DNA of 64,000 nucleotides, taken from contig JAJCXZ010000077.1 of assembly GCA_029263175.1 (NCBI GenBank), forward strand, positions 62,001 to 126,000. Direction: 5' to 3'. The position numbers and the translations under genes were made by a program. This document shows, one piece after another, positions 1 to 64,000 of the stretch. The notes under the pieces were generated by a model that saw nothing but the letters and a program-made list of their open reading frames with translations, did no database searches and was not told the DNA's origin. The DNA is from Acidimicrobiales bacterium (GTDB lineage Bacteria > Actinomycetota > Acidimicrobiia > Acidimicrobiales > Aldehydirespiratoraceae). How positions within the stretch are numbered: the first letter of the stretch is position 1; the number at the start of each line of letters is the position of its first letter.

Positions 1-2
1 AG

Positions 3-545
3 TACATCCGCAACCTCGGCTACCAGGCGATCCCGAGTATGAACGACACCGCTCTCGCCATTCCCTACGCCATCAAGGCAGGTCTCGGTGAGTACGGCAA
101 ACACGGGCTCGTGATCACCCCGGAGTTCGGCACGAGCGTGCGCTTCGGCAAGATCTTCACCGATCTGCCACTCGTCCATGACCATCCGATTCGCTTTGGC
201 GTGAAGGAGATGTGCGAGATCTGCAACGCCTGCTCGAAGGGGTGCCCGTCCAAGGCCATCCCTGACGCGGCGCCGTCGACCGATCGCCACAACAAGTCGA
301 ATCTGGTCGGTGTGAAGAAGTGGTCGATCGACGGCGAGAAGTGCTTCAACTATTGGTCGAAGATCAACAGCGACTGCTCGGTGTGTGTGCGGGTCTGCCC
401 GTATACGAGGGACTACACGCGGCGTCGCAATCGTGCCTGGCAGAGACTGGCGGCGTCACCGCTGCGGCGGTTGGCACTCTGGATCGACCGAAGGCAGGGC
501 GGAGGTGAGCGTCACCAGACCGAGGACTGGTGGCCGGCCGGGTAG
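3..545 (+). CDS. Reductive dehalogenase-like double [4Fe-4S] protein, C-terminal part
   Basis: The frame is open to the left edge, so only the last 180 residues are visible and the true start lies outside. After a segment reading YIRNLGYQAIPSMND come two cysteine clusters: CEICNACSKGCP (CX2CX2CX3CP) and, further on, a lone Cys followed by CSVCVRVCPY. This pair of cubane-binding motifs near the C-terminus is the electron relay of the RdhA/QueG superfamily, which passes electrons to a corrinoid bound upstream. The arrangement and the GLGEYGKHGLVITPEFG segment match RdhA-type proteins better than QueG. The catalytic domain is not visible, so dehalogenation cannot be claimed. The protein ends in a basic tail. 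Confidence 0.72.
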   Translation, partial: YIRNLGYQAIPSMNDTALAIPYAIKAGLGEYGKHGLVITPEFGTSVRFGKIFTDLPLVHDHPIRFGVKEMCEICNACSKGCPSKAIPDAAPSTDRHNKSNLVGVKKWSIDGEKCFNYWSKINSDCSVCVRVCPYTRDYTRRRNRAWQRLAASPLRRLALWIDRRQGGGERHQTEDWWPAG

Positions 546-561
546 GCGTTGGGTCAGGTCG

Positions 562-1125
562 CTAGAACCTGATCGTTGCCATCGTCACCGGCTCGGCGAC
601 GCCGGGCCAGGTGCCCGCCAAGTGTGGCGAGGCGGGCTGGGGGCCGGGTTCGAGCACGTAGTGGAGTTCGACGTCGGTGGCGTCGGATGCGCCGCCGCTG
701 CCTTTCACGTGGACGGTGTTTTTGCGCTCGATGGTGCCGTCAGGTGTGAGGATCTCGAGCTTGACCTGGGAATCGCCCTCGATGATGGTGCGGATCAGTT
801 CGGCCCGATAGACCGGGTCGCCGAAGCCGTTGTAGACCCATCGGGTCCCGAGTGCCGAGTGCTCCAGCGTGGCCACGAACCAGTCGTCGGCTCCTTCGAG
901 AGGAGCGGCGCGGTAGGTGAGTGGGATCTGCAGCGTGCGGCCATCACTCGCGGTGATGATGTGGGTCTCGATGCCGACATCCCCAGCCGGGTCGTCGAAG
1001 CGGTAGGCCCCGAGTAGTGCCAATTCGGTGTCGGGCGACAGGTCGAGCTCCGCAAGGGTCGGGATGTACGCCTGCAAGAGCTCGAGCTTGCTCGGGCGGA
1101 GAGTGGCCTGGTGGAGGATCGCCAT
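562..1125 (-). CDS. Maltokinase N-terminal cap-like domain protein
   Basis: This 187-residue stand-alone protein begins MAILHQATLRPSKLELLQ and carries the segments LLGAYRFDDPAGDVGIET, PLTYRAAPL and ALGTRWVYNGFGDPVYR. These are typical of actinobacterial proteins that consist only of the cap domain found at the N-terminus of maltokinase (Mak/Pep2). No kinase lobe is present, so it should not phosphorylate maltose itself. The role of such free-standing caps is unknown. It ends 16 bases from the convergent iron-sulfur gene on its left. On its right it diverges from a PPOX flavoprotein with little room for two separate promoters. The family assignment comes from recalled motif resemblance. Confidence 0.6.
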   Translation of the reverse strand: MAILHQATLRPSKLELLQAYIPTLAELDLSPDTELALLGAYRFDDPAGDVGIETHIITASDGRTLQIPLTYRAAPLEGADDWFVATLEHSALGTRWVYNGFGDPVYRAELIRTIIEGDSQVKLEILTPDGTIERKNTVHVKGSGGASDATDVELHYVLEPGPQPASPHLAGTWPGVAEPVTMATIRF

Positions 1126-1158
1126 GCTCGGACCCTAACGGAGGCGAGACTGTCGGGG

Positions 1159-1785
1159 ATGAGTGATCAAACAGCCATTCGAACCGAGGATGATCTCGAA
1201 CGGATCATCGGTGCCCCGAGCGAGTTCGTGCGAACGAAGGTCATCGATGCGCTTGATGACGTCATGCGGGAGTTCGTTGCCCGCTCGCCGCTTGTCTTCG
1301 CGTCAACCATCGATGAGGACGGCCGTGTGGACGTATCACCGAAGGGCGACCCGCCGGGCTTCGTCGAGGTCGAGGACAACGGCGATCTGCTGATCCCGGA
1401 GCGGCCCGGAAACAAGCTCGCCTTCGGGTTCCGCAACATCCTGCGCAACCAGCAGATCGGACTGATCTTCCTCGTACCGCAACAACGTGAGACCCTTCGG
1501 GTCAAGGGGATCGCCACCCTGCATCACGATGCCGAGGTGCTCGACCGCATGCAGGTCAGCGGCAAGTCGGCGCTGCTCTACACGCGGGTGCAGATCGAGG
1601 AGTGCTTTTACCACTGTGGGAAGGCGCTCATTCGGTCGAAGCTGTGGCAGTCGGCGGGGTCCGGTGAGGCAGCGGAGTCTCTGGGTGCCCGAAGCCTCGC
1701 TGCTCTTGGCGGCGAGCCGACTGCCGAATCAGTGGTGGCGATGGAAGACCTTCTTGAGCAGGGCTACGCCGACCACCTGTACTGA
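1159..1785 (+). CDS. PPOX-fold FMN flavoprotein (MSMEG_1061-like pyridoxamine 5'-phosphate oxidase family)
   Basis: A 208-residue split-barrel protein. The region around residues 40-75 (PLVFASTIDEDGRVDVSPKG, then GNKLAFGFRNIL) is the usual FMN-binding edge of small PPOX-type flavoproteins. The following strand reads IGLIFLVPQQRETLRVKG. The substrate and electron donor (NAD(P)H or F420) cannot be told from the sequence. The ATG at 1159 is chosen because homologues start just before the SDQ-EDDLERIIG segment; an upstream in-frame ATG at 1111 would overlap the divergent cap-domain gene. There is no operon partner: the downstream zinc-ribbon gene starts 57 bases after the stop. Confidence 0.7.
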   Translation: MSDQTAIRTEDDLERIIGAPSEFVRTKVIDALDDVMREFVARSPLVFASTIDEDGRVDVSPKGDPPGFVEVEDNGDLLIPERPGNKLAFGFRNILRNQQIGLIFLVPQQRETLRVKGIATLHHDAEVLDRMQVSGKSALLYTRVQIEECFYHCGKALIRSKLWQSAGSGEAAESLGARSLAALGGEPTAESVVAMEDLLEQGYADHLY

Positions 1786-1842
1786 TGCAGCTCTGACTGG
1801 AGCCGGTGTTGGACCAGAGGCCCGAACCCCTATGGTGTCCCG

Positions 1843-2037
1843 ATGGCTACCTACGAATGTCCCTCATGCGGAATGTCTGTCAACGCCACCTGTGGTCACT
1901 GCGACGCGCCGCTGGTCAACGACACCTTGGTGAAGGACGACGGTTCTTCGGTCGGGATCTCCGTGTGTCCCAACGGTCACGGCAAGATCAAGTCGCCGCT
2001 GTGTTGCGGCGCCGACATGACCTGCTCCGTCGCCTGA
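1843..2037 (+). CDS. Small cysteine-rich zinc-ribbon protein
   Basis: A 64-residue protein with CPSCG near the N-terminus, CGHCD about ten residues later, CPNGH in the middle and CC...C near the end. These are two or more knuckles able to hold one or two zinc ions. There is no signal peptide or membrane segment. The acidic/basic linker (VNDTLVKDDGSS) separates the two knuckle pairs. Function unknown. Small proteins of this type are common in Actinobacteria near unrelated genes. It stands alone between a PPOX flavoprotein and the tRNA-Gly-associated segment that begins at 2050. Confidence 0.6.
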   Translation: MATYECPSCGMSVNATCGHCDAPLVNDTLVKDDGSSVGISVCPNGHGKIKSPLCCGADMTCSVA

Positions 2038-2049
2038 CGGAAGCTCCTC

Positions 2050-2074
2050 AGAGAGCGGGTCACGAGAATCGAAC
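2050..2074 (-). repeat. Copy of the tRNA-Gly 3' end (att-like direct repeat)
   Basis: This 25-base stretch matches 2775-2799, the 3' end of the intact tRNA-Gly gene plus four flanking bases, at 24 of 25 positions in the same orientation. The only mismatch is at 2061 versus 2786. Beyond it the tRNA similarity stops and no cloverleaf can be drawn, so this is not a second tRNA gene. A duplicated tRNA 3' end on the acceptor side of an intact tRNA is the usual scar of site-specific integration. Here it encloses about 0.7 kb with a single gene. Confidence 0.7.
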
Positions 2075-2084
2075 CCCTGCTGTC

Positions 2085-2699
2085 TCAGTCCCACAATGTC
2101 GGTGTGTAGGTCACGGGTTTCGGCGCGGGTCGGCCATGAGGCACCGGGCCGCACAATGACTCCAGCAAGCCGGGCCAATCGAAGGCGTCACTGATCTCGG
2201 AGGCCTTCAGTTCGACGAGACGACCGGGGTCGACGTACTGAGGGATGATGAGGTCGAGGATCTTCTCGATGTCGTTTCGGAATCGCTCGTTGGTGCTACG
2301 GACGCCGTCGGCCCGGAGTGGGATGTCGGGGCGAAGCCGCACGAACATGTCGTAGGTCTTGGACCAACGAGCCACGAGCGGTTTGACATCGAACGGATCC
2401 TCGCCACCCGTGGCCCTCAGAAAGTAGGCGAAGTTGTCGACCACGGCCCGATCGAGCACCAGCACATCGGCCCGGTTCCGAAGCTCCAGCTCTTCTCGGA
2501 TCTGGGCCATGATCACCCAGAGTTGCGCCTCGGGCGACGCCCCCTCATTCAGCCCCAACGGACTGAAACGCACCATCTCGCGCCCGACCTCTACGCTGCG
2601 ACCACTTCGTCCGACCGCCCCCGCGAATGAGTGCACGGCATTCGTCTTCCGCACCGAGTGCGAGCCGATGAAGGCAATCTTATGACCGGTCGACATCAC
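2085..2699 (-). CDS. AAA_28/NadR-like nucleotide kinase-fold protein with altered P-loop
   Basis: A 204-residue protein. The first strand leads into GSHSVRKTN, which sits where GxxxxGK[ST] is expected, but the Gly before the Lys is Arg (codon cgg). The segment VLVLDRAVVDNFAYF resembles the Walker B/DRS region of deoxynucleoside kinases and NadR-type kinases, and RSTNERFRNDIEKI is a plausible lid. The substrate is unknown. The start is one of two adjacent ATGs (2699 or 2696). The gene lies alone between a tRNA-Gly gene and a copy of that tRNA's 3' end, reading away from the tRNA. It may be the cargo of a very small integrated element. The Arg substitution makes normal ATP binding doubtful. Confidence 0.62.
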   Translation of the reverse strand: MMSTGHKIAFIGSHSVRKTNAVHSFAGAVGRSGRSVEVGREMVRFSPLGLNEGASPEAQLWVIMAQIREELELRNRADVLVLDRAVVDNFAYFLRATGGEDPFDVKPLVARWSKTYDMFVRLRPDIPLRADGVRSTNERFRNDIEKILDLIIPQYVDPGRLVELKASEISDAFDWPGLLESLCGPVPHGRPAPKPVTYTPTLWD

Positions 2700-2778
2700 G
2701 CCGGAACCTAGCGTCCCGCCGATCTCGATGCGTGTCCGTATCCCTGACCAGGGCTAACGCTCTGCTGTGGTGAGAGAG

Positions 2779-2849
2779 AGCGGGTGACGAGAATCGAACT
2801 CGCGTATTCAGCTTGGGAAGCTGATGTTCTACCATTGAACTACACCCGC
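2779..2849 (-). tRNA. tRNA-Gly (anticodon CCC)
   Basis: Read on the minus strand, the 71 bases fold as a cloverleaf. The acceptor is GCGGGTG paired with CACCCGC. The D arm carries AATGGTAGA. The anticodon stem TCAGC/GCTGA holds loop TTCCCAA, giving anticodon CCC for codon GGG. The T arm contains GTTCGATTC. The discriminator base is T and no CCA is encoded. The last 21 bases of the gene plus four flanking bases recur, with one mismatch, at 2050-2074. Confidence 0.95.
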
Positions 2850-2897
2850 GGTGACGGCTGATCGTAGCGCCGCTCGGCGGTGAGCGTGCGAAGTGAA

Positions 2898-3908
2898 TCA
2901 GTCGACGGGCGCGGCCCAGCGCAGCATGGTGCCGCCGTCGGGGTCGCCGGTGACTTCGCAGGTGCCGTCGACTTCGATGGCCCGGTCGACGAGGTTTGCG
3001 AGGCCACTTCGGCGTCCGGCGGTCTCGGGGAGTCCCCGGCCGTCGTCGCTGACGCGGATGGTGACGACGTCGTCGGAGATGGTCACCGAACAGGTGGCGG
3101 CGAACGCCTCGGCATGACGGGCGACGTTGGCCAGACCTTCACGAACCACCGCGCAACAGTGATCGTGGAGTCGTGCGGGGACACCGGTGTCGATCGGCCC
3201 GCGGAAGGTGACCGAGGGTTCGAAGCCGAGCGATGGTGTGAACGTCGCCGCGATCTGGACCAAGCGGGCCCGAAGGCCGGTGTTGTCTCGCGATGGGCCC
3301 GATGCCATGTCGAAAATGAGGGTGCGGATCGATCGGATGACTTCATCGAGAGTGCTTACGCTGCCGTCGATCCGGCGCGCCACTTCGTCGTCGGTCACGA
3401 AAGGGAGCGTGGCCTGAAGACTCATTCCGAGTGCGAACAGTTCTTGGATCACAGTGTCGTGCAGGTCTCGGGCAATGCGTTCGTGGTCTTCGGCGAGAAG
3501 CCGGCGCCGGGTCGCTTCGACCAGGCGCTGCTCAACGGCGTCGTGTTCGGACATGTCGCGGATGGCGGCGAGTGTGAGATCGCCGTGTCCGAGCGGAGAG
3601 AGAGCAATGCTCACCGGGAAGGTGAGGTCGCCGCGGCGAGCGCTGAGTCCGCGCCCGGCGCCCATCGGGCGACGACGGGGGGCGTCGGTGAATCCGGCCC
3701 GAAGCGCGGCGTGAGTGGCGGCGATGTCGGTCGGTACGAGAGCCTCGACGGACATGCCGACGAGGTCGGGATCAGTGATTCCGAAGAGGGCGTGAGCCTG
3801 GTCGTTGGCAGCCCGAATCACACCGGCCACGTCGACGAGGAGCAACCCGTCGGGAGAGGCATCCCAGATGTCGATCGGGGCAAGATCCTTGATGGGAAGG
3901 TCGCTCAC
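2898..3908 (-). CDS. PAS-HisKA_3 sensor histidine kinase (DevS/NarX type)
   Basis: A 336-residue cytoplasmic sensor kinase. A PAS domain occupies roughly residues 10-125 (PDGLLLVDVAGVIRAANDQA; LFGITDPDLVGMS). The HisKA_3 dimerisation helix follows with phospho-acceptor His in ERIARDLHDTVIQELFALG. The C-terminal HATPase domain has the N box REGLANVARHAEA and G box DDGRGLPE. There are no transmembrane segments and no GAF haem domain, so any sensing is through the PAS domain. It starts with GTG overlapping the stop of the preceding gene (GTGA). That gene and, before it, a DevR-like response regulator (4476-5141) are its likely operon partners. It should phosphorylate that regulator. Confidence 0.88.
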   Translation of the reverse strand: MSDLPIKDLAPIDIWDASPDGLLLVDVAGVIRAANDQAHALFGITDPDLVGMSVEALVPTDIAATHAALRAGFTDAPRRRPMGAGRGLSARRGDLTFPVSIALSPLGHGDLTLAAIRDMSEHDAVEQRLVEATRRRLLAEDHERIARDLHDTVIQELFALGMSLQATLPFVTDDEVARRIDGSVSTLDEVIRSIRTLIFDMASGPSRDNTGLRARLVQIAATFTPSLGFEPSVTFRGPIDTGVPARLHDHCCAVVREGLANVARHAEAFAATCSVTISDDVVTIRVSDDGRGLPETAGRRSGLANLVDRAIEVDGTCEVTGDPDGGTMLRWAAPVD

Positions 3909-4396
3909 GAGCCGACTCTACGACGAACACTCCCCTCAACCCCGAAGCGGCTGCGGAGCGATTCCTGGGCGACAGCCACCAGCAGCCCGCGGACTGCTGA
4001 GACGATGGCGCGGTGGGCGAGGCTGGCTTCGACCGCGCTGCGGGGCGGTTCGCTGCCGAATTGGTAGCGCCCGAGTATCTGGAGGTCACAGCGTTCGGGG
4101 CCATGGGCGGCGAGTTCCAGGTCCGCATCCAACGTGGGCACGAGGCGACCCCCGCGCGATGTCCAGTCCAGGTGCATGACGGCAGCGCTGGCGCGAACAC
4201 GGGGTGGTCCGAGGTGCACCTCGAGCCCCGTCGGGTCGAGGTCGGCGCGGGCCAGGCCGGCTTCTGCCCAGATGTCGATGTCAGCGCTCCAGGCCTCGAC
4301 GGCAAAGGTCGTGCAGTCACGAAGCAAGACTTGGGCGACGGTGCTCAACGCTTGCGCCAAGGGCATCTCGATCGTGACGAAGTCGTGGACGAACAC
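3905..4396 (-). CDS. Unknown protein between the regulator and kinase genes
   Basis: A 163-residue soluble protein with no signal peptide, no membrane helix and no cysteine motif I recognise. It looks like an alpha/beta fold, with an amphipathic start (PLAQALSTVAQVLLRD), a strand-rich middle (VHLGPPRVRASAAVMHLDW) and a helical, Arg-rich end. Translation starts at GTG and no clear Shine-Dalgarno is seen. The histidine kinase overlaps its stop by 4 bases. A DosR-box-like motif lies at 4430-4449, 33 bases before the start, so it may have its own promoter. Its position suggests a role in signalling with the kinase, but nothing in the sequence proves it. Confidence 0.6.
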   Translation of the reverse strand: MFVHDFVTIEMPLAQALSTVAQVLLRDCTTFAVEAWSADIDIWAEAGLARADLDPTGLEVHLGPPRVRASAAVMHLDWTSRGGRLVPTLDADLELAAHGPERCDLQILGRYQFGSEPPRSAVEASLAHRAIVSAVRGLLVAVAQESLRSRFGVEGSVRRRVGS

Positions 4397-4429
4397 ACGG
4401 TCACGATGCGTGATCGCGAGAAGTACGAA

Positions 4430-4449
4430 CCAGGGTCGGAGGTCCCGCC
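4430..4449. promoter_or_regulatory. DosR-box-like site upstream of the unknown protein
   Basis: The core AGGGTCGGAGGTCCCG (4432-4447) is a partial dyad, GGGnC...GGTCCC. It matches 11 of 20 positions of the mycobacterial DosR consensus as I recall it (TTSGGGACTWWAGTCCCSAA), including the GGG and CCC blocks. It shares 13 of 16 core bases with the site at 6608-6627. It is intergenic, and its centre is about 44 bases upstream of the GTG start at 4396. That is the position DosR sites take at many leaderless promoters. Confidence 0.4.
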
Positions 4450-4475
4450 CGGGGAAGCTCAGGCGATCTCGGGCG

Positions 4476-5141
4476 TCAGTTGTCGCGGGCCGATTGCCGT
4501 TCTTCGAGCCGGGCGGCCAGGGCCGCGACTTCGGTGCGCCGAGTCATCCCGAGCTTCGCGAGCATGCCCGAGACATAGTTCTTCACCGTCTTCTCCGCGA
4601 GATACAGCTCGTCGGCGATCTGGCGGTTCGAGTAGCCATCGCCAATGAGGACGAAGAGTTTCTTTTCTTGGGGGCTGAGCTCCTCCACGAGCAACTCGCC
4701 AGAGGAACGGAGCCGCTCGGTGGCGTGACGCACGGTGGCGGGGTCGAGGAGCTGGCGTCCGTCGCGCACGTTGCGGATCGTCTCGGCCAACTCGTCGCCT
4801 CGGACCTGCTTCAGCACGAAGGCGGCGGCGCCGGCCATTCCGGCGTCGACGATGGCCCGATCATCGGCAAACGACGTGAGCATGATGCAGGACACCTCGG
4901 GGTGCGCCGAGCGGATCTCGCGGCAGACGTCGATCCCGCTGCCCTCGCCCAGTCGAACGTCGAGCACAGCGATGTCGGGAAGTGTCTCGGGAATGAGTGA
5001 GAGAGCCTCTGCCGCGGTGCCGGCCTGGCCCACGACTTCCAGGTCGACCTCTGCGTCGAGTACGGCGGCAAGGCCGGCGCGAACCACCGCGTGGTCATCG
5101 AGGAGAAACACTCGAGTCGGAACCGATTCAGTCTCTGTCAC
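4476..5141 (-). CDS. DevR/NarL-family response regulator
   Basis: A 221-residue two-domain regulator. The receiver domain (residues about 8-125) has the phospho-acceptor Asp in IAVLDVRLGEGSG and the conserved Lys in FVLKQVRGDEL. The C-terminal LuxR HTH reads IADELYLAEKTVKNYVS, then MLAKLGMTRRTEVAAL. This is strikingly like M. tuberculosis DevR/DosR (LAEKTVKNYVSRLLAKLGM, from memory). It starts at GTG after an AGGGG Shine-Dalgarno that abuts a strong hairpin (5146-5171). The neighbours (kinase, universal stress protein, PPOX flavoprotein) repeat the content of the mycobacterial DosR locus and regulon. A hypoxia or redox response is therefore likely but inferred. Confidence 0.88.
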   Translation of the reverse strand: MTETESVPTRVFLLDDHAVVRAGLAAVLDAEVDLEVVGQAGTAAEALSLIPETLPDIAVLDVRLGEGSGIDVCREIRSAHPEVSCIMLTSFADDRAIVDAGMAGAAAFVLKQVRGDELAETIRNVRDGRQLLDPATVRHATERLRSSGELLVEELSPQEKKLFVLIGDGYSNRQIADELYLAEKTVKNYVSGMLAKLGMTRRTEVAALAARLEERQSARDN

Positions 5142-5145
5142 CCCT

Positions 5146-5171
5146 AGAGCCTGCCACGTCGTGGCGGCTCT
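5146..5171 (-). promoter_or_regulatory. Strong hairpin between the USP gene and the response regulator
   Basis: The arms AGAGCC-T-GCCACG and CGTGGC-GGCTCT pair perfectly except for one bulged T, around a single central T. This gives a 12-bp stem. The hairpin lies 13 bases past the USP stop and directly before the regulator's Shine-Dalgarno. There is no U-run, so it may act as an attenuator, processing site or operator rather than a classical terminator. Confidence 0.5.
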
Positions 5172-5183
5172 CAGACAACCTGC

Positions 5184-6095
5184 TCAGGGAACGACGACTA
5201 TTGGGCAGCGGGGCGAGTGGATCAGCGACGTCGTCGTGGAGCCGAGAATCAAGTGCGAGATCCCGGTGTGGCCGCGAGTGCCGATGACGAGGAGGTCGAC
5301 ATCATCCTCCATCTCCTTGAGGACCCAGCGTGGGTCGCCTTCGGCGATCTGGCAGGTGATTCGTTCCTCGGGAACTCCAAGGTCGGCGCACACCTTGGTC
5401 ACTGTTTCCTTGACGGTGTTGGTGGCCTCGGCCCGGAGTGCGTTCACGTCGAATCGAGGAACGTCCATGCCGATGGTGACGGGTGTGGTCCACGAGGTGA
5501 GGGCGATGATCTCGTCCTCGGGCTTTGCGAATTCGATGGCCCAGGCGAGCGCGTCGGTCGCCGCCGGTGAGCCATCGATCCCGACGAGGATGCGTTCGGC
5601 GAGGGGTGTTGCCGAGGGACGCTCCGGTGTCGGGGGGTCGGTTGTGGCGTCGTTGCCGTCAGGCACGATCACCAGCGGGACGGTGGTGCGGTCCGCCAGA
5701 CGCCGGCCCGCCGAACCCAGAAGGCTGTCGAGGATCGGGCCGTGGCCACGGGTGCCGATCACGAGCGTTCGAGCGTCGCTACTGGATTCGAGAAGGACTT
5801 CCGAGGCAACACCGCGACGAACCACAGGGGCTTCGCTCTGAACTTCGGCGAGCATCAGGTCGTAGGCGGTGGCGGCATCTTCTGCGGCTGCCTGCATCTC
5901 CGACTCGGGAGGAACGGCCGCGGCAGAGAGAGGTGCGGGGAGCCATGCAATGACCGGGTAGTCCCAGGCAGTGACTGGTCGGATCGGACCAAGCGCATCG
6001 GCGTGGCCGACCGCCCAATCGAGCGCGGCCAATGAACCGGCGGAGCCATCGATTCCGACGATGGCGCCTCGTCGTTCTGGTCCCGACGCACTCAT
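5184..6095 (-). CDS. Tandem-domain universal stress protein
   Basis: A 303-residue protein made of two UspA domains. Domain 1 ends with VIGTRGHGPILDSLLGSAG and domain 2 with VIGTRGHTGISHLILGST. Both fit the ATP-binding motif G2xG9xG[ST], and each is followed by a terminal strand (VPLVIVP, CPIVVVP). Domain 1 begins IVGIDGSAGSLAALDWA and domain 2 begins ILVGIDGSPAATDALAW. The architecture is that of Rv2623/Rv3134c, which belong to the mycobacterial dormancy regulon. The start overlaps the stop of the PPOX gene by 4 bases (ATGA), so both are co-translated and probably share the promoter with the DosR-box-like site at 6608-6627. Confidence 0.88.
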   Translation of the reverse strand: MSASGPERRGAIVGIDGSAGSLAALDWAVGHADALGPIRPVTAWDYPVIAWLPAPLSAAAVPPESEMQAAAEDAATAYDLMLAEVQSEAPVVRRGVASEVLLESSSDARTLVIGTRGHGPILDSLLGSAGRRLADRTTVPLVIVPDGNDATTDPPTPERPSATPLAERILVGIDGSPAATDALAWAIEFAKPEDEIIALTSWTTPVTIGMDVPRFDVNALRAEATNTVKETVTKVCADLGVPEERITCQIAEGDPRWVLKEMEDDVDLLVIGTRGHTGISHLILGSTTTSLIHSPRCPIVVVP

Positions 6096-6598
6096 GGCTG
6101 CACCTCTTCGACGGCCTCAGGCAGCGGCGGGATGCGGCGGCCGGTGATCGTGTCGACGGTGACCCGGATGTGGCGCAGCTTGGCGCCGGCTGCCCAGGGC
6201 TCCACCGGAAGGTCCTCGTCGTGCATCACCGCGGGGAGTGTACGGCTCTCGTGGGCCGTGCCGTGGACGACAACGCTCCACCCGCTGTGGCGGGCGGGGT
6301 CGAATTCGTCGATTTCGAAGGCGACATTGCCGCCCATCAAGGCCGCCGCGAGCTTGGTTCCTTCAGCAGTTCGAATGACGATCTCATCGACACCGGGATC
6401 ATCCTCGGTGTCACCATCGATGTGCTCGAGGTAGTAGTTCACCGGGAAGATGTCTGGTTGGTGACCCACCACCACGACGAGTCGGCCGATACCCGACTGA
6501 CCGAGCAAGCGTCGGCATTCGGCCTCATCGAGGGGTTCGATTTCGCTCGCCGCGGTGGTGGACTTGGTGCTCACAAAGGCAACGTACGACGCGGGCAC
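6092..6598 (-). CDS. PPOX-fold flavoprotein (nitroreductase/pyridoxamine oxidase-like)
   Basis: Up to 168 residues. The PPOX split barrel begins at EIEPLDEAECRRLLGQSGIGR, with the strand VVVVGHQPDIFPVNYYLE. The segment EIVIRTAEGTKLAAALMGGNVAFEID, then SVVVHGTAHE, is typical of small FMN-binding proteins. The fold starts only about 20 residues in. The GTG at 6574 is an attractive alternative start, because it gives exactly the same distance to the upstream DosR-box-like motif as is seen for the gene at 4396. It is co-translated with the universal stress protein downstream. The likely role is flavin- or F420-dependent redox chemistry under stress; the substrate is unknown. Confidence 0.78.
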   Translation of the reverse strand: MPASYVAFVSTKSTTAASEIEPLDEAECRRLLGQSGIGRLVVVVGHQPDIFPVNYYLEHIDGDTEDDPGVDEIVIRTAEGTKLAAALMGGNVAFEIDEFDPARHSGWSVVVHGTAHESRTLPAVMHDEDLPVEPWAAGAKLRHIRVTVDTITGRRIPPLPEAVEEVQP

Positions 6599-6607
6599 CG
6601 CTGAGGA

Positions 6608-6627
6608 TTAGGGCCGTAGGTCCCCAT
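6608..6627. promoter_or_regulatory. DosR-box-like site upstream of the PPOX-USP operon
   Basis: The 20-mer TTAGGGCCGTAGGTCCCCAT matches 15 of 20 positions of the recalled DosR consensus TTSGGGACTWWAGTCCCSAA, including every base of the GGG and CCC blocks. It lies in the divergent region between the PPOX gene and thymidine kinase. It is 33 bases before the GTG at 6574, the same spacing as the related site at 4430-4449 has to the start at 4396. Confidence 0.5.
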
Positions 6628-6699
6628 CGCTCGAGGGTGGCTGAACTGGCCGGTGTTTCGCCGTCTCGTGATGGGGCTCATCCGTGTAGGGTCGCCGTG

Positions 6700-7440
6700 A
6701 TGGCCACGCTCGGATTCACCTTCGGCACCATGGGTTCGGGGAAGTCGACCCAGGCTCTGCAGATCCATCACAATCTGCGTGCCCGCGGACTCACCACGAT
6801 CCTGACGACGCAACTCGATCGGGCGGACGGTCGCGTGTCGAGTCGCCTCGGGGTCTCCGCTGATGCCGAGGTCGTGGAGGCCGGTTCTGACCTCTTCGAA
6901 CTTGTTCGTCAGCGGGTGAACACCCTGGGTCGTGTTGATGCGGTGATCTGCGACGAAGCGCAGTTCTACCACCCCACACAGTGCGAACAGCTGGCCCGCG
7001 TGGTCGACGATCTCGGCGTCGATGTGTACGCATTCGGCCTCCTGACCACGTTCCAGGGCGTGATGTTCCCTGGTTCCGCGCGGCTCATGGAGCTCGCCGA
7101 TCGGCGCACCGAGATTCAAGTCGAAGCCCGATGTTGGTGCGGTGAACGCGCCACCCACAACGCTCGCTTTGTCGACGGCAAACAGGTCGTGTCCGGAAAG
7201 ATGGTCGTCGTCGGCGACACCGGCGGCCCGACCGCCGGCGAGGTCACCTATGACCTGCTGTGTCGGGCTCACTGGATGGAAGGCGCCGGCGCTGCTCGCG
7301 GCGCCCAACTCGAACTGCTTGACGATGATGTCGCCCGACTGGGCGACCACCCCGATCGGAGCGGACCGATCGAGGTTGATCCCGATCGGGTTCCACAACC
7401 CCTGCATGCAACTGCCAACACCTCCGGAGCCAACTCGTGA
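6700..7440 (+). CDS. tdk: Thymidine kinase
   Basis: A 246-residue type II thymidine kinase (thymidine + ATP to dTMP). Residues 4-14 hold the P-loop [24 protein letters not shown] carries the Walker B Asp and the catalytic Glu. [23 protein letters not shown] is the region near the thymine-binding lasso, and the zinc-binding CWCG with a later Cys follows. The tail past residue 200 is longer and looser than in typical Tdk. ATG 6700 is preferred because the P-loop should lie within the first dozen residues; an upstream in-frame ATG at 6637 would add 21 residues. dCTP deaminase overlaps its stop by 4 bases, so salvage and de novo dUMP/dTMP supply are coupled. Confidence 0.92.
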
Positions 7441-8000
7441 TCTTGTCCGATCGCACCATTCGCGAACAGCTTGATGCCGGTCGCATCATCATCGACCCAC
7501 TTGACCCCAAAGGGCTCCAACCGTCCTCGGTCGACCTGCGGCTCGACCGATGGTTCCGAGTGTTCAAGAACCACACGATGGGGCACATCGATGTGAAGAC
7601 GAATCTCGAGGAGCTGACCGAGCTGGTCGAAGCCGTCGATGACAACCCCTTCATGCTTCACCCCGGCGAGTTCGTGCTCGGCTCGACACTCGAGCGGGTG
7701 GCAGTGCCCAACGATCTTGTGGCTCGCCTCGAAGGCAAGTCGAGCCTTGGTCGTCTCGGCCTGCTGATCCACTCGACCGCGGGCTTCGTTGATGCGGGGT
7801 TCGATGGTCAGCTCACGTTGGAGCTGAGCAATGTGGCGAACCTGCCGATCACGCTCTATCCGGGCATGAAGATCGGGCAGATCTCATTCCAGCACATGAC
7901 GACGGCCGCCGATGTTCCCTACGGCGCAGAGTCGTTGAAGTCGAAGTACAAGAACCAGCAGGGCCCGATGCCCAGCCGTTACTGGGAGAACTTCGACTAG
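7437..8000 (+). CDS. dcd: dCTP deaminase (probably dUMP-forming)
   Basis: 187 residues, starting [17 protein letters not shown] with a GTG codon inside the tdk stop (GTGA). [12 protein letters not shown], the phosphate-binding [20 protein letters not shown] and the catalytic-Glu region [11 protein letters not shown] are all present. Length and the C-terminus ([18 protein letters not shown]) match the M. tuberculosis bifunctional dCTP deaminase/dUTPase closely. Direct dCTP to dUMP conversion is therefore likely, avoiding free dUTP. It acts as a homotrimer in the cytoplasm. Translational coupling with thymidine kinase makes a compact dTTP-supply operon. Confidence 0.93.
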
Positions 8001-8027
8001 CAGCTGGCGGTCCGGCCGCCCCGACGG

Positions 8028-8312
8028 TCAGCGATATTGAGTAGCCGTCACGATCCCGCCGAGGATCATGCCGAGACCAAGTAGCAAGATGCCGTTGCTC
8101 GTGTCCCAGATCGAGCCGACATAGTTGAGCAGGATCACCACAACGCCTCCGAGAAGGAGGCCGAACATGACCACGGGCACCCAGGCAGGGCTCGGCGCCA
8201 TGTCCTCGTGGCCGGTATGACTCACGGTTTCGGCGTGGTAGCCGTCGGGGCGAGTTCCCTTGGGGGTGGTCCGTCCGCCGGAGACGCGACGCTTTGCGGG
8301 CTTTTGCGACAT
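8028..8312 (-). CDS. crgA: Cell division protein CrgA
   Basis: A 94-residue protein with a hydrophilic, basic N-terminal 40 residues and two membrane helices (WVPVVMFGLLLGGVVVILLNYV and GILLLGLGMILGGIVTATQ) separated by a short turn. It ends in the typical TQYR. This matches CrgA, the actinobacterial divisome protein that binds FtsZ-, FtsQ- and PBP-type partners at the septum. It is the last gene of a minus-strand group after a thiolase-like and a zinc-ribbon membrane protein. An 18-bp perfect palindrome and paired DnaA-box-like 9-mers lie in its 80-base upstream region, so it may have its own regulation. Confidence 0.9.
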   Translation of the reverse strand: MSQKPAKRRVSGGRTTPKGTRPDGYHAETVSHTGHEDMAPSPAWVPVVMFGLLLGGVVVILLNYVGSIWDTSNGILLLGLGMILGGIVTATQYR

Positions 8313-8346
8313 GGCGGTGAGGATAGGCCGAATTCGGTCGGACAGG

Positions 8347-8364
8347 AATCACACGCGTGTGATT
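8347..8364. promoter_or_regulatory. 18-bp perfect palindrome upstream of crgA
   Basis: AATCACACGCGTGTGATT is a perfect 18-base dyad, 35 bases upstream of the crgA start. A site of this length and symmetry in a promoter region is most simply a dimeric repressor operator. No regulator gene is adjacent. It is followed within a few bases by TATCCCC and the DnaA-box-like pair. Confidence 0.5.
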
Positions 8365-8374
8365 ATCCCCCGTT

Positions 8375-8395
8375 CTGTCCACAGGCTGTGGATTA
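8375..8395. promoter_or_regulatory. Inverted pair of DnaA-box-like 9-mers
   Basis: CTGTCCACA (8375-8383) and, on the other strand, TAATCCACA (8387-8395) each differ from actinobacterial DnaA-box forms (TTGTCCACA, TTATCCACA) by one base. They face each other 3 bases apart and also form a short hairpin (TCCACAG/CTGTGGA). The second overlaps the stop codon of the upstream gene. Two boxes alone are not an origin. Confidence 0.35.
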
Positions 8396-8644
8396 CTCGA
8401 TGGGGGCGACGAGGTCCATGTCTTCGAGGCAGTGCCGCGGAGGAGCCGGCTCTTGGTCAGGCGCGATGGTCATGCGGACCTCGGTTCCACAGATCGAGCA
8501 ACGAAACCCGATCTTGACCTTGCGGAGCTCGCCGGGCGGGGGTGGCTCGGGAATCGGTGTGGCGAGACCGCGCAGCATCGAGAGACCGATTCGGATCATG
8601 AGGTAGGCCGCCCCGATGGCGACGAGCACGTTGAACACGTTCAC
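8393..8644 (-). CDS. Small membrane-anchored zinc-ribbon protein
   Basis: 83 residues. An N-terminal membrane helix (VFNVLVAIGAAYLMIRIGLSML) is followed by a proline-rich linker (PIPEPPPPGELRK), then a short cytoplasmic domain with FRCSICGTEV and a later His-Cys pair (PRHCLEDM) that could complete a zinc site. Similar short proteins are widespread in Actinobacteria, and I know no function. It begins 9 bases after the thiolase-like gene's stop and is probably co-transcribed with it. crgA follows after an 80-base gap holding a palindrome. Confidence 0.55.
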   Translation of the reverse strand: MNVFNVLVAIGAAYLMIRIGLSMLRGLATPIPEPPPPGELRKVKIGFRCSICGTEVRMTIAPDQEPAPPRHCLEDMDLVAPIE

Positions 8645-8653
8645 GACAGCAGC

Positions 8654-9790
8654 CTATTGCCGGGTCCAGACACTGACGGCCGCACCCGTCATGCCGTAGG
8701 AGAGCGCCGCGATGGTGTCGCCGCGTTCGGCGGCGCTGATCCCGTCGCTGCTGAGGCGCAGATCATCGGCCGCTCCGGCGTCCCCGACCGCGAGGGAACC
8801 TCCGTGCGGGTTGATGCGTTCGGGGTCGACACCGAGGTCGATCAGGCTTCGGCAGGCAAGCAGTGCGCCGGCTGCGGTGCGCTCCGCCAGGTGCCAATGG
8901 GTGATCGCATCGGTGGTGAGGTCAGCGTCACGTAGCGCCGCGGCAACGGCGATGTCCAGCCCGCCGATGGGGTTTCGCGGATTCCCGGCGGCACGTGCGG
9001 TGCCGACCAGACGAGCCCCGCCGCTCCGTTCGATGCCCGACAAGATGATGGCGCTCAACCCATCGGCCGGTGGCGCGATCGAAGCGCTGGTGATTGTTCC
9101 GGACTCGTCGAACATCGGTGGGAGGTCGGCCAAGTCGCTTGGCAGCGCACGTATGGAGTCCCGTGTGATCGCGGTGCCGCGCTGCACCGCGGTTCCTTCT
9201 GCAGGCCGCGCATCGGTGGGGACGACCCCGGTCGGCGATGCTGCGGCCCGACGCTCGTGGCTCCGCCTGGCCCATGCGTCCTGCGCAGCCCGATCGATAT
9301 CGGTGTCGATTGCGGTTGCTTCGGCCTGCCGAGGCGCCGGTAGGAGACCGCCCTCGTCGGCGAATCGCGCCGCGGGGCCGTCGCCCCACGGGCGGCCGTA
9401 GATGCGGCCCAGCGCAGAAGCGCCGGGCGTCACTGCAGAGGCAGAGTGCACGCCGAGGACGATCGCGGCCTCGATCTGTCCTGACGCAATAGCCGCGGCG
9501 GCCGCATGCAGAGCGGCGGTGCCACTGGTCTCGCCGCGATCGAGCACCGTGCCGCCGATGTGGTCGGGCCACGCGGCGCTCACAACGATGGCGCGAGCAA
9601 TGTCGGCGCCTTGCGCGCCGACTGGTTCTTCACATCCGACCCAGATCTCGTCGATGGCGGCAGAGTCGAGTTCGGCGTTGATCAGCGTCGCGTTGGCGAT
9701 GTGGACAGCTAGATCGACGGGATGCCACCGGCCAAAGGCATCGCCGGCGGGTACGAAGGGCGATCGGGTTGCGCTCAAGAGGAACGGCAC
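8654..9790 (-). CDS. Thiolase-fold protein lacking the catalytic residues
   Basis: 378 residues with the two-lobed thiolase layout. It starts MPFLLSATRSPFVPAGDAFG. VLDRGETSGTAALHAAAAAIASGQIEAAIVLG aligns with the nucleophile helix, and NPHGGSLAVGDAGA aligns with the usual NxxGGAIAxGHPxGA loop. All the catalytic positions differ. The nucleophile Cys is Glu87, the GHP His is Asp (GDA), the HEAFA element reads WHLAER, and the C-terminal CxGGG is SYGMTG. It is therefore unlikely to condense or cleave acyl-CoA. It may bind CoA esters or serve as a structural partner. The fold is clear; the function is unknown. Confidence 0.72.
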   Translation of the reverse strand: MPFLLSATRSPFVPAGDAFGRWHPVDLAVHIANATLINAELDSAAIDEIWVGCEEPVGAQGADIARAIVVSAAWPDHIGGTVLDRGETSGTAALHAAAAAIASGQIEAAIVLGVHSASAVTPGASALGRIYGRPWGDGPAARFADEGGLLPAPRQAEATAIDTDIDRAAQDAWARRSHERRAAASPTGVVPTDARPAEGTAVQRGTAITRDSIRALPSDLADLPPMFDESGTITSASIAPPADGLSAIILSGIERSGGARLVGTARAAGNPRNPIGGLDIAVAAALRDADLTTDAITHWHLAERTAAGALLACRSLIDLGVDPERINPHGGSLAVGDAGAADDLRLSSDGISAAERGDTIAALSYGMTGAAVSVWTRQ

Positions 9791-9830
9791 GGCGAGAGTC
9801 TCCTACACTGCCGCCCGAGACGGGAGATCA

Positions 9831-10400
9831 ATGAACATGGGCCAGGTATTCAACAGCGTGATGTCGGGTGAGGTGCTTGCCACCGACTTTTTCCTCGGCC
9901 CTGATGAGGCCAACCTCGGAATCCTGATCCTGCGAGTTGTGGTCGGACTCACAATGGCCGCCCATGGCTACGCGAAGTACTTCTCCGGCGGTCGTATCGC
10001 GGGGACTGCCAGGTGGTTCGATTCAATGGGGATGCGGCCGGGAAAGGTTCACGCCAACCTGGCCGCGTCGACCGAGATCGGTTCCGGGCTGCTGCTGGCA
10101 CTTGGTCTGTTCACTCCACTGGCCGCGCTCGCCTTTGTCGCGCTGATGACGGTTGCCGCCTACACCGTCCATCTCAAGAACGGGTTCTTCATCGTGAAGG
10201 ACGGCTATGAGTACAACTTCATCCTCGCGGTCATCGCGGTGGCCATCGCCACGACCGGGCCGGGCAAGTACTCTGTCGACTATCAGTTGGATCTGATCGA
10301 GAGTTTCGACGGCCTGAGCGGGCTCATCATCGCGGCCATCGGCGGGGTCGGGGCCGGGGCGGGTCAGCTGGTGCTCTTCTACCGGCCACCGGCCGAGTAG
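9831..10400 (+). CDS. DoxX-family membrane protein
   Basis: 189 residues. After a 30-residue N-terminus come four hydrophobic segments: NLGILILRVVVGLTMAAHGYAK, then ASTEIGSGLLLALGLFTPLAALAF, MTVAAYTVH and FILAVIAVAIATTG. The signature GxxMxxHGxxK followed by a G-rich loop and the second-helix ExxxGxxLxxGxxTP is that of DoxX/SURF4-like proteins. These are linked to thiol/quinone redox homeostasis in Actinobacteria. ATG 9831 follows a GGGAGA Shine-Dalgarno; a second ATG lies two codons on. It diverges from the thiolase-like gene and ends 1 base from the convergent lipoprotein gene. Confidence 0.82.
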   Translation: MNMGQVFNSVMSGEVLATDFFLGPDEANLGILILRVVVGLTMAAHGYAKYFSGGRIAGTARWFDSMGMRPGKVHANLAASTEIGSGLLLALGLFTPLAALAFVALMTVAAYTVHLKNGFFIVKDGYEYNFILAVIAVAIATTGPGKYSVDYQLDLIESFDGLSGLIIAAIGGVGAGAGQLVLFYRPPAE

Positions 10401-10401
10401 C

Positions 10402-11016
10402 TCAGCCCAACTTTTCGAAACACTCGAGTCCTGCTGAGTCGACGAGTCGGTCGCCACACGTTCGACCGTAGGTCTCGTAGCGGCTTCCGATAGGGGCGTC
10501 GCGATAGAGCTCGTCACACGCTTGTGGGTTCGCGGCCGCGCACTGGTCCCAGAGCAGATCGAGAACGGGATCATCGCCGTAGTCGCCGCCGTCACCGACC
10601 CGGTCACCGAGGCACTCGAGGATGGCGGCTTCCTGATCCTCGGCGTCGAGGGCACGGATCGAGCATCGAGCTTCTTGCACCGACAACACGGTGCCGCTCT
10701 CGGCCGCGCCGTCGATGAACGACTGGACGAAGGGGTCGAGCGCCGCCAGATCCTCGACACATTCGGCGGCGGTGGCGAGCATTGCGCCGTCGGCGTCGGC
10801 GGAGAGGGTGCCGTCCACGATCTGTTGGGGATCGATCTCGAGATCGACGATGCCTTGCAGGACGCACCGTTGCTCATCGATCGGAAGATCCGCGCCGACG
10901 AGGGCGGCGATGGCGAGTGCCTCGGCTTCGGTGGGGTCACGATCAACGACTCCGTCGTCACTGCCGCACGCGGCCACCACGAGGGCCGTGGCGAGCAGGA
11001 GTGGACGCAGCTTCAT
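10402..11016 (-). CDS. Cysteine-rich secreted lipoprotein of unknown function
   Basis: 204 residues from the ATG at 11016, which gives a short basic n-region (MKLRP), a hydrophobic core (LLLATALVVA) and the lipobox AAC. The mature part is acidic and all-helical in appearance, with five or six further Cys residues (QRCVLQG, AECVEDL, ARCSIRAL, DQCAAANPQACDEL, GRTCGDRL). These could form disulfides outside the cell. No enzyme motif is visible. The start overlaps the PPTase stop by 4 bases, so it ends the MOSC-PPTase-lipoprotein operon. That is an odd combination with no obvious shared function. Confidence 0.65.
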   Translation of the reverse strand: MKLRPLLLATALVVAACGSDDGVVDRDPTEAEALAIAALVGADLPIDEQRCVLQGIVDLEIDPQQIVDGTLSADADGAMLATAAECVEDLAALDPFVQSFIDGAAESGTVLSVQEARCSIRALDAEDQEAAILECLGDRVGDGGDYGDDPVLDLLWDQCAAANPQACDELYRDAPIGSRYETYGRTCGDRLVDSAGLECFEKLG

Positions 11017-11711
11017 CGCAGCGTCGGCCACGATGATTGAAGATCAAGCTCGGGAGTGCGCGCGGCCACGGCCCCCCGCACGTTGGCGGATGCGTGGAAA
11101 AGGGCGAACTGCCAGCCCGTCGGGTCGTCGCCGACCTCGGGCTCGAGTTCGAGCACCACCCCGTGGCTGTTGCTCGCCGCAAACGAGATCTGGGTGAGCG
11201 GTAGCGAAACGCCCATCCCGCGCGCCTTGATGTAGCTCTCCTTCAGTGTCCAGTAGAGGAAGAACCGTTCGCGACGGGCCTCCTCGTCGAGCCGGAGCAA
11301 CGAAGTGCATTCGTCGGTCGAGAACACGGTGTCGATCGTCTCGTAGATCCAGTCTTCGGGGGTCACGTATTCAACGTCCACCCCGATCTCGATTCCATCA
11401 GCGACAACAACCGCGGCCATGTCTCGCGTATGCGAGAGGTTGGCCTGCAGGTCACCGATACCCGGGTTGGTCGGTTCGGGACGCCCCCATGGACCCTCCT
11501 CGAAGGTCCACTCGGTCGGGGAGATGTCGGGATGGTGGCGGCTGAGGCCGAGTCGAGTCAACGCGTGGGCAGTGATGAACGTGCGGCGGTCTTGATCGTG
11601 ACGAAATCGAGCGGAACGGGAGCGCTCGTCGTCGTTCAGCAACTCGAGCATCTGATCGAGCCGATAGCTGGATTCAGGGGGCACAGCGAGCGAAAGGTCC
11701 ACGACGGTCAT
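11013..11711 (-). CDS. 4'-phosphopantetheinyl transferase (Sfp type)
   Basis: 232 residues. The ATG at 11711 lies inside the stop of the MOSC gene (ATGA) and removes a long Arg-rich leader that would otherwise overlap it. The N-lobe has NDDERSRSARFRHDQDRRTF and HALTRLGLS. ANLSHTRDMAAVVVAD leads to the Mg-binding IGVDVEYV, and FLYWTLKESYIKARGMGVSL is the second signature with the WxxKE(S/A)xxKA pattern. The enzyme transfers phosphopantetheine from CoA to carrier-protein serines. Sfp-type length suggests broad substrates such as PKS/NRPS or fatty-acid carrier proteins. No such synthase lies in the window. Confidence 0.92.
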   Translation of the reverse strand: MTVVDLSLAVPPESSYRLDQMLELLNDDERSRSARFRHDQDRRTFITAHALTRLGLSRHHPDISPTEWTFEEGPWGRPEPTNPGIGDLQANLSHTRDMAAVVVADGIEIGVDVEYVTPEDWIYETIDTVFSTDECTSLLRLDEEARRERFFLYWTLKESYIKARGMGVSLPLTQISFAASNSHGVVLELEPEVGDDPTGWQFALFHASANVRGAVAARTPELDLQSSWPTLR

Positions 11712-12430
11712 GGGGAGGGTGAGGCGCCCTCTCCGGCCATGGTGAGTTCGTCGCCGACTTGGATGCGGCCGGGTTCGGTCACGAGCCCCCCGACGGCCAG
11801 GTGGTTGTCGCGTTCGCGGATGAGTGTCTTCAGCACCTCGAGGTTGCGATCGAGACCTGGCTGAGGACGGGTGACCATCACACAGCGATCGATCTGTTTG
11901 GTGATCTCGAGCGTGCACGATCCCAGCCGAATCGACCGCTCGACAAGGGCGTCTTCGCCGTCACCGTCGAGGATGACATTGGCCCGAAAGCGGCGTTGAT
12001 CCCAGTCGCGCAGTGTCGTCGTCGACACCATGGAGACTCGGGTGCGGCCGCTGTCGTGCCAGGCCCCGCCGGGCCCGGTCCAGCTAATCCAGTCGGTTTC
12101 GCCGAACGGATCCATGGGATTCTCGAAGACGCCTCCGGCCTCGTCCGCCGCCGCGAGTTCGACGGGTCGACCAAGCCATTCGCTGTAGTCGACGCTCGTG
12201 TGCAGCTCGGCGCCCTCCTCGGTCGTAGTGACCGGGTGGCCGTCCAGGAGGCGGCAGGTGGCGAGGAGGAGTCGTGGTTCACGGCGGGCGGTGAGCACGT
12301 TGCCGGTTGCGGGATCGGCGAGACCCCAGCCTCGATCCCCGCCGAGACCCGTGACGCCGACCTCTGCGGTGGAGAGCGACTCGCCGCCGATCGACTTGAT
12401 CGGGTAGCGCCAGATCTGGGAGATACGCAT
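11708..12430 (-). CDS. MOSC domain protein
   Basis: 240 residues with the MOSC_N barrel first (MRISQIWRYPIKSIGGESL, GLGGDRGWGLADPATGNVLTARR) and the MOSC core after. The core includes RRFRANVILDGDG and the conserved Cys in QIDRCVMVTRPQPG. MOSC proteins carry or transfer sulfur or bind Mo cofactor, as in mARC-type reductases and Moco sulfurases. The order N-barrel then MOSC resembles YcbX/mARC proteins but without a ferredoxin domain. It heads an operon with the PPTase and a lipoprotein. A possible link to the Mo hydroxylase 16 kb away is only suggestive. Confidence 0.82.
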   Translation of the reverse strand: MRISQIWRYPIKSIGGESLSTAEVGVTGLGGDRGWGLADPATGNVLTARREPRLLLATCRLLDGHPVTTTEEGAELHTSVDYSEWLGRPVELAAADEAGGVFENPMDPFGETDWISWTGPGGAWHDSGRTRVSMVSTTTLRDWDQRRFRANVILDGDGEDALVERSIRLGSCTLEITKQIDRCVMVTRPQPGLDRNLEVLKTLIRERDNHLAVGGLVTEPGRIQVGDELTMAGEGASPSP

Positions 12431-12477
12431 CAGCGCGACGTTACCGCCGAGCCATCGGCCGGGGGAGCCAGTGGCGG

Positions 12478-13365
12478 CTACGGAGCAGTGATGGCGTAGG
12501 TCGAGAGATCGATGGTGCCGATGGCCTCGGCCACGGTCACCGTGTCCGCATAGCGAGCTCGTGCCTGCTCTTGGAAGTCGAGGATCACGCTCTCCACCAA
12601 CGCCCTCGAAACGAGACCGGCAGCCTGCTCGATGACAAGCGGGTCAGCGGTCGGGTGATTCTCGGCGGTGGCCGGACCAACACTCAGGATTTCGATCAGA
12701 TGCCAGCCGAACTGGGTCTGGACGGGCCCCACCACTTCGCCCGCTTCGCCCTCGTACGCAGCCGTCTCGAACTCCGGCACGAACGTGCCCGTGAGCTGGC
12801 AGCCGAGGTCGCCGCCATCGGGGCCGCTGGGGCCGACTGAGAGTTCCATCGCCAGCTCCGCGAAGTCTTCGCCGGCGGCGTGGCGGTCGAGGGCGACGAT
12901 GGCGTCAGCTTCCGCTTCGAGAAGGATGTGACTGCTGCAGAGCAGATCAGGCGGATCGAGCGGATCGCGGGTGACGGCCTCCGCCTCCGCCCATCGGCCG
13001 AGAATGATGCTTATGAGGATCTCCTCGACGAGCGTGTCGTGGTCGAGATTGGGTTGGCGGGCACGCAGTGCGTCCGCCGTCAGATCGGCGGAATCGCGAT
13101 CCTCGTCGGTTGGTTCGAGGCCAATCCGATCGGCTTCTTTCGTCATGGCGATTCGCTGGAGCCATGTGCTGACTTCGTCGGCGCGGACCTGAGCAACGGT
13201 GGCATCACCGAACTCGAGGATGCCCTCGAGTTCGGATCGGGTGAGCACCTGGTCATCGATCGAGGCGACGACGTCGTCACCGCCCGAGTCGCCACAGGCA
13301 GATGCGACGAGGGTGGCGGCGAGGAGCACCGCAGAAATGGTGAGGAAGCGACAACCGAGGTTCAC
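12478..13365 (-). CDS. Lipoprotein peptidyl-prolyl isomerase (parvulin/SurA-PrsA like)
   Basis: 295 residues. The signal peptide ends at the lipobox ASAC (residue about 24), followed by a Gly/Asp linker. An N-terminal chaperone-like helical region contains VVASIDDQVLTRSELEGIL. The parvulin domain spans roughly residues 135-235, with CSSHILLEAEADA, AGEDFAELAMELSVGPSG, GGDLGCQLTGTFVPEFETA and VVGPVQTQFGWHLIEI. It should help fold exported proteins on the outer face of the membrane. A C-terminal helix follows the isomerase domain, as in PrsA/SurA. It is preceded by tandem hairpins (13372-13404) that separate it from the nucleoside importer. Confidence 0.87.
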   Translation of the reverse strand: MNLGCRFLTISAVLLAATLVASACGDSGGDDVVASIDDQVLTRSELEGILEFGDATVAQVRADEVSTWLQRIAMTKEADRIGLEPTDEDRDSADLTADALRARQPNLDHDTLVEEILISIILGRWAEAEAVTRDPLDPPDLLCSSHILLEAEADAIVALDRHAAGEDFAELAMELSVGPSGPDGGDLGCQLTGTFVPEFETAAYEGEAGEVVGPVQTQFGWHLIEILSVGPATAENHPTADPLVIEQAAGLVSRALVESVILDFQEQARARYADTVTVAEAIGTIDLSTYAITAP

Positions 13366-13371
13366 GAGGAA

Positions 13372-13404
13372 GTGAGGCTAACGCCTCGCTGCGGGTACGC
13401 CCGC
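13372..13404 (-). terminator. Tandem hairpins after the nucleoside importer operon
   Basis: Two adjacent GC-rich hairpins lie here. GCGGG-TACG-CCCGC (13391-13404) touches the stop of the last permease gene. GTGAGGC-TAAC-GCCTCGC (13372-13389) has one G-U pair. They lie exactly between the ABC operon and the PPIase gene. There is no strong U-tract, as is common for actinobacterial terminators, so termination is a proposal. Confidence 0.4.
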
Positions 13405-14357
13405 TATCTCTCTTCGCGGCGGTAGGGGATGCCCAGGCCGGCAGGACTCGGGCTGGGCTGGTTGCGGGCCCGGATCGAGATGACGACCAGCACACCGACG
13501 GTGAGGAGGTAGGGCAGCATCGACACAAGGATCGGCGAGAAGTTGACGCCGAACGGCTGGAGCCGACTCTGCAGGGCGAGAGTGAAACCGAAGAGGAGGG
13601 CGCCGGCGGCCACACGGCCGGGGCGCCACGCCCCGAAGATGACGAGGGCGACTGCGATCCAGCCGCGGCCCGCGGTGACACCGACGCTCCAGGCGCCTAC
13701 GACGAAGGTGGACAGGTAGGCCCCGGACATGCCGGCGAGCGCTCCGCCCACCACGACTGCGCCCATGCGCATACCGACAACACTGTGGCCGGCGGCGTCA
13801 GCAGTCGATGCGCTCTGGCCGACCGCACGGAGGCCGAGTCCGATCGATGTGCGGTTGAGGACGAACCAGGCAATGACTCCGAGCACAATCGCCATGTAGG
13901 TGACCGGTGATGCGGAGAACAAGACGTCGCCGACGATTCGGATGTCGCTGAGCCCGGGGATGTCGACTTCGGCGAACAGCGCCCGGCGGGGGTCGCTCGT
14001 GTAGTCGTCGCCGATGAAGTCGGCGAGCCCCAACCCCAGCATGGTGAGCGCCAAGCCGCTGACCACCTGGTCGGCGCCGAGCGCAACGGCGGCGGTGGCG
14101 TGCAGCAAAGCGATGGCGCCACCGGCGATCGTGCCGACAAGCAGGCCGACCCAGGGCGAACCGCTTTCGACGCCGCCGATGAAACCGAAGACGGCGCCGA
14201 TTGCCATCATCCCCTCGACACCGAGGTTGAGAACGCCGGCTCGCTCACTGATGGTTTCGCCGAGGCCGGCGAGGAAGAGAAGGGTGGCGAATTGGATGGT
14301 GGCGACGAAGAGACCGATGACCGCGGTCTCGGTGATGGTCAGCTCGGCGAGGATCAT
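13404..14357 (-). CDS. Nucleoside ABC importer permease (NupQ/YufQ-like)
   Basis: 317 residues from the ATG at 14357, which overlaps the previous permease stop by 4 bases; the longer upstream frame is antisense to nothing recognisable. It has eight or so hydrophobic segments. ETISERAGVLNLGVEGMMAIGA is the conserved BPD_transp_2 motif of BMP-dependent purine nucleoside permeases, and RTSIGLGLRAVGQSASTADAAG is the cytoplasmic coupling region (EAA-like loop). It forms the membrane channel with the neighbouring permease, powered by the double-domain ATPase. It is the last gene of the four-gene operon reading from 18062. Confidence 0.88.
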   Translation of the reverse strand: MILAELTITETAVIGLFVATIQFATLLFLAGLGETISERAGVLNLGVEGMMAIGAVFGFIGGVESGSPWVGLLVGTIAGGAIALLHATAAVALGADQVVSGLALTMLGLGLADFIGDDYTSDPRRALFAEVDIPGLSDIRIVGDVLFSASPVTYMAIVLGVIAWFVLNRTSIGLGLRAVGQSASTADAAGHSVVGMRMGAVVVGGALAGMSGAYLSTFVVGAWSVGVTAGRGWIAVALVIFGAWRPGRVAAGALLFGFTLALQSRLQPFGVNFSPILVSMLPYLLTVGVLVVISIRARNQPSPSPAGLGIPYRREER

Positions 14358-15421
14358 GTCGTCACCTTCCGATCCACCAGGCGGATTTGATACGTCGACA
14401 ACACCGCGGCGCCGATCGCGCCGAAGAGGATCAGCGCTTGCAGGATTGTGGACACGGCCGACGAGACCCCCAGCGTTTGGATGCTGAGCCCCCCGACCTG
14501 AAGGGCGCTGAACGCGAGTGCTACCACGGCGACTCCGCTGGGCCGCATGAGCGCGAGGGCAGCCACGATGATTCCGGCAAAGCCGAAGCCATTGGAGATG
14601 TTTTCGCTGAGCCGGACCGCTGATCCACCGAGCTCGATCCCGCCGGCGAAACCGGCGACCGCCCCGGACAGCGCCATCACACCGACGACCTTGCGACGCA
14701 TCGAGATACCCGCGTAGGTCGCGGTCTTGGGCGAGGATCCCGCGATCTTGAGTTCGTAACCCCACACGCTGCGATTCATGAACCAGCCGAACGCCGCGAT
14801 CAACGCGAGTGCGATGAGCACACCGAGATGAGCGCGTTCCCAGATGATGCCGAGCCTCGCTTGTTCAGGACGAGCGGTGATCTGGGGAAAGCCGAACCCG
14901 TCCGGATCTTTCCACTTCGTGGTCTGCAGATAGACGATCAGCCGTATGGCGACCTCGTTGAGCATGAGGGTCGTGATGATCTCACTCACACCGATTTCGG
15001 CACGGGCCAGGCCCGGGCCAAGTGCCCACAACGCCCCGCCGAGTGCTGCGGCGAGCAGCATGGCGATTATCAGGATGGGTCCCGGCAGGTCGGGGAAGAT
15101 GCGTCCGACGAACGTGGCGGCTGTTGCCCCGAACAGGATCTGGCCTTCGGCGCCGATGTTCCAGAGGCCCATCGTGGCCGCGATACTGACCGCGAGACCG
15201 GCGAGGGCGAGCGGCACGGCCCGGTTGAAGGTGGCGCTGATGGTGTCGAGAGATCCGAAGCTCCGCTCCCACATGCGTTCGTAGACGTCGAACACGGGGT
15301 CGCCGGAGATCGTGAGCAGGATCGCTCCGCCGATGAGCGCGAACGCGAGTCCGAAGAGGAAGGCGATGGGTTGGCCACCGCGGGTTGGGCTTTCGCGACG
15401 AGTGAGGACCAGGCGTCTCAT
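14354..15421 (-). CDS. Nucleoside ABC importer permease (NupP/YufP-like)
   Basis: 355 residues with an N-terminal helix (IAFLFGLAFALIGGAILLTISG) and a long periplasmic-side loop ending YERMWERSFGSLDTISATFN. A run of membrane helices follows. The family segment AATMGLWNIGAEGQILFGA is present, along with the coupling region GSSPKTATYAGISMRRKV. This is the larger of the two permeases in BMP-type purine nucleoside systems. It overlaps the ATPase stop and the next permease start by 4 bases each, so the subunits are translated in fixed ratio. Confidence 0.88.
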   Translation of the reverse strand: MRRLVLTRRESPTRGGQPIAFLFGLAFALIGGAILLTISGDPVFDVYERMWERSFGSLDTISATFNRAVPLALAGLAVSIAATMGLWNIGAEGQILFGATAATFVGRIFPDLPGPILIIAMLLAAALGGALWALGPGLARAEIGVSEIITTLMLNEVAIRLIVYLQTTKWKDPDGFGFPQITARPEQARLGIIWERAHLGVLIALALIAAFGWFMNRSVWGYELKIAGSSPKTATYAGISMRRKVVGVMALSGAVAGFAGGIELGGSAVRLSENISNGFGFAGIIVAALALMRPSGVAVVALAFSALQVGGLSIQTLGVSSAVSTILQALILFGAIGAAVLSTYQIRLVDRKVTT

Positions 15422-16920
15422 GCGTGGGCGCCGATCATCGCTTCGCCGATCTCCGCTCGGCTGGCCTGGCGGGGGTCGAACTCGCCCACGATGCGACCTT
15501 CAGACATCACCAGGATGCGGTCGGCCAGAGCGAGAAGCTCATCGAGGTCTTCAGAGATCATGAGCACTCCGGTGCCTTCATCGCGCTGCTTCACGAGGAG
15601 GTGTTGAATGGCGCCGACGCCGGCGACGTCGAGGCCACGCGTCGGCTGGGAGGCCACGACCACAACCGGGTTGCCGCTGAGTTCGCGGCCGAGCAGGAGG
15701 CGTTGCAGGTTGCCGCCGGAGAGTGAGGCCATCGGATCATCGAATCGACCGACCTTCACCTCGAACCGACTGATGAGGTCGCTGCAGAAGGCCTTGGCTC
15801 GATCCCAAGAGAGCAGCGGACCTTGGCGCATGGTGCGATAGCTGCGCATGACGGCATTGTGGGTGACCGGCAGTTTCGGCGCGAGGCCGACACCGAGCCG
15901 ATCCTCTGGGATGTACGCGAGCCCGGAGTCCACCCGCTCGCGTGTCCCGGCTTTGGTGACGTCGCTGCCGTTGATCGTGACCGAGCCGGATGTCGCGGTC
16001 TCGAGCCCGGCGATGGCGTCGGTGAGTGCGCGTTGGCCGTTGCCGGCCACGCCGGCGATGCCGACGATCTCGCCGGAGCGAACCTCGAGGGACAGTGCGT
16101 CGACCGCGGTCAGCCCCCGACTGTCGGTGACGGTGAGTTTGCGGACATCGAGCATCACATCGCCGGCAACACCGACGCGTGGAGCTAGGGATTTCACTGC
16201 TGAAGAGGATCCCACCATCAGCTCGGCGAGCTGGCCGGCGTCGACGTCGGCGATGGCGATCGATGCCGCGACGGTAGAACCGCCTCTGAGCACGGTGGCC
16301 TCGTCACAGAACGAGGTGACTTCATCGAGCTTGTGGCTGATGAAGATGACGGCTCGGTCCTCCTCGACCATGCGCCGCAGCACGGCGCCGAGTTCGACTG
16401 CTTCTTGAGGGGTGAGCACCGCAGTGGGCTCATCGAGAATCAGTACCCGGGCATCTCGCCACAGGGCCTTGAGAATTTCGACGCGCTGACGCTCGCCCAT
16501 GCTGAGCTGCCAGACAGGCCGTTCGGGATCGGCGTCGAAGCCGAAGCGTTCGGCGAGCGCCGCGACCTCGCGGTTGATGGCCGCCATGTCGAGAATGCTC
16601 GGCGCGGCGCCGAGCACGACGTTCTCCGCCACCGTGAAGGTGGGGACGAGTCGAAACTCCTGGTGCACCATGCCGATGCCGGCGGCGAGCGCATCAGCGG
16701 GCGAGGAGAATCGAACCTCCTGCCCGTCGATGCGGATCGCGCCGTCGTCGGGGAGGTAGACCCCGGCGAGGCAATTCATCAGGGTGGTCTTACCCGCCCC
16801 GTTTTCGCCAAGAACGGCGTGAACGGTGCCGGGACGAACCGTGAGGCTCGCCCCGGCGTTCGCGATCACGCCAGGAAAGCGTTTCCAAATGCCGTCGAGT
16901 TCGACAGCAGCTGGGCTCAT
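15418..16920 (-). CDS. Nucleoside ABC importer ATPase, two ABC domains (NupO-like)
   Basis: 500 residues holding two ABC cassettes in tandem. Cassette 1 is complete: Walker A GENGAGKTT, signature LSMGERQRVEI, Walker B VLILDEPTAVLTPQE. In cassette 2 the A-loop region reads GIAGVAGNGQRALTDAIAG with no GK[ST]. The signature LSGGNLQRLLLGRELS and a Walker B-like strand (VVVVASQPTRGLD) remain. A degenerate second site is normal for the RbsA/NupO family, so this is not a defect. It energises nucleoside uptake with the two permeases and the BMP lipoprotein. Confidence 0.92.
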   Translation of the reverse strand: MSPAAVELDGIWKRFPGVIANAGASLTVRPGTVHAVLGENGAGKTTLMNCLAGVYLPDDGAIRIDGQEVRFSSPADALAAGIGMVHQEFRLVPTFTVAENVVLGAAPSILDMAAINREVAALAERFGFDADPERPVWQLSMGERQRVEILKALWRDARVLILDEPTAVLTPQEAVELGAVLRRMVEEDRAVIFISHKLDEVTSFCDEATVLRGGSTVAASIAIADVDAGQLAELMVGSSSAVKSLAPRVGVAGDVMLDVRKLTVTDSRGLTAVDALSLEVRSGEIVGIAGVAGNGQRALTDAIAGLETATSGSVTINGSDVTKAGTRERVDSGLAYIPEDRLGVGLAPKLPVTHNAVMRSYRTMRQGPLLSWDRAKAFCSDLISRFEVKVGRFDDPMASLSGGNLQRLLLGRELSGNPVVVVASQPTRGLDVAGVGAIQHLLVKQRDEGTGVLMISEDLDELLALADRILVMSEGRIVGEFDPRQASRAEIGEAMIGAHA

Positions 16921-18062
16921 CCCTCAGGGATTTCGCCGATGACACCCTCTACGAAGTAGAACATGCCGAGCAGATCACCATCGTTGGGGACCACGCCATC
17001 AGCGATGACCTCGTTACCGTCCTGATCGTTGATCGGACCGGTGAACGGGTCCCAGGTGCCGGCGATCATCTCGTCGGTCCGAGCGTCGATGACGGCGCGA
17101 GTCTCGTCGGAAACGTCGGCGGCGAGGCTGCCGATCTGCACGATGCCGTCGTCCATGCCGCCCCAGTAGGCGCCACCGCTGTAGTTGCCGGCGGCAACCT
17201 TCTCGATGGTGGAGGTGTAGTAGGGGCCCCAGTCCCAGATCGCCGAAGCGACGTAGGCGGTGGGGGCGAAGGCGCTCATGTCGGAGTTGTAGGACACCCA
17301 GCGGGCTCCGGCGGCCTCGGCGGCCTCGCCGGCTGCGGTGGAGTCCTGGTGCATGGCGATCACATCGGCACCGGCGTCGAGCAGGGCCTGGGCGGAGTCG
17401 CCCTCAACGGCCGGGTCGAACCAGGTCGAGGTCCAGTTGACGGTGACGGTTGCGTCGGGGTTGGCGGCGCGAACACCGAGGGTGAACGCGTTGATGCCGC
17501 GGATGACCTCGGGGATCGGGAAGGCGGCGACATAGCCGACGTTTCCTGATGCGCTGGCGCCACCGGCAGCGAGACCGGTGAGGTAGCGGGCCTGGTAGAT
17601 GCGGCCGAAGTAGTTCCCGAAGTTGGTGTCGTTGGACTTGTAGCCAGTGGCGTGGTCGAACGCGACGTCGGGGAACTCGCCGGACAGGGCTTCCATGGCA
17701 TCGATGTAACCGAACGAGGTGGCGAAGATCACGTCGGCGCCGTCGGCGATTGCGTCACGGACGGCCTGATCGAACTCCGGGCTTCCCTCGGGGATGTTCT
17801 CGAAGGTGATCGTGGTGGCACCGGTGGCCGCCTCGGCGGCCTGGCGGCCCTGGTCGTGGGCCCAGGTCCAGCCGGCGTCGCCGGGTTCACCGATGTAGAT
17901 GAATGCAGCCGTGACGGCGGACGCGCCGGACGAATCCGCCGAATCATCCGAGTCCGACGAATCGTCTGAGCCGGCGTCGGTCTCGGCATCGTCGCCGCAG
18001 GCGGCGGCGACAAGCGTGAACGCAAGCAGCATTGACAACAGGAGCAACAGACGTCGCTTCAT
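16917..18062 (-). CDS. BMP-family nucleoside-binding lipoprotein
   Basis: 381 residues from the ATG at 18062. An ATG six codons upstream is rejected because its own sequence (GGAGAGGG) is the Shine-Dalgarno for 18062. The signal peptide MKRRLLLLLSMLLAFTLVAAAC ends in a lipobox. An acidic Asp/Ser linker (about residues 25-45) follows, then the periplasmic-binding fold: FIYIGEPGDAGWTWAHDQGRQAAE, DVIFATSFGYIDAMEAL and YFGRIYQARYLTGLAAG. These are hallmarks of PF02608 (BmpA/PnrA/Med) purine nucleoside receptors. It delivers ligand to the two permeases. It is the first gene of the operon, with a clear promoter at 18117-18144. Confidence 0.9.
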   Translation of the reverse strand: MKRRLLLLLSMLLAFTLVAAACGDDAETDAGSDDSSDSDDSADSSGASAVTAAFIYIGEPGDAGWTWAHDQGRQAAEAATGATTITFENIPEGSPEFDQAVRDAIADGADVIFATSFGYIDAMEALSGEFPDVAFDHATGYKSNDTNFGNYFGRIYQARYLTGLAAGGASASGNVGYVAAFPIPEVIRGINAFTLGVRAANPDATVTVNWTSTWFDPAVEGDSAQALLDAGADVIAMHQDSTAAGEAAEAAGARWVSYNSDMSAFAPTAYVASAIWDWGPYYTSTIEKVAAGNYSGGAYWGGMDDGIVQIGSLAADVSDETRAVIDARTDEMIAGTWDPFTGPINDQDGNEVIADGVVPNDGDLLGMFYFVEGVIGEIPEG

Positions 18063-18116
18063 GATGGGGTCCCTCTCCAAGGTCTGTTTTTCACAACAGG
18101 AATGTGTGTGGAGCGA

Positions 18117-18144
18117 AAACTAGGCGATCAGAACACCAAGTCAA
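18117..18144 (-). promoter_or_regulatory. Sigma-70-type promoter of the nucleoside importer operon
   Basis: On the minus strand TTGACT (18144-18139) and TAGTTT (18122-18117) are separated by 16 bases, placing the transcript start near 18110. The leader of about 48 bases then carries GGAGAGGG eight bases before the ATG at 18062. The region is AT-rich compared with its surroundings and lies just after the acyltransferase stop. Confidence 0.55.
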
Positions 18145-18160
18145 CTCGGAAACCCGAGGT

Positions 18161-18697
18161 TTACAGGTCTCGCAGGAACCGGGCGGGTACGCCGCCGACG
18201 ATGGTGTTGGCCGCGACGTCCTTCGTGACCACGCTTCCGGCTGCAACGACGCTGTTCTCGCCGATGGTGACACCCTTCAAGACCATTGATCGCTGCCCGA
18301 TCCAGACGTTGTCGGCGAGAACGACCGGCGAGGCGTCAGGTGTTTCGTTGCGCCGGTCTGGTTCAAGGCGATGGAAATCGTTGTCGGCGATCAGGACATG
18401 GGTGCCGATCAGACAGTTGGCGCCGATCGTGATCGACTCTTGCGCCGCGATCGAGCTTCCGTAGTTCACGAACGTCTGAGCACCGATCTCGAGCCGGCCG
18501 TCATCGCCGACTCCGAGTTCGGTGGTGGCGAGGTCGGAGATGATGCGGACTCGATCGTGGAGGATGAGTTCCCCGTGGAGGTGCAGGACGGGCTTGCCGA
18601 AGCAGCGAACCCTGGGGCCCAGTTGGGCGCGGCGAAACGACCATCGGGCTCGGAGGACGGCGCGGACATTGTTCAGTGCAGTCAGAGGATTCGACAC
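18161..18697 (-). CDS. Hexapeptide-repeat acyltransferase (xenobiotic/sugar O-acetyltransferase type)
   Basis: 178 residues from the GTG at 18697; the upstream ATG extension would run into the divergent YqeC gene. The C-terminal half is a left-handed beta helix built of hexapeptide turns. ITIGANCLIGTHVLIADND leads to a His in the active-site loop (DFHRLEPD), and VVLADNVWIGQRSMVLKGVTIG and NSVVAAGSVVTKDV follow, with the family ending GVPARFLRDL. Acetyl-CoA is the usual donor and the acceptor is unknown. Members of this fold often modify cell-surface sugars. No glycosyltransferases are nearby, so the target cannot be guessed. Confidence 0.8.
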   Translation of the reverse strand: MSNPLTALNNVRAVLRARWSFRRAQLGPRVRCFGKPVLHLHGELILHDRVRIISDLATTELGVGDDGRLEIGAQTFVNYGSSIAAQESITIGANCLIGTHVLIADNDFHRLEPDRRNETPDASPVVLADNVWIGQRSMVLKGVTIGENSVVAAGSVVTKDVAANTIVGGVPARFLRDL

Positions 18698-18730
18698 GAG
18701 GACATCATCGCACGGCGGTACCGTCGGGCG

Positions 18731-19465
18731 ATGCGTTCCATTCGAGTGGGTCAACTTGCTGATGCACTGGACCTGGGGCCGCGAGAATTGGTGGCCCTCG
18801 TCGGCGGTGGCGGGAAGACGACCGCGCTGTTCGCGCTCGGACGGCAACTGGGTGGATCGGTGATTCTCACCACGACGACCAAGATGGGTCGCGACCGCGA
18901 CGGCGGGCGCCGCACACTGTTCGCCCCGACCGACGAAGAGCTACGGTCGGCGCTTGCCACGGACTCGTGCGTGCTGGCTTGGCACGAGGACGCCGTTCAC
19001 AAGGCGGTCGGGGTGACTCCCGAGACCGCCGATCATTGGCTGGATCTCGCTGACCATGTGGTGGTGGAGGCCGATGGCTCTCGGCGAAAGCCGTTCAAGG
19101 CTCCGCTCGACTACGAGCCGGTCGTGCCGGCGGCCACCACTCTTCTCGTTGCCTGTGTCGGTGCGGCTGCGCTCGGCGCCCCGATCGAAACCCAGTGCCA
19201 GCGTCCCGAACGAGTGGCGGCCATTGCCGGGTGTGCGATGGCGGACATCCTGACGCCGCGCCGGCTCGCCGCCGTGCTGGTGAGCGATGAGGGGTCCCGC
19301 AAGGGTCTGCCGGACGGCGCTCGCTTCGCGGTGCTGATCAATCAGACCACCGTGGCGCATGCGGACTATCTGGCCGAACTCGAGTCGCTGCTCGGCCCGG
19401 AGGTTCCGATGGTCGTCGTGGCGCCGTTCTCGCCGGGCGAGTCGCCGGAGGACCTAGACGAGTAG
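18731..19465 (+). CDS. yqeC: YqeC-family selenium-dependent hydroxylase accessory protein
   Basis: 244 residues. The P-loop region LVALVGGGGKTTALFALGRQL is the typical G-rich YqeC form. It is followed by SVILTTTTKMGRD, then DHVVVEADGSRRKPFKAP (Walker B-like) and TLLVACVGAAALGAPI. The family is tied by genome context to selenium-dependent molybdenum hydroxylases, where YqeC is thought to help mature or insert the Se-containing Mo cofactor. Start ATG 18731; its 3' end overlaps the convergent hydantoinase by 12 bases. The Mo-hydroxylase genes at 28-31.7 kb are natural candidates for its client. No selD or selA is visible here. Confidence 0.8.
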   Translation: MRSIRVGQLADALDLGPRELVALVGGGGKTTALFALGRQLGGSVILTTTTKMGRDRDGGRRTLFAPTDEELRSALATDSCVLAWHEDAVHKAVGVTPETADHWLDLADHVVVEADGSRRKPFKAPLDYEPVVPAATTLLVACVGAAALGAPIETQCQRPERVAAIAGCAMADILTPRRLAAVLVSDEGSRKGLPDGARFAVLINQTTVAHADYLAELESLLGPEVPMVVVAPFSPGESPEDLDE

Positions 19466-20872
19466 GTCACTCACGTCCCGGCGCAGGTAGCGCCCGTGGC
19501 CGGCACGGCCGACGTAGGACCGATGGTCGATCACGAACGAGCCCCGACTGAGAACGGTGCGCACCTGGCCCGGAATCTCGACCCCTTCCCAGACCGAGTG
19601 GTCGAGGTTCATGTGGTGGGTGTCGGCGCCGAGAGTTTGGTTGACGCGGGGGTCGTAGATGACGATGTCGGCATCGCTTCCTGGCGCGATCACACCCTTC
19701 TGGGGGTAAAGGCCGAAGAGTCGCGCGGGTGTTGTCGAGCAGGTCTCGACCCATCTGGCGAGGCTGATCTCGCCGGCGGTGACGCCCGCGTGGATCAAGT
19801 CCATTCGGTGCTCGATCGAGCCGAGACCGTTGGGCGTGACCCGGAAGTCCTCGGAGCCGAGCAGCTTTTCGGTGTCGCAGAACGGGCAGTGATCGGTGGA
19901 GACGACCGCGAGTTCGTCGCGCCTGAGCCCCTGCCACAGGGTGTCGTGGTTGTCACGATGGCGCAGCGGAGGAGAGCAGATGTGGCGCAGCCCGTCGATG
20001 CCGGGCTGGTCGAGGTGCCCCTCGATCGAGAGGAAGAGGTATTGGGGACACGTCTCCGCAAACACGTTGAGCCCGCGTTGGCGCGCCCACGTGACCTGCT
20101 CGAGTGCGTCGCGGGAGGAGAGGTGGACGATGTAGAGCGGGGCACCTGCCACTTCGGCGAGAGCCGCGGCGCGATGTACGGCTTCACTCTCGAGCCGGCT
20201 CGGTCGTGTCCGGCCGTGCCAAACCGAACCGGTGTCACCGCGCGCTGCCGCCTGATCCCGCAGGACGTCGATGGCGATCCCGTTCTCGGCATGCATCATC
20301 GCCATCGTCCCGAGCTCGGCGCAGCGTTGCATGGCTCGCAGGATCTGGCCGTCGTCTGAGTAGTAGACGCCGGGATAGGCCATGAAGAACTTGAAGCTGG
20401 TGAGCCCTTCGTCGACGAGGGTGCCCATCTCCTTCAGCGCGATGTCGTCGACATCGCCCATCGAGAGGTGAAACCCATAGTCGATGGCGCAGTCTCCGTC
20501 GGCTTCGCCAAGGCGCTCCTCGACGGCATCGCGGACGTGCATGCCTTTCATCTGGCCGGCGAAGTCGATCACCGTGGTGGTGCCACCCCACGCCGCTGCT
20601 GCGGTGCCAGTGGCGAAGGTGTCGCTCGACGTCGCTTCGGGGCTCATTGGCAACTGAAGGTGCACATGGACGTCGACCCCGCCGGGCACGACGTAACAGC
20701 CGTCGGCATCGACCACGCGGGCACCTCCGGCTTCCGCGGCCATGGCGGCCGCCGAACCGGGCGCGACCACGGCCGCGATGAGCTCGCCTTCGACGATGAC
20801 GTCGGCCGCGGTGACTCCACTGGTGGAGATGACCCGGCCCCCTCGGATGACGACGATGTCGGCGCTGCTCAT
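19454..20872 (-). CDS. D-hydantoinase/dihydropyrimidinase
   Basis: 472 residues, a metal-dependent cyclic amidohydrolase. VVPGGVDVHVHLQ carries the first metal-binding HxH. The lysine expected to be carbamylated lies in LTSFKFFMAYPGVYYSDD. MMHAENG and PLYIVHLSS supply the His ligands. The catalytic Asp region reads AVVSTDHCPF, and NGLGSIEHRMDL closes the active site. It opens hydantoins or dihydropyrimidines to N-carbamoyl amino acids. ATG 20872 is used; a 57-residue upstream extension overlaps the thioesterase gene. It is the last gene of the MDR-P450-thioesterase-hydantoinase operon. Confidence 0.9.
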   Translation of the reverse strand: MSSADIVVIRGGRVISTSGVTAADVIVEGELIAAVVAPGSAAAMAAEAGGARVVDADGCYVVPGGVDVHVHLQLPMSPEATSSDTFATGTAAAAWGGTTTVIDFAGQMKGMHVRDAVEERLGEADGDCAIDYGFHLSMGDVDDIALKEMGTLVDEGLTSFKFFMAYPGVYYSDDGQILRAMQRCAELGTMAMMHAENGIAIDVLRDQAAARGDTGSVWHGRTRPSRLESEAVHRAAALAEVAGAPLYIVHLSSRDALEQVTWARQRGLNVFAETCPQYLFLSIEGHLDQPGIDGLRHICSPPLRHRDNHDTLWQGLRRDELAVVSTDHCPFCDTEKLLGSEDFRVTPNGLGSIEHRMDLIHAGVTAGEISLARWVETCSTTPARLFGLYPQKGVIAPGSDADIVIYDPRVNQTLGADTHHMNLDHSVWEGVEIPGQVRTVLSRGSFVIDHRSYVGRAGHGRYLRRDVSDLLV

Positions 20873-20882
20873 CAGGCCGACG

Positions 20883-21692
20883 TTACCGCTGTCGGCCGAG
20901 CAGAAGCCCGATCTGGCGCATCTGGGCGACCAGGGTTCCCGTCGAGTCCCAGATGCACCCCGTTTCGATGATCCGGCCACCCTGGGAGTCCTCGGTGCGG
21001 TTGCGCACCTGCAACCATCCGGCGGCGGGACGACGGCGGACATGCACCGTCAGCTCCAGGGTCGGCACCCATCCCACGAGCCCGTGGGTGGCGAAGATCG
21101 AGGGAGGAGAACAGTCGGCGAAGAACGGTAGGGACAGTGTGGTCGGTTCGGTTCCGTCCGCGAAGCGGACCCATCCGTCGATGACGGGCTCGTCGAGCGT
21201 CCCAGCGTTGGCGAAGTCGGGATGCAGGCGGATCTCGGCCCGGGACAGCAGGGGGAGCGCCACGCCCTGGTCGCTACCCGACCGCATGACACATTCTTCG
21301 GGCGGAGGAATCTCGGGGGCGGGGATCGTGACGTCCACCGATGGCCCCATATTGGTGTCGAGATCGGCGAATGCCGCCATCGTTTCGAATCGGGTTTTGC
21401 CGGCCTGGTGCATCGAACCGCGAAGCGAGCTTGCGAGCCGTCCCGGTTTCAGCAACCGGGCACGAATCTCGGCCTCCGAATCAGCGAGTCCGGGCCGGAG
21501 ATAGTGCGTGGTGACGGTGACCGGGTCAGGTTGCTCGACCAGCGACGCCATGGCGCGCAACATCGGAAGAAGCAAATAGCCCCCGTTGGGGTTCTCGCCG
21601 ATGTTCCAGGCCGAAGACAGTTGGGTCGACCAGATCCCTTCGCTAGTCGGTGATATCTGAGTCTCGAGCTCGAAATGGGACTGCAGTGACAT
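20883..21692 (-). CDS. Acyl-CoA thioesterase-like double hotdog protein
   Basis: 269 residues. WNIGENPNGGYLLLPMLRAM is the TesB/4HBT_3-like first hotdog helix, VTVTTHYLRPGLADSEAEI is the core strand pair, and the second hotdog is built around WVRFADGTEPTTLSLPFFAD and RRPAAGWLQVRNRT. These actinobacterial TesB-like proteins hydrolyse CoA esters, often of steroid or lipid intermediates. The active residues are not obvious in the sequence. It begins 3 bases after the P450 stop and 10 bases before the hydantoinase start. It is thus one unit with them, and the pathway is unclear. Confidence 0.75.
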   Translation of the reverse strand: MSLQSHFELETQISPTSEGIWSTQLSSAWNIGENPNGGYLLLPMLRAMASLVEQPDPVTVTTHYLRPGLADSEAEIRARLLKPGRLASSLRGSMHQAGKTRFETMAAFADLDTNMGPSVDVTIPAPEIPPPEECVMRSGSDQGVALPLLSRAEIRLHPDFANAGTLDEPVIDGWVRFADGTEPTTLSLPFFADCSPPSIFATHGLVGWVPTLELTVHVRRRPAAGWLQVRNRTEDSQGGRIIETGCIWDSTGTLVAQMRQIGLLLGRQR

Positions 21693-21695
21693 GGG

Positions 21696-22847
21696 TCAGC
21701 TCCCGCTGTGCCAGGTGGCCGACACGCCAGCCGCCTTTCGAAAGACGAGTCCACGCGGGCCCCGGCTGTGATCGTGATCAAGTCGGAGGCCCCGGAGGAC
21801 TCGGAGGACAGCGGTGACCGCCGCGATCGTCTCTGCGCGCGCCAGATGGATTCCGAGGCAGGCATGCGGGCCGTACGCGAAGGTCGTCGAGAGCCGATTG
21901 TTCGGTCGGTCGATGCGGAAGTCGTCGGGATCAGCGAACACCGCCGGGTCGCGGTTGGCCGCGGCGAGTGAAACCTGGACGAAGTCGCCCTTGCGGATCG
22001 AGGCGCCGCCGAGCTCCGTGTCGCACGTCGCATACCGGTCGACGGCGGAGGCAGCAGGTTCGAGCCGCAGCGATTCTTCCACCGCAGCCGGGACCAGCGC
22101 GGGGTCGTCGAGGACGGTTGCCAGCTGGTCGGGATGGGTGAGGAGATGGAATAGGGCGTTCGCCGTCGCTCCCTCGGATGTTTCGATGGCGCCGAACATG
22201 ATGACGGCGACATTCGAGGCGACTTCCGTAGTTGTGAGATCTTCGGCCGCCCCAGCGAGGAAGCCGGCCGGGTTGTCGGTGACCGTCCTGCGTACGGCGG
22301 CGGCAAGCGCGTCGTTCGCCGCGAGACTCTTGTCCTTGTCAAGCCCGCCGTAGATGATCGCCTCGACCTCGGCGACGATGGTGCGGTACCAGCCGAGCAC
22401 CTCATCGTCGTCCACGCCCGACAGGCCGAGCGTGCGCACGATCGTCGACACGGCGAGCGGGGCCGCGATGCTCGAGCGGAGTTCGGCCCGGCCCTGATCG
22501 GCGATGGAGGCGACCAGTCGATTCGCCTCGGTGCTGCACCAGGCGATGGTGTCGGCGAGAGCGTTGGCCGTGAATGCGTTGACGAAGGGAGCGCGGTGAC
22601 GATCGTGCGTGGCGCCGTCTGTCGACAACATGGATGGCCCGACCACCTGTCCGGTACTGAAGCGCGGGTCGTCGACGGTGAAGGTGACGGGATCGCGCAT
22701 CGCCTTCACGGCAGCTTCTCGCTCGACGATGACCCAGCCGTTGACCGCTTCGACCCAGACGACCGGTCCGGCGGCGCGCAGCTGATGCCAGACCTGATGC
22801 GGGTCGTCTTCGAGGTCGTCGAGCGTGACGGCACCAAGAGGGGACAT
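21696..22847 (-). CDS. Cytochrome P450
   Basis: 383 residues, a soluble bacterial P450. The haem-binding loop FAYGPHACLGIHLAR places the axial ligand at Cys330. The EXXR motif is EESLR, and the PERF-like segment is FRIDRPNNR. The I-helix oxygen-activation site reads MFGAIETSE, with Glu-Thr in place of the usual Asp-Thr. The chain is about 20 residues shorter than the family average, mainly at the N-terminus. The electron donor is not encoded nearby, though the adjacent MDR protein is a co-transcribed oxidoreductase. The substrate is unknown. Confidence 0.93.
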   Translation of the reverse strand: MSPLGAVTLDDLEDDPHQVWHQLRAAGPVVWVEAVNGWVIVEREAAVKAMRDPVTFTVDDPRFSTGQVVGPSMLSTDGATHDRHRAPFVNAFTANALADTIAWCSTEANRLVASIADQGRAELRSSIAAPLAVSTIVRTLGLSGVDDDEVLGWYRTIVAEVEAIIYGGLDKDKSLAANDALAAAVRRTVTDNPAGFLAGAAEDLTTTEVASNVAVIMFGAIETSEGATANALFHLLTHPDQLATVLDDPALVPAAVEESLRLEPAASAVDRYATCDTELGGASIRKGDFVQVSLAAANRDPAVFADPDDFRIDRPNNRLSTTFAYGPHACLGIHLARAETIAAVTAVLRVLRGLRLDHDHSRGPRGLVFRKAAGVSATWHSGS

Positions 22848-22850
22848 GTG

Positions 22851-23933
22851 TCAGTCCGCGGGTGGAACGAGCACGAGTTTGCCGATGAAACGCTTGGCGA
22901 GGAAGTCGGTCTGGGCCTGAACGATCTCCGAGAGCGGGTAGGTGCCGGCGATGATGGGTTTGATCTCCCCGCGCTCGATGTAGCCGACCAGATTCTCGAA
23001 GACTCCGGCCTGCTGGTAGGTGCTGCCCTTGAGGGTGAGATCCTTGAGGTAGAGATCCCGAATGTCGAGCTCGACGAGGGGCCCGCCGATCGCACCGGCG
23101 GTGATGTAGCGGCCACCGATTCGGAGTACCCGGATGAGTTGACCCCAGCTCGGCCCGGCCACGAGGTCCACAACGACATCGATCGAGTTCTCGCCGAGTT
23201 CGGCGACCAGGTCGGCGTTGCGGTCGATCACGCGGTCCGCACCGAGGGCACGCACACCGTCGGCTTTGCCTGCGCTGCAGATGGCTGTGATGGTTGCGCC
23301 GCGGCGCGCGGCGAGCTGAATGGCGGCGGAGCCGACCCCACCGGAGGCGCCGGTGATGAGCACTCGTTCTGCACCGAGTTCGATGCGGTGCAGCATGTTC
23401 TCCGCGGTCGAGTAGGCACAGGGGATCGACGCGAGCTCGACATCGGTCCAGTCACAGTCGACGGCATGGGCCTCTCGATGGTCAGCCACCGCGTACTGAG
23501 CGAACCCACCGTCGAACTCGGAACCGAAGACTGCGGTGATCCACGGCTCATCACCGAGGGGGTGGCGCTGCATCGTGCTCACGATCACCCGCTCACCGAC
23601 ACGGCCGGGGTCGACGCCTTCACCGACCGCCACGATCTCTCCACACGCGTCGGCGCCTTGGATGCGGGGGAACGCGAGGGCTCCGCCCCAACCGCCGTCT
23701 TCAGGACCGTCGCCTTCGAGGGCGGCGGCATCGGCGGTGTTGCCGGTGACCGACTTGGAGTACCAGCCGATTCGGGTATTGACATCGGTGTTGTTGACAC
23801 CAGCGGCACGAACACGGATCAGGACCTGGTTCTCGGCCGGTTCTGGCACCGGCACATCCGTCCGGTACTCGAGCTTGTCAAAATCGCCGGGTCCGGTGAG
23901 CAGAACAGCGGCCATCGTGGGCGGAATCTCCAT
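22851..23933 (-). CDS. Zinc-free medium-chain dehydrogenase (quinone oxidoreductase type)
   Basis: 360 residues. The N-terminal GroES-like domain contains VRAAGVNNTDVNTRIGWY and IQGADACGEIVAVGEGVD. The Rossmann domain has VLITGASGGVGSAAIQLAARRGA, the AxxGxxG-type NADPH loop of quinone oxidoreductases. The catalytic zinc ligands are absent (the Cys and His positions of ADH are not conserved). An insert of about 20 residues after TRIGWY is unusual. It is the first gene of the operon with P450, thioesterase and hydantoinase. The VWA gene ends only 17 bases upstream, so transcription may read through from coxDE. Confidence 0.85.
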   Translation of the reverse strand: MEIPPTMAAVLLTGPGDFDKLEYRTDVPVPEPAENQVLIRVRAAGVNNTDVNTRIGWYSKSVTGNTADAAALEGDGPEDGGWGGALAFPRIQGADACGEIVAVGEGVDPGRVGERVIVSTMQRHPLGDEPWITAVFGSEFDGGFAQYAVADHREAHAVDCDWTDVELASIPCAYSTAENMLHRIELGAERVLITGASGGVGSAAIQLAARRGATITAICSAGKADGVRALGADRVIDRNADLVAELGENSIDVVVDLVAGPSWGQLIRVLRIGGRYITAGAIGGPLVELDIRDLYLKDLTLKGSTYQQAGVFENLVGYIERGEIKPIIAGTYPLSEIVQAQTDFLAKRFIGKLVLVPPAD

Positions 23934-23950
23934 ACCGCATCATGGCAGGA

Positions 23951-25072
23951 TCAGCTGATCGTCTCTGCGAGAGTCTCGAGGCTGCGCAATGAGTGGCCTT
24001 CGATGAACTCGTCGACGTGGGGAAGGGCGGCGGCCATACCCCTGGCGGTCGGCTCGTAACCGGGCCCGGCCTTGAGCGGGTTCACCCACACGACACGGTG
24101 AGCGGTGCGTTTGAGGCGAGCCATCTCTTCGGCCATCTCCTCGGGGTCGCCGCGGTCCCAGCCGTCGGAAAGGATGACGACGATCGAGCCGCGCGACATC
24201 CCGCGCACTCCCCACTCGTTGTTGAAGTGACCGAGTGCCTCGCCGAGACGCGTTCCCCCCGACCAGTCGACAACTTCCTGGGCGGCCTCGGCCACGGCCT
24301 CGTCGACGTCGTGGGATCCGAGCTGCCGTGTCATGCGTGTAAGTCGCGTACCCAAGGCGAAGGCCTCGACGCGACCGCGGCCGACGACAGCCGCGTGGGC
24401 GAAGCGGATGAGCACGCGGGCATAGGCCTCCATCGATCCGCTGACGTCAAGGAGCAGGACGACGCGGCGGGTGCGCTCACCGCGGCGGGTGCGGGCGACG
24501 GCGATGGGTTCGCCGCCAGATCGCATCGCAGCCCGGACGGTGCGCCGGAGATCGAGTCGGTCGCCCGTGCGGGAGACCTCTCGCCGCCGGGACCGTTGCC
24601 GAGCGGGGTGGAGTCGCATCTTCGCCATGACCCGGTGGGCTTCTTCGAGCTCGGCCGGCGTGAAGTCGGCGAAGTCCTTGTCTCGTAGAACGTCAGCGGC
24701 GCTCCAGCGGAGAACGGGTTGGTCGTCGTCGCTGTCGTCGCTGTCGCCGCTGTCGTCGCCGTCGTCTTCGTCAGCGGCCATGACCTCGGTCTCGACGATG
24801 TCGTCGAATCGGATGGTCAGACCGCTCGTGTTGTGGTGGAAGAAGGTGAGAAACATCGCGTCGTACATCGCGATCTCTTCAGGCCGCGAGACGAGGGTGG
24901 CCCGCCCCGCCCAGTAGACGTCGATGCCGGAGCCGACGCCGAGCACATCGAGTGCCTCGCGAAAGCGAACTGACTGCCCGATCGGCACCGGTAGTCCGCC
25001 GCGGCGCAGGCAGTGGACGAACCCGGCGACGACCCGATCGAGATCGGGGGCCGGTGCGTCAGTGATGGTCAC
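23951..25072 (-). CDS. coxE: CoxE-like VWA-domain protein
   Basis: 373 residues from the GTG at 25072, inside the stop of the AAA gene (GTGA). The upstream frame is Arg-rich and overlaps that gene, so it is rejected. The C-terminal half is a von Willebrand A domain with the MIDAS motif in VVLLLDVSGSMEAYA and later SGGTRLGEAL and VILSDGWDRGDPEEM. An Asp/Ser-rich linker (about residues 110-130) joins it to the N-terminal domain. CoxE with the MoxR-type ATPase CoxD matures the Mo-Cu/Mo site of Cox-type hydroxylases. The hydroxylase genes lie 3 kb away on the other strand. Confidence 0.85.
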   Translation of the reverse strand: MTITDAPAPDLDRVVAGFVHCLRRGGLPVPIGQSVRFREALDVLGVGSGIDVYWAGRATLVSRPEEIAMYDAMFLTFFHHNTSGLTIRFDDIVETEVMAADEDDGDDSGDSDDSDDDQPVLRWSAADVLRDKDFADFTPAELEEAHRVMAKMRLHPARQRSRRREVSRTGDRLDLRRTVRAAMRSGGEPIAVARTRRGERTRRVVLLLDVSGSMEAYARVLIRFAHAAVVGRGRVEAFALGTRLTRMTRQLGSHDVDEAVAEAAQEVVDWSGGTRLGEALGHFNNEWGVRGMSRGSIVVILSDGWDRGDPEEMAEEMARLKRTAHRVVWVNPLKAGPGYEPTARGMAAALPHVDEFIEGHSLRSLETLAETIS

Positions 25073-25986
25073 GCGCCGAGTGCCACCTTGATGACGGCGT
25101 CGAGGCCATTGCGTCGAGCGCGATCCTGATCCTCGCGGTACTTCAGCAAGGCCCCGAGCGTGTCGTCGACGTTTGACTCGGTGAGCTCGCTCGCCCCGAG
25201 CAGGTGCAAGGCATTGGCCCAGTCGAGCGTCTCGGCCACTCCCGGCGGCTTGTACAGGCCCATGTCGCGGAATTCCCCGGCTGCCGCGGCCACCTGACGA
25301 GCCAGGGGGTCGGGAACGCTGGGCGCCTTGGCGGCGATGATCGCAACCTCGCGCTCGAAGTCGGGGTGATCGACCCAGTGGTAGAGGGCTCGCCGTTTGA
25401 GGGCATCGTGGACGTCGCGGGTGCGGTTCGAGGTGATCACGACGATCGGCGGGTTGTCGGCGTGGAACGTGCCGAGCTCGGGGATCGTGACCGAGTAGTC
25501 GGAGAGGGCTTCGAGAAGGAACGCTTCGAACTCGTCGTCGGCGCGGTCGACCTCGTCGATCAGGAGAATGGGTGGAACGTCGGACCCGTGGTCGATGGCG
25601 GCGAGCAGGGGCCGACGGATCAGGAAGCGTTCGGTGAACAGCTCGTCCTCGAGGGCATCGGTGTTCTCGGCTTGGGCGGTGCCGGCAGCCTCGGCGGCTC
25701 GGAGGTGCAGGAGCTGGCGGGTGTAGTTCCACTCGTAGAGGGCTTGCGCGGAGTCGATGCCGTCGTAGCACTGCAGGCGGATCAGCTCACCGCCGGTGAC
25801 CGCGGCGAGGACCTTGGCGACTTCGGTCTTGCCGACGCCGGCCTCGCCCTCCAGGAGTAGGGGTCGCTTCAGCGATGCGGCGAGATGGATCGACGTGGCG
25901 AGACCGCGGTCGCACAGATAGGCGTGATCGGCGAGTGCTGCGAGGACTGCGTCGACGGATTCCACCAGTGCGGTCGAGTGAGGCAT
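25069..25986 (-). CDS. coxD: CoxD-like MoxR-family AAA+ ATPase
   Basis: 305 residues from the ATG at 25986. Walker A is LLLEGEAGVGKTEVAK, Walker B is ILLIDEVDRADDEFEAFL, sensor 1 is PIVVITSNRTRDV, and the arginine region is DALKRRALYHWVDHP. This is the MoxR/CoxD branch, which works with VWA proteins to remodel or load metal cofactors. In the CO dehydrogenase system CoxD is needed for assembly of the bimetallic cluster. It is co-translated with coxE. It diverges from the MFS-coxG-coxSLM block, so a shared divergent promoter in 25987-26052 is likely. Confidence 0.88.
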   Translation of the reverse strand: MPHSTALVESVDAVLAALADHAYLCDRGLATSIHLAASLKRPLLLEGEAGVGKTEVAKVLAAVTGGELIRLQCYDGIDSAQALYEWNYTRQLLHLRAAEAAGTAQAENTDALEDELFTERFLIRRPLLAAIDHGSDVPPILLIDEVDRADDEFEAFLLEALSDYSVTIPELGTFHADNPPIVVITSNRTRDVHDALKRRALYHWVDHPDFEREVAIIAAKAPSVPDPLARQVAAAAGEFRDMGLYKPPGVAETLDWANALHLLGASELTESNVDDTLGALLKYREDQDRARRNGLDAVIKVALGA

Positions 25987-26052
25987 GAGGACCCAGGGTA
26001 GGACGAGAGAAACCGGCAGCGCCCGTTCGTGGACAGGAAGTAGCGTCGACGG

Positions 26053-27264
26053 ATGTCTGAGAAGCCCTACGACCCAGCGCGTGTCTTCGTTCGCGCGGCT
26101 GGCCTCACCGAGGGTGTCGAGTGGGCATTCTGGCTGGTGCTCACCGTGTGGTGGGTTGTCGAGCTCGGTCTTGGCCCGTTTGAGCTCGTGCTGCTCGGCA
26201 CCGTGCTCGAGACGTCGGTGCTGCTCGCGGAGACACCGACTGGCGTTGTCGCCGACCTGGTGTCTCGGAAGCGGTCGCTGATCATCGCCCAGGTCGTCAT
26301 GGGACTTGGTTTCATCTGGGCCGTCGCTAGCACCAATTACTGGGTCATCTTGCCGGCGCAGGCGGTCTTCGGGATCGGCTGGACCTTCCGAAGCGGAGCA
26401 GACACCGCGTGGGTCACCGACGAGCTGAAAGGCATGGGCGAGCACAGCGATGACGACCTCGATCGGCTGCTGATTCGCAAGCACCGCTTCGGCATCGCCG
26501 TTGCCCTCATCACGCTGCCGCTCACCATTCTTGTTGGCGAACTCAGTTCGGTCCGCTGGGCCGGTCTGTGCCTCGGCCTCATCCAGATCGCGATGGGCGT
26601 CTACTTCCACTTCGCGCTGCGCGAGGACCACTTCGTGCCGGGTCGCGAGCAGGAGCGTGGATTCATCGAGACGCTGAAGGACGGCGTGATGGCGGTGCGG
26701 AGTGCGCCGCGCCTGCGCACGCTCGTGCTCGTCATCGTGGCGCTCGACATGGGGTCGGAGGGATTTGACCGGCTCGGCTACAAGCACTTCCTCGATAGCG
26801 GAGCGATCGACGACGGTTCGCTTCTCGTGCTCGGCGTCTTGTTCATAGCCCTCGCCTTCGCGGGGCTTGCCGCCAATGCGGTGGCCGGTCGAGTGCTGGA
26901 GTCAGGCTTCGGTGTGGCACGACTTGCGGTGGTGCTACTCCTGGTGGCCGCGGTCGGCGGCGCGCTGGCGTCGGTCACCAACATCGTCGTGGTGATCGCT
27001 CTCGGTTACATGATGCAGGACTCCACCCGCGAGGCGTTGTGGCCTGTCCTCGAGGGCTGGGCCAATCGTGACGCCCCGTCCAACGTTCGGGCCACGGTCC
27101 ACTCTCTGATGGGACAGGCAACGTCGATTGCCGAACTCGTGGGTGGCCTGATGCTCGGCATCATTGCTGAACTCACCTCGATTCCGATCGTGCTCGCGAT
27201 TTCGGCCGGCTTCTTCGGGCTGTCCTCCGTGCTCGCCACTCGTGGGGTCGAGCGGCGCCATTAA
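26053..27264 (+). CDS. MFS transporter
   Basis: 403 residues with about 12 membrane helices. The cytoplasmic loop 2-3 reads TGVVADLVSRKRSLI, a recognisable MFS motif A. A longer central loop (EREDHF-like, about residues 190-215) separates the two six-helix halves. The helices of half 2 are rich in Ala and Val. The closest recalled type is the tetracenomycin/tetracycline efflux-like group, but direction and substrate are not certain. coxG starts 10 bases after its stop and coxSLM follows, so it may move the substrate or product of the Mo hydroxylase. Confidence 0.82.
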   Translation: MSEKPYDPARVFVRAAGLTEGVEWAFWLVLTVWWVVELGLGPFELVLLGTVLETSVLLAETPTGVVADLVSRKRSLIIAQVVMGLGFIWAVASTNYWVILPAQAVFGIGWTFRSGADTAWVTDELKGMGEHSDDDLDRLLIRKHRFGIAVALITLPLTILVGELSSVRWAGLCLGLIQIAMGVYFHFALREDHFVPGREQERGFIETLKDGVMAVRSAPRLRTLVLVIVALDMGSEGFDRLGYKHFLDSGAIDDGSLLVLGVLFIALAFAGLAANAVAGRVLESGFGVARLAVVLLLVAAVGGALASVTNIVVVIALGYMMQDSTREALWPVLEGWANRDAPSNVRATVHSLMGQATSIAELVGGLMLGIIAELTSIPIVLAISAGFFGLSSVLATRGVERRH

Positions 27265-27274
27265 GATCGCCGCC

Positions 27275-27910
27275 ATGAAGATCGAGAACGACTTCCGTGT
27301 ATCCGCCCCGATTGAAAAGGCGTGGGCTCTGCTCACCGACATTCCGGCCATTGCGCCGTGTCTGCCGGGGGCGGAGTTGACCGGCCAGGACGGTGACACG
27401 TTCGAAGGCAGGATGAAGATCAAGGTCGGCCCGGTGACCGCGGAGTACAAGGGAACCGCCACGATCACCGAGCTCGACGAGGAGAGCCATCGAGTGCTCC
27501 TCTCGGCGACTGGACGCGATTCGCGCGGCTCGGGCAATGCGTCGGCGGAGATCACCGCGGTGATGACGCCTGACGGTGACGGCACCAAGATCTCGATCGA
27601 CACCGACCTCAAGATCGCCGGCAAGGTGGCCCAGTTCGGCCGCGGCGTGATGGCGGACGTGTCGAAGAAGCTGATCGGTCAGTTCGCCGACTGCATCGGC
27701 AGCAAGCTCGACACTCCTGCCGAGGAATCATCGTCGGAGCGTGAAGGGCCCGAGGACTCGGCGCGGACTGACGCGGGAGGCGAGAGCGAAGAGGAGACCG
27801 ACAACACGCTCGATCTTCTGGAGGTGGCAGGCGGCGCAATGGCAAAGCGTCTGGTTCCTGTCGTCGCCGGCATCATCTTGATCGTCGTCCTGATCGTCCT
27901 GCTCACTTGA
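27275..27910 (+). CDS. coxG: CoxG-like SRPBCC protein with C-terminal membrane anchor
   Basis: 211 residues from the ATG at 27275. Residues 1-145 form the CoxG fold: MKIENDFRVSAPIEKAWALL, IPAIAPCLPGAELT, then the conserved GRMKIKVGPVTAEYKGT. An acidic Glu/Ser-rich linker follows, and a C-terminal membrane helix (LVPVVAGIILIVVLIVLL) ends the protein. In Oligotropha CoxG recruits CO dehydrogenase to the membrane. Here the anchor is fused to the same chain. It sits directly upstream of coxS, so the hydroxylase is probably tethered to the inner membrane face and its electron acceptor, perhaps quinones. Confidence 0.87.
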   Translation: MKIENDFRVSAPIEKAWALLTDIPAIAPCLPGAELTGQDGDTFEGRMKIKVGPVTAEYKGTATITELDEESHRVLLSATGRDSRGSGNASAEITAVMTPDGDGTKISIDTDLKIAGKVAQFGRGVMADVSKKLIGQFADCIGSKLDTPAEESSSEREGPEDSARTDAGGESEEETDNTLDLLEVAGGAMAKRLVPVVAGIILIVVLIVLLT

Positions 27911-27992
27911 AGCGGTAAGCGCCCTGCGCACCACACAACGTGACACCATCGACTGTGCCGCTGGTCACATCTGCGGATCTGTGGAATCCTCA

Positions 27993-28019
27993 TTGGCCCA
28001 CCCCTCATCGGCCAAGGAG
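27993..28019 (+). promoter_or_regulatory. Inverted repeat overlapping the coxS ribosome binding site
   Basis: TTGGCC (27993-27998) and GGCCAA (28010-28015) can pair around an 11-base loop. The second arm shares its last two bases with the AAGGAG Shine-Dalgarno (28014-28019) of coxS, whose GTG start is at 28025. Such overlap could limit translation or mark an operator. The short arms make chance possible. Confidence 0.35.
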
Positions 28020-28024
28020 TACGC

Positions 28025-28489
28025 GTGGAAGTTCAGGTCACCGTCAACGGGCAGTCCCATTCAGCGGACTGTGAACCGAGGACTTTGCTGGTCCACTTCA
28101 TTCGAGAGCAGCTCGGGTTAACGGGCACCAACATCGGCTGCGACACGTCGTCGTGCGGCGCGTGCACGGTGCACATCGACGGCGAGTCGGTGAAGTCGTG
28201 CACGATGTTCGCCGCTCAAGCTCGCGGCGCCGACATCACCACGATCGAAGGCCTGGCCGCCGACGACGGCACGCTGCACCCCATGCAGCAGGCGTTCATG
28301 GAGTGCCACGGTCTCCAGTGTGGCTACTGCACGCCAGGCATGGTGATGGCCGCGACATCGCTCTTGAGCGAGAACCCGAGCCCGACCGAGACCGAAGTAC
28401 GAGAGGGTCTCGAGGGCAATCTCTGTCGCTGTACCGGCTATCACAACATCGTGAAGTCTGTGCTTGCCGCCGCGGGAGGTGAGTCATGA
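28025..28489 (+). CDS. coxS: Mo hydroxylase small subunit, 2x[2Fe-2S] (CoxS-like)
   Basis: 154 residues from a GTG with AAGGAG upstream. The plant-type ferredoxin cluster is carried by [20 protein letters not shown] plus the following SC. The second, helical cluster has [15 protein letters not shown] and [16 protein letters not shown]. This is the electron-transfer subunit linking the Mo centre in the large subunit to FAD in the medium subunit. It overlaps the large-subunit start by 4 bases (ATGA). Order S-L-M differs from the M-S-L order of classical form I cox operons and is common in form II. Confidence 0.93.
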
Positions 28490-30855
28490 GTTCTGTCGGA
28501 ACACCGATGCTTCGCAAGGAAGACCCGAAGCTGCTCACCGGTGAAGGGAAGTACGTCGACGACATCCAGGTCGCAGGTCAGCTGTGGATGGGGATGGTGC
28601 GTAGCCCCTACGCCCACGCCACGATCAACAGCGTTGACGCTTCGGCTGCGGCGGAAGCTCCCGGAGTACACGCCGTCTACACTGCCACTGATCTTCTCGG
28701 GATGGGTCTGTGGATCGGTCCGCTCCCATGCGCGTGGCCGGTCACGCCCGACATGGTCAACCCGCCGCACTTCCCGGTCGCTGATGGCGAGGTTCATCAC
28801 GTCGGCGAGATCGTGGCCGTGGTGTTGGCCGACGATCGCTACCGAGCCGCCGACGCGGCCGAGCTCGTGGTCGTCGACTACGAGCCGTTGCCGGTGGTGG
28901 CTTCGGTTGCTGACGCAGTTGCCGACGCTTCGATGGTGCACTCGAGCCTCGAGTCCAACAAGGCCTACCACTGGCCGTTGATTCCCGATCCCGACGCCCT
29001 CGAGGCGGCGTTCGCGAATGCAACGCACCATGTCGACGCGAGCTTCGTCCAGCAGCGCATGATCCCGTCGGCGATGGAGCCCCGCGGCGTGCTCGCCGTA
29101 CCGAGCCCGCATGGCGGAGACATCACGCTCTACTCCGCAACCCAGGTGCCCCACATTCTGAAGGTGATGGTCGCAGCCACCACTGGCATTCCCGAGAGCA
29201 AGATCCGGGTGATCGCGCCGGCGGTCGGCGGCGGCTTCGGAGCCAAGCTCAACGTCAACCCCGACGAGCTTCTCGCCGTCACTCTGGCCAACAAGCTCGG
29301 CCGTCCCGTGCGATGGACCGAGACCCGCTCCGAAGCGGCGTTCTCCACCCATCAGGGCCGTGGTCAGAACCAGCGCATCGAGCTGGCCGCCGACGGCGAC
29401 GGCAAGCTCCTCGGCGTTCGGGTGCATCTCGACGCCGATATGGGCGCCTACATGATGTTGATCACGCCGGGCGTTCCGCTGCTCGGCAGCTTCCTCTACA
29501 CCGGCGTGTATGCAGTGCCGGCGTTCGGGTTCACGTGCGATGGCTGGTTCACGAACCTCACGCCCACTGACGCCTACCGCGGCGCCGGCCGGCCGGAGGC
29601 GAGCTACGCCATCGAACGGGCGATGGACATCCTCGCCTCGAAGGTGGGTATCGGTCCCGACGAGATCCGCCGCCGCAACTACCTCGCGGGTGGCGAGCAC
29701 TTCGAGAACCTCGATGTGCCGTCGACGCTCACCTTCGATTCCGGTCACTACGGACCCTCACTCGATCGAGCGTTGGAGCTGGCCGGCTACGGCGATCTCC
29801 GCGCCGAGCAGCAGGCCCGGCGCGACGGCGGCTCCACCAAGCAGCTCGGCATCGGGATGTGTACCTATGTGGAGATCTGTGGCCTGGCCCCGAGCCGCGC
29901 GCTCGGTGGGTTGGGCTATGGGGCCGGCGGATGGGAACACGCCACCGTCCGCATGTTGCCAACCGGAAAGGTCGAGGTCGTCTCCGGTTCGACACCGCAT
30001 GGTCAGGGTCATGAAACCTCGTGGTCCCAGATCGTGGCCGACAAGCTGGGCGTCGATCCTGCTGACGTCGAGGTGTTGCATTCCGACACCGCGATCAGTC
30101 CGCTCGGACTCGACACCTACGGTTCGCGTTCGCTCGCCGTCGGCGGTGTCGCCATCGCGAATGCGTGCGACAAGGTGGTCGAGAAGGCCAAGCTCATTGC
30201 GGCCCACTCGATGGAGGCCAGCGCCGACGACATGGAGTTCGACGGTGGCATGTTCTCTGTCGCCGGGTCGCCCGACAAGGCGATGGCCATTCAGGAGATC
30301 GCGTTCGGTGCGTTCACCGCGCACGACCTGCCCGACGGCATGGAGCCCAACCTGCAGGAACAGACCACATGGGATCCGCCGAACTTCGCGTTCCCGTTCG
30401 GCACCCATGTGGCGGTCGTCGAGATCGACGAGGACACCGGCAACGTGGAGCTGCAGAACTACATCGCAGTTGACGATTGCGGTGTGCAGGTCAACCCGAT
30501 GATCGTTGCGGGCCAGGTCCACGGCGGTATTGCCCAGGGCGTTGGTCAGGCTCTCTGGGAGGGTGCCAACTACGACGAGGACGGCAACTGCACCAACCCG
30601 TCGTTCATGGACTATCTCGTCCCTTCGCCGACCGAGATGCCCAACTTCACCCTCGACTTCACGGTGACCCCCAGTACGAGCAATCCGCTCGGCGTGAAGG
30701 GTGTCGGCGAAGCCGGCACGATCGGTTCGGCCGCCGCGGTGATCAACGCCGTGTGTGACGGTCTCAGTCCGTACGGGGTGACCGACATCGAGATGCCGGC
30801 GACCCCACAACGAGTTTGGCGAGCGATCCAGGACGGCAAGGGAGGTGCGTCATGA
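28486..30855 (+). CDS. coxL: Mo hydroxylase large subunit, form II CoxL-like
   Basis: 789 residues of the xanthine oxidase family. [22 protein letters not shown] opens the protein. [15 protein letters not shown] is the Moco-binding loop. [10 protein letters not shown] at residues 363-369 is the form II active-site signature; form I CO dehydrogenase has AYxCSFR with the Cu-binding Cys. [13 protein letters not shown] places the catalytic Glu at 742. Without that Cys, CO oxidation is not expected, and form II enzymes probably hydroxylate N-heterocycles or aldehydes. Molybdopterin cytosine dinucleotide is the likely cofactor. The neighbouring ring-opening hydrolases fit an N-heterocycle substrate. 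Confidence 0.9.
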
Positions 30856-31673
30856 TCCCCGCATCGTTTGAGTACGTGGAGGCTGCCTCCGCCGATGCCG
30901 CGATCGCCGCGCTCACCGAGCATGGCGATGAAGCGAAGCTGCTGGCCGGCGGCCACAGCTTGATCCCGCTGATGCGGTTCCGGCTGGCCACTCCGGGTGT
31001 GCTTGTCGACATCGGCCGCCTCGATGACCTGAGCTACATCAACGACGGCGGTGACCACATCGCCATCGGTGCCCTCACGCGTCATCGGGCCCTGGAGACG
31101 AGCGACATGCTCGCCGCCGAGGCGCCGCTGCTTCGTCACGTCGCGTCCCAGGTCGGCGATCCGCAGGTGCGCCATCGCGGCACGCTCGGCGGCTCGCTCG
31201 CTCATGGGGATCCTGCGTCTGATCTCCCGGCGGCATTGCTTGCCATGGGTGGCTCGGTTGTGGCCAAGGGCCCCGGAGGCGAGCGAGTGATCACGGCTGA
31301 CGACTTCTTCACCGGCTTCCTCGAGACGGCGCTTGGCGAGGACGAACTCCTCACCGAGATCCGGATCCCGAAGGCCGGCGGTGCGGGTTGGAGTTACCAG
31401 AAGTTCAACCGTCGGGCCCAGGACTGGGCCATCGTCGGCGCCGCCGTCCAGTTGGGGGCGAACCCGGGCGTGGCGCTCGTCAACATGGGGCCCGCCCCGA
31501 TGCGCGCCGGTGGCGTGGAGGCGGCCATCGCCAGTGGTTCCTCGGCCGCTGACGCAGCGGCTGTCGCCGCCGCCGGCACCGAGCCTCCGGTGGACCTCAA
31601 CGGCGACGAGGCCTACCGCGCCCACTTGGCCCGAGTCCTCGTCGAACGGGGCCTCATCGAAGCCCAAACGTAG
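30852..31673 (+). CDS. coxM: Mo hydroxylase FAD subunit (CoxM-like)
   Basis: 273 residues from the ATG at 30852, overlapping the large-subunit stop by 4 bases. FAD-binding motifs: KLLAGGHSLIPLMRFRLATP near the N-terminus (the AGGHSLxPxMxxR form) and LGGSLAHGDPASDLPAALLA around residue 115 (TxGGxxAHxDPxxD form). The C-terminal CO_deh_flav_C domain starts near FNRRAQDWAIVGAAV. It passes electrons from the [2Fe-2S] subunit to quinones or another acceptor. Its stop is 3 bases from the convergent ABC-like gene, leaving no room for a terminator. Confidence 0.92.
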   Translation: MIPASFEYVEAASADAAIAALTEHGDEAKLLAGGHSLIPLMRFRLATPGVLVDIGRLDDLSYINDGGDHIAIGALTRHRALETSDMLAAEAPLLRHVASQVGDPQVRHRGTLGGSLAHGDPASDLPAALLAMGGSVVAKGPGGERVITADDFFTGFLETALGEDELLTEIRIPKAGGAGWSYQKFNRRAQDWAIVGAAVQLGANPGVALVNMGPAPMRAGGVEAAIASGSSAADAAAVAAAGTEPPVDLNGDEAYRAHLARVLVERGLIEAQT

Positions 31674-31676
31674 GCG

Positions 31677-32105
31677 TCAGGAAACCTGGAACAGCTCGTC
31701 GTCGCTGGCACATGCCACCGGGCGGTCATCGGCGATATCTCGGAGGAGATCGACGACCGCCCGACGACGACGCGCGTCCAGTCCGGCTGTGGGGTCGATG
31801 AGGTAGAGCGCATCGAACGGCCGGGTCAGGGTGATGAGCAGGCCGCAGAGTTGGCGTTCGCCCCGGCTCATCGGCCGGGGGACCCGGTCGAGCAGCGCCT
31901 CGCAGTCGAAGACGTCGATGGCGAAGTCGGTGAGTGCGGTGGGTCCGTCGAGTCCCTGCGCTCGCGCCGCGTCGATCATCTGGGTGGCAAGTGTCGTGTC
32001 GTCGTCCATCTCGGGTGGGCTGGCCAGGTAGCCCCCGGACGGACCGTGCTCTTCGGCGCGGCGCACGATGTCGGCCGCCTCGGAGCTGGCAACGAGTTCG
32101 AACAC
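31677..32105 (-). CDS. Truncated ABC ATPase-like protein lacking the P-loop
   Basis: 142 residues. The C-terminal half is clearly from an ABC cassette: signature-like PMSRGERQLCGLL, Walker B-like ALYLIDPTAGLDARRRRAVV, then a final strand (PVACASDDELF) where the switch region would lie. The Walker A lysine region is missing; the N-terminus has only EEHGPSGGYLASPPEMD, which may be a remnant. In the Walker B segment the DE pair is reduced to a single Asp (LIDPTAGLD). ATP hydrolysis is unlikely. It is either a decayed gene or a non-catalytic regulator. It stands alone between coxM and a divergent M24-like gene. Confidence 0.6.
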   Translation of the reverse strand: MFELVASSEAADIVRRAEEHGPSGGYLASPPEMDDDTTLATQMIDAARAQGLDGPTALTDFAIDVFDCEALLDRVPRPMSRGERQLCGLLITLTRPFDALYLIDPTAGLDARRRRAVVDLLRDIADDRPVACASDDELFQVS

Positions 32106-32157
32106 CCCCGCAGTATCACCGGAAATCCGATGACAGTGGGTGTGGCATGATCCCGGG

Positions 32158-33309
32158 ATGCCGATTCATTTCTCGATCGAGGAGATGGCGGAGCGTCGTG
32201 AACGTGCCGCCTCGGCGATCGGTTCTGCGGAGCTCGATGCGCTTCTGGTCTTCAAACAGGAGTCGATGTACTGGTTGACGGGCTACGACACGTTCGGCTT
32301 CGCGGCGTTCCAGTGCATGGTGGCCACGGCCGACGGTCGTGTCGTCCTCTTGACCCGTGCCCCCGACCGGGGCACGGCGCTCTACACGTCGAATGTCGAC
32401 GACCTCCGCGTGTGGACCGATGTCGAGGGGATGAACCCCGCCTCCGACCTCCGTGCGCTGCTCGCCGACCTCGGCCTCGGTGGCGGACGGGTAGGGATCG
32501 AGCTCGACAGCTATGGGTTGAAGGCATCGAATTGGCGGGCGCTGGAGGCACAGCTCGATGGGTTTGTGGGCTGGGAGGATCGTTCAGAGCTGGTGCAGGA
32601 GCTGCGGCGCACCAAGAGCCCCCGGGAGATCGAGTACCACCGGCGGGCGGCAGAGCTCGCCGATGATGCGTGGGACGCTGCGGTCGCGGAAACGCGAGCC
32701 GGCGCGTTCGAAGGTGACATCCTGGCCGAAATGCAAGGGGCAGTGTTCCGCGGTGGGGGCGACTATGCCGGCAACGAGATCATCATCGGTTCGGGCAACG
32801 GTGCGCTCATGGTGCGCTCCACGGCGGGCCGCCGCTCGCTCGACCCCAACGATCAGCTCACGCTCGAGTTCTGTGGTGTGCAGCGTCGCTACCACGCAGC
32901 GATGATGCGCACGATCCTCGTTGGTGATCCGCAGCCAGGGCAGGTGGCGATGCACGCGGCGTGCGAGGAGGCGTTGACGGCCGGTGAGGACGCCATCGCG
33001 CCGGGCGCGGCGATGGGCACCGTCTTCGATGCCCACGCCGAGGTGCTCGATGATGCGGGGTTCGGCAAGCACCGGCTCAACGCATGCGGCTACGGCATGG
33101 GCGCTGTTTATGCGCCGATCTGGGTCGACTGGCCGATGCTGTATCACGGCAACCCGCTGACGTTTGCGCCGAACCAGGTGTACTTCCTCCACATGATCCT
33201 GTTGAACTTCGATGACCAGGTGGCGATGACGCTCGGCCATTCGGTCCTGGTCACCGAGACCGGCGTTGAACGTCTCAGTCGTTCCTCACTCGAGCTTGTT
33301 GTTCGGTGA
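32158..33309 (+). CDS. Pita-bread (M24/creatinase-type) hydrolase without metal ligands
   Basis: 383 residues: an N-terminal creatinase domain (MAERRERAASAIGSAELDAL, YWLTGYDTFGF) and a C-terminal pita-bread domain. The five metal ligands of aminopeptidase P/prolidase (D, D, H, E, E) are not conserved. The first Asp region reads LTLEFCGVQRRYHAAMMRT and the HGxGH region reads RLNACGYGMGAVYAPIWVD. This places it with the non-metal members, creatinase and ectoine hydrolase (DoeA/EutD). Those enzymes cleave amidino or cyclic amidine substrates. The start at 32158 gives the first domain at its usual position. It is followed, with overlap, by an EutA-like protein and a hydantoinase. Confidence 0.72.
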   Translation: MPIHFSIEEMAERRERAASAIGSAELDALLVFKQESMYWLTGYDTFGFAAFQCMVATADGRVVLLTRAPDRGTALYTSNVDDLRVWTDVEGMNPASDLRALLADLGLGGGRVGIELDSYGLKASNWRALEAQLDGFVGWEDRSELVQELRRTKSPREIEYHRRAAELADDAWDAAVAETRAGAFEGDILAEMQGAVFRGGGDYAGNEIIIGSGNGALMVRSTAGRRSLDPNDQLTLEFCGVQRRYHAAMMRTILVGDPQPGQVAMHAACEEALTAGEDAIAPGAAMGTVFDAHAEVLDDAGFGKHRLNACGYGMGAVYAPIWVDWPMLYHGNPLTFAPNQVYFLHMILLNFDDQVAMTLGHSVLVTETGVERLSRSSLELVVR

Positions 33310-34052
33310 CCATGCGCGACGGGATCGTGTTCGACACCGGCAAACATTCGCGGGCCAAGCTCGGGTTCGTGTTGCTCGCGACCGAGCAGACGATCGAAGC
33401 GGAGATGGTGCGGTGGGCCCCCGAAGGGGTGGGTGTGCATTTCACCCGTGCCGCCATTCCCGATCAGATCACGGCGGAAAACCTCGCCGCCATGGTCGAT
33501 GGGCTCGCTCCCGCGGCCGCCGTCCTCGCCCCCAACGCCGACCTCGACGTGATCTGTTACGCATGCACATCGGGCAGCGTGGTGATGGGGGAGGACGTTG
33601 TTCGAGCGGAGTTGCACCGTGGCTCCAACGCCGTGCACGCCACCACGCTCGTGTCGGGCGTTTTTGCCGGGCTGGAGGCAGTCGGAGCGACGCGCGTGGT
33701 GGTCGCCACGCCGTATCTCGACGAGGTCAACAGGATCGAGGCCGACTACATGGTCGAACGAGGCTACGACGTCCTCGACATCCAGGGCCTCAACATCACC
33801 AACGACTCCGACATGGTGCGCGTCTCGCCGTCCTACATCCGTGACTTTGCAATCAGCCTCGATCGACCGGATGCGGATGCGATCTTCGTGAGCTGTGGGG
33901 CGCTGCGCACAATCGAAGTGATCGACGAGATCGAAGCGGCAACCGGCAAGCCCTGCGTCGCGAGCAATCAGGCGATGCTGTGGCACTGTCTGCGGCTTGC
34001 CGGTATCGACGATGCCATTGCGGGGATGGGAAGGCTGACGCGTGAGCACTGA
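33306..34052 (+). CDS. Maleate isomerase/arylmalonate decarboxylase-family protein (EutA-like)
   Basis: 248 residues of the Asp/Glu racemase superfamily. The two half-sites each keep a cysteine: DVICYACTSGSVVMG (first) and AIFVSCGALRTIEVI (second). Two cysteines fit maleate cis-trans isomerase or a racemase rather than arylmalonate decarboxylase, which has only the second. EutA proteins of ectoine catabolic clusters belong here and sit next to an M24-type hydrolase, as in this window. The start overlaps the hydrolase stop by 4 bases and the end overlaps the hydantoinase start by 11. The three genes are clearly one operon. Confidence 0.75.
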   Translation: MTMRDGIVFDTGKHSRAKLGFVLLATEQTIEAEMVRWAPEGVGVHFTRAAIPDQITAENLAAMVDGLAPAAAVLAPNADLDVICYACTSGSVVMGEDVVRAELHRGSNAVHATTLVSGVFAGLEAVGATRVVVATPYLDEVNRIEADYMVERGYDVLDIQGLNITNDSDMVRVSPSYIRDFAISLDRPDADAIFVSCGALRTIEVIDEIEAATGKPCVASNQAMLWHCLRLAGIDDAIAGMGRLTREH

Positions 34053-37000
34053 ATCGACCACTGCCGGTTGGCAGTTCTGGATCGACCGGGGCGGCACGTT
34101 CACCGATGTGGTGGCGCGGCGGCCTGACGGAGTCACCGTCACCCACAAGCTCCTGTCGGAGAACCCCCGCCGCTATCCCGATGCGGCGATCCAGGGCATG
34201 CGCGATCTGCTCGATGTGGCCGACGGTGATCCGCTGCCGACGGCGGAGATCGAGTCGGTGAAGATGGGAACCACCGTCGCCACCAACGCCCTGCTCGAAC
34301 GTGAGGGTGAGCCCACGGTGCTCGTCACCACCAAGGGTTTCGCGGATGCGCTTCGCATCGGCTACCAGGCTCGCCCCGACATCTTCGCCATCGACATCGT
34401 GCTGCCGGAGATGCTCTACCGCCACGTGATCGAGGCCGACGAGCGCATGGATGCCAACGGCGACGTGCTCCTGTCGCTCGATGAGGACGATGCCCGTGCC
34501 GCGTTGGTCGCCGCCCGCGAGCGAGGCTTCGACGCGGTGGCGATCTGCTTGCTCCATGGCTATCGCTACACCGAGCACGAGCGCCGACTCGGCGAGATAG
34601 CCCGCTCCCTCGGGTTCAGCCAGGTCTCGGTGAGCCATGAGGTCAGCCCTCTCATGAAGATGGTGAGCCGCGGCGACACCACTGTGGTCGACGCCTACCT
34701 TTCGCCGATCCTGCGGCGCTACGTCGACCAGGTGGACGAGCGACTGCGGCCCGATGGTGTGGGACCGCGTCTGATGTTCATGCAGTCCAACGGCGGTCTG
34801 ACGGACGCCCGCCGCTTCCAGGGCAAGGATGCGCTCCTGTCGGGCCCGGCCGGTGGTGTGGTCGGGATGGTCCGCACTGCAGAGGCAGCCGGGTTCGATC
34901 AGTTGATCGGGTTCGACATGGGCGGCACATCCACCGATGTCTCCCACTACGCCGGTGAGCTCGAGCGCACCTACGAGTCCGAGGTGGCAGGAGTGCGGGT
35001 GCGAGCCCCGATGATCCACATCCACACCGTTGCCGCCGGCGGTGGATCGATTCTGCACTTCGATGGCAGCCGAATGCGGGTCGGTCCCGATTCCGCCGGC
35101 GCCGATCCGGGCCCGGCCGCATACGGCAACAACGGTCCGCTGACGATCACGGACTGCAATGTCGTTCTCGGCAAGCTGCGACCTGAGTACTTCCCGAGTG
35201 TGTTCGGCCCGAACGGCGACCGACCGCTCGACGCGGCGATCGTCGGCGAACGGTTCGACGCCATGGTCGCCGAGATCGCGAAGGCCACTGGCCAGGAGGC
35301 CGGCGTCGGTGAGGTGGCCGAGGGGTTTCTCGCCATCGCCGTCGACAACATGGCCAATGCGATCAAGAAGATCTCCGTGCAGCGCGGCTACGACGTCACC
35401 AGCTACACCCTGGTCTGCTTTGGTGGTGCCGGTGGCCAGCACGCCTGCCTGGTTGCTGATCGACTCGGTATCGAGCGGGTGCACATCCATCCCCACGCCG
35501 GTGTCTTGTCGGCGCTCGGCATCGGCCTCGCCGACGTGCGCCATGTGAACGAGAGCGCGGTCGAGGCCGAGCTCGGAGTCGAGTCGCTCGAGCAGCTGGC
35601 GTCTCGATGGGCGTCGCTGGAGGTCGACGGACGAGCGGTGGTTGCCGATCAGGGCGTGGCCGACAGCAGCATTTCGGTCGTGCGCCGGTTGGCCTTGCGT
35701 TATGCCGGATCGGACACGGCGTTGATGGTGCACGCGGGAGAATTCGCCGACGTGGTCTCCGGCTTCGAAGGTGTGCACCGCTCGCGTTTCGGGTTCATCT
35801 CGCCCGACAAGGTGCTGATCATCGAAGCCATGCAGGTCGAGGTGATCGGGGTCTCGGATGCGGTGGTAGACGCTGCGGCTCCGCCTACAGGCGCCACCGA
35901 GGTTCGTGCCGTGCACTCGACCACGATGGCGGGCGAGGAGCGCTCGACGCCGTTCATCGAGCGGGCGACATTGGCCGTCGACGAGGTCGTCCGCGGGCCG
36001 GCGGTGCTCGTCGAGTCGACGGCCACGACGGTGGTCGAACCGGGGTGGGCGGCCACGGCGACGGCCAATGGCGATCTCGTTCTCGAACGGGTGGACGCTC
36101 TGCCGTCTGTCACCGCGGTCGGCACGTCGGTCGACCCGGTGCAACTGGAGATCTTCAACAACCTGTTCATGAACGTGGCCGAGCAGATGGGTGTGGTGCT
36201 CGAGAACACGGCGGCATCGGTCAACATCAAGGAGCGCCTCGACTTCTCGTGTGCAGTCTTCGACCCCGAGGGCGAGCTCATCGCAAACGCGCCCCACATG
36301 CCGGTGCACCTGGGATCGATGAGCGAGTCGATTCGCTCGATCATCCGTCAGAACCCCGTCATGGAGCCGGGCACCGTCTATGTCATGAACGCGCCCTACA
36401 ACGGCGGCACCCATCTCCCTGACATCACCGTGATCAAGCCCGTGTTCGGCCGTAGTGATGAGAACAGTCGGGGCGAGTCGGTCATCTTCTATGTGGCCTC
36501 CCGCGGTCACCACGCCGACGTCGGCGGCTCTGTTCCGGGTTCGGCCCCGGCGAACTCCACGACGGTCGACGAGGAGGGAGTGCTCCTCGACAACGTGGTG
36601 CTGGTGCGTGACGATCGATTCCTTCACGACGAGATCGACGCGCTCCTCCGCGGCGGTCGCTATCCGGCCCGCAACCCGAAGCAGAATATCGCCGATCTCC
36701 AGGCGCAGGTTGCGGCGTGTGAGAAGGGCACGTCCGAGCTGCGGCGGGTGATCGCCCACTACGGACTCGACGTCGTGCATGCCTACATGGGCCATGTGAA
36801 GGACAATGCCGAGGAGTCGGTGCGGCGGGTGATCGGCGCGCTCTCGGACTCGTCGTTCACCTACGCCATGGACGATGGCCATCAGGTCAGCGTCACGATC
36901 TCGGTCGACCATGAGGACCGCTCGGCACGAATCGACTTCACGGGTTCGAGCGACACCCACCCCGGGAACTTCAACGCGCCATCGGCGATCGCCCATGCCG

Positions 37001-37686
37001 CTGTGCTCTATGTGTTCCGCTGCATGGTCGACGACGACATCCCGCTCAACGCCGGGTGCATGGTGCCGCTCGAGCTCGTTCTGCCTGAGGAGTCGATCAT
37101 CAACCCGAGCTACCCGGCCGCGGTGATCGCCGGCAACGTGGAGACGAGCCAGCTGGTGGTCGACACGTTGTTCGGTGCGTTGGGGGTGATGGCCGCCGCT
37201 CAGGGCTCGATGAACAACTTCATCTGGGGCAACGACGTCCACCAGAACTACGAGACCATCTGCGGCGGCTCGGGCGCGACCCCCAACGCCGACGGCTGCA
37301 GCGCTGTGCACACGCACATGACGAACGCACGGTTGACCGATCCCGAGGTGCTCGAGTGGCGCTATCCGGTCCGGCTCGAGACTTTCCACGTACGCCACGG
37401 CTCAGGCGGCACGGGTCGGCATCGGGGTGGCGACGGCGTCGTGCGGCGGGTCCGCTTCGACGAGTCGATGGAGGTCAACATCTTGTCGGGTCATCGTCGG
37501 GTGCAGCCCTACGGCATGGCCGGGGGTGAGCCCGGCATGGTTGGGATCAACCGTGTGATCCGCGCTGATGGAGCGGTAACGGTGCTCGGCGGCACCGATC
37601 GCACCACGGTCGAACCGGGCGATTGCATCGAGATCGAGACGCCCGGTGGCGGCGGCTGGGGGAGTGCCGGGGATACTGGGGCATGA
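34042..37686 (+). CDS. Fused HyuA-HyuB ATP-dependent hydantoinase/5-oxoprolinase
   Basis: 1214 residues, the full 5-oxoprolinase layout. The HyuA half (about residues 1-690) has the actin-fold nucleotide motifs WIDRGGTFTDVVARRPDG, MFMQSNGGL, GPAGGVVGMV and IGFDMGGTSTDVSHYAG. The HyuB half runs from DPVQLEIFNNLFMNVAEQMG through HMPVHLGSMSES and NAPYNGGTHLPDITVI. It ends in GGGGWG, typical of the family. The enzyme opens 5-oxoproline, hydantoin or N-methylhydantoin rings at the cost of ATP. Start GTG at 34042. Fusion of the two subunits is the eukaryote-like form, while many bacteria keep them separate. Confidence 0.9.
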   Translation: MSTESTTAGWQFWIDRGGTFTDVVARRPDGVTVTHKLLSENPRRYPDAAIQGMRDLLDVADGDPLPTAEIESVKMGTTVATNALLEREGEPTVLVTTKGFADALRIGYQARPDIFAIDIVLPEMLYRHVIEADERMDANGDVLLSLDEDDARAALVAARERGFDAVAICLLHGYRYTEHERRLGEIARSLGFSQVSVSHEVSPLMKMVSRGDTTVVDAYLSPILRRYVDQVDERLRPDGVGPRLMFMQSNGGLTDARRFQGKDALLSGPAGGVVGMVRTAEAAGFDQLIGFDMGGTSTDVSHYAGELERTYESEVAGVRVRAPMIHIHTVAAGGGSILHFDGSRMRVGPDSAGADPGPAAYGNNGPLTITDCNVVLGKLRPEYFPSVFGPNGDRPLDAAIVGERFDAMVAEIAKATGQEAGVGEVAEGFLAIAVDNMANAIKKISVQRGYDVTSYTLVCFGGAGGQHACLVADRLGIERVHIHPHAGVLSALGIGLADVRHVNESAVEAELGVESLEQLASRWASLEVDGRAVVADQGVADSSISVVRRLALRYAGSDTALMVHAGEFADVVSGFEGVHRSRFGFISPDKVLIIEAMQVEVIGVSDAVVDAAAPPTGATEVRAVHSTTMAGEERSTPFIERATLAVDEVVRGPAVLVESTATTVVEPGWAATATANGDLVLERVDALPSVTAVGTSVDPVQLEIFNNLFMNVAEQMGVVLENTAASVNIKERLDFSCAVFDPEGELIANAPHMPVHLGSMSESIRSIIRQNPVMEPGTVYVMNAPYNGGTHLPDITVIKPVFGRSDENSRGESVIFYVASRGHHADVGGSVPGSAPANSTTVDEEGVLLDNVVLVRDDRFLHDEIDALLRGGRYPARNPKQNIADLQAQVAACEKGTSELRRVIAHYGLDVVHAYMGHVKDNAEESVRRVIGALSDSSFTYAMDDGHQVSVTISVDHEDRSARIDFTGSSDTHPGNFNAPSAIAHAAVLYVFRCMVDDDIPLNAGCMVPLELVLPEESIINPSYPAAVIAGNVETSQLVVDTLFGALGVMAAAQGSMNNFIWGNDVHQNYETICGGSGATPNADGCSAVHTHMTNARLTDPEVLEWRYPVRLETFHVRHGSGGTGRHRGGDGVVRRVRFDESMEVNILSGHRRVQPYGMAGGEPGMVGINRVIRADGAVTVLGGTDRTTVEPGDCIEIETPGGGGWGSAGDTGA

Positions 37687-37955
37687 CTGAACTCCCCGAA
37701 GGCCTGGTGAAAGGACGGCGGACACCGACCTTCACGGTCGACACTGTCCCGTTGGCACTCACCAAGGCGCACCTCACCGCGGCGTGGGCGGTGGTCGAGG
37801 TCGAGGCCGGGTCGCTTGAGTTCGTGGATGAGGCAACCGGTGACCGCTTTGTGCTCGAGTCCGGGGCCCGTCACGTGATCGTGCCCGGCCAACGACATCA
37901 TGTGGAGCCTGACGACGCCGCCGCATTCGCAGTTCAGTTCTGGGACGAGGAGTGA
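37683..37955 (+). CDS. DUF1971 small cupin-like protein
   Basis: 90 residues. MTELPEGLVKGRRTPTFTVD and the AHLTAAWAVVEVEAGSLEFV segment match the DUF1971 pattern, a small beta barrel also found fused to or near tellurite-resistance methyltransferases. A central histidine (PGQRHHVEP) could bind metal. Its ATG lies in the last codons of the hydantoinase gene, so it is the end of that operon. It overlaps the convergent DUF808 gene by 22 bases. No function is established; a metabolite-sensing role is possible. Confidence 0.68.
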   Translation: MTELPEGLVKGRRTPTFTVDTVPLALTKAHLTAAWAVVEVEAGSLEFVDEATGDRFVLESGARHVIVPGQRHHVEPDDAAAFAVQFWDEE

Positions 37956-38875
37956 CCTACGTAGACGACACCCATCACGATGATGCCCCAGGCCAGCCCG
38001 ACGACGGCGGAAATGGCGGTGTTGACCAGCCACGCGAGCACACCGCCGATGTTCGCGACGTCGTCGACCAGGTGCTCGGCGTCGTGCACGACCGAGTAGG
38101 GCCAGTGCCATCCGAGCTCTTCGGAGCCGACGAGCAGGATGTGGCCACCGACCCACAGCATTGCGGCGGTGCCGATGATCGTGAGCCAGACCAGCACCTT
38201 CGGCATGCCGGTGACGAGCATCCGTCCGATCTTCTGCGATGAGGGGGAGGTGCGTTCGGCCATCGAAAGGCCGATGTCGTCCATCTTCACGATGAGCGCC
38301 ACCATGCCGTAGACCACGACCGTGATGAAGACGGCGACTACGACCATGATGATCCCGCGAACGACGAATCCTTCGTCGATGACTTCCTTGAGGGAGATCA
38401 CCATGATCTCCGCAGAGAGGATGAAGTCGGTACGGATCGCGCCGGCGATGGTGGCCTCTTCGGCCTCATGTCCCTTCACGACGGCGGGCACGTCGTGATC
38501 GTGATCGTCGTGTTTGAGGGCGTGGACGATCTTGTGGGCGCCCTCGTAGCAAAGGAATGAGCCGCCGAAGATCAGAATGATCTCGACGATCGTCGGCGCG
38601 AACTCACTCAGCACCAGAGCGGCCGGAAGGATGAACAGCAGCTTGTTGCGGATGGACCCGATGGCGATCCGCTTGATGATCGGCAGCTCCCGTTTGGCTG
38701 CCAGCCCGTGCACATAGGTCGGGGTCACCGCGGTGTCGTCGATCACGACGCCCGCGGCCTTCATGCTGGCGCGGCTGGCCGCTGCGCCCACGTCATCGAC
38801 AGAGGCCGCGGCGAGTTTCGCCAACGCCGCTACGTCATCGAGCAAACCAACGAGACCGCCAGCCAAGTGCTCCAT
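37934..38875 (-). CDS. DUF808 membrane protein (YedI-like)
   Basis: 313 residues from the ATG at 38875. The opening AGGLVGLLDDVAALAKLAAASVDDV is diagnostic for DUF808, as is VIDDTAVTPTYVHG. Several membrane helices follow (LLFILPAALVLSEFAP, IIMVVVAVFITVVVYGMVAL, VLVWLTIIGTAAMLWVGG). A His/Asp-rich loop (HALKHDDHDHD) sits between helices 2 and 3 and may bind metal. The family includes E. coli YedI and has no proven role. An upstream in-frame extension crosses the HD-GYP promoter region and is rejected. It diverges from the HD-GYP gene with 85 bases between starts. Confidence 0.85.
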   Translation of the reverse strand: MEHLAGGLVGLLDDVAALAKLAAASVDDVGAAASRASMKAAGVVIDDTAVTPTYVHGLAAKRELPIIKRIAIGSIRNKLLFILPAALVLSEFAPTIVEIILIFGGSFLCYEGAHKIVHALKHDDHDHDVPAVVKGHEAEEATIAGAIRTDFILSAEIMVISLKEVIDEGFVVRGIIMVVVAVFITVVVYGMVALIVKMDDIGLSMAERTSPSSQKIGRMLVTGMPKVLVWLTIIGTAAMLWVGGHILLVGSEELGWHWPYSVVHDAEHLVDDVANIGGVLAWLVNTAISAVVGLAWGIIVMGVVYVGHSSSQN

Positions 38876-38960
38876 CCTCGCCTGGTCGAATGCCGACCCA
38901 GGGTACTCCGAACGACGAATCCATTGATCCGCTCGAACTACTGCCGACGGAACCAACGTC

Positions 38961-40445
38961 ATGACTTCCCTCGTTCGTCGGTCACTTCCGTTGACCTGCA
39001 TGCTGGTGATCCCACTTGCGCTCCTGATTCTTCTGCGCGCCCTTCCGGACGCGGACATCATGTTCTTCTCCGCCTACATCCATCTCGTTGTGGTGTCTGC
39101 GATCGCCGTATGTGCGCTCGTCGTCGCGGGGATCGCCTCGGCGACTGCGGTGCGGACCCGAAAGGCGTCGGTGGTGTGGCTCGGAATCGGCTGCCTGATC
39201 GTCGGTGTCGCCATGGTGGGCCACGGGCTCGCAACCCCGGGGGTATGGGGCCGCGGTCCCAATGTCTGGGTCGGCCGGCTTCCGTACCTCGCCATGGTGG
39301 GACTGAGCTTCGGGCTCGCGGGTGCAAGCACGGCGCCGTCCCGCCGGATCAATCAGTTGATCGCCCGGCGGCCACTAGCGGCAATCTCGGTTCCGGTTCT
39401 GCCCGCTGTCGCGCTCGTCGCCACGGTGATTCTCGACAGCGACCTTCTCTGGGGAACGGCACCGCTCGCCCATGAGGAGGTTGCCTTCGACGTGCTGGCG
39501 GTCACCGCCGGTGCCCTGTTGCTTCCGGTCATCGGTGTCCATTGGCGCCGCTGGCATCTCGGCCACGATGTCGTGCAGCTCGCTTTGGTCTTTGCTGCCT
39601 CGATGTCGATCGCGGCCATGACCTCATTCGAGCACGGTGTGTTCGCCCAACTCTCCTGGTGGGACTATCACGCCTACCTCCTGGCCGGGTTCGGCATGAC
39701 GGCGTTCGCCGTACTCGCGCGCGGCAGCCGAGCTCAGGCCGTGACCGGGGTGCTCGCCGAAACGTTCGACGATGACCCGTTCGCCGCGCTCGCATCCGGG
39801 TATCCCGAGGCGATGAAATCCATGGTTCGCGCCGTCGAGATCAAAGATGCCTACACCCATGGGCACAGTGCCCGCACAGCCCGGATGGCCGTCGAACTCG
39901 GCCAGCGGATGCAGCTCCCGCCTGACCGGCTGCGGATCATCGCTCGCGGTGCGTATCTCCACGACCTCGGCAAGATCGGTATCCCGGACGGAATCCTCAA
40001 CAAACCCGGGCGGCTCACCCCAGAGGAACGTGCGGTCATCGAGACCCATCCCCAGCTCGGGTACGAGATCGCATCGGCAGCACGTTCGCTTCGAGAAGCC
40101 CTTCCGATCATTCTCCACCATCACGAACGTTTCGATGGTGGCGGCTACCCCGCGGGGTTGTCCGGGTTCGATGTCCCGCTCGAGGCTCGCGTGGTCACCG
40201 TGGCCGACGTCTGGGATGCGCTCACGTCTCGGCGTGCCTATCGCGATCCCATGGACCCTGAGGCGGCTCTGGCCCACATCGTGGCGGGAAGTGGCACACA
40301 CTTCGACCCGGTGGTCGTCGATGCGCTCGTTGCCCATCTGCGGGACAGCGAGGGCATCACTGTGGGATCCGAAGGCATCGCGGAAGAGGCCTGGGAAGCG
40401 GCGCAGAACTGTCACGAGGTAGACCGCGAGCCTGCCCGCGTCTGA
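38961..40445 (+). CDS. Membrane-bound HD-GYP c-di-GMP phosphodiesterase
   Basis: 494 residues. About seven hydrophobic segments fill residues 8-255 and form an unclassified membrane sensor. The HD-GYP domain covers residues about 285-470. HGHSARTARMAVELG gives an early metal His, YLHDLGKIGIPD puts the HD pair at 334-335, and LHHHERFDGGGYPAGLSG carries the GYP signature. VADVWDALTSRRAYRD is the following metal-ligand helix. All metal ligands appear present, so hydrolysis of c-di-GMP is expected. No GGDEF partner is in the window. The C-terminal tail is short and acidic. Confidence 0.92.
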   Translation: MTSLVRRSLPLTCMLVIPLALLILLRALPDADIMFFSAYIHLVVVSAIAVCALVVAGIASATAVRTRKASVVWLGIGCLIVGVAMVGHGLATPGVWGRGPNVWVGRLPYLAMVGLSFGLAGASTAPSRRINQLIARRPLAAISVPVLPAVALVATVILDSDLLWGTAPLAHEEVAFDVLAVTAGALLLPVIGVHWRRWHLGHDVVQLALVFAASMSIAAMTSFEHGVFAQLSWWDYHAYLLAGFGMTAFAVLARGSRAQAVTGVLAETFDDDPFAALASGYPEAMKSMVRAVEIKDAYTHGHSARTARMAVELGQRMQLPPDRLRIIARGAYLHDLGKIGIPDGILNKPGRLTPEERAVIETHPQLGYEIASAARSLREALPIILHHHERFDGGGYPAGLSGFDVPLEARVVTVADVWDALTSRRAYRDPMDPEAALAHIVAGSGTHFDPVVVDALVAHLRDSEGITVGSEGIAEEAWEAAQNCHEVDREPARV

Positions 40446-40504
40446 ACGAGCGATCGGCTGTCTGCCGGCTGGGCCGGCCTCAGCGGGCGGACTACGTTCG
40501 AGCT

Positions 40505-41266
40505 ATGGAACTTCGTTTGGATGGAAAGACCTCGATCGTGACGGGCGGCTCTGCCGGAATCGGACTCGCGATCGCGGAAGAGTTCGTGAAGGCGGGCGCG
40601 AACGTGATGATCGTCTCGCGCAAGGCCGACAAGTGCGAAGCCGCAGCCGAACAGCTGGCGACGCTTGGCGGTGGCCAGGTCGACTGGCGTTCCCACCACA
40701 CCGGCGGCGTCGACGGCGGCGCCGAGGTGATGGCCGCCACTCTTGAACGGTTCGGCTCGATCGACATCCTGGTCAACAACGCTGCCACCAACCCTCATGC
40801 GGGTCCGATCATCGATGCCGAGGCCGGCGCCTTCGACAAGACGTACGAGGTCAACCTGCGGGGGCCGCTGCTGTGGACGCAATCAGCATGGCGAGCGTGG
40901 ATGAAGGACAACGGCGGCTCTGTGATCAACATTGCGTCAGTCGGGGCGTACAAGACATCAGCGGCGCTGGGGCTGTACTCGATCCTCAAGCGAGCGCTCG
41001 TCCAGATGACGGAACAGCTGGCGTCAGAGCTGGGGCCAGGAGTGCGGGTCAATGCACTGGCACCATCGGTCGTGAAGACCGACTTCGCGCGGCTGTTGTG
41101 GGAGGGCGAAGCCGGCGAACAGGTCGCGAACCGCATGCCGCTCAAGCGTCTCGGTGAGCCCGCTGACATTGGCCGGGCCGCTCTGTTCCTCGCCGCTGAT
41201 GCCCAATGGATGACCGGCCAATGCATCGTGCTCGACGGTGGCAGCCTGGTGACGACCGCCGGCTGA
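40505..41266 (+). CDS. Short-chain dehydrogenase/reductase
   Basis: 253 residues of the classical SDR family. The nucleotide motif is VTGGSAGIGLAIAEEF, and VNNAATNPHAG provides NNAG. The catalytic Ser lies in INIASVGAYKT, and the YxxxK pair is in LYSILKRALVQM. The end QWMTGQCIVLDGGSLV matches the usual dimer interface. The loop after beta 2 (SRKADKCEAAAEQL) carries Arg and Lys, favouring NADPH. The Asn of the tetrad is not obvious. It stands alone in a 59-base upstream gap. The substrate is unknown. Confidence 0.9.
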   Translation: MELRLDGKTSIVTGGSAGIGLAIAEEFVKAGANVMIVSRKADKCEAAAEQLATLGGGQVDWRSHHTGGVDGGAEVMAATLERFGSIDILVNNAATNPHAGPIIDAEAGAFDKTYEVNLRGPLLWTQSAWRAWMKDNGGSVINIASVGAYKTSAALGLYSILKRALVQMTEQLASELGPGVRVNALAPSVVKTDFARLLWEGEAGEQVANRMPLKRLGEPADIGRAALFLAADAQWMTGQCIVLDGGSLVTTAG

Positions 41267-41344
41267 TCGACATCTGGCTAGTCTCGCCAGATCGACCGAG
41301 ACCCCCATATCGGCACACTGAACGAGGGCTCGCTTCACGCGGCG

Positions 41345-41962
41345 TTGAAGGCCGACTACGCCCAGCCGGGTGACCGGTTCGAGGTGCCGCTCGACGGGTT
41401 CGTCATCGATATCCATCGCGGCGACTCGCTGATCGAGATCCAGACAGGGTCGTTCGGCGCGATGGGACGGAAGCTCGACCGTCTCCTGCCCGAGCACCGG
41501 ATCCTTCTCGTCTATCCGATCGCGGTCGAGAGCTATCTACACAAGCCCGATGCCAAGCCGCGGAAGTCGCCGAAGCGGGGCTCGGTGTTCGACCTGTTCG
41601 GGGAGCTCGTCAGCATTCCGACCCTGCTCGACCATCCGAACCTGAGTCTCGAGGTGGTGCTGGTGTCAGTCGACAAGATGCAGGTGGCGGACGCCAAGGT
41701 CCGGCGGGGGAGAGGTGGCTTCCGCACCGAAGACCGACAGCTGCGGGAGATCCTCGGCCGGCACCGCTTCGAGCACGGTGCCGATCTGCTCACACTGGTG
41801 CCGGATGATCTCCCGCCAGTGTTCACCACCGCTGACCTTGCCGGTCGGGCGGGCATCGGTCGCGATGTTGCCCAGCAGATGGCGTACTGCCTACGTCCGC
41901 TCGGCCTCTTCGTCGAGCAGGGAAGAACCAAGGCCGGCATCGAGTACTCGCTGGCTCCGTAG
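41345..41962 (+). CDS. Conserved unknown protein with uncertain start
   Basis: The coding frame is open from 41282, but between the in-frame stop at 41279 and the TTG at 41345 there is no ATG, GTG or TTG. Residues encoded before the TTG (HIGTLNEGSLHAALK) look conserved with homologues as I recall them, so translation may begin further up, perhaps at the ATC at 41291. The visible protein (205 residues from TTG) contains GFVIDIHRGDSLIEIQTGSF, then RKLDRLLPEHRILLVYPIAVE, which suggests a nuclease- or ligand-binding-like alpha/beta fold. A winged-helix-like end (FTTADLAGRAGIGRDVAQQM) follows. Function unknown. Confidence 0.62.
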   Translation: MKADYAQPGDRFEVPLDGFVIDIHRGDSLIEIQTGSFGAMGRKLDRLLPEHRILLVYPIAVESYLHKPDAKPRKSPKRGSVFDLFGELVSIPTLLDHPNLSLEVVLVSVDKMQVADAKVRRGRGGFRTEDRQLREILGRHRFEHGADLLTLVPDDLPPVFTTADLAGRAGIGRDVAQQMAYCLRPLGLFVEQGRTKAGIEYSLAP

Positions 41963-41967
41963 GGGTC

Positions 41968-42507
41968 TCAGTCCCCGACCTCGTCGTCGATCGCTTCGCG
42001 CAGCAGGTCGGCGTGCCCGACGTGGCGGGCGTACTCCTCGATCATGTGGACCATGATCCAGCGAAGGTTCCAGGGTCCTCGTCCGCCCGGGTCGCCGACC
42101 GACATCGTGTCCATCGATGGCGCAGCATCGATGATCCTGCGACTCCGCTCGCACGTCTCGTCGAACGTGGCCAGCAACCATGCCGGCGAGTCGTGCGCGG
42201 CGGTGGTCAGTTCCCAATCGGGATCGTCCTCCCACGGAGCGCTCGCCCACGGTTCTCGTTCGGGTGAGCCCATGAAGCGATGGTCGAACCAGTGGTCCTC
42301 GACGAGCGCCATGTGTTTCATCAACCCGCCGAGGGTCAGGTTCGAGCTCGACGTAGTCCGCGCGAGGTCGGCGGAGCCGAGGCCCTCGGCCTTGCGGGCG
42401 AGCACGTCGCGGTAGTAGTCGAGGAATTCGGTGAGCACCTGTCGCTCAGATCCCGGGGCTTTGACCGGGTCCGCGGGTTCGGGTCGGCGAGGGGTGAGGT
42501 CGGACAT
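41968..42507 (-). CDS. DinB/DUF664 family protein
   Basis: 179 residues from the ATG at 42507. The four-helix bundle contains a His in LGGLMKHMALVEDHWFDHRF and another pair in IMVHMIEEYARHVGHADLLRE. These are the three-histidine metal site of DinB-like proteins. In Actinobacteria DUF664 members are related to mycothiol- or bacillithiol-dependent transferases that detoxify electrophiles. It starts 1 base beyond the LLM oxidoreductase stop and is co-transcribed with it. An upstream in-frame extension would lie inside that gene. Confidence 0.85.
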   Translation of the reverse strand: MSDLTPRRPEPADPVKAPGSERQVLTEFLDYYRDVLARKAEGLGSADLARTTSSSNLTLGGLMKHMALVEDHWFDHRFMGSPEREPWASAPWEDDPDWELTTAAHDSPAWLLATFDETCERSRRIIDAAPSMDTMSVGDPGGRGPWNLRWIMVHMIEEYARHVGHADLLREAIDDEVGD

Positions 42508-42508
42508 C

Positions 42509-43561
42509 TCAGCGCATTCTCGCAAGGATTTCGCGCAACTGATCGGCGTCCTGCGGATTCTCGACCGGAATCGAGAACTCGATTCGATCGACGCGGCGGG
42601 CATAGCGGTCGTTGAGCTTGTCGGCGATCTCGTCAAAGGTGCCGATCGTGGCGACAGTATGCAGCATCTCGTCGCTGACCAACCCCGGGAGGTCCTCCCA
42701 TTGCTGATTGCGGGACAGCACCGAGGCCTGCTCCGCGATCTCCTCCCAGCCGTGAAGGCGAAACGTTCGTCGGTAGGAGGGGGTCGACAGGTAGAAGGCG
42801 ACCCGGGCGCGAACCGATTCGATGACCTTGGCGAGTCGCTCCTGGTTGGGTGCTGTGCCGATGAGCGGCTTCATGCAGACCTCGACCGCATCGACGTCGC
42901 GGTTCGCCCGGCCGGCCCCACGAACAAGATTCGGCAGTACTTCTTCGTCGATGAACCTGGGAGTACAGACGGGATGCAGCCGCACGCCGTCCGCGACCTC
43001 GCCGGCCATGGCCACCATGTTCGGACCGATGGCGGCGACGTGGATGGGGATGTCGGGATACTCGATCGGGCCGGGGTTGAAGAGCGGCACCATCACGTTG
43101 AGGTTGTAGTGCTCGCTGCTGAAGTCGAGCGTCGTACCGTTCTGCCAGCAGTCCCACACGGCGCGCATGGCGTTGATGTAGTCGCGCATCCACGGGGCCG
43201 GCGCATGCCAAGGGAGTCCATAGCGGCGCTCGATGTGGGCGCGGACCTGGGAGCCGAGGCCGAGAATGAACCGACCGTTCGAGAGCTTCGACAGCGACCA
43301 CGCCGACATGGCCGTGGCGGTTGGGCTGCGGGGGAACGCCATGGCGACCGAGGTTCCGAGTTGGATGGTGGACGTCGTGGTAGCGCCGAGAGCGAGAAGC
43401 TGGAACGGGTCGTCCTTGGTTTCTTCGACCAGCACAGCATCGAGTCCGACATCCTCGGCGGTCTTAGCAAGAGCGGCGAAACGTCGGATGTCGAGTGGTG
43501 TCTCGGGTTCCCGAAGGCCCGGGTCAAGCTTGCCCAGCGGGAGCAGCGACTCGACGATCAT
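42509..43561 (-). CDS. LLM-class F420-dependent oxidoreductase
   Basis: 350 residues of the luciferase-like monooxygenase barrel from the ATG at 43561. DAVLVEETKDDPFQLLALGA and TSTIQLGTSVAMAFPRSPTA match the MSMEG-type pattern. LSNGRFILGLGSQVRAHIER is the typical LLM motif, and IPIHVAAIGPNMVAMAGEVAD follows. The C-terminus has IGTFDEIADKL. In Actinobacteria such enzymes use F420H2 more often than FMNH2. The substrate is unknown. It begins a two-gene minus-strand operon with a DinB protein and diverges from an MFS gene. Confidence 0.86.
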   Translation of the reverse strand: MIVESLLPLGKLDPGLREPETPLDIRRFAALAKTAEDVGLDAVLVEETKDDPFQLLALGATTTSTIQLGTSVAMAFPRSPTATAMSAWSLSKLSNGRFILGLGSQVRAHIERRYGLPWHAPAPWMRDYINAMRAVWDCWQNGTTLDFSSEHYNLNVMVPLFNPGPIEYPDIPIHVAAIGPNMVAMAGEVADGVRLHPVCTPRFIDEEVLPNLVRGAGRANRDVDAVEVCMKPLIGTAPNQERLAKVIESVRARVAFYLSTPSYRRTFRLHGWEEIAEQASVLSRNQQWEDLPGLVSDEMLHTVATIGTFDEIADKLNDRYARRVDRIEFSIPVENPQDADQLREILARMR

Positions 43562-43628
43562 TGATGTCTCCTTGGGAGCGGTTGCCAGAAAACGTATTCG
43601 ACGCTGCGGCTCTGGCAGTATTCGCCAG

Positions 43629-44804
43629 ATGTCGCCCCGCCCGAGAACCGTCTTGACCGTGCTGCTGGGAGCGCATGTGGTCAATGATTTCGGCTCGACC
43701 GTGTTGCCAGCGTTTCTCCCTGCTGTCGCTGAGGAGTTCAACCTCGACTACGCCGACCTGGGGTTGTTGTCGTTCGCCTTTGTCCTGCTGACCGGACTTC
43801 TGCAGCCGGCAGCAGGCAACTACGCCGACCGCGCCGGGCGGCGACGGTTCATGCTCGTGGTCGGGTTCACCGTTGGCGCCGGAGGGTTTCTCGCCATGGC
43901 CGTGGCACCGACGTTCTGGTTCATCGTGGCGGTGAGTCTGCTCTGTGGGCTCGGGCAGGCCATGTATCACCCGCAGGCGACAGCACTCATCGTCAACGCC
44001 TACCCCGAGCGACGTGGCCGAGCGCTCGGCATCCACGGTTGGGGCGGTTCGATCGGTCACTTTGCCGCTCCCGCTGCAGTCGTGTTGATGGTGGCCTGGT
44101 TCGGATGGCGGTGGGCGATGGCGGCGGTTGCGTTGCCCATGCTGCTGGCAGCACTGGTCGTCCGCTTTCGGTTGGCCGAAACCCAGCCGTCCCCGGCCGT
44201 GACTCTGCGCGGGTCGCTGACCCGACCCTTGATCATCGCCGCCTTGGCGTTTGGCGTCGTCGGAACGGTTGGTCGCAGCTTCCTCGTGTTCTTCGTGAAG
44301 ATGCTCGTCGACGAGGGATGGAGCAACACGAGCGCCGGTGTCCTGCTCACGGTGATCCTCGTGGGTGGCGCGGTATCCCAGCCGCTCGGGGGCTGGGCAT
44401 ACGATCGAATTGGCGGCGTCCGCGTGCTCCAGATCGCCGCGGTGGCGACGATCGTGCTGATGGGCGTGTTCGCGGTGAGCTCGGGAGCGCTCTCGCTGTT
44501 TGCTGTCGGTGGCATCGCGTTCTTCGAGTTCAGTTTGTTCCCGGTGGCGCTCGCCCAAGCCAGCCAACTGGCCTCGGCCGAGCGCACGGGAGCGGCGACC
44601 GGAGTCGTGTTCGGTGTGTCCGGTGTGATGACCGCGTTGGCCCAGCCGGCGGTCGGCGCTCTCGCCGAGGCGTTGAACGACATCCGGCTCGCGCTGGTCT
44701 GGCAGCTCCCTCTCGCCGTCCTCGGCCTGGCACTGGCGTTCTACATGAAGGCCTCCGACCGTCGACCGGTTCAACCCTTACCGTCGCACCCCGTGACCGG
44801 GTGA
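43629..44804 (+). CDS. MFS transporter (fosmidomycin-resistance-like)
   Basis: 391 residues from the ATG at 43629, with 12 predicted helices. The helix 1 region GAHVVNDFGSTVLPAFLPAV resembles Fsr-type carriers. Loop 2-3 carries NYADRAGRRRF, a variant of MFS motif A. QAMYHPQATALIVNAYPERRGRALGIHGWGGSIGH covers helices 4-5, including a PxxxA motif. The central loop is short. Efflux of small drugs is the usual role; the true substrate is unknown. It is divergent from the LLM gene, with a gap of 67 bases for promoters. Confidence 0.87.
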   Translation: MSPRPRTVLTVLLGAHVVNDFGSTVLPAFLPAVAEEFNLDYADLGLLSFAFVLLTGLLQPAAGNYADRAGRRRFMLVVGFTVGAGGFLAMAVAPTFWFIVAVSLLCGLGQAMYHPQATALIVNAYPERRGRALGIHGWGGSIGHFAAPAAVVLMVAWFGWRWAMAAVALPMLLAALVVRFRLAETQPSPAVTLRGSLTRPLIIAALAFGVVGTVGRSFLVFFVKMLVDEGWSNTSAGVLLTVILVGGAVSQPLGGWAYDRIGGVRVLQIAAVATIVLMGVFAVSSGALSLFAVGGIAFFEFSLFPVALAQASQLASAERTGAATGVVFGVSGVMTALAQPAVGALAEALNDIRLALVWQLPLAVLGLALAFYMKASDRRPVQPLPSHPVTG

Positions 44805-44859
44805 ACCCGGCCGACTAGGGTCCGTCACCGATCCGACAATCGAAGAGGGGGCGGGTCAG

Positions 44860-45264
44860 ATGGACGTCAAGCGCTTGCAGTCGTTGCCGTTGTTCCAGGG
44901 AATCGCGGAAGGCGATCTCGCGGATTGGGCCGCGAAATTCCAGACCGCCGAGATGCTGGCTGGATCCAGCCTCGCCAAGCAGGACGATTTTGCGTACCGA
45001 TTCTTCGTCGTGCTCGAGGGCCAGGTCGAGGTCTTCCGCGACTTCGAGCACGTGGCCGATCTTGGACCCGGTGAGTTCTTCGGCGAGATGGGCCTGATTT
45101 CGGGCAAACGTCGAAACGCCCGCGTCACGGCCAAAACGCGAGTCGACATTGCCTGGATGATGCCGTGGGACTTCGAACAGATGACCACTGATGTTCCCGA
45201 CATCGCGGCGCGAATCAGTGAGGTCGTCGCCACGCGGAACGCCAGCATCGCCGCGGCCGACTAG
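44860..45264 (+). CDS. Stand-alone cyclic-nucleotide-binding domain protein
   Basis: 134 residues consisting of one cNMP-binding barrel. It begins MDVKRLQSLPLFQGIAEGDL (the capping helix of Crp-type sensors). The phosphate-binding cassette is FFGEMGLISGKRRNARVTA, in which the Glu and Arg needed for cAMP/cGMP contact are present. No HTH or enzyme domain follows, so it must signal through a partner. An unknown gene starts 22 bases downstream. The ATG follows GAGGGGG. It could act as a buffer or as a subunit regulator. Confidence 0.82.
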   Translation: MDVKRLQSLPLFQGIAEGDLADWAAKFQTAEMLAGSSLAKQDDFAYRFFVVLEGQVEVFRDFEHVADLGPGEFFGEMGLISGKRRNARVTAKTRVDIAWMMPWDFEQMTTDVPDIAARISEVVATRNASIAAAD

Positions 45265-45286
45265 CCACCCGCAGCCATACTGCGTC

Positions 45287-45664
45287 ATGGCATTCGGGCA
45301 GAGCGCGGGACCGGCGGCGACAGGTCGTCAGGTGAAAGAGCTTCTCGAACTGCTGAACAACCTCGGCCATGCTGATTTCCGTGATGCCCGCGGACCAATG
45401 GGGTTCAATCAGCGGCAGGCGGGTGGCCGCTTCACGGCCGATGAAGCATCCGAATTGATCGATCAGCTCCAAGCGGCTGAGCACGAGGCTGAGCAGGGAC
45501 CCGCAGCCCCGGCCCGGAACGGGCCCGAGCCTGAAGCCGAGACAGCGCCGGCGAAGCCGGTGAGCGAACTGACCGATCACGAGAAGGCGATCCGTACGGC
45601 GCCGACGAAGTGGCTCGTCCTCGAGGTGCGCCGGCGAGGCTGGACGGTCACCAAGCCCAAGTAG
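45287..45664 (+). CDS. Hypothetical protein downstream of the cNMP-binding gene
   Basis: 125 residues, no recognised domain. The N-terminal half has an amphipathic helix (GRQVKELLELLNNLGHADFRD) and a Gly-rich loop with FNQRQAGGRFTADEASELIDQLQ. This is followed by an Ala/Pro/Glu-rich disordered stretch (about 70-100). It ends with a basic strand (TKWLVLEVRRRGWTVTKPK). The combination of helices and basic tail suggests a nucleic-acid or protein adaptor, but that is guesswork. It is likely co-transcribed with the cNMP-binding protein 22 bases upstream and may be its partner. Confidence 0.55.
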   Translation: MAFGQSAGPAATGRQVKELLELLNNLGHADFRDARGPMGFNQRQAGGRFTADEASELIDQLQAAEHEAEQGPAAPARNGPEPEAETAPAKPVSELTDHEKAIRTAPTKWLVLEVRRRGWTVTKPK

Positions 45665-45730
45665 GCAGTTCGCTTCCCGCGCTTGACTTGAGCGATGATC
45701 GCGGGGCCCGCACGGCAGACGGAGGATCTG

Positions 45731-46951
45731 ATGACGACTCGCATTGTGGCGGATGTGTTGATTCCGGGACGAGGTGAACCGATCGATGGCGGCACCGTCC
45801 TGATGGAGCCCGGCGAGATCACGTTCGCCGGCGCTACCGCTGAGGCGCCATCGACCGGCGAGGGCGAGTCCCTGGTCGAGGTGCCGGTGGTGCTTCCGGG
45901 ACTGTGGGACTGCCACACGCACTTTGTGGGTATGCCCCAGCCCAACCTCGAACTGATCGCCAGCGCGGACATCGTGGCCGCCGCGGCGCGAGCGGTCGAC
46001 GATGCTGCTGCCATGCTCGACGGCGGCGTGACCAGCGTCCGCGACGTCGGCGGCATGGGCGTTCGGCTCGCGCAGGTTGTGGCCGAGGGAAGAATGAAGG
46101 GGCCATGGATCTACGGTGCCGGACGGATCCTGTCGACCACCGGTGGCCATGGCGACATCCACAGCCTGCCTCTCGATTTTGTGCACCAGCTCACGTGCGA
46201 CTCCGGTTTCAGCGTCCTGTGCGATGGGGTGCCCGAGGTGTTGAAGGCGGTGCGTCTGAATCTGCGGGTCAACGCCAGGCTGATCAAGGTCTGTGCCTCC
46301 GGAGGGGTGATGTCGGAGATCGATCATCCGATGCACCAGCAGTTCAGCGATGAGGAACTGCGGGCGATTGTCGGGGAGGCGGCGCGGGCCGAGCGGATCG
46401 TGGCCGCCCATTGCCACGGCAAGGCCGGGATCATGGCAGCGCTACGCGCCGGTTGCTACTCGATCGAGCACGGCAGCTTCCTCGATGAAGAAGGCGCCGA
46501 CCTCATGTTGGAGAAGGGTGCCATGTTCGTGCCCACCCGTTTCGTGGTCGACGAGTTGCTCGGCCAGGCCGACCTGCTTCCTCGCTATGCCTACGAGAAG
46601 GGCATGATGGTCGCCGGCGCCCATGAGATGGCCATGAAGATCGCCATCTCGAAAGGGGTGAAGATCGCTGCGGGCTGTGACATCTTCGTGTCCGGTCAGA
46701 TGTACGGCGGCAGCAGCAAAGAGATCCTGCACCTCATCAACGCGGGCATGACCGACCTCGAAGCCATCGAGGCGGCCACCGCGAACGGGCCCGAGTCGCT
46801 CGGGCCGCAGGCCCCCAACACCGGTCAGCTCCGCGCCGGGATGGATGCCGACGTCATCGCCCTCGACACCAATCCGCTTGACGACCGCAGCGTTTGGGGC
46901 GACCCCGCCCGCGTATCCCACGTCTGGCAACGTGGCCTCCAGGTCAAGTGA
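45731..46951 (+). CDS. Metal-dependent amidohydrolase
   Basis: 406 residues of the imidazolonepropionase/Xaa-Pro dipeptidase branch. VVLPGLWDCHTHFVGM gives the HxH. The bridging Lys is likely in NARLIKVCASGGVMSEIDHP, with further His in AERIVAAHCHGKAGI and SIEHGSFLD. The last acid ligand is expected in IAAGCDIFVSGQMYGG. The end reads GQLRAGMDADVIALDTNPL, the usual amidohydrolase return strand. Start ATG 45731 has GGAGGA just upstream. It shares a 4-base overlap with an alpha/beta hydrolase, so the two probably act in one degradation step series. The substrate is unknown. Confidence 0.87.
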   Translation: MTTRIVADVLIPGRGEPIDGGTVLMEPGEITFAGATAEAPSTGEGESLVEVPVVLPGLWDCHTHFVGMPQPNLELIASADIVAAAARAVDDAAAMLDGGVTSVRDVGGMGVRLAQVVAEGRMKGPWIYGAGRILSTTGGHGDIHSLPLDFVHQLTCDSGFSVLCDGVPEVLKAVRLNLRVNARLIKVCASGGVMSEIDHPMHQQFSDEELRAIVGEAARAERIVAAHCHGKAGIMAALRAGCYSIEHGSFLDEEGADLMLEKGAMFVPTRFVVDELLGQADLLPRYAYEKGMMVAGAHEMAMKIAISKGVKIAAGCDIFVSGQMYGGSSKEILHLINAGMTDLEAIEAATANGPESLGPQAPNTGQLRAGMDADVIALDTNPLDDRSVWGDPARVSHVWQRGLQVK

Positions 46952-47691
46952 CGGAAGAAGCGCGTCGAAACGTCCTGCTCGTCCATGGGGCCTGGCATGG
47001 CGGGTGGTGTTGGCGTGAGCACTGGGTTCAGTTCCTCGAGGCGAACGGGTTTGAGTGCGAGGCCATTGACCTCATCGATCACGATCGCCCTGGCGACCTG
47101 GGCCGTATCTGGCCGACGATTCCGCAGCAGGTTGCGCACGTAGGAGCTGCGCTTGATCAACTGGGGCCGGAGACGATCGTCGTCGGTCATTCGATGGGTG
47201 GCTACATCGTCCAGCGGGTGCTGGAGAAGCGCGATGCGGCGCATGCGGTCCTGGTGGCAAGCGTGCCCCGGCACGGCGTCTGGAAGGCCGCGCTCGGCAT
47301 GCTCCGAAACGACCCCAAGGTCTTCTTCCAAGCCAGCCTTCTCATGGACATGAGCGGGTTCGTCACCGATGACGAGCATGTCCGCGGTGCGTTCTTCACG
47401 GCCGACACTCCTGATGAGATTGTGGCCAACACGCGTGCACAGCTCCAGAACGAATCGTTCCGTTCCTACCTCTCGCTGCTGTTTCGGTTGCCGCGGCCCA
47501 ACCAGGTCGACACGCCCGTCACGGTGGTTGCTGCCGAGCTCGACAGGCTGTTCGACGTCGACGGACAGCAGGATCTAGCGAGGGCCTATGGCACGGATGC
47601 GCTCGTGATCGAAGGCGCCGGCCACGACCTCATGCTCGACCCCCGGTGGCAAGAAGCCGCTGAAGTCATCGTGCGGCTCGGCCGGTCCTAA
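46948..47691 (+). CDS. Alpha/beta hydrolase
   Basis: 247 residues from the GTG at 46948 overlapping the amidohydrolase stop (GTGA). VLLVHGAWHGGWCWREHW has the oxyanion-hole HGxxxGxxxW of salicylate esterase/hydroxynitrile lyase-like hydrolases. The nucleophile Ser is in IVVGHSMGGYIVQ (GHSMGG). The catalytic Asp is likely in VTVVAAELDRLFD and the His in VIEGAGHDLMLD. A cap of about 60 residues sits between. It acts on an ester or amide of unknown identity. The stop codon TAA is the first part of a 15-bp terminator hairpin. Confidence 0.88.
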   Translation: MTEEARRNVLLVHGAWHGGWCWREHWVQFLEANGFECEAIDLIDHDRPGDLGRIWPTIPQQVAHVGAALDQLGPETIVVGHSMGGYIVQRVLEKRDAAHAVLVASVPRHGVWKAALGMLRNDPKVFFQASLLMDMSGFVTDDEHVRGAFFTADTPDEIVANTRAQLQNESFRSYLSLLFRLPRPNQVDTPVTVVAAELDRLFDVDGQQDLARAYGTDALVIEGAGHDLMLDPRWQEAAEVIVRLGRS

Positions 47692-47723
47692 CGCACACTG
47701 GGGTCTGTCCCCAGTGTGCGTTA
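47689..47723. terminator. 15-bp perfect hairpin between convergent genes
   Basis: TAACGCACACTGGGG (47689-47703) and its exact complement (47709-47723) enclose the loop TCTGT. The first arm includes the hydrolase stop codon, and the second ends 3 bases before the stop of the MFS gene on the other strand. The position is that of a bidirectional terminator. The core GGGGTCTGTCCCC also resembles dispersed palindromes known from many genomes. Confidence 0.75.
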
Positions 47724-47726
47724 GGG

Positions 47727-48968
47727 CTACCCCAAACGTCTGAGTTCGGTGTTGCGGACGTAGGTGGTGACCACCGCGGTGAGGCCGACGACCGCGGCGC
47801 CGCTGATCGTGTTGCCGGTGCCGGCTTGGCTGGCGATCAGGCCCAACATCAGTGCCCCGATCGGGAGCAGCCCCATCTGCACCAGGGTGTAGAGCCCCAT
47901 CACCCGACCCATCATGTGTTGGGGCGTGTTGGCTTGGATGAGGCCCTGGTTCATGTTGATGTAGAAGCCACCGCCGAGGCCCATTCCCAGTGCCAGCGGG
48001 AACAACTGCCAGTACTCGGTGCTGCGGCCGATGAAGAACGTCATCGTGGCACCGACCATCATCGCCCGCTGAAACAGGGCGCCCTTGTTGGCCATGTCGC
48101 CTTTGCGCATGACGATCACGGAGCTGATGGCGATGCCGATGCCCATCATGGCGAGCAGGGGAGCGACGTCGCCCGATTCGCGGCCGAGCTCTTCCTTGAC
48201 GAACGCCTGCATCGTCACCATCACCGCCGGGTTCACCGTGAGCCCTGCCAGCGTCAGCAACATGAAGAGGGTGCGAAGGTGACGGTCGTCGCGAAGGTGG
48301 CGGAAGGCATCGATCGTCTCATGCACGATCGGTCGCTTGCCGGGCATCTCGCCATGGGCAGGGATCTCGATGCGAAGCAGGAACAGAAGCCCGATACCCA
48401 GGAGGATGGCCTGGAACCAGAAGGCGCCGTCGAAGCCGAACTGGTCGCCGACGAGCTTGGCGATGACCGGCCCGAGGATCATGGAAAGCGTCATCGCCAG
48501 GGCATTCACGGCGATGGCGCTGAAGAGTTGGTCGCGTCTGACGAGGACAGGGATCAACGCCGCCCGAACGGGCTGACCGATGGTGGAGGTTGCTCCCGCG
48601 AGGAACGCGGCGCCCAGAACCCAGCCCATCGTGGCGCGGCCCGAGCTGATGAGGAGGGCGGTGCCGATCATCACCCCGACCGAGGTCACCTGGGTGACGA
48701 TCAGCAACCTACGGCGGTCGTAGCGGTCAGCCCACGCTCCAGCATGAAGTGTCAAGAAGATGGCCGGGATACCAAGGGCGAAGACCACCAGACCCTGGTC
48801 GCTCTCGGAGCGATTGAGGCCATCGAGAACCAACCAGCCGAACACGAAACGTTGCGCGTTGGCGACGATGAAGTAGGCCACGGAGTTGGACCAGAGGCGC
48901 CGAAAGTTGGGTTCGCGGAGCGGGCCCCGCGTCGGTGCCGCGCTGACGTCGCTGTCGAGCTGAGTCAC
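47727..48968 (-). CDS. MFS transporter (EntS/MFS_3-like)
   Basis: 413 residues with 12 helices. REPNFRRLWSNSVAYFIVANA begins helix 1, as in the enterobactin-exporter family. LHAGAWADRYDRRRLLIVTQ carries motif A in loop 2-3, FLAGATSTIGQPVRAALIPVLV holds the conserved P-rich helix 5 segment, and MALSMILGPVIAKL follows. The central loop is about 35 residues and includes IPAHGEMPGKRPIVHETIDAF. Efflux is the usual direction. It is alone on the minus strand and faces the homocysteine methyltransferase gene with an 85-base divergent gap. Confidence 0.86.
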   Translation of the reverse strand: MTQLDSDVSAAPTRGPLREPNFRRLWSNSVAYFIVANAQRFVFGWLVLDGLNRSESDQGLVVFALGIPAIFLTLHAGAWADRYDRRRLLIVTQVTSVGVMIGTALLISSGRATMGWVLGAAFLAGATSTIGQPVRAALIPVLVRRDQLFSAIAVNALAMTLSMILGPVIAKLVGDQFGFDGAFWFQAILLGIGLLFLLRIEIPAHGEMPGKRPIVHETIDAFRHLRDDRHLRTLFMLLTLAGLTVNPAVMVTMQAFVKEELGRESGDVAPLLAMMGIGIAISSVIVMRKGDMANKGALFQRAMMVGATMTFFIGRSTEYWQLFPLALGMGLGGGFYINMNQGLIQANTPQHMMGRVMGLYTLVQMGLLPIGALMLGLIASQAGTGNTISGAAVVGLTAVVTTYVRNTELRRLG

Positions 48969-49053
48969 CGGAAGAGTTTGCCAGACCGGGCCCGGCAGCT
49001 GTTACCTGAGTGCCGACGACTCACTCGGTCGGCTAGAAAGTCCGAATGGGCCC

Positions 49054-49986
49054 ATGCCGCGGAGCGAAGTGAGCAGGTACAGCGGGCTCATCGAGCGAGC
49101 CCGTGCAGGCGAACGGATCCTGATTGACGGGGGAACCGGCTCGGAGTGCATCCGTCGAGGGGCACCCGCACTCACGAACGGTTGGAGCGGAGGCGCAGCC
49201 CTGAGCGACCCCGACATCGTCCGCGAAATCCACGCCGACTACATCGCCCTCGGAGCTGATCTCGTGGCGTCGAACACGTTTGCGACGGGGAGGAACGTGC
49301 TTGAGGACGCGGGTGTGGCCGTCGACTTCGAGGCCTACAACCGCCGCGCCGTCGAGCTGGCGATCGAGGCTCGCGCTGCCGCTGGTCCTGGTGCTGACCA
49401 CGTCGTCGTCGCCGGCGGCGTCAGCAACTGGAGCTTCTCTGGCGATCGGCCCTCGCTCGATGCGTTGCATGACAACACGGTCGAGCAGGTCACGATCATG
49501 CGTGATGCCGGCGCCGAGCTGATCAGCCTCGAAATGATGGTCGACTTCCCTCGGATGATCGCCACGTTGGAGGCAGTGTCGACGGTTGACCTGCCCATCT
49601 GGGTGGGTCTGACCATCGGCCCTGAAGAAGGCCACGACGTCGATCAGCTCGATGAGGTGATCCACCTTCGCGAGGGCGGCTCACTCCTCGAGGCGGTTGA
49701 GATTGCCAAGCGCTACGTCCGAGTTGACGCGTTCTGCCTCATGCATTCCGACGTGCGAATCACCGAGCGTGGCGTCGCCGCGATTCGCACACAATGGGAT
49801 GGCCCGCTCGGGGCGTACGCCCACGCCGGTCACGTTGTCGACGGCGAGATCGTTCATGACGGCGCGATCACGCCGGCCGCCTACGCCGCGTACGCGCCGG
49901 CATGGCGCGCGGCCGGGGCCACGATGGTGGGCGGTTGCTGCGGCATCGGCCCCGAACACGTGCGGGCACTCGCGGCGGTGATCTAG
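49054..49986 (+). CDS. Homocysteine S-methyltransferase family protein
   Basis: 310 residues, a TIM barrel of the Pfam S-methyl_trans family. ILIDGGTGSECIRRG opens it, and DLVASNTFATGRNVLEDAG is the substrate-edge strand. Zinc ligands: DAFCLMHSD supplies the first Cys (the usual form is NC) and MVGGCCGIGPEHVRAL supplies the double Cys. It transfers a methyl group to homocysteine from S-methylmethionine, betaine or SAM; the donor is not clear from the sequence. The ATG at 49054 puts the barrel at its usual distance. It stands alone. Confidence 0.87.
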   Translation: MPRSEVSRYSGLIERARAGERILIDGGTGSECIRRGAPALTNGWSGGAALSDPDIVREIHADYIALGADLVASNTFATGRNVLEDAGVAVDFEAYNRRAVELAIEARAAAGPGADHVVVAGGVSNWSFSGDRPSLDALHDNTVEQVTIMRDAGAELISLEMMVDFPRMIATLEAVSTVDLPIWVGLTIGPEEGHDVDQLDEVIHLREGGSLLEAVEIAKRYVRVDAFCLMHSDVRITERGVAAIRTQWDGPLGAYAHAGHVVDGEIVHDGAITPAAYAAYAPAWRAAGATMVGGCCGIGPEHVRALAAVI

Positions 49987-50073
49987 CGACCGCCGAGCAG
50001 GCCTGCGAGGATTGGTGAAACCCAACCCTGGTGCTCGATGGGGAATGGCGCGACACTCGCCACCGGGGGAAAC

Positions 50074-50910
50074 ATGGGCGAGATCGTCGTTACGGGTTTG
50101 GGTGTCGTTGCGCTCGGCGCGGCCGCCTACCTCTTGTACCGCTACCGCGATGCCGCGGCATCGCCCACGTCATCGCGCCCGCCGGCCGAGTCGGCCTCTG
50201 AGCGGTTGGCTGAGGCGGTCCGCACGTTGGCGGCCACGCTCGCCGCCGGTTTCGTGGGTGGACTCTTGGTCGCGGGATTCGGCGGCCGACTCTTCATGCG
50301 GCTTGTCGCCGCCACGTCGAGTGAGACTGTCCAGGGGCGACTCACGGAGGCCGATGAGGTCATCGGCGAAGTCACGTTCGGTGGCTCAGTGTTCCTCATC
50401 ATGTTCTCGAGCAGCTTCGGCATTCTCGGCGGGTTCGCGTTCTACCTCCTGCGTCGATGGCTCCCGGCGAGGTCGATCGCCGGCGGTCTCGCGGTGGCTG
50501 GTCTCGGTGCGGGTGTGCTGGTGCGGCCGACGGAGTTTCTCGACCCGGAGAGCATCGACTTCGAGATTCTCGGCCCGGTCTGGTTCGCGGCACTGTTCGC
50601 CCTGGCGCTCATCGTGATGTTGGGAACAGTGACAGCGACCCTCATCGACTCGTGGACGCCGCGTTGGCCGACCCCTGAAGTGTCACCAAAGGGAGTTGCC
50701 GGGCTTCTGCCGATTCTCATGCTGGGCGCGCTCGGGCCGGGACTTGTCGTGCTTGCACCAGTGGTGCTCGTGAAGGCCTTCGTTCCCAAAGGTCGCCTGG
50801 TGGCGGACGGATCCACGTTCGCTACGACGATCCGCCTCGTACTCCTCGGCGCTGCTGTGGTCGGCTGGGGCTGGACGTTCAGCGCGGCCGTCGACATCGT
50901 GCGTAGATGA
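50074..50910 (+). CDS. Hypothetical multi-pass membrane protein
   Basis: 278 residues from the ATG at 50074 (GGGGGAAAC just upstream); a further ATG at 50038 would add 12 residues with no hydrophobic character. Six or seven membrane helices are visible: EIVVTGLGVVALGAAAYLLYRY, LAATLAAGFVGGLLVAGFGGRL, FGGSVFLIMFSSSFGILGGFAFYL, WFAALFALALIVMLGTVTATL and others. No transport or enzyme motif is recognised. A conserved-looking segment LFMRLVAATSSETVQGRLTEADEVIGEVTFGG joins helices 2 and 3. It is convergent with the nucleoside hydrolase. Function unknown. Confidence 0.66.
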   Translation: MGEIVVTGLGVVALGAAAYLLYRYRDAAASPTSSRPPAESASERLAEAVRTLAATLAAGFVGGLLVAGFGGRLFMRLVAATSSETVQGRLTEADEVIGEVTFGGSVFLIMFSSSFGILGGFAFYLLRRWLPARSIAGGLAVAGLGAGVLVRPTEFLDPESIDFEILGPVWFAALFALALIVMLGTVTATLIDSWTPRWPTPEVSPKGVAGLLPILMLGALGPGLVVLAPVVLVKAFVPKGRLVADGSTFATTIRLVLLGAAVVGWGWTFSAAVDIVRR

Positions 50911-50934
50911 TCGGCGGTCGAGGATCCTCAGCGC

Positions 50935-51891
50935 CTAGCCACCCTTGGTGAGCCGATCGGCCAGCAACTCGACAACCCGGTCACCATTGACGCCAGTGCA
51001 CACGTTCACGACCGGACGGCCTCGCCAGGCCGGCGGCGCGGCGTCGTCGGTGTCGCCCATGTTGGGCCAGGTCTTGCCGCGGCTGAAGCTTTCGGTTTCG
51101 ACCCGTACCGGCCAGTGATCGGTGGTGAAGATGTCGGGTTCGAGGAGGTAGGCCACAGTCGACGGGTCGTGTACGTAGATGCCGTCGATGTTGTTGGTGG
51201 CCTCGAAGAAGGCCCGATAAAGCGGGATGGCTTCGGCGAGCAGTCGAGCACCGGGGTTCGAGGCCGCGGTGATGGTGTCGATGACTGCTCCGGGGAGGTT
51301 GACCTGGTGGGTCACATCGAGCCCGACCATCGTGATCGGCCAGCCGGCGCCGAAGACGGCGTCCGCAGCTTCGGGATCGTTGTTGATGTTGGCCTCGGCA
51401 ACCGGTGTTGCGTTGCCGGGGACAAGCGCGTTGCCGCCCATCACCACCACTTCATCGACGAGATCGATCAGGTCGGGATGGGCATCGAGCGCCACGGCCA
51501 GATTCGTGAGCGGGCCGAGGGCCAGCAGGGTGACCTCGCCGGGCCGGTCGGAGGCCAGGGTGTAGATCGTCTCGGCAGCCAACGCTTGGGTGACCTCGGT
51601 GGTCGGCGAAATGGTGCGGGTACCGCCGAGCCCGTTCTCGCCGTGCACAAAGGGCACTGGTCCTTTGAACGGCACCGCGATCGGGTCGACTGCGCCGGCC
51701 GAAACGGGGATATCGGTTCGGCCCGCGGTTTCGAGGATTGTCAGAGCGTTCCTGGTGGTGCGGTCGGTGGCGGCATTGCCGAAGATGGTGGTCAGCGCCA
51801 AGACCTCGAGTTCGGGCGAGGCGAGCGCCATCAGAATCGCCATGGCATCGTCGACGCCCGGATCGGTGTCGATGATTACCGGCCTGCCCAT
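50935..51891 (-). CDS. Inosine-uridine nucleoside hydrolase
   Basis: 318 residues of the IunH family. The calcium-binding Asp cluster is in [19 protein letters not shown]. The second Ca-binding segment is [20 protein letters not shown]. The nucleoside-contacting stretch [15 protein letters not shown] and the C-terminal His/Asp region [15 protein letters not shown] are all present. It cleaves ribonucleosides to ribose and base. This gives a possible intracellular step after the BMP importer 33 kb away. It is not in an operon. The start ATG follows a G-rich leader. Confidence 0.92.
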
Positions 51892-51990
51892 GGCGTGACC
51901 CTAGCGACCAGCGAGAGGGCCCCGGCCGGCTCAGTTCCACTGGACGACAGGAAGGATTCAGCGTACGTTCAGGAAGAGGCGACCGCGGAG

Positions 51991-52395
51991 GGCGTCGGTG
52001 GCGTGATAGCGGCATGGCTGACCGGCGGCATTGTCTCGCTCGGCTCGCTGGTCGGCTTTCTCACCGTGCTGGGCATCGCGGCCCGCAATGGCCTGATGAT
52101 GATCAGCCACTTCCAGCATCTGGAACGTGAGGAGGGGATGCCGCTCGGCCCTGAGCTGGTGATCCGTGGCGCCCAGGAAAGGCTTGCGCCGATCCTGATG
52201 ACCGCCCTCACCACCGGACTCGCGTTGGTGCCACTGATCATCGCGGGTGACATCGCGGGTCATGAGATCGAGCATCCGATGGCCATCGTGATTCTCGGTG
52301 GGCTCGTCACCTCGACGATTCTCAACCTCTTTGTGGTGCCGGACCTCTATCTGAGATTCGCCAAACCGCTGACTCGAACGCCGGTCGCCGGCTGA
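51991..52395 (+). pseudogene. C-terminal remnant of a CzcA/CusA-type RND efflux pump
   Basis: The frame encodes [61 protein letters not shown] and [21 protein letters not shown], ending in YLRFAKPL. These are the last three membrane helices of a heavy-metal RND (HME) transporter. About 880 residues that should precede them are missing. Upstream of GVGGVIAAW the similarity stops and the nucleoside hydrolase begins on the other strand. The remaining 135 codons are undamaged. The gene is a truncated relic unless a small membrane protein is made from it. No membrane-fusion partner is nearby. Confidence 0.8.
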
Positions 52396-52747
52396 CCAAT
52401 TGTGGCGCTGTCTCCTCAGCGCAGGCAGGCCACCGGCCCCGGTGAGTCAGGTGATTTCGGTGCCGTCGGGGCGGTAGGTGGCAGCGACGGCCGGCGACAG
52501 CGATGGTTGAGGACTGCCACCGAGTTGGTCCCTCACGGAGTGCGGCGTGCATCCAGATGGGGATTGAGTTCTGAGGCATGGCGAGATGACCGATCACTCG
52601 GTTCACTCGCCGACCTCGAGCTCGCCATGAATGTCGGCTTCTCGAACCCACCCACCCGGGCGGCGATCGTTTCGGTCCGGGTGGTTATCCAACGATGAAC
52701 TCGGTTGGGCTGCATCCAAACGACCACCTCGTATCGTTTCTCTACCG
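52396..52747 (+). other. Gap without a recognisable gene, probable leader of the ABC operon
   Basis: These 352 bases hold no frame with convincing coding character. The short frames read as Arg/Ser-rich random sequence. The last 75 bases are comparatively AT-rich and contain short inverted repeats (GGTGGT/ACCACC about 40 apart, TTGG/CCAA nested inside) just before the permease ATG at 52748. A structured leader or operator is possible. The left part directly follows the RND remnant and may be decayed sequence from the same event. Confidence 0.4.
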
Positions 52748-53866
52748 ATGATCTTTCTTGCACTCGCGGAGATGCTCCGCGCCAAGGCCAGGTTCGGTCT
52801 GGTGATCTCCGCGATCGCGATGCTCATTTTCTTGATTCTCTTTCAGCAGTCGCTCCAAGCGGGCCTGCTCACATCCTTTGTCGGGGCAATTCGGAATCAA
52901 TCAGCGCCGGTGCTGGTGTACACCGTCGATGGTCAGCGTGTGATCCAGGGGAGCGTCGTCACCCCTGACCTCGAGGCTGCGGTGCGCGCCGACCCGGCCG
53001 TTGCAGCTGCGGGACGGATTGGGCAGGGAACTTTCACGGTTCGTGCTGATGGCGAAAGATTCGATACCTCGATCATCGGATTCGAGTCGCCCGCACTTGG
53101 GGCGCCGACGTCCTTGCTCAGGGGAAGGCTTCCGGAACTCGGCGAGGTGGTGGCGAGTGAGGCCAGCGCCGCCTCGGGATTCGACCTGGGCGAGGTCGTC
53201 ACGGTGGAACCGGGCGGGTACACGCTCACCGTTGTGGGCCTGGCTCGCGATGTTCAGCTGAATGCCGGACCGACACTCTTCACGCCCTACGACTCATACG
53301 TCGAGGCCGTTCGCTCGGTGAACCCTGATGCGGGCGATCCGCTTCCCAACGTGCTCGGTGTGTCGCCGGTGCTCGGTACGAGCGACGAGCAGCTGGCGGC
53401 CACGCTGAACGAGATCTCACTGGACATTGACGCTTTGCCCCGGAATGTTGCCGCCGATGAAACGCCCGGTGTTGCTCAGGTACGACAGTCATTCCAGGTG
53501 ATCTTTCTGCTGTATGGGCTTGTCATCCCTTGTGTCACCGGCCTGTTCTTCTTGATCATCACCTTCCAGAAGAGTCGGGCGCTGACGCTTCTCCATGCGA
53601 TCGGTGCTTCGTCAAGCCGGCTTGTCGGGTCACTTCTCGTCCAGGCTCTAGCGGTTGTGACCTTCGGCTTCGCAATCGGGGTCGCGCTCTATACCCCGGT
53701 TTCTTCACAACGGCTGGGAGGAATACCTCTCAGGTTCGAGACCGAAGCAGTGATCGTGTGGGGGGTCGTGTTACTCGTGCTCGGACTCGGGAGCTCCCTT
53801 GTAGCCGCTCGCCGGGTACTCGCGATCGAGCCGGCCAGTGCCGCTTCTGGAGGTTCGGGTCGATGA
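52748..53866 (+). CDS. FtsX-like ABC permease (MacB/LolC type)
   Basis: 372 residues from the ATG at 52748. The first membrane helix (FGLVISAIAMLIFLILFQ) follows a short RAKARF cytoplasmic start. A large extracellular domain (about residues 45-250) is beta-rich with GVVASEASAASGFDLGEVV-like MacB_PCD features. Three more helices end the protein (VIFLLYGLVIPCVTGLFFLII, LLVQALAVVTFGFAIGVALY, VIVWGVVLLVLGLGSSLVA), ending ARRVLAIEPASA. This is the type VII ABC layout used for mechanical transmission or lipoprotein/peptide export. The second permease overlaps its stop (ATGA). Confidence 0.85.
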   Translation: MIFLALAEMLRAKARFGLVISAIAMLIFLILFQQSLQAGLLTSFVGAIRNQSAPVLVYTVDGQRVIQGSVVTPDLEAAVRADPAVAAAGRIGQGTFTVRADGERFDTSIIGFESPALGAPTSLLRGRLPELGEVVASEASAASGFDLGEVVTVEPGGYTLTVVGLARDVQLNAGPTLFTPYDSYVEAVRSVNPDAGDPLPNVLGVSPVLGTSDEQLAATLNEISLDIDALPRNVAADETPGVAQVRQSFQVIFLLYGLVIPCVTGLFFLIITFQKSRALTLLHAIGASSSRLVGSLLVQALAVVTFGFAIGVALYTPVSSQRLGGIPLRFETEAVIVWGVVLLVLGLGSSLVAARRVLAIEPASAASGGSGR

Positions 53867-54975
53867 GGCCCGCGCTCAAGGAACTGCGCCGCGAGCCGTC
53901 TCGATTCGTGGCCCCGACAGCCATCCTGACGCTGATCGCAGTCCTGCTGATGTTTCTCGGCGGGCTACTGGACGGGTTGATCCGGAACTCGACCGGGGCG
54001 GTCAACGCGATCACCGCGGATGTGATCGTGTTCTCCGATTCCTCGCAGGGATCCTTCCTCCGAAGCCGGGTCGAGCCCGACATACGCAAGGAAATCGAGC
54101 AAGATCTCGACGCCGTTGTGGGCGGTCTCGGCGTCACCCTCCTGGGCGGTCGGATCCCCGGGAATGGCCCACGCGACTTGGCGAACATCGCCGTGTGGGG
54201 TTACGAGACGCCGATCGACGGAGTTCCTTCACCTCCAGGTGCGGGGATGGGCTGGGGCGACGAGCGACTGCAAGCCGATGGCGTCGAAATCGGCGATGAG
54301 ATCCTGCTGGGACCGAGTCGTACTCCCGTGACGATCGCGGGATGGGTCGACAACACTGCGTACAACGGGCAGGCGTCCCTATGGGTCGACGTCGAAACCT
54401 GGCGCACCGTTCTCAACGCGAACCGTCCTGACGCGGCGTTGGCGGAAGGTGTCTTCCAGGCACTGGCGGTGACGGTGCCTTCGACCACAGCCGGTGAAAC
54501 CGCGGCGGATGCAATCGTCCGAGTCGTTGACTCGGGTCTGTTGGTGCTCACGGTGGCAGAAGCGCGCGATGCAATCCCGGGAGTCACCGAACAGCAACAG
54601 ACGTTCAACCAGATCCTCGGGGTCACAGTCCTCATCGCCCTTGTCGTCGTGGCCTTGTTTTTCGCTCTCCTGACTGTTGAACGAGCGTCGCTCTACGCCG
54701 TGTTCAAAGCGCTCGGCGCCGGCTCCCGAACGATCTTCGGCGGGCTGATCACGCAGGCGATTGCCGTGACCATGATCGCGACGGCGATTGCCGCTGTGGC
54801 CGTGGTCGTGATCGACGCGGTGATCCCCCCGGGATCGATCCCGTTGTTCATCTCGCCGCGGCGCATCCTGCTGAGCGCTGTCCTGTTGTTCATCGCGGCC
54901 GCCGCCGGCTGCGGCTTTTCACTCCGTCGGGTCCTGCGTGTCGACCCGGCTACCGCTCTCGGAGGTTCCTCATGA
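53863..54975 (+). CDS. FtsX-like ABC permease, second subunit
   Basis: 370 residues with the same four-helix, large-ectodomain layout as its upstream neighbour. Helix 1 is VAPTAILTLIAVLLMFLGGLLDGL. The ectodomain holds VIVFSDSSQGSFLRSRV and VGGLGVTLLGGRIPG, with GDEILLGPSRTPVTIAGWVDN. Helices 2-4 start at FNQILGVTVLIALVVVALFFAL. The end FSLRRVLRVDPATALGGSS is the FtsX signature tail. The two permeases probably form a heterodimer on the ATPase encoded next. It overlaps both neighbours by 4 bases. Confidence 0.85.
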   Translation: MRPALKELRREPSRFVAPTAILTLIAVLLMFLGGLLDGLIRNSTGAVNAITADVIVFSDSSQGSFLRSRVEPDIRKEIEQDLDAVVGGLGVTLLGGRIPGNGPRDLANIAVWGYETPIDGVPSPPGAGMGWGDERLQADGVEIGDEILLGPSRTPVTIAGWVDNTAYNGQASLWVDVETWRTVLNANRPDAALAEGVFQALAVTVPSTTAGETAADAIVRVVDSGLLVLTVAEARDAIPGVTEQQQTFNQILGVTVLIALVVVALFFALLTVERASLYAVFKALGAGSRTIFGGLITQAIAVTMIATAIAAVAVVVIDAVIPPGSIPLFISPRRILLSAVLLFIAAAAGCGFSLRRVLRVDPATALGGSS

Positions 54976-55655
54976 TCACATCGTCACCCGCACTCGAGAT
55001 GAACGAGGTTCGGAAGGTGTACTCGGTGGCAGAGACAGAGGTTGTGGCACTGGCCGACGCCTCGTTGACCGTCGCTCAGGACGAGATCGTCGCCCTCGTC
55101 GGGCCCTCCGGATCGGGCAAGACGACACTTTGTTCGATCGCCGGCGGGATCCTGAGTCCGTCGGAGGGGACGGTGACGGTCGGCGGTGAGGACATAACGG
55201 GATATGACCGGCGTCGCCTCACTCGTTTCCGCCGGGAACGCGTCGGGTTCGTGTTCCAAAGTGTGAATCTGGTTCCGTTCCTCAACGCGCGGGAGAACCT
55301 GCTGATCGTGGACGAGTTCGGCCGGCGAGAGCGTCGCGAAGCCAAGCTCCGTGCCGATCGCCTGCTCGAGGAACTCGGCTTGTCCGATCGGGCGGCGAAC
55401 CTTCCCGGGCAGCTCTCGGGCGGTCAACGGCAACGGGTCGCGATCGGCCGGGCGTTGATGAACCAGCCCAGCCTGGTGATGTTCGATGAACCGACGTCCT
55501 CGCTCGATACCGAGCTCGGCTCCCAGGTCATGGAACTGATCAGGACAGAGATGAAGTCCCGCGGAACCTCAGCCATCGTCGTCACCCATGACGATCGAAT
55601 CACTCACTTCTGTGACCGCACGGTCGGGATCGTCGATGGCGTACTCGCAGCCTGA
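54972..55655 (+). CDS. LolD/MacB-type ABC ATPase
   Basis: 227 residues, a single ABC cassette. Walker A is VGPSGSGKTTL. The Q-loop is VFQSVNLVPFL, with the LolD/MacB-type glutamine. The signature is QLSGGQRQRVAIGRAL, Walker B is VMFDEPTSSLD, and the switch His is in IVVTHDDRI. No X-loop insertion is seen. It drives the two FtsX-like permeases; substrate export or signal transmission to the outside are both possible, and no membrane-fusion protein is encoded. The SRPBCC gene begins 20 bases before its stop. Confidence 0.93.
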   Translation: MITSSPALEMNEVRKVYSVAETEVVALADASLTVAQDEIVALVGPSGSGKTTLCSIAGGILSPSEGTVTVGGEDITGYDRRRLTRFRRERVGFVFQSVNLVPFLNARENLLIVDEFGRRERREAKLRADRLLEELGLSDRAANLPGQLSGGQRQRVAIGRALMNQPSLVMFDEPTSSLDTELGSQVMELIRTEMKSRGTSAIVVTHDDRITHFCDRTVGIVDGVLAA

Positions 55656-56115
55656 GGGCACCCCCAGTCCCCGCGCCCTGGTCGTGGAGATCGTGATCGA
55701 CCGCAGCCCGAGCGAGGTTTGGGCCGATGTTCGCGATGTCGGATCCCATGTCGACTGGATGCACGATGCCGTGGCCATCCGGTTTCTCAGCGATGAGCGA
55801 GAAGGAATCGGGACCCGGTTCGAGTGCGACACGAAAGTCGGCCCGATTCGCCTGACCGACATCATGGAAATCACGTCGTGGGACGAGGGTCAGTTGATGG
55901 GGGTTCGACACGTCGGTCTGGTCGAAGGGATCGGCGAGTTCACCCTCGAAGAGATCTCTCCGGGCCGGACCCGATTCTCATGGGCAGAGGATCTGACATT
56001 CCCGTGGTACTTCGGGGGTCCTGTCGCCGGCGTCTTCGCTCGACCCGTGCTGAGACTGATCTGGAAACGAAACCTTCGCCATCTCAAGGCTCGCGTCGAG
56101 GCACGGCTGACGTAG
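55636..56115 (+). CDS. SRPBCC (START-like) protein
   Basis: 159 residues from the ATG at 55636, which overlaps the ABC ATPase by 20 bases; the longer frame from 55588 lies inside that gene. VVEIVIDRSPSEVWADVRDVGSHVDWMHD is the N-terminal helix-grip signature of polyketide-cyclase-like SRPBCC proteins. It is followed by LTDIMEITSWDEGQLMGVRHVGLVEG and FSWAEDLTFPWYFGGPVAG. The cavity would hold a hydrophobic ligand. Its coupling to the ABC system suggests that it handles the same lipid-like molecule, which is inference from position. Confidence 0.8.
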   Translation: MAYSQPEGTPSPRALVVEIVIDRSPSEVWADVRDVGSHVDWMHDAVAIRFLSDEREGIGTRFECDTKVGPIRLTDIMEITSWDEGQLMGVRHVGLVEGIGEFTLEEISPGRTRFSWAEDLTFPWYFGGPVAGVFARPVLRLIWKRNLRHLKARVEARLT

Positions 56116-56199
56116 CCGGTGACGCCGGCGGGGCTACCGGCCTACGGCGATGCAGGGAGGAACGTCGGCAGAGGCGGACGCCTCACCTACCGTGACGCC

Positions 56200-57195
56200 A
56201 TGACAATGATGCCGAGACCGGGGAATCACGTGCGACCAGGTGTGGCGATCATCGGCCTCGGGATCATGGGCACCCGAATGATGGGGAGCCTCACGCTCAG
56301 CGACAAGTTCCGTCTTGTGGCTGCGTGGGACCCGAGCGACGACGCTCGCGACGCGGCGGCCGCCGACTATCCAGGGTTGGAGATTGTGATGGACGCGGCG
56401 TCGGCGATCGGCACCGCCGGGGTCGACGTCGTCTACATCGCCTGCCCACCGGGTGCCCATGTCGAATACGCCCTCATGGCGGCCGACGCCGGCAAGGCGG
56501 TCTACTGCGAGAAGCCCCTGGGAGTGGATATTGCCGAGAGCGAGCAACTCGTCCAGATGGTCTCGGACCGGGAGGTCATCAATGCGGTCAACTTCCCCTT
56601 CGCGGCCGCGCCTTCCATCGACTTCATCGAACGCGAGCTCGCCGCCGGAGCACTCGGAGACATCGTCGGAGTCGATCTCCGGCTTCACTTCGTGCCCTGG
56701 CCCCGAGGGTGGCAGCAGGAAGCCACATGGCTCCGCCAGCGAACCGAGGGCGGATACGTCCGCGAAGTCGGATCACACTTCGTCTTCCTGATCGAAAGGC
56801 TGTTCGGTCCTGCCGCGCTGGTCGAGTCGTCGGTCGCCTATCCGCAAGATATTGACGCCTGCGAGACCCACTTCTCGGCCAGCCTCGAATGTGCGGGCAT
56901 CCCAATCTCGATGAGCGGCAACTCGGTGGGGGTTGGCCCCGACGTTGTCGAGTTCATCATCTGGGGCTCCGAACGGTCCATCAAGCTGGACAACTGGGCC
57001 GAGGTCTCCGTCGCCTCCGGCGGGGACTGGGAAGTGCAGGAGATCCACGGACCCGACCCGCGACAAGAGAACAACACCCGGTTCTTCGGCGACCTCGAGA
57101 ATCTCATCCACGGCCGACCCAACACGATTGCCACATTTGCGGACGCCCTCTCCGTGCAGCGGATCGTCGAGTCGATCCTTTCCGCCGACACCTAG
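56200..57195 (+). CDS. Gfo/Idh/MocA-family oxidoreductase
   Basis: 331 residues from the ATG at 56200. The nucleotide-binding motif is VAIIGLGIMGTRMMGSLTLS. The conserved VYIACPPGAHVEYALMAADAGKAVYCEKPLG holds the catalytic-loop EKP. The C-terminal sheet domain starts near GDIVGVDLRLHFVPWPRGWQ, and REVGSHFVFLIERLFGP has the GSH histidine equivalent to the family's GxHxxD. It oxidises a sugar, inositol or similar polyol with NAD(P). No sugar-catabolic neighbours are present. Its 5' frame extends to 56119, where no good start or conservation is seen. Confidence 0.87.
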   Translation: MTMMPRPGNHVRPGVAIIGLGIMGTRMMGSLTLSDKFRLVAAWDPSDDARDAAAADYPGLEIVMDAASAIGTAGVDVVYIACPPGAHVEYALMAADAGKAVYCEKPLGVDIAESEQLVQMVSDREVINAVNFPFAAAPSIDFIERELAAGALGDIVGVDLRLHFVPWPRGWQQEATWLRQRTEGGYVREVGSHFVFLIERLFGPAALVESSVAYPQDIDACETHFSASLECAGIPISMSGNSVGVGPDVVEFIIWGSERSIKLDNWAEVSVASGGDWEVQEIHGPDPRQENNTRFFGDLENLIHGRPNTIATFADALSVQRIVESILSADT

Positions 57196-57196
57196 C

Positions 57197-58174
57197 TCAG
57201 GCTCCCCGCGCCACGTCGACGACTACCTTGGCGCGGGCGTGGCCGGTGCCGAGATAGCGCAATGCGTCGGGGACGTCTTCGAGCGACACTGTGCGGTCGA
57301 TGACCGAACGAAGCTGGCCGGCCTCGACGAGGCGTAACAGTTCCTGGAGATCTTCCGCCGGCACGCGAGCGGTGAAGTCATGGAGGGTGCGTCCGCTCCG
57401 GATGAAGCGGATCTTGCCGGCGACAAGCCGGCGGAACGGGTCGAGCCAGGGATTGTCCTTCGGCCCGCTGATCATCACGTAGCGGCCGCCTTTGACAAGC
57501 GAACGAACACAGTCACCGAGCGAGCGATTGCCGACGTTGTCGAGAATTGCGTCGTACTGACCGCCGTCGACCCAGTCCTCGTTCGAGTAGTCGACAACAC
57601 GATCAGCGCCGAGACCGCTCACCATCTCGACGTTGTGGGTGCTGCACACTCCGGTGACCTCGGCACCCATCGCCGCCGCGAGTTGGACCGCGAATGTGCC
57701 GACCCCGCCGGCGGCGCCGTTGATGAGGACCCGCTGGCCCGGCTGGACCTGTGCCTGGTCGCGGAGTGCCTGGAGAGCGGTCACTCCGGCGACGGGCATG
57801 GCCGCCGCGTCGGTGAAGGAGACGTCGGGTGGGAGCAGAGCCAGCCCTCCGGGCTTCGCCAGCGTCCAGTCAGCAAAGCTGCCTTCTGCACGACCCATGA
57901 CGCGGTCGCCCCGGGCAAAACCGCCGCCGTCGGCGCCGACCGCAACGACCGTACCGGCGACGTCGGCCCCGCGGATCGTCTGGCCGGGCCGCCGCAAGCC
58001 GGCGACGAGCCGGAGCAAGTAGGGCTTGCCCGTCATGAAATGCCAGTCGAGCGGGTTCAGCGATGCCGCTGCCACCCGAATCAACAACTGGTCGGCACCG
58101 GGTGACGGCTGGTCGATCGTGAGGATTTCGAGCACGTCGGGCTGGCCGTATCGCTGGTGGGAGAGGGCTCGCAT
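57197..58174 (-). CDS. Medium-chain dehydrogenase (quinone oxidoreductase/zeta-crystallin type)
   Basis: 325 residues from the ATG at 58174; an ATG 18 codons upstream gives a hydrophilic leader not typical of the family. The N-domain contains IRVAAASLNPLDWHFMTGKPY and RGADVAGTVVAVGADG. The Rossmann motif is VLINGAAGGVGTFAVQLAAAMGA, and zinc ligands are absent. YDAILDNVGNRSLGDCVRSL is typical of the zeta-crystallin branch. It reduces quinones or enones with NADPH. It is convergent with the Gfo/Idh gene, 1 base apart, and divergent from the DinB-like gene at 58317. Confidence 0.88.
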   Translation of the reverse strand: MRALSHQRYGQPDVLEILTIDQPSPGADQLLIRVAAASLNPLDWHFMTGKPYLLRLVAGLRRPGQTIRGADVAGTVVAVGADGGGFARGDRVMGRAEGSFADWTLAKPGGLALLPPDVSFTDAAAMPVAGVTALQALRDQAQVQPGQRVLINGAAGGVGTFAVQLAAAMGAEVTGVCSTHNVEMVSGLGADRVVDYSNEDWVDGGQYDAILDNVGNRSLGDCVRSLVKGGRYVMISGPKDNPWLDPFRRLVAGKIRFIRSGRTLHDFTARVPAEDLQELLRLVEAGQLRSVIDRTVSLEDVPDALRYLGTGHARAKVVVDVARGA

Positions 58175-58316
58175 CGTCGGCGTACCTTCACCACCTGGAT
58201 GCGTGCGTTGTACGTCCGTCATCCTCACACCATAAGTCTCATCTTCGACCGGCTTGAGTGGTCGCGCGACACCGAACGCACATGGGTGGCCGGCGTGGCC
58301 GACTACGGTGCGCCTG

Positions 58317-58892
58317 ATGGACCCCCTCGAAGCCCTCAGCCAGTCAACTCGTGAGTTCGAAACCCGCCTTCGTCAGGTGACCGAGGATCAGTGGGATCGG
58401 CCAACACCCTGCACCGAGTGGAACGTACGTGCTCTGGTCAACCACATCCTGTTGGGGACTCGGATGAGTGTCCAGCTCCTGGCCGGTGACACACGAGCGG
58501 ACGTGGTCGCCCAGCTTGGCGATGACTTGATGACCGACAGTCAAGACCCCGTTGCCGACTTTCTCGCCCTCGCCACCGACATGCAGAACGGTTTCGCCAC
58601 AGCTGGTGGGTTGGAAGGCACTGTCGACCACCCAATGGGCGAAATCCCGCGCACGATGTTCATCGGGTTCCGCATTCTGGACAACGCCACGCATGCGTGG
58701 GATCTCGCCCGTGCCATCGGCGCGGACGAGACTCTGGATGCCGACCTGGTCAGCCGCATGTGGGACGACATCCAGCCAATGGCGGGCGGACTGGGCGCGC
58801 TGGGAATCTTCGGCGACAGCGCGTCAGGAGACGTCGGCGACGACGCGCCGCAGCAGACCCGCTTCCTCGACTTGGTTGGTCGCCGACCGTAA
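58317..58892 (+). CDS. TIGR03086-type DinB/mycothiol-dependent protein
   Basis: 191 residues from the ATG at 58317. It contains RPTPCTEWNVRALVNHILLGT, the TIGR03086/mycothiol maleylpyruvate isomerase N-terminal signature, with the metal His in NHIL. The other metal histidine is in FRILDNATHAWDLARAIG. The family is a four-helix metal-binding bundle found mainly in Actinobacteria and linked to mycothiol-S transfer. A paralogue lies at 62201-62842. It stands alone downstream of a divergent MDR gene. Confidence 0.88.
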   Translation: MDPLEALSQSTREFETRLRQVTEDQWDRPTPCTEWNVRALVNHILLGTRMSVQLLAGDTRADVVAQLGDDLMTDSQDPVADFLALATDMQNGFATAGGLEGTVDHPMGEIPRTMFIGFRILDNATHAWDLARAIGADETLDADLVSRMWDDIQPMAGGLGALGIFGDSASGDVGDDAPQQTRFLDLVGRRP

Positions 58893-58978
58893 GGCGCTCT
58901 CAGTGCCATGAGCCAGGCGAGGCATCCCCGAAATCTTCTACTATCGAACATCCGTAGTACAAGCGAGGGGAGATCAAG

Positions 58979-59392
58979 ATGAGCGAAGCGCCCTCAGGGG
59001 ACCTCATGAAGCAGATGTCGGTGGCCGAGTGGACGATCGGCGGTGGAGCCGCATGGCTTCTCGTCGTCTGCTTTCTATTCGGGAACCGGATCCAATACGA
59101 GTACTTCGCGACGATCGCGACGATCGATGCGCTTCTCTCCATCTTCATCTTGCTGGCGATCTACGCCAAGCGCAGCGGTGGCGAATCCGCCTGGAACAGT
59201 CTCTACCCCGGGTCGCTCAACGCCGCCGGCGCGGCGCTCGTGATCATGACTGCTTTCGATCTGATCAACGGGTTGGCCAATGACTTCAGCCAGTCGGGCG
59301 AGTTCTACGAAGTGACGCTCTATTTCGCCGCGGCGGCCGTCGCGGCCGGCCTTTTCCTTCTCCGCCAGGAACAGCAAGCACCTGCCGCGTAG
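58979..59392 (+). CDS. Hypothetical four-helix membrane protein
   Basis: 137 residues with four membrane segments (EWTIGGGAAWLLVVCFLFG, FATIATIDALLSIFILLAIYA, AAGAALVIMTAFDLINGLA, VTLYFAAAAVAAGLFLL) and short loops. There is a GAGGGGA Shine-Dalgarno before the ATG. No cysteine pair, charged helix residue cluster or other transport signature is visible. The upstream region has a possible -10 hexamer (TACTAT at about 58941). The family is unknown to me. The GH5-type lipoprotein follows after 80 bases and need not be linked. Confidence 0.6.
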   Translation: MSEAPSGDLMKQMSVAEWTIGGGAAWLLVVCFLFGNRIQYEYFATIATIDALLSIFILLAIYAKRSGGESAWNSLYPGSLNAAGAALVIMTAFDLINGLANDFSQSGEFYEVTLYFAAAAVAAGLFLLRQEQQAPAA

Positions 59393-59472
59393 ACCGCGTC
59401 GCAAGCCGGTCGCATCCACCCGCGACGAAGGCACCGCGCCAGGTGCATAGTCTGTGGATCGGGAGGATCCGG

Positions 59473-61122
59473 ATGCGCAGTCGACTGCTGTTGTCGCTTG
59501 CCCTCGTGGCGGCGGCGTGCTCCGGAACCGCTGATTCGACCGGAACGACTTCCGAAACGTCGATCGCCACCGCAGAACCAGCCGGGCCGGTCCGAGAGCC
59601 GAACTGGATTGCAATCGATAGTGATGGGTTCACCGATCGTCGTACAGGCGAGACGTTCGTGCCGCGGGGCATCAATCTCATCCGTAAACGGCAGCCGATG
59701 TTCGCCAGCTACGACCCGGACTGGGTTGACGATCAGCTCGACGAGATCGTGTCCATGGGGTTCAACACGGTCCGGTTTTTCTTTGATCTCTGCAAACGAT
59801 GCCCGTCGAACGACGACGGCCTCACGCCACAATTCCTCGATCAACTCACCGACGTGCTCCACAAGATCGCGGATCGTGGAATGGTTGCTTTGCCGGCGCC
59901 GATCGATATTCCCGATCCGGGTTTCATGGCGAACGTGCCGTGCTGTGACACGTTCGGCGGTGGCAGGAACTCGCTCTACCTCACCCAGGAGGGTCACGAG
60001 ATTTCCCAGGAGTTCTTCACCCAGGTCATCGAAGGCGTGACCGAACGTGGCGCACCACTTCACGCCGTCCTTGCATGGGAGCTCGTCAACGAGCACTACA
60101 TGTCACGCAGCGTCGCACCGCTGAGCCTCACCGAGGGCTTGGTGTCCACCGTCGACGGCGGCACATACGACATGAGCGACAACAACGCCGTCGAGCAAAT
60201 GTACGCCGGCAACCTCGTGCTCTGGATCAACAACGTTGCCGAGGCAGTTCGTCAGGCCGACCCGGGCGGATATGTGACGATGGGGTTTTTCCCCGCCGAC
60301 GACCCTCAGTCGGGGCGCATCGGTCCGAACGAGCTCTGGTCGATGCCACGACCGGCGATCTACGAGTCGTCGCTCGACTTCGTCGACCTTCACGCCTATC
60401 CGGGCGGCGGGCACAAATGGGAGGACGTTGCCGCGCTGTTCGGTCTCGACATGGAGCCGCCCGTCCCCATCATCCTCGGTGAGTTCGGTGCCTTTCTCGG
60501 CGTATACGCCGACCCGATGGCCGGAGCGGCCGGCATGGCGAGATGGCAGGTCCAATCGTGCGAGGTCGGCTTCCAAGGTTGGCTGCTTTGGCTCTGGGGC
60601 GATGATGTCGACGACGAATCTCATACCGCCGATGTTGACGATGCCACCATCGCCCGGGCGGTTTCACCCAATCTGCGACCGGATCCATGCGCCGTGGGGC
60701 CGTTCCTGAACCTGAACCTCGCGCTCGACAAACCGGCCACAGCGTCGGCGGAAGAGTCGGAGGAGTTCGCCGCCAAGTGGGCTACGGATGGCAGCATCGG
60801 GACGTCGTGGAGCGCGGCCGCAGGGCCCCCGCAATGGATCGAGATCGATCTCGAGGAAACCACCGCCGTCCAACGTTTCGAGATCGTGCTCGGCGGTGCA
60901 AGCGAGCCAGCCGCCCAACGCCACAGGATCTACGTTCGCGACGCCCAAGAACCCGCACCCGGCCGTCTGGTGGGCGAGATCTCAACGACTGCACGCAACG
61001 AAGACCGGCTCGTCCTCGAGCTCGATGAGGCGGTGAGCGGAGTCCGATATGCGAGAATCGAGACGCTGCAATGGGACAGCTGGGTCATCTTCAACGAGGT
61101 CGAGGTCTACGGCCCGACATGA
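59473..61122 (+). CDS. GH5-like glycoside hydrolase lipoprotein with C-terminal F5/8 (discoidin) domain
   Basis: 549 residues from the ATG at 59473; ten extra codons upstream are not signal-like. The lipobox is VAAAC at about residue 16, followed by a Thr/Ser-rich linker. The TIM barrel (about 40-400) has GINLIRKRQPMFASYDPDW, the acid/base Glu207 in WELVNEHY (the NE motif of clan A) and the nucleophile Glu337 in IILGEFGAF. The tail (about 410-549) is a discoidin fold with KWATDGSIGTSWSAA and VIFNEVEVYG. It is tethered outside the cell and probably cleaves a beta-linked glycan, with the discoidin domain gripping the polymer. Confidence 0.85.
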   Translation: MRSRLLLSLALVAAACSGTADSTGTTSETSIATAEPAGPVREPNWIAIDSDGFTDRRTGETFVPRGINLIRKRQPMFASYDPDWVDDQLDEIVSMGFNTVRFFFDLCKRCPSNDDGLTPQFLDQLTDVLHKIADRGMVALPAPIDIPDPGFMANVPCCDTFGGGRNSLYLTQEGHEISQEFFTQVIEGVTERGAPLHAVLAWELVNEHYMSRSVAPLSLTEGLVSTVDGGTYDMSDNNAVEQMYAGNLVLWINNVAEAVRQADPGGYVTMGFFPADDPQSGRIGPNELWSMPRPAIYESSLDFVDLHAYPGGGHKWEDVAALFGLDMEPPVPIILGEFGAFLGVYADPMAGAAGMARWQVQSCEVGFQGWLLWLWGDDVDDESHTADVDDATIARAVSPNLRPDPCAVGPFLNLNLALDKPATASAEESEEFAAKWATDGSIGTSWSAAAGPPQWIEIDLEETTAVQRFEIVLGGASEPAAQRHRIYVRDAQEPAPGRLVGEISTTARNEDRLVLELDEAVSGVRYARIETLQWDSWVIFNEVEVYGPT

Positions 61123-61190
61123 CGCCGAGAAACTGCCACTCCGGTTGATCCCAGGGTGGTCGTTCCGTCAGCGTCCGAATGGCGCCAGTC

Positions 61191-62138
61191 TCAGCGGTAG
61201 AGCCTTTCGAGCGCACTGCCGATTGAGGCGAGGTGGTCGCGCACGCCCTGCGGGCCGGTGATTTCGAGCCATTCGATGAGCCCGGCAAGTTCGCCGGCGA
61301 GGGCGTACTCGTTGTGACCGCGAATCACGATCTCGATCCGGCCGTCGGGCGCGGAACCGCCGACTTCGAGGCGTCCCCCGAGCATCATCCGGAGCAGGCC
61401 GAGTCCGTCGGGAGCGCACATGGCCTGGGCCTCGATTGGGGTGCGCATTCGGTCGACCTCGTCGGCGATTTCTCGCCAGCTCTCGGCCAGGTCGAATCCC
61501 TCGGGTCGTTGGATGGGATCGTCGGTCAACTCGACCGACGAGACACGGTCGATCCGGAAGGTCCGTCGACCGGCCTCGGTGGTGGAGACCAGGTACCACG
61601 TTGGGCCCTTGGCGACGATGCCCAGTGGGTGGACGGTCCGCTCGGTTTCGGAGCCTTTGCGATCGGCGTAGCCGAGGCGCACCTGGACGCCTCGGATCAC
61701 CGCCTCTTGGAGTTCGTCGAGAAACCGGGGTGGTCGGGGCTCGAGCAGGCTGGATCCCCAGAGTTGTTGGTCTACGACGACTGATGTTGCGGCTGCCTGG
61801 GCCTGCTCCCGGAAGGTCTCGGGCAGCGCGCGCACGAGTTTGCGCAGAGCGGACTTCACAGCCGGGGTTGCGGTCGAGGCCGGTCCGGCCACCAGGAAGA
61901 GGGCGCGGGCCTCGGTCGCGGTCAGCCCGGAGAGGTCGGTGCGAGCGCCGCCCAAGAGGCGCCATCCGCCCCCGCGGCCCTGGGTGGAGTACACGGGCAC
62001 CCCGGCCATGGCCAAGGCGTCGAGGTCGCGGCGGGCGGTGCGCTCGGAGACCTCCAACTCCAGGGCGACCTCGGAGGCCGTGACCTGCTCGCGTTGTTGC
62101 AGTAGCAGGAGGATGGCTACCAGCCGGTCAGCTCGCAC
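61191..62138 (-). CDS. WYL-domain transcriptional regulator (YafY/DeoR-like)
   Basis: 315 residues. The N-terminal winged HTH reads MRADRLVAILLLLQQREQVT, then ASEVALELEVSERTARRDLDAL. GVPVYSTQGRGGGWRLLGG is the wing. The WYL domain lies at about residues 140-220, with VRLGYADRKGSETERTVHPLGI and the WYL-type triplet in KGPTWYLVSTTEAG, then RTFRIDRVSSVEL. A WCX domain follows. Ligand is unknown; WYL domains may sense nucleic acids or small effectors. It diverges from the TIGR03086 gene at 62201, and the palindrome at 62158-62182 sits 19 bases from both starts. Autoregulation is the simplest reading. Confidence 0.92.
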   Translation of the reverse strand: MRADRLVAILLLLQQREQVTASEVALELEVSERTARRDLDALAMAGVPVYSTQGRGGGWRLLGGARTDLSGLTATEARALFLVAGPASTATPAVKSALRKLVRALPETFREQAQAAATSVVVDQQLWGSSLLEPRPPRFLDELQEAVIRGVQVRLGYADRKGSETERTVHPLGIVAKGPTWYLVSTTEAGRRTFRIDRVSSVELTDDPIQRPEGFDLAESWREIADEVDRMRTPIEAQAMCAPDGLGLLRMMLGGRLEVGGSAPDGRIEIVIRGHNEYALAGELAGLIEWLEITGPQGVRDHLASIGSALERLYR

Positions 62139-62157
62139 CCACCCACACTTTCACATC

Positions 62158-62182
62158 AAACCGGTCACTTGGTGACCGGTTT
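62158..62182. promoter_or_regulatory. 25-bp operator palindrome in the WYL/TIGR03086 divergent promoter
   Basis: AAACCGGTCAC (62158-62168) and GTGACCGGTTT (62172-62182) are perfect inverted arms of 11 bases around TTG. The site lies centrally in the 62-base gap between the divergent start codons at 62138 and 62201. It is the natural target of the WYL regulator and could control both genes at once. Confidence 0.75.
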
Positions 62183-62200
62183 ACCGGCAACGATGGCACC

Positions 62201-62842
62201 ATGATCAAACCGACCAGTTCAACCACCGACCACCTCGTGGATCCCCGGCCAATCCTCGAGCGTGCCATCGCAACCGGCGGGGTCGTCATTGCCGGCGTCC
62301 GGCCAGAGCAGCTCACGGATCCGACGCCATGCACGGACATGAACGTGCGAGTACTCGTTGGCCACCTGGTCGGCGTGCTTGATCGCGTTGCTGCGCTCGG
62401 AAACGGCGAGGATCCTTTCGCAGTCACCGAGACCCCCGTCCCCGATGATCGCTGGGCCGATGCGTGGACGGAATCAGGGAGACGAGCCGCGAGTGCCTGG
62501 AGCGACGACGCCGTGCTCGGACGACCCATGGCACTGCCGTGGATCGAAGGCAGCGGCGCGGAGGTGCTGACGTCCTACTTCTCCGAGCTGACCGTCCACA
62601 CCTGGGATCTCGCGACGGCGACCGGTCAGCGGCCCGACTGGGACGAAACAGTCGTGGCCGCGGCACTCGAGGCACGCAAGATCCTCCCGGCCGAGAACCG
62701 TCTGGCCCTTTACGAGGAGATCTCGACCGCGATGGGCCTCGACGAGGTCGCCGTCCCGTTCGCCGAGGCCGTCCCGGTCCCCGACGACGCCCCCGGCATC
62801 GAACGCCTCGTCGCATGGAACGGCCGGAATCCGCGTCGCTGA
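62201..62842 (+). CDS. TIGR03086-type DinB/mycothiol-dependent protein
   Basis: 213 residues. DPTPCTDMNVRVLVGHLVGVLDR is the family signature, with the metal-binding His in GHLV, and a second His lies in YFSELTVHTWDLATATG. The end SDDAVLG... region is longer than in the paralogue at 58317. It is expected to adopt the four-helix metal-binding fold of mycothiol-dependent maleylpyruvate isomerase. It is divergent from the WYL regulator and shares an operator-like palindrome with it. It is therefore probably the regulator's main target, perhaps induced by an electrophile or drug. Confidence 0.88.
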   Translation: MIKPTSSTTDHLVDPRPILERAIATGGVVIAGVRPEQLTDPTPCTDMNVRVLVGHLVGVLDRVAALGNGEDPFAVTETPVPDDRWADAWTESGRRAASAWSDDAVLGRPMALPWIEGSGAEVLTSYFSELTVHTWDLATATGQRPDWDETVVAAALEARKILPAENRLALYEEISTAMGLDEVAVPFAEAVPVPDDAPGIERLVAWNGRNPRR

Positions 62843-62923
62843 TCGCTCGCTCGTTCGAGTTGGCGACCGTCTGCAGTCGTGGAGCCCTGGATTCTGACCC
62901 CGACGGGTTCAGAGTCTTCAGAC

Positions 62924-62951
62924 TTGCGCGAGCGTCGGTCGGATCTAGGAT
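62924..62951 (+). promoter_or_regulatory. Sigma-70-like promoter of the PEP-utilising enzyme gene
   Basis: TTGCGC (62924-62929) and TAGGAT (62946-62951) are separated by 16 bases and precede the ATG at 62985 by 33 bases. Four of six bases match consensus in the -10 and three or four in the -35 element. The upstream TIGR03086 gene ends 81 bases earlier, so an independent promoter is needed. Confidence 0.4.
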
Positions 62952-62984
62952 GCGACACTTGGACGACCGTGAAGGTAGGTAGGC

Positions 62985-64000
62985 ATGACTGAGTGGACTC
63001 CACCGGGACCGGGCCCGTGGCAACAGGACTCGGCGCACACCCCCGTGTCGCAGACCACCATCATGGCGGAGGTCTACCCGGCAGGCTTCAATCGCGGATT
63101 CACCGAGACGTTCGCCCGCTACGGCGTATTGCTCGACCGTCTCGCGATGGGCGTGGTCAACGGATTCACATACCACCAGCCACAACCGTTCGACATGCCC
63201 GGACCCGACGGCCCGATGTCCCCCGATGAGATTCACGCGGAGTTCGGACGACGGCTCGGTGTTGCCGCGCAGATGCTCGAGACGAAGCTGTGGCGTCAAG
63301 ACCTCAACGACTGGGACACCGACTGGAAGCCGAAGGCGATCGCCCGACATCGCGAACTCGGTGGCGTCTCGCTCGGCGACCTCGATGACGCGGCGCTCCT
63401 CGAGCATCTGAACGACGTCGCCGCCCATGTCACCGAGATGGTGTACCAACACCACCGATTCAACATGGCGGCGATCTTCCCCGTGGGGGATTTCGTGCTC
63501 CATGCGAGCGGATGGACGGGTCGACCGCCCCACATGTTGCTAAACGTGTTCAACGGCTATTCGCCGATCTCGACAACACTCCCCGATGAGATGCGCGCTG
63601 CAGTTGCTGCCGTGCGGGCGAGCGACGCGGCGCGTCAGCTTGTCGAAGGAGCGGGCGACGCGGCCCGACGGCTGGCGGAGTTGCGTGCGTCCGTACCCGC
63701 CGTCGACGACTACGTCGCCACTATCGAATGTCGAGTGATCGACGGATTCGATCTGACCAACCCGACGCTTCGGGAACAGCCTGAGGTCGTGCTCGGAAAA
63801 CTGGCTGCCGGCCTCGAGGCCAAGCCTGACGAAACCCGGCTCCGTTCCGATGAGTTCGCCGACGATGTGCGCGCCGCCGTGCCGGCCGAGCATCGAGAAT
63901 TCTTCGATGAGTTGCTCGGCGATGCGAGAGCGAACTATCGGCTGCGCGACGAGCGCGGCATTTACAGCGAGATCACCGCGATGGGGATTCTGCGGCTCAC
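62985..64000 (+). CDS. PEP-utilising enzyme-like protein, N-terminal part
   Basis: The frame runs from ATG 62985 to the right edge without a stop, giving 338 complete codons. The visible part is rich in helices: AEVYPAGFNRGFTETFARYG, FPVGDFVLHASGWTGRPP and LLNVFNGYSPIS. The last residues (DARANYRLRDERGIYSEITAMGILRL) resemble the central region of PEP-utilising proteins, related to PEP synthase and phenylphosphate/rifampicin phosphotransferases, that precede a mobile His domain. The His domain itself would lie outside the window. The start follows GAAGGTAGGT. Family assignment is moderate and rests on the last 30 residues. Confidence 0.5.
   Translation, partial: MTEWTPPGPGPWQQDSAHTPVSQTTIMAEVYPAGFNRGFTETFARYGVLLDRLAMGVVNGFTYHQPQPFDMPGPDGPMSPDEIHAEFGRRLGVAAQMLETKLWRQDLNDWDTDWKPKAIARHRELGGVSLGDLDDAALLEHLNDVAAHVTEMVYQHHRFNMAAIFPVGDFVLHASGWTGRPPHMLLNVFNGYSPISTTLPDEMRAAVAAVRASDAARQLVEGAGDAARRLAELRASVPAVDDYVATIECRVIDGFDLTNPTLREQPEVVLGKLAAGLEAKPDETRLRSDEFADDVRAAVPAEHREFFDELLGDARANYRLRDERGIYSEITAMGILRL

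What the first reader, a model, noticed from the sequence alone, without database searches (positions are those of the whole stretch)
2050..2849. Miniature tRNA-Gly-bounded island carrying one kinase-like gene
A 25-base segment at 2050-2074 repeats the 3' end of tRNA-Gly(CCC) plus four flanking bases (2775-2799) with one mismatch and in the same orientation. The repeat lies on the acceptor side of the intact gene, which is exactly how integrated elements leave their ends. The enclosed 0.7 kb holds only a 204-residue P-loop protein and no integrase. It could be a satellite mobilised in trans, a decayed remnant, or a minimal cargo cassette. Elements this small at tRNA genes are rarely described.
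Basis: partly seen in the sequence, partly recalled or inferred. Interest (0 to 1): 0.6.

Follow-up and report, generated by a model that had tools for sequence, protein, structure and literature searches.

The report
One-gene insert at a tRNA-Gly gene
A 0.7-kb stretch holding one kinase-like gene sits between an intact glycine tRNA gene and a stray copy of that tRNA's last 25 bases, most likely a stripped-down remnant of a mobile island at a tRNA gene that, across this bacterial order, repeatedly collects small islands, several of them carrying toxin-antitoxin or anti-phage genes.

Summary
In detail: 2050-2074 repeats 2775-2799 at 24/25 bases, in the same orientation, on the 3' side of tRNA-Gly(CCC). 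Nothing else in the 4.4-Mb genome matches at 3 mismatches or fewer. The interval encodes one AAA_28 / NadR-kinase-like protein and no integrase. The site is an insertion hotspot in this order of Acidimicrobiia: second copies of the tRNA-Gly(CCC) 3' half, always downstream and in the same orientation wherever an intact tRNA is present, bound about 30 islands of 0.1-104 kb. Six carry the same kind of tyrosine integrase, three carry broken or partial integrase copies, and about a dozen of 0.1-3 kb carry none, with cargo such as HepT/MntA, AbiEi/AbiEii and Schlafen AlbA_2. The window interval is best read as one of the smallest members, a CIME-like remnant or 'additive' tRNA cassette. Limits: the repeat is shorter than usual (22-25 versus about 40-48 bp), no clean empty site exists (the nearest relative has a different gene there), and the kinase gene is a patchy single gene that elsewhere never lies at a tRNA repeat, so the gene is not itself a recurring mobile unit. 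Small tRNA-bounded cassettes are already published, including in this bacterial class.

The parts
2050..2074 (-). Displaced partial copy of the tRNA-Gly(CCC) 3' end (T-arm to 3' end plus 3-4 bases), the distal end of the insert
   Evidence: 24/25 identity; unique pair in the genome; homology to relatives G001 and G027 stops here
2085..2699 (-). Single cargo gene: 203/204-aa AAA_28 P-loop protein, NadR ribosylnicotinamide-kinase / thymidylate-kinase fold, altered Walker A GSHSVRKT
   Evidence: Pfam PF13521 E 8e-9; family alignment; AlphaFold pLDDT 82 and Foldseek hit to NadR, TM 0.70 by query
2700..2774 (.). Spacer between cargo gene start and tRNA 3' end; holds CTGGTCAG at 2744-2751, a motif common 9-14 nt after tRNA-Gly(CCC) in relatives
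   Evidence: only the ~18 nt just upstream of the start codon match the G001 copy
2775..2799 (-). 3' end of the intact tRNA plus flanking bases, the tRNA-side end of the insert
2778..2849 (-). Intact tRNA-Gly(CCC) gene, the presumed attachment gene
   Evidence: ARAGORN, Rfam RF00005 74 bits
1843..2037 (+). Left flanking gene, 64-aa cysteine-rich protein, also on this side of the tRNA in G001 and G027
2898..3908 (-). Right flanking gene, histidine-kinase-like protein, next to the tRNA in several relatives

Best explanation
The interval 2050-2774 is what remains of a site-specific insertion at the 3' end of tRNA-Gly(CCC). A tyrosine integrase of the kind found at this site in relatives would have recombined an element's attachment site with the tRNA gene, leaving the intact tRNA on one side and the displaced 3' end on the other. 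The element then lost, or never carried, its integrase; only a conserved nucleotide-kinase-like gene and the two ends remain (a CIME-like mini-island, or 'additive' cassette). Shown: the repeat, its position and orientation, the site variability, integrase-bearing and integrase-less islands at the same tRNA in relatives, and purifying selection on the cargo. Inferred: that an integrase made this particular insertion, and that decay rather than mobilisation in trans produced the small size.
For: Repeat far above chance and unique in the genome. Homology with G001 and G027 ends at the distal repeat. Three genomes share the left-flank gene and the tRNA but have three different contents between them. 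In the order, second copies of the tRNA-Gly(CCC) 3' half lie downstream in the same orientation in every locus with an intact tRNA. Integrases occur in G039, G204, G365, G066, G126 and G123; broken or partial integrase copies in G334, G222 and G271; none in about a dozen islands of 0.1-3 kb. Cargo: HepT/MntA, Schlafen AlbA_2, Fic, AbiEi/AbiEii, SDR, methyltransferase. The window gene is 97% identical in protein to G001's despite 37% change at four-fold sites, so it is maintained.
Against: The repeat spans only the T-arm to the 3' end (22-25 nt); other islands here mostly have 40-48 nt starting near the anticodon loop. The tRNA-proximal flank still carries a trailer motif shared with relatives that have no known repeat. 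There is no clean empty site, and G001 has a different gene between the same landmarks without a repeat. No integrase nearby; the whole genome was not searched for one.
Confidence: 0.62

Rival explanations
1. The repeat arose without an integrase, by illegitimate recombination or a small duplication of the tRNA 3' end, when a rearrangement moved an old resident gene (inherited in the genus) next to the tRNA.
For: The gene's divergence from G001 (0.37 at four-fold sites) is like that of the vertically placed neighbour ZnR (0.38), so it is not a recent import. G001 has an unrelated gene at the same spot with no repeat. The repeat is short and the tRNA trailer motif stays beside the tRNA.
Against: Downstream, same-orientation 3'-end copies recur at this tRNA across the order, which random duplication would not give; the insert end coincides with the repeat.
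Confidence: 0.22
2. It is an active minimal satellite or cassette that is excised and inserted in trans by integrases of elements using the same tRNA.
For: Small integrase-less islands with intact cargo genes and well preserved repeats recur at this tRNA and some lie in tandem; integrase-bearing elements use the same site in relatives.
Against: The kinase gene was never found next to another tRNA or between repeats in 38 other loci, nor in phages, plasmids or viral contigs; the window repeat is truncated; no integrase in the window.
Confidence: 0.12
3. The two landmarks are joined by an assembly or binning error of the metagenome-derived genome at a short repeat.
For: Relatives G001 and G012 hold the gene on other contigs; their records are metagenome-assembled and the window genome appears to be as well (111 contigs).
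Against: A 150-kb contig, interior position, a repeat with one internal mismatch, and composition in line with the surroundings make this unlikely; both ends would have to be false joins.
Confidence: 0.04

Closest known systems
Additive flexible genomic islands: gene cassettes ending in a repeat of part of a tRNA gene (Ca. Actinomarinales PMC7771536; Methylophilaceae tRNA-Lys, 330 bp-42 kb, 1-63 CDS, PMC10872708)
   Same: Small cargo next to a tRNA, marked by a short direct repeat of the tRNA end; variable content at a conserved place; Actinomarinales belong to the same bacterial class (general knowledge)
   Different: Other tRNA, other order, a single copy here rather than an array
CIME (cis-mobilizable element: island that lost integration and transfer genes but kept both att sites; PMC5704250)
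   Same: Two att-like ends, no integrase; relatives at the same site show intact, broken and absent integrases
   Different: Cis-mobilisation not shown; the distal end is shorter than the usual repeat at this site; a larger ancestor of this insert was not found
Islander-type tRNA genomic islands (PMC4383910)
   Same: Displaced tRNA 3' fragment downstream, same orientation; T-loop/junction crossovers are common (1836 of the islands in that database)
   Different: Fails that method's integrase and 2-kb minimum-length filters
NadR ribosylnicotinamide kinase domain / AAA_28 (cargo protein)
   Same: Fold and profile match
   Different: Stand-alone, about 18% identical to NadR, P-loop GSHS[VI]RKT instead of GxxxxGK[ST]

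Membership tests
tRNA-integrated genomic island (Islander definition, PMC4383910) | tRNA fragment displaced to the 3' side in the same orientation, reaching the tRNA end | tested here: met
tRNA-integrated genomic island (Islander definition, PMC4383910) | Contains a tyrosine integrase gene | tested here: not met
tRNA-integrated genomic island (Islander definition, PMC4383910) | Length 2-200 kb | tested here: not met
   725 bp between the repeats
CIME (PMC5704250) | attL and attR retained | tested here: inconclusive
   Two 25-bp copies are present, but relatives' repeats at this tRNA are 40-48 nt
CIME (PMC5704250) | Integration and transfer genes lost | tested here: met
   Only one gene and no integrase
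CIME (PMC5704250) | Mobilised in cis after accretion of an integrase-bearing element | not testable with these tools
   Needs excision assays
Additive fGI cassette (PMC7771536, PMC10872708) | Cassette next to a tRNA, ending in a direct repeat of part of that tRNA | tested here: met
Additive fGI cassette (PMC7771536, PMC10872708) | Same place, different content in relatives | tested here: met
Phage satellite / virus-borne cargo | Gene or relatives found in phage genomes or viral contigs | tested here: not met
   (no relatives; only weak PHROG profile matches)
NadR ribosylnicotinamide kinase (cargo protein) | Same fold | tested here: met
   Foldseek 8x7f, E 3e-7, TM 0.70 by query
NadR ribosylnicotinamide kinase (cargo protein) | Canonical Walker A with glycine before K[ST] | tested here: not met
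   GSHS[VI]RKT in this family; function as a nucleoside kinase not tested

The most novel reading that the evidence does not exclude
tRNA-Gly(CCC) in this order is the fixed insertion point of a cassette system: integrase-less one- or two-gene units, often toxin-antitoxin or anti-phage, inserted and exchanged in trans by tyrosine integrases of elements using the same tRNA, the window insert being the smallest gene-bearing unit seen.
Probability: 0.13. Interest if true: 0.65.

Novelty: new member of a known kind. Interest (0 to 1): 0.36.

Why it matters
Standard tRNA-island searches require an integrase and at least 2 kb (PMC4383910), so they discard inserts like this one. The survey suggests that such small inserts are common at one tRNA gene in one actinobacterial order and that several of them carry toxin-antitoxin or anti-phage genes. 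That makes the size and decay of tRNA islands, and how small cargo reaches such sites, directly countable.

Tried and rejected
Chance repeat: rejected. Copy of another tRNA's 3' end: rejected, no other match in the genome at 3 mismatches or fewer. Gene as a recurring tRNA-bounded cassette: rejected, none of 38 loci has a tRNA within 3.4 kb and only one has any tRNA on the fetched stretch; flanking repeats there are at or near chance level, and neighbours are not conserved. Virus or plasmid cargo: no hits. Known defence gene: no PADLOC hit. Clean empty site: not found; G001 has a 5'-3' exonuclease-like gene, G027 a 2.6-kb different content. The conserved CTGGTCAG trailer motif follows both intact tRNAs and displaced copies in relatives, so it does not decide which side is original.

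Full report
Observation. The tRNA-Gly(CCC) gene lies at 2778-2849 on the minus strand. The 25 bases at 2775-2799 recur at 2050-2074 with one mismatch and in the same orientation. In 200 shuffles of the left arm the best match was 18/25. In the 4.4-Mb genome no third place matches with up to 3 mismatches, and the reversed control pattern gives none.

What lies between. One gene, 2085-2699 on the minus strand, fills the interval. It belongs to AAA_28 (E 8e-9, above Pfam's cut-off) and resembles the kinase domain of NadR. An AlphaFold model (mean pLDDT 82) matches NadR (TM 0.70 by query) and thymidylate kinases. The P-loop is GSHS[VI]RKT, with arginine where the Walker A glycine is expected, and this is conserved in nearly all close family members (one has RKS); two distant AAA_28 proteins in the alignment have the usual glycine. 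A broader scan found 38 loci with 66-97% identity, mostly Acidimicrobiia with a few loci labelled Chloroflexi or Acidobacteria. None has a tRNA near the gene: the closest is 3.5 kb away, in one locus. None has convincing flanking repeats, and neighbours are not conserved. There are no relatives in phages, plasmids or viral contigs. The gene is therefore a patchy chromosomal single gene, not a typical viral cargo gene. Between the window genome and G001 the protein is 97% identical while 37% of four-fold sites differ: it is under strong purifying selection. That divergence is close to the neighbouring ZnR gene (38%) and below the histidine kinase (53%), so the gene is not a recent import from outside the genus, although its place differs.

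The site in relatives. In G001 (same genus) the same left-flank gene (98%) and the same tRNA are present, but a 5'-3' exonuclease-like gene lies between them; the kinase gene is on another contig. In G027 the same two landmarks enclose 2.6 kb of other content. Homology of the window with G001 and G027 runs through the ZnR stop codon and ends within about a dozen bases of the repeat at 2050. The base composition of the insert is like that of its surroundings. The 3' flank of tRNA-Gly(CCC) differs in nearly every relative. So this is a variable spot and the repeat marks the edge of the variable part, but there is no clean empty site.

An order-wide hotspot. Searching about 400 genomes of the order for the 3' half of this tRNA (the listings were cut, so counts are lower bounds) and reading the loci gave 30 same-contig pairs spaced 0.1-104 kb, 14 of them under 3.2 kb. 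In every locus with an intact tRNA the second copy is on the 3' side and in the same orientation. The copies usually start near the anticodon loop (about 40-48 nt). Integrase-bearing islands: G039, G204, G365, G066, G126, G123 (Phage_integrase in Pfam; G204's core-domain hit is just below the curated cut-off). A profile of these integrases finds a frameshifted copy in G334 and fragments in G222 and G271, and nothing in the window or in the islands of G017, G399 (1.2 and 7.0 kb), G326, G242, G085, G098, G349, G286, G185 (2.8 kb), G362, G109 and G041. Cargo of the small ones: NTP_transf_2 plus HepT-like, two Schlafen AlbA_2 proteins, AbiEi/AbiEii, an SDR, a methyltransferase, a pRiA4 ORF3-like protein; with broken integrases, Fic and DUF433/DUF5615. 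Within the window's own family only three of 51 genomes have a second copy on the same contig (G000, G017, G029), so such inserts are not frequent near the window genome itself.

Mechanism. The simplest account is integration at the tRNA 3' end, followed by loss of the integrase (or insertion of a cassette that had none), leaving a maintained cargo gene between two ends. Intact, broken and absent integrases at the same site make a decay series plausible. Two facts are uncomfortable. The window repeat reaches only from the T-arm to the end, which fits the T-loop/junction class of crossover described for tRNA islands (PMC4383910, PMC8371274) or a deletion trimmed to the stop codon of the kinase gene. 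And the tRNA-side flank still carries CTGGTCAG (2744-2751), a motif also found 9-14 nt after the tRNA in several relatives, although at a shifted distance; since the motif also follows some displaced copies, it does not settle the matter. A non-integrase rearrangement remains possible.

Comparison with the known. Elements that lost integration genes but kept both ends are called CIMEs (PMC5704250). [quoted passage not shown] Actinomarinales (PMC7771536) and, down to 330 bp and one gene, at tRNA-Lys in Methylophilaceae (PMC10872708). Islander rejects candidates without an integrase or under 2 kb (PMC4383910), which explains why such inserts are seldom listed. I therefore file this as a new member of a known kind; the order-wide hotspot is the more useful result.

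Noticed in passing
2085-2699 and loci L036-L073: The AAA_28/NadR-kinase-like family has a conserved non-canonical P-loop GSHS[VI]RKT (R in place of the Walker A glycine) and a patchy, mostly single-gene distribution.
   Followed up: partly
L074:2506-3420 (G001): A 5'-3' exonuclease-like gene found at this identity only in G001 (other relatives' best matches are 48% or less, apparently the usual paralog) occupies the same spot between ZnR and tRNA-Gly(CCC), its stop codon ending a few bases after ZnR; no repeat found.
   Followed up: partly
L181:8756-9995 (G399): 1.2-kb island at tRNA-Gly(CCC) holding only a HepT/MntA-like toxin-antitoxin pair between the tRNA and a displaced copy; a 7-kb island follows in tandem.
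   Followed up: partly
L190:208-3544 (G349): Tandem array of an intact tRNA-Gly(CCC) and three further copies of its 3' part, with a short-chain dehydrogenase gene between the first two; ARAGORN calls the first displaced copy a second tRNA.
   Followed up: partly
7437-8000 and L181, L182, L183, L195, L196: A dCTP deaminase-like gene lies within a few kb upstream of tRNA-Gly(CCC) in many members of the order, useful as an anchor for this site.
   Followed up: no
2744-2751 and tRNA-Gly flanks in L075, L079, L121: CTGGTCAG lies 9-14 nt (29 nt in the window) after tRNA-Gly(CCC), more often than expected by chance; role unknown.
   Followed up: partly
13047-13132: ARAGORN reports a tRNA-like hit with a four-base anticodon (caga) that Rfam does not support; probably false.
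   Followed up: no
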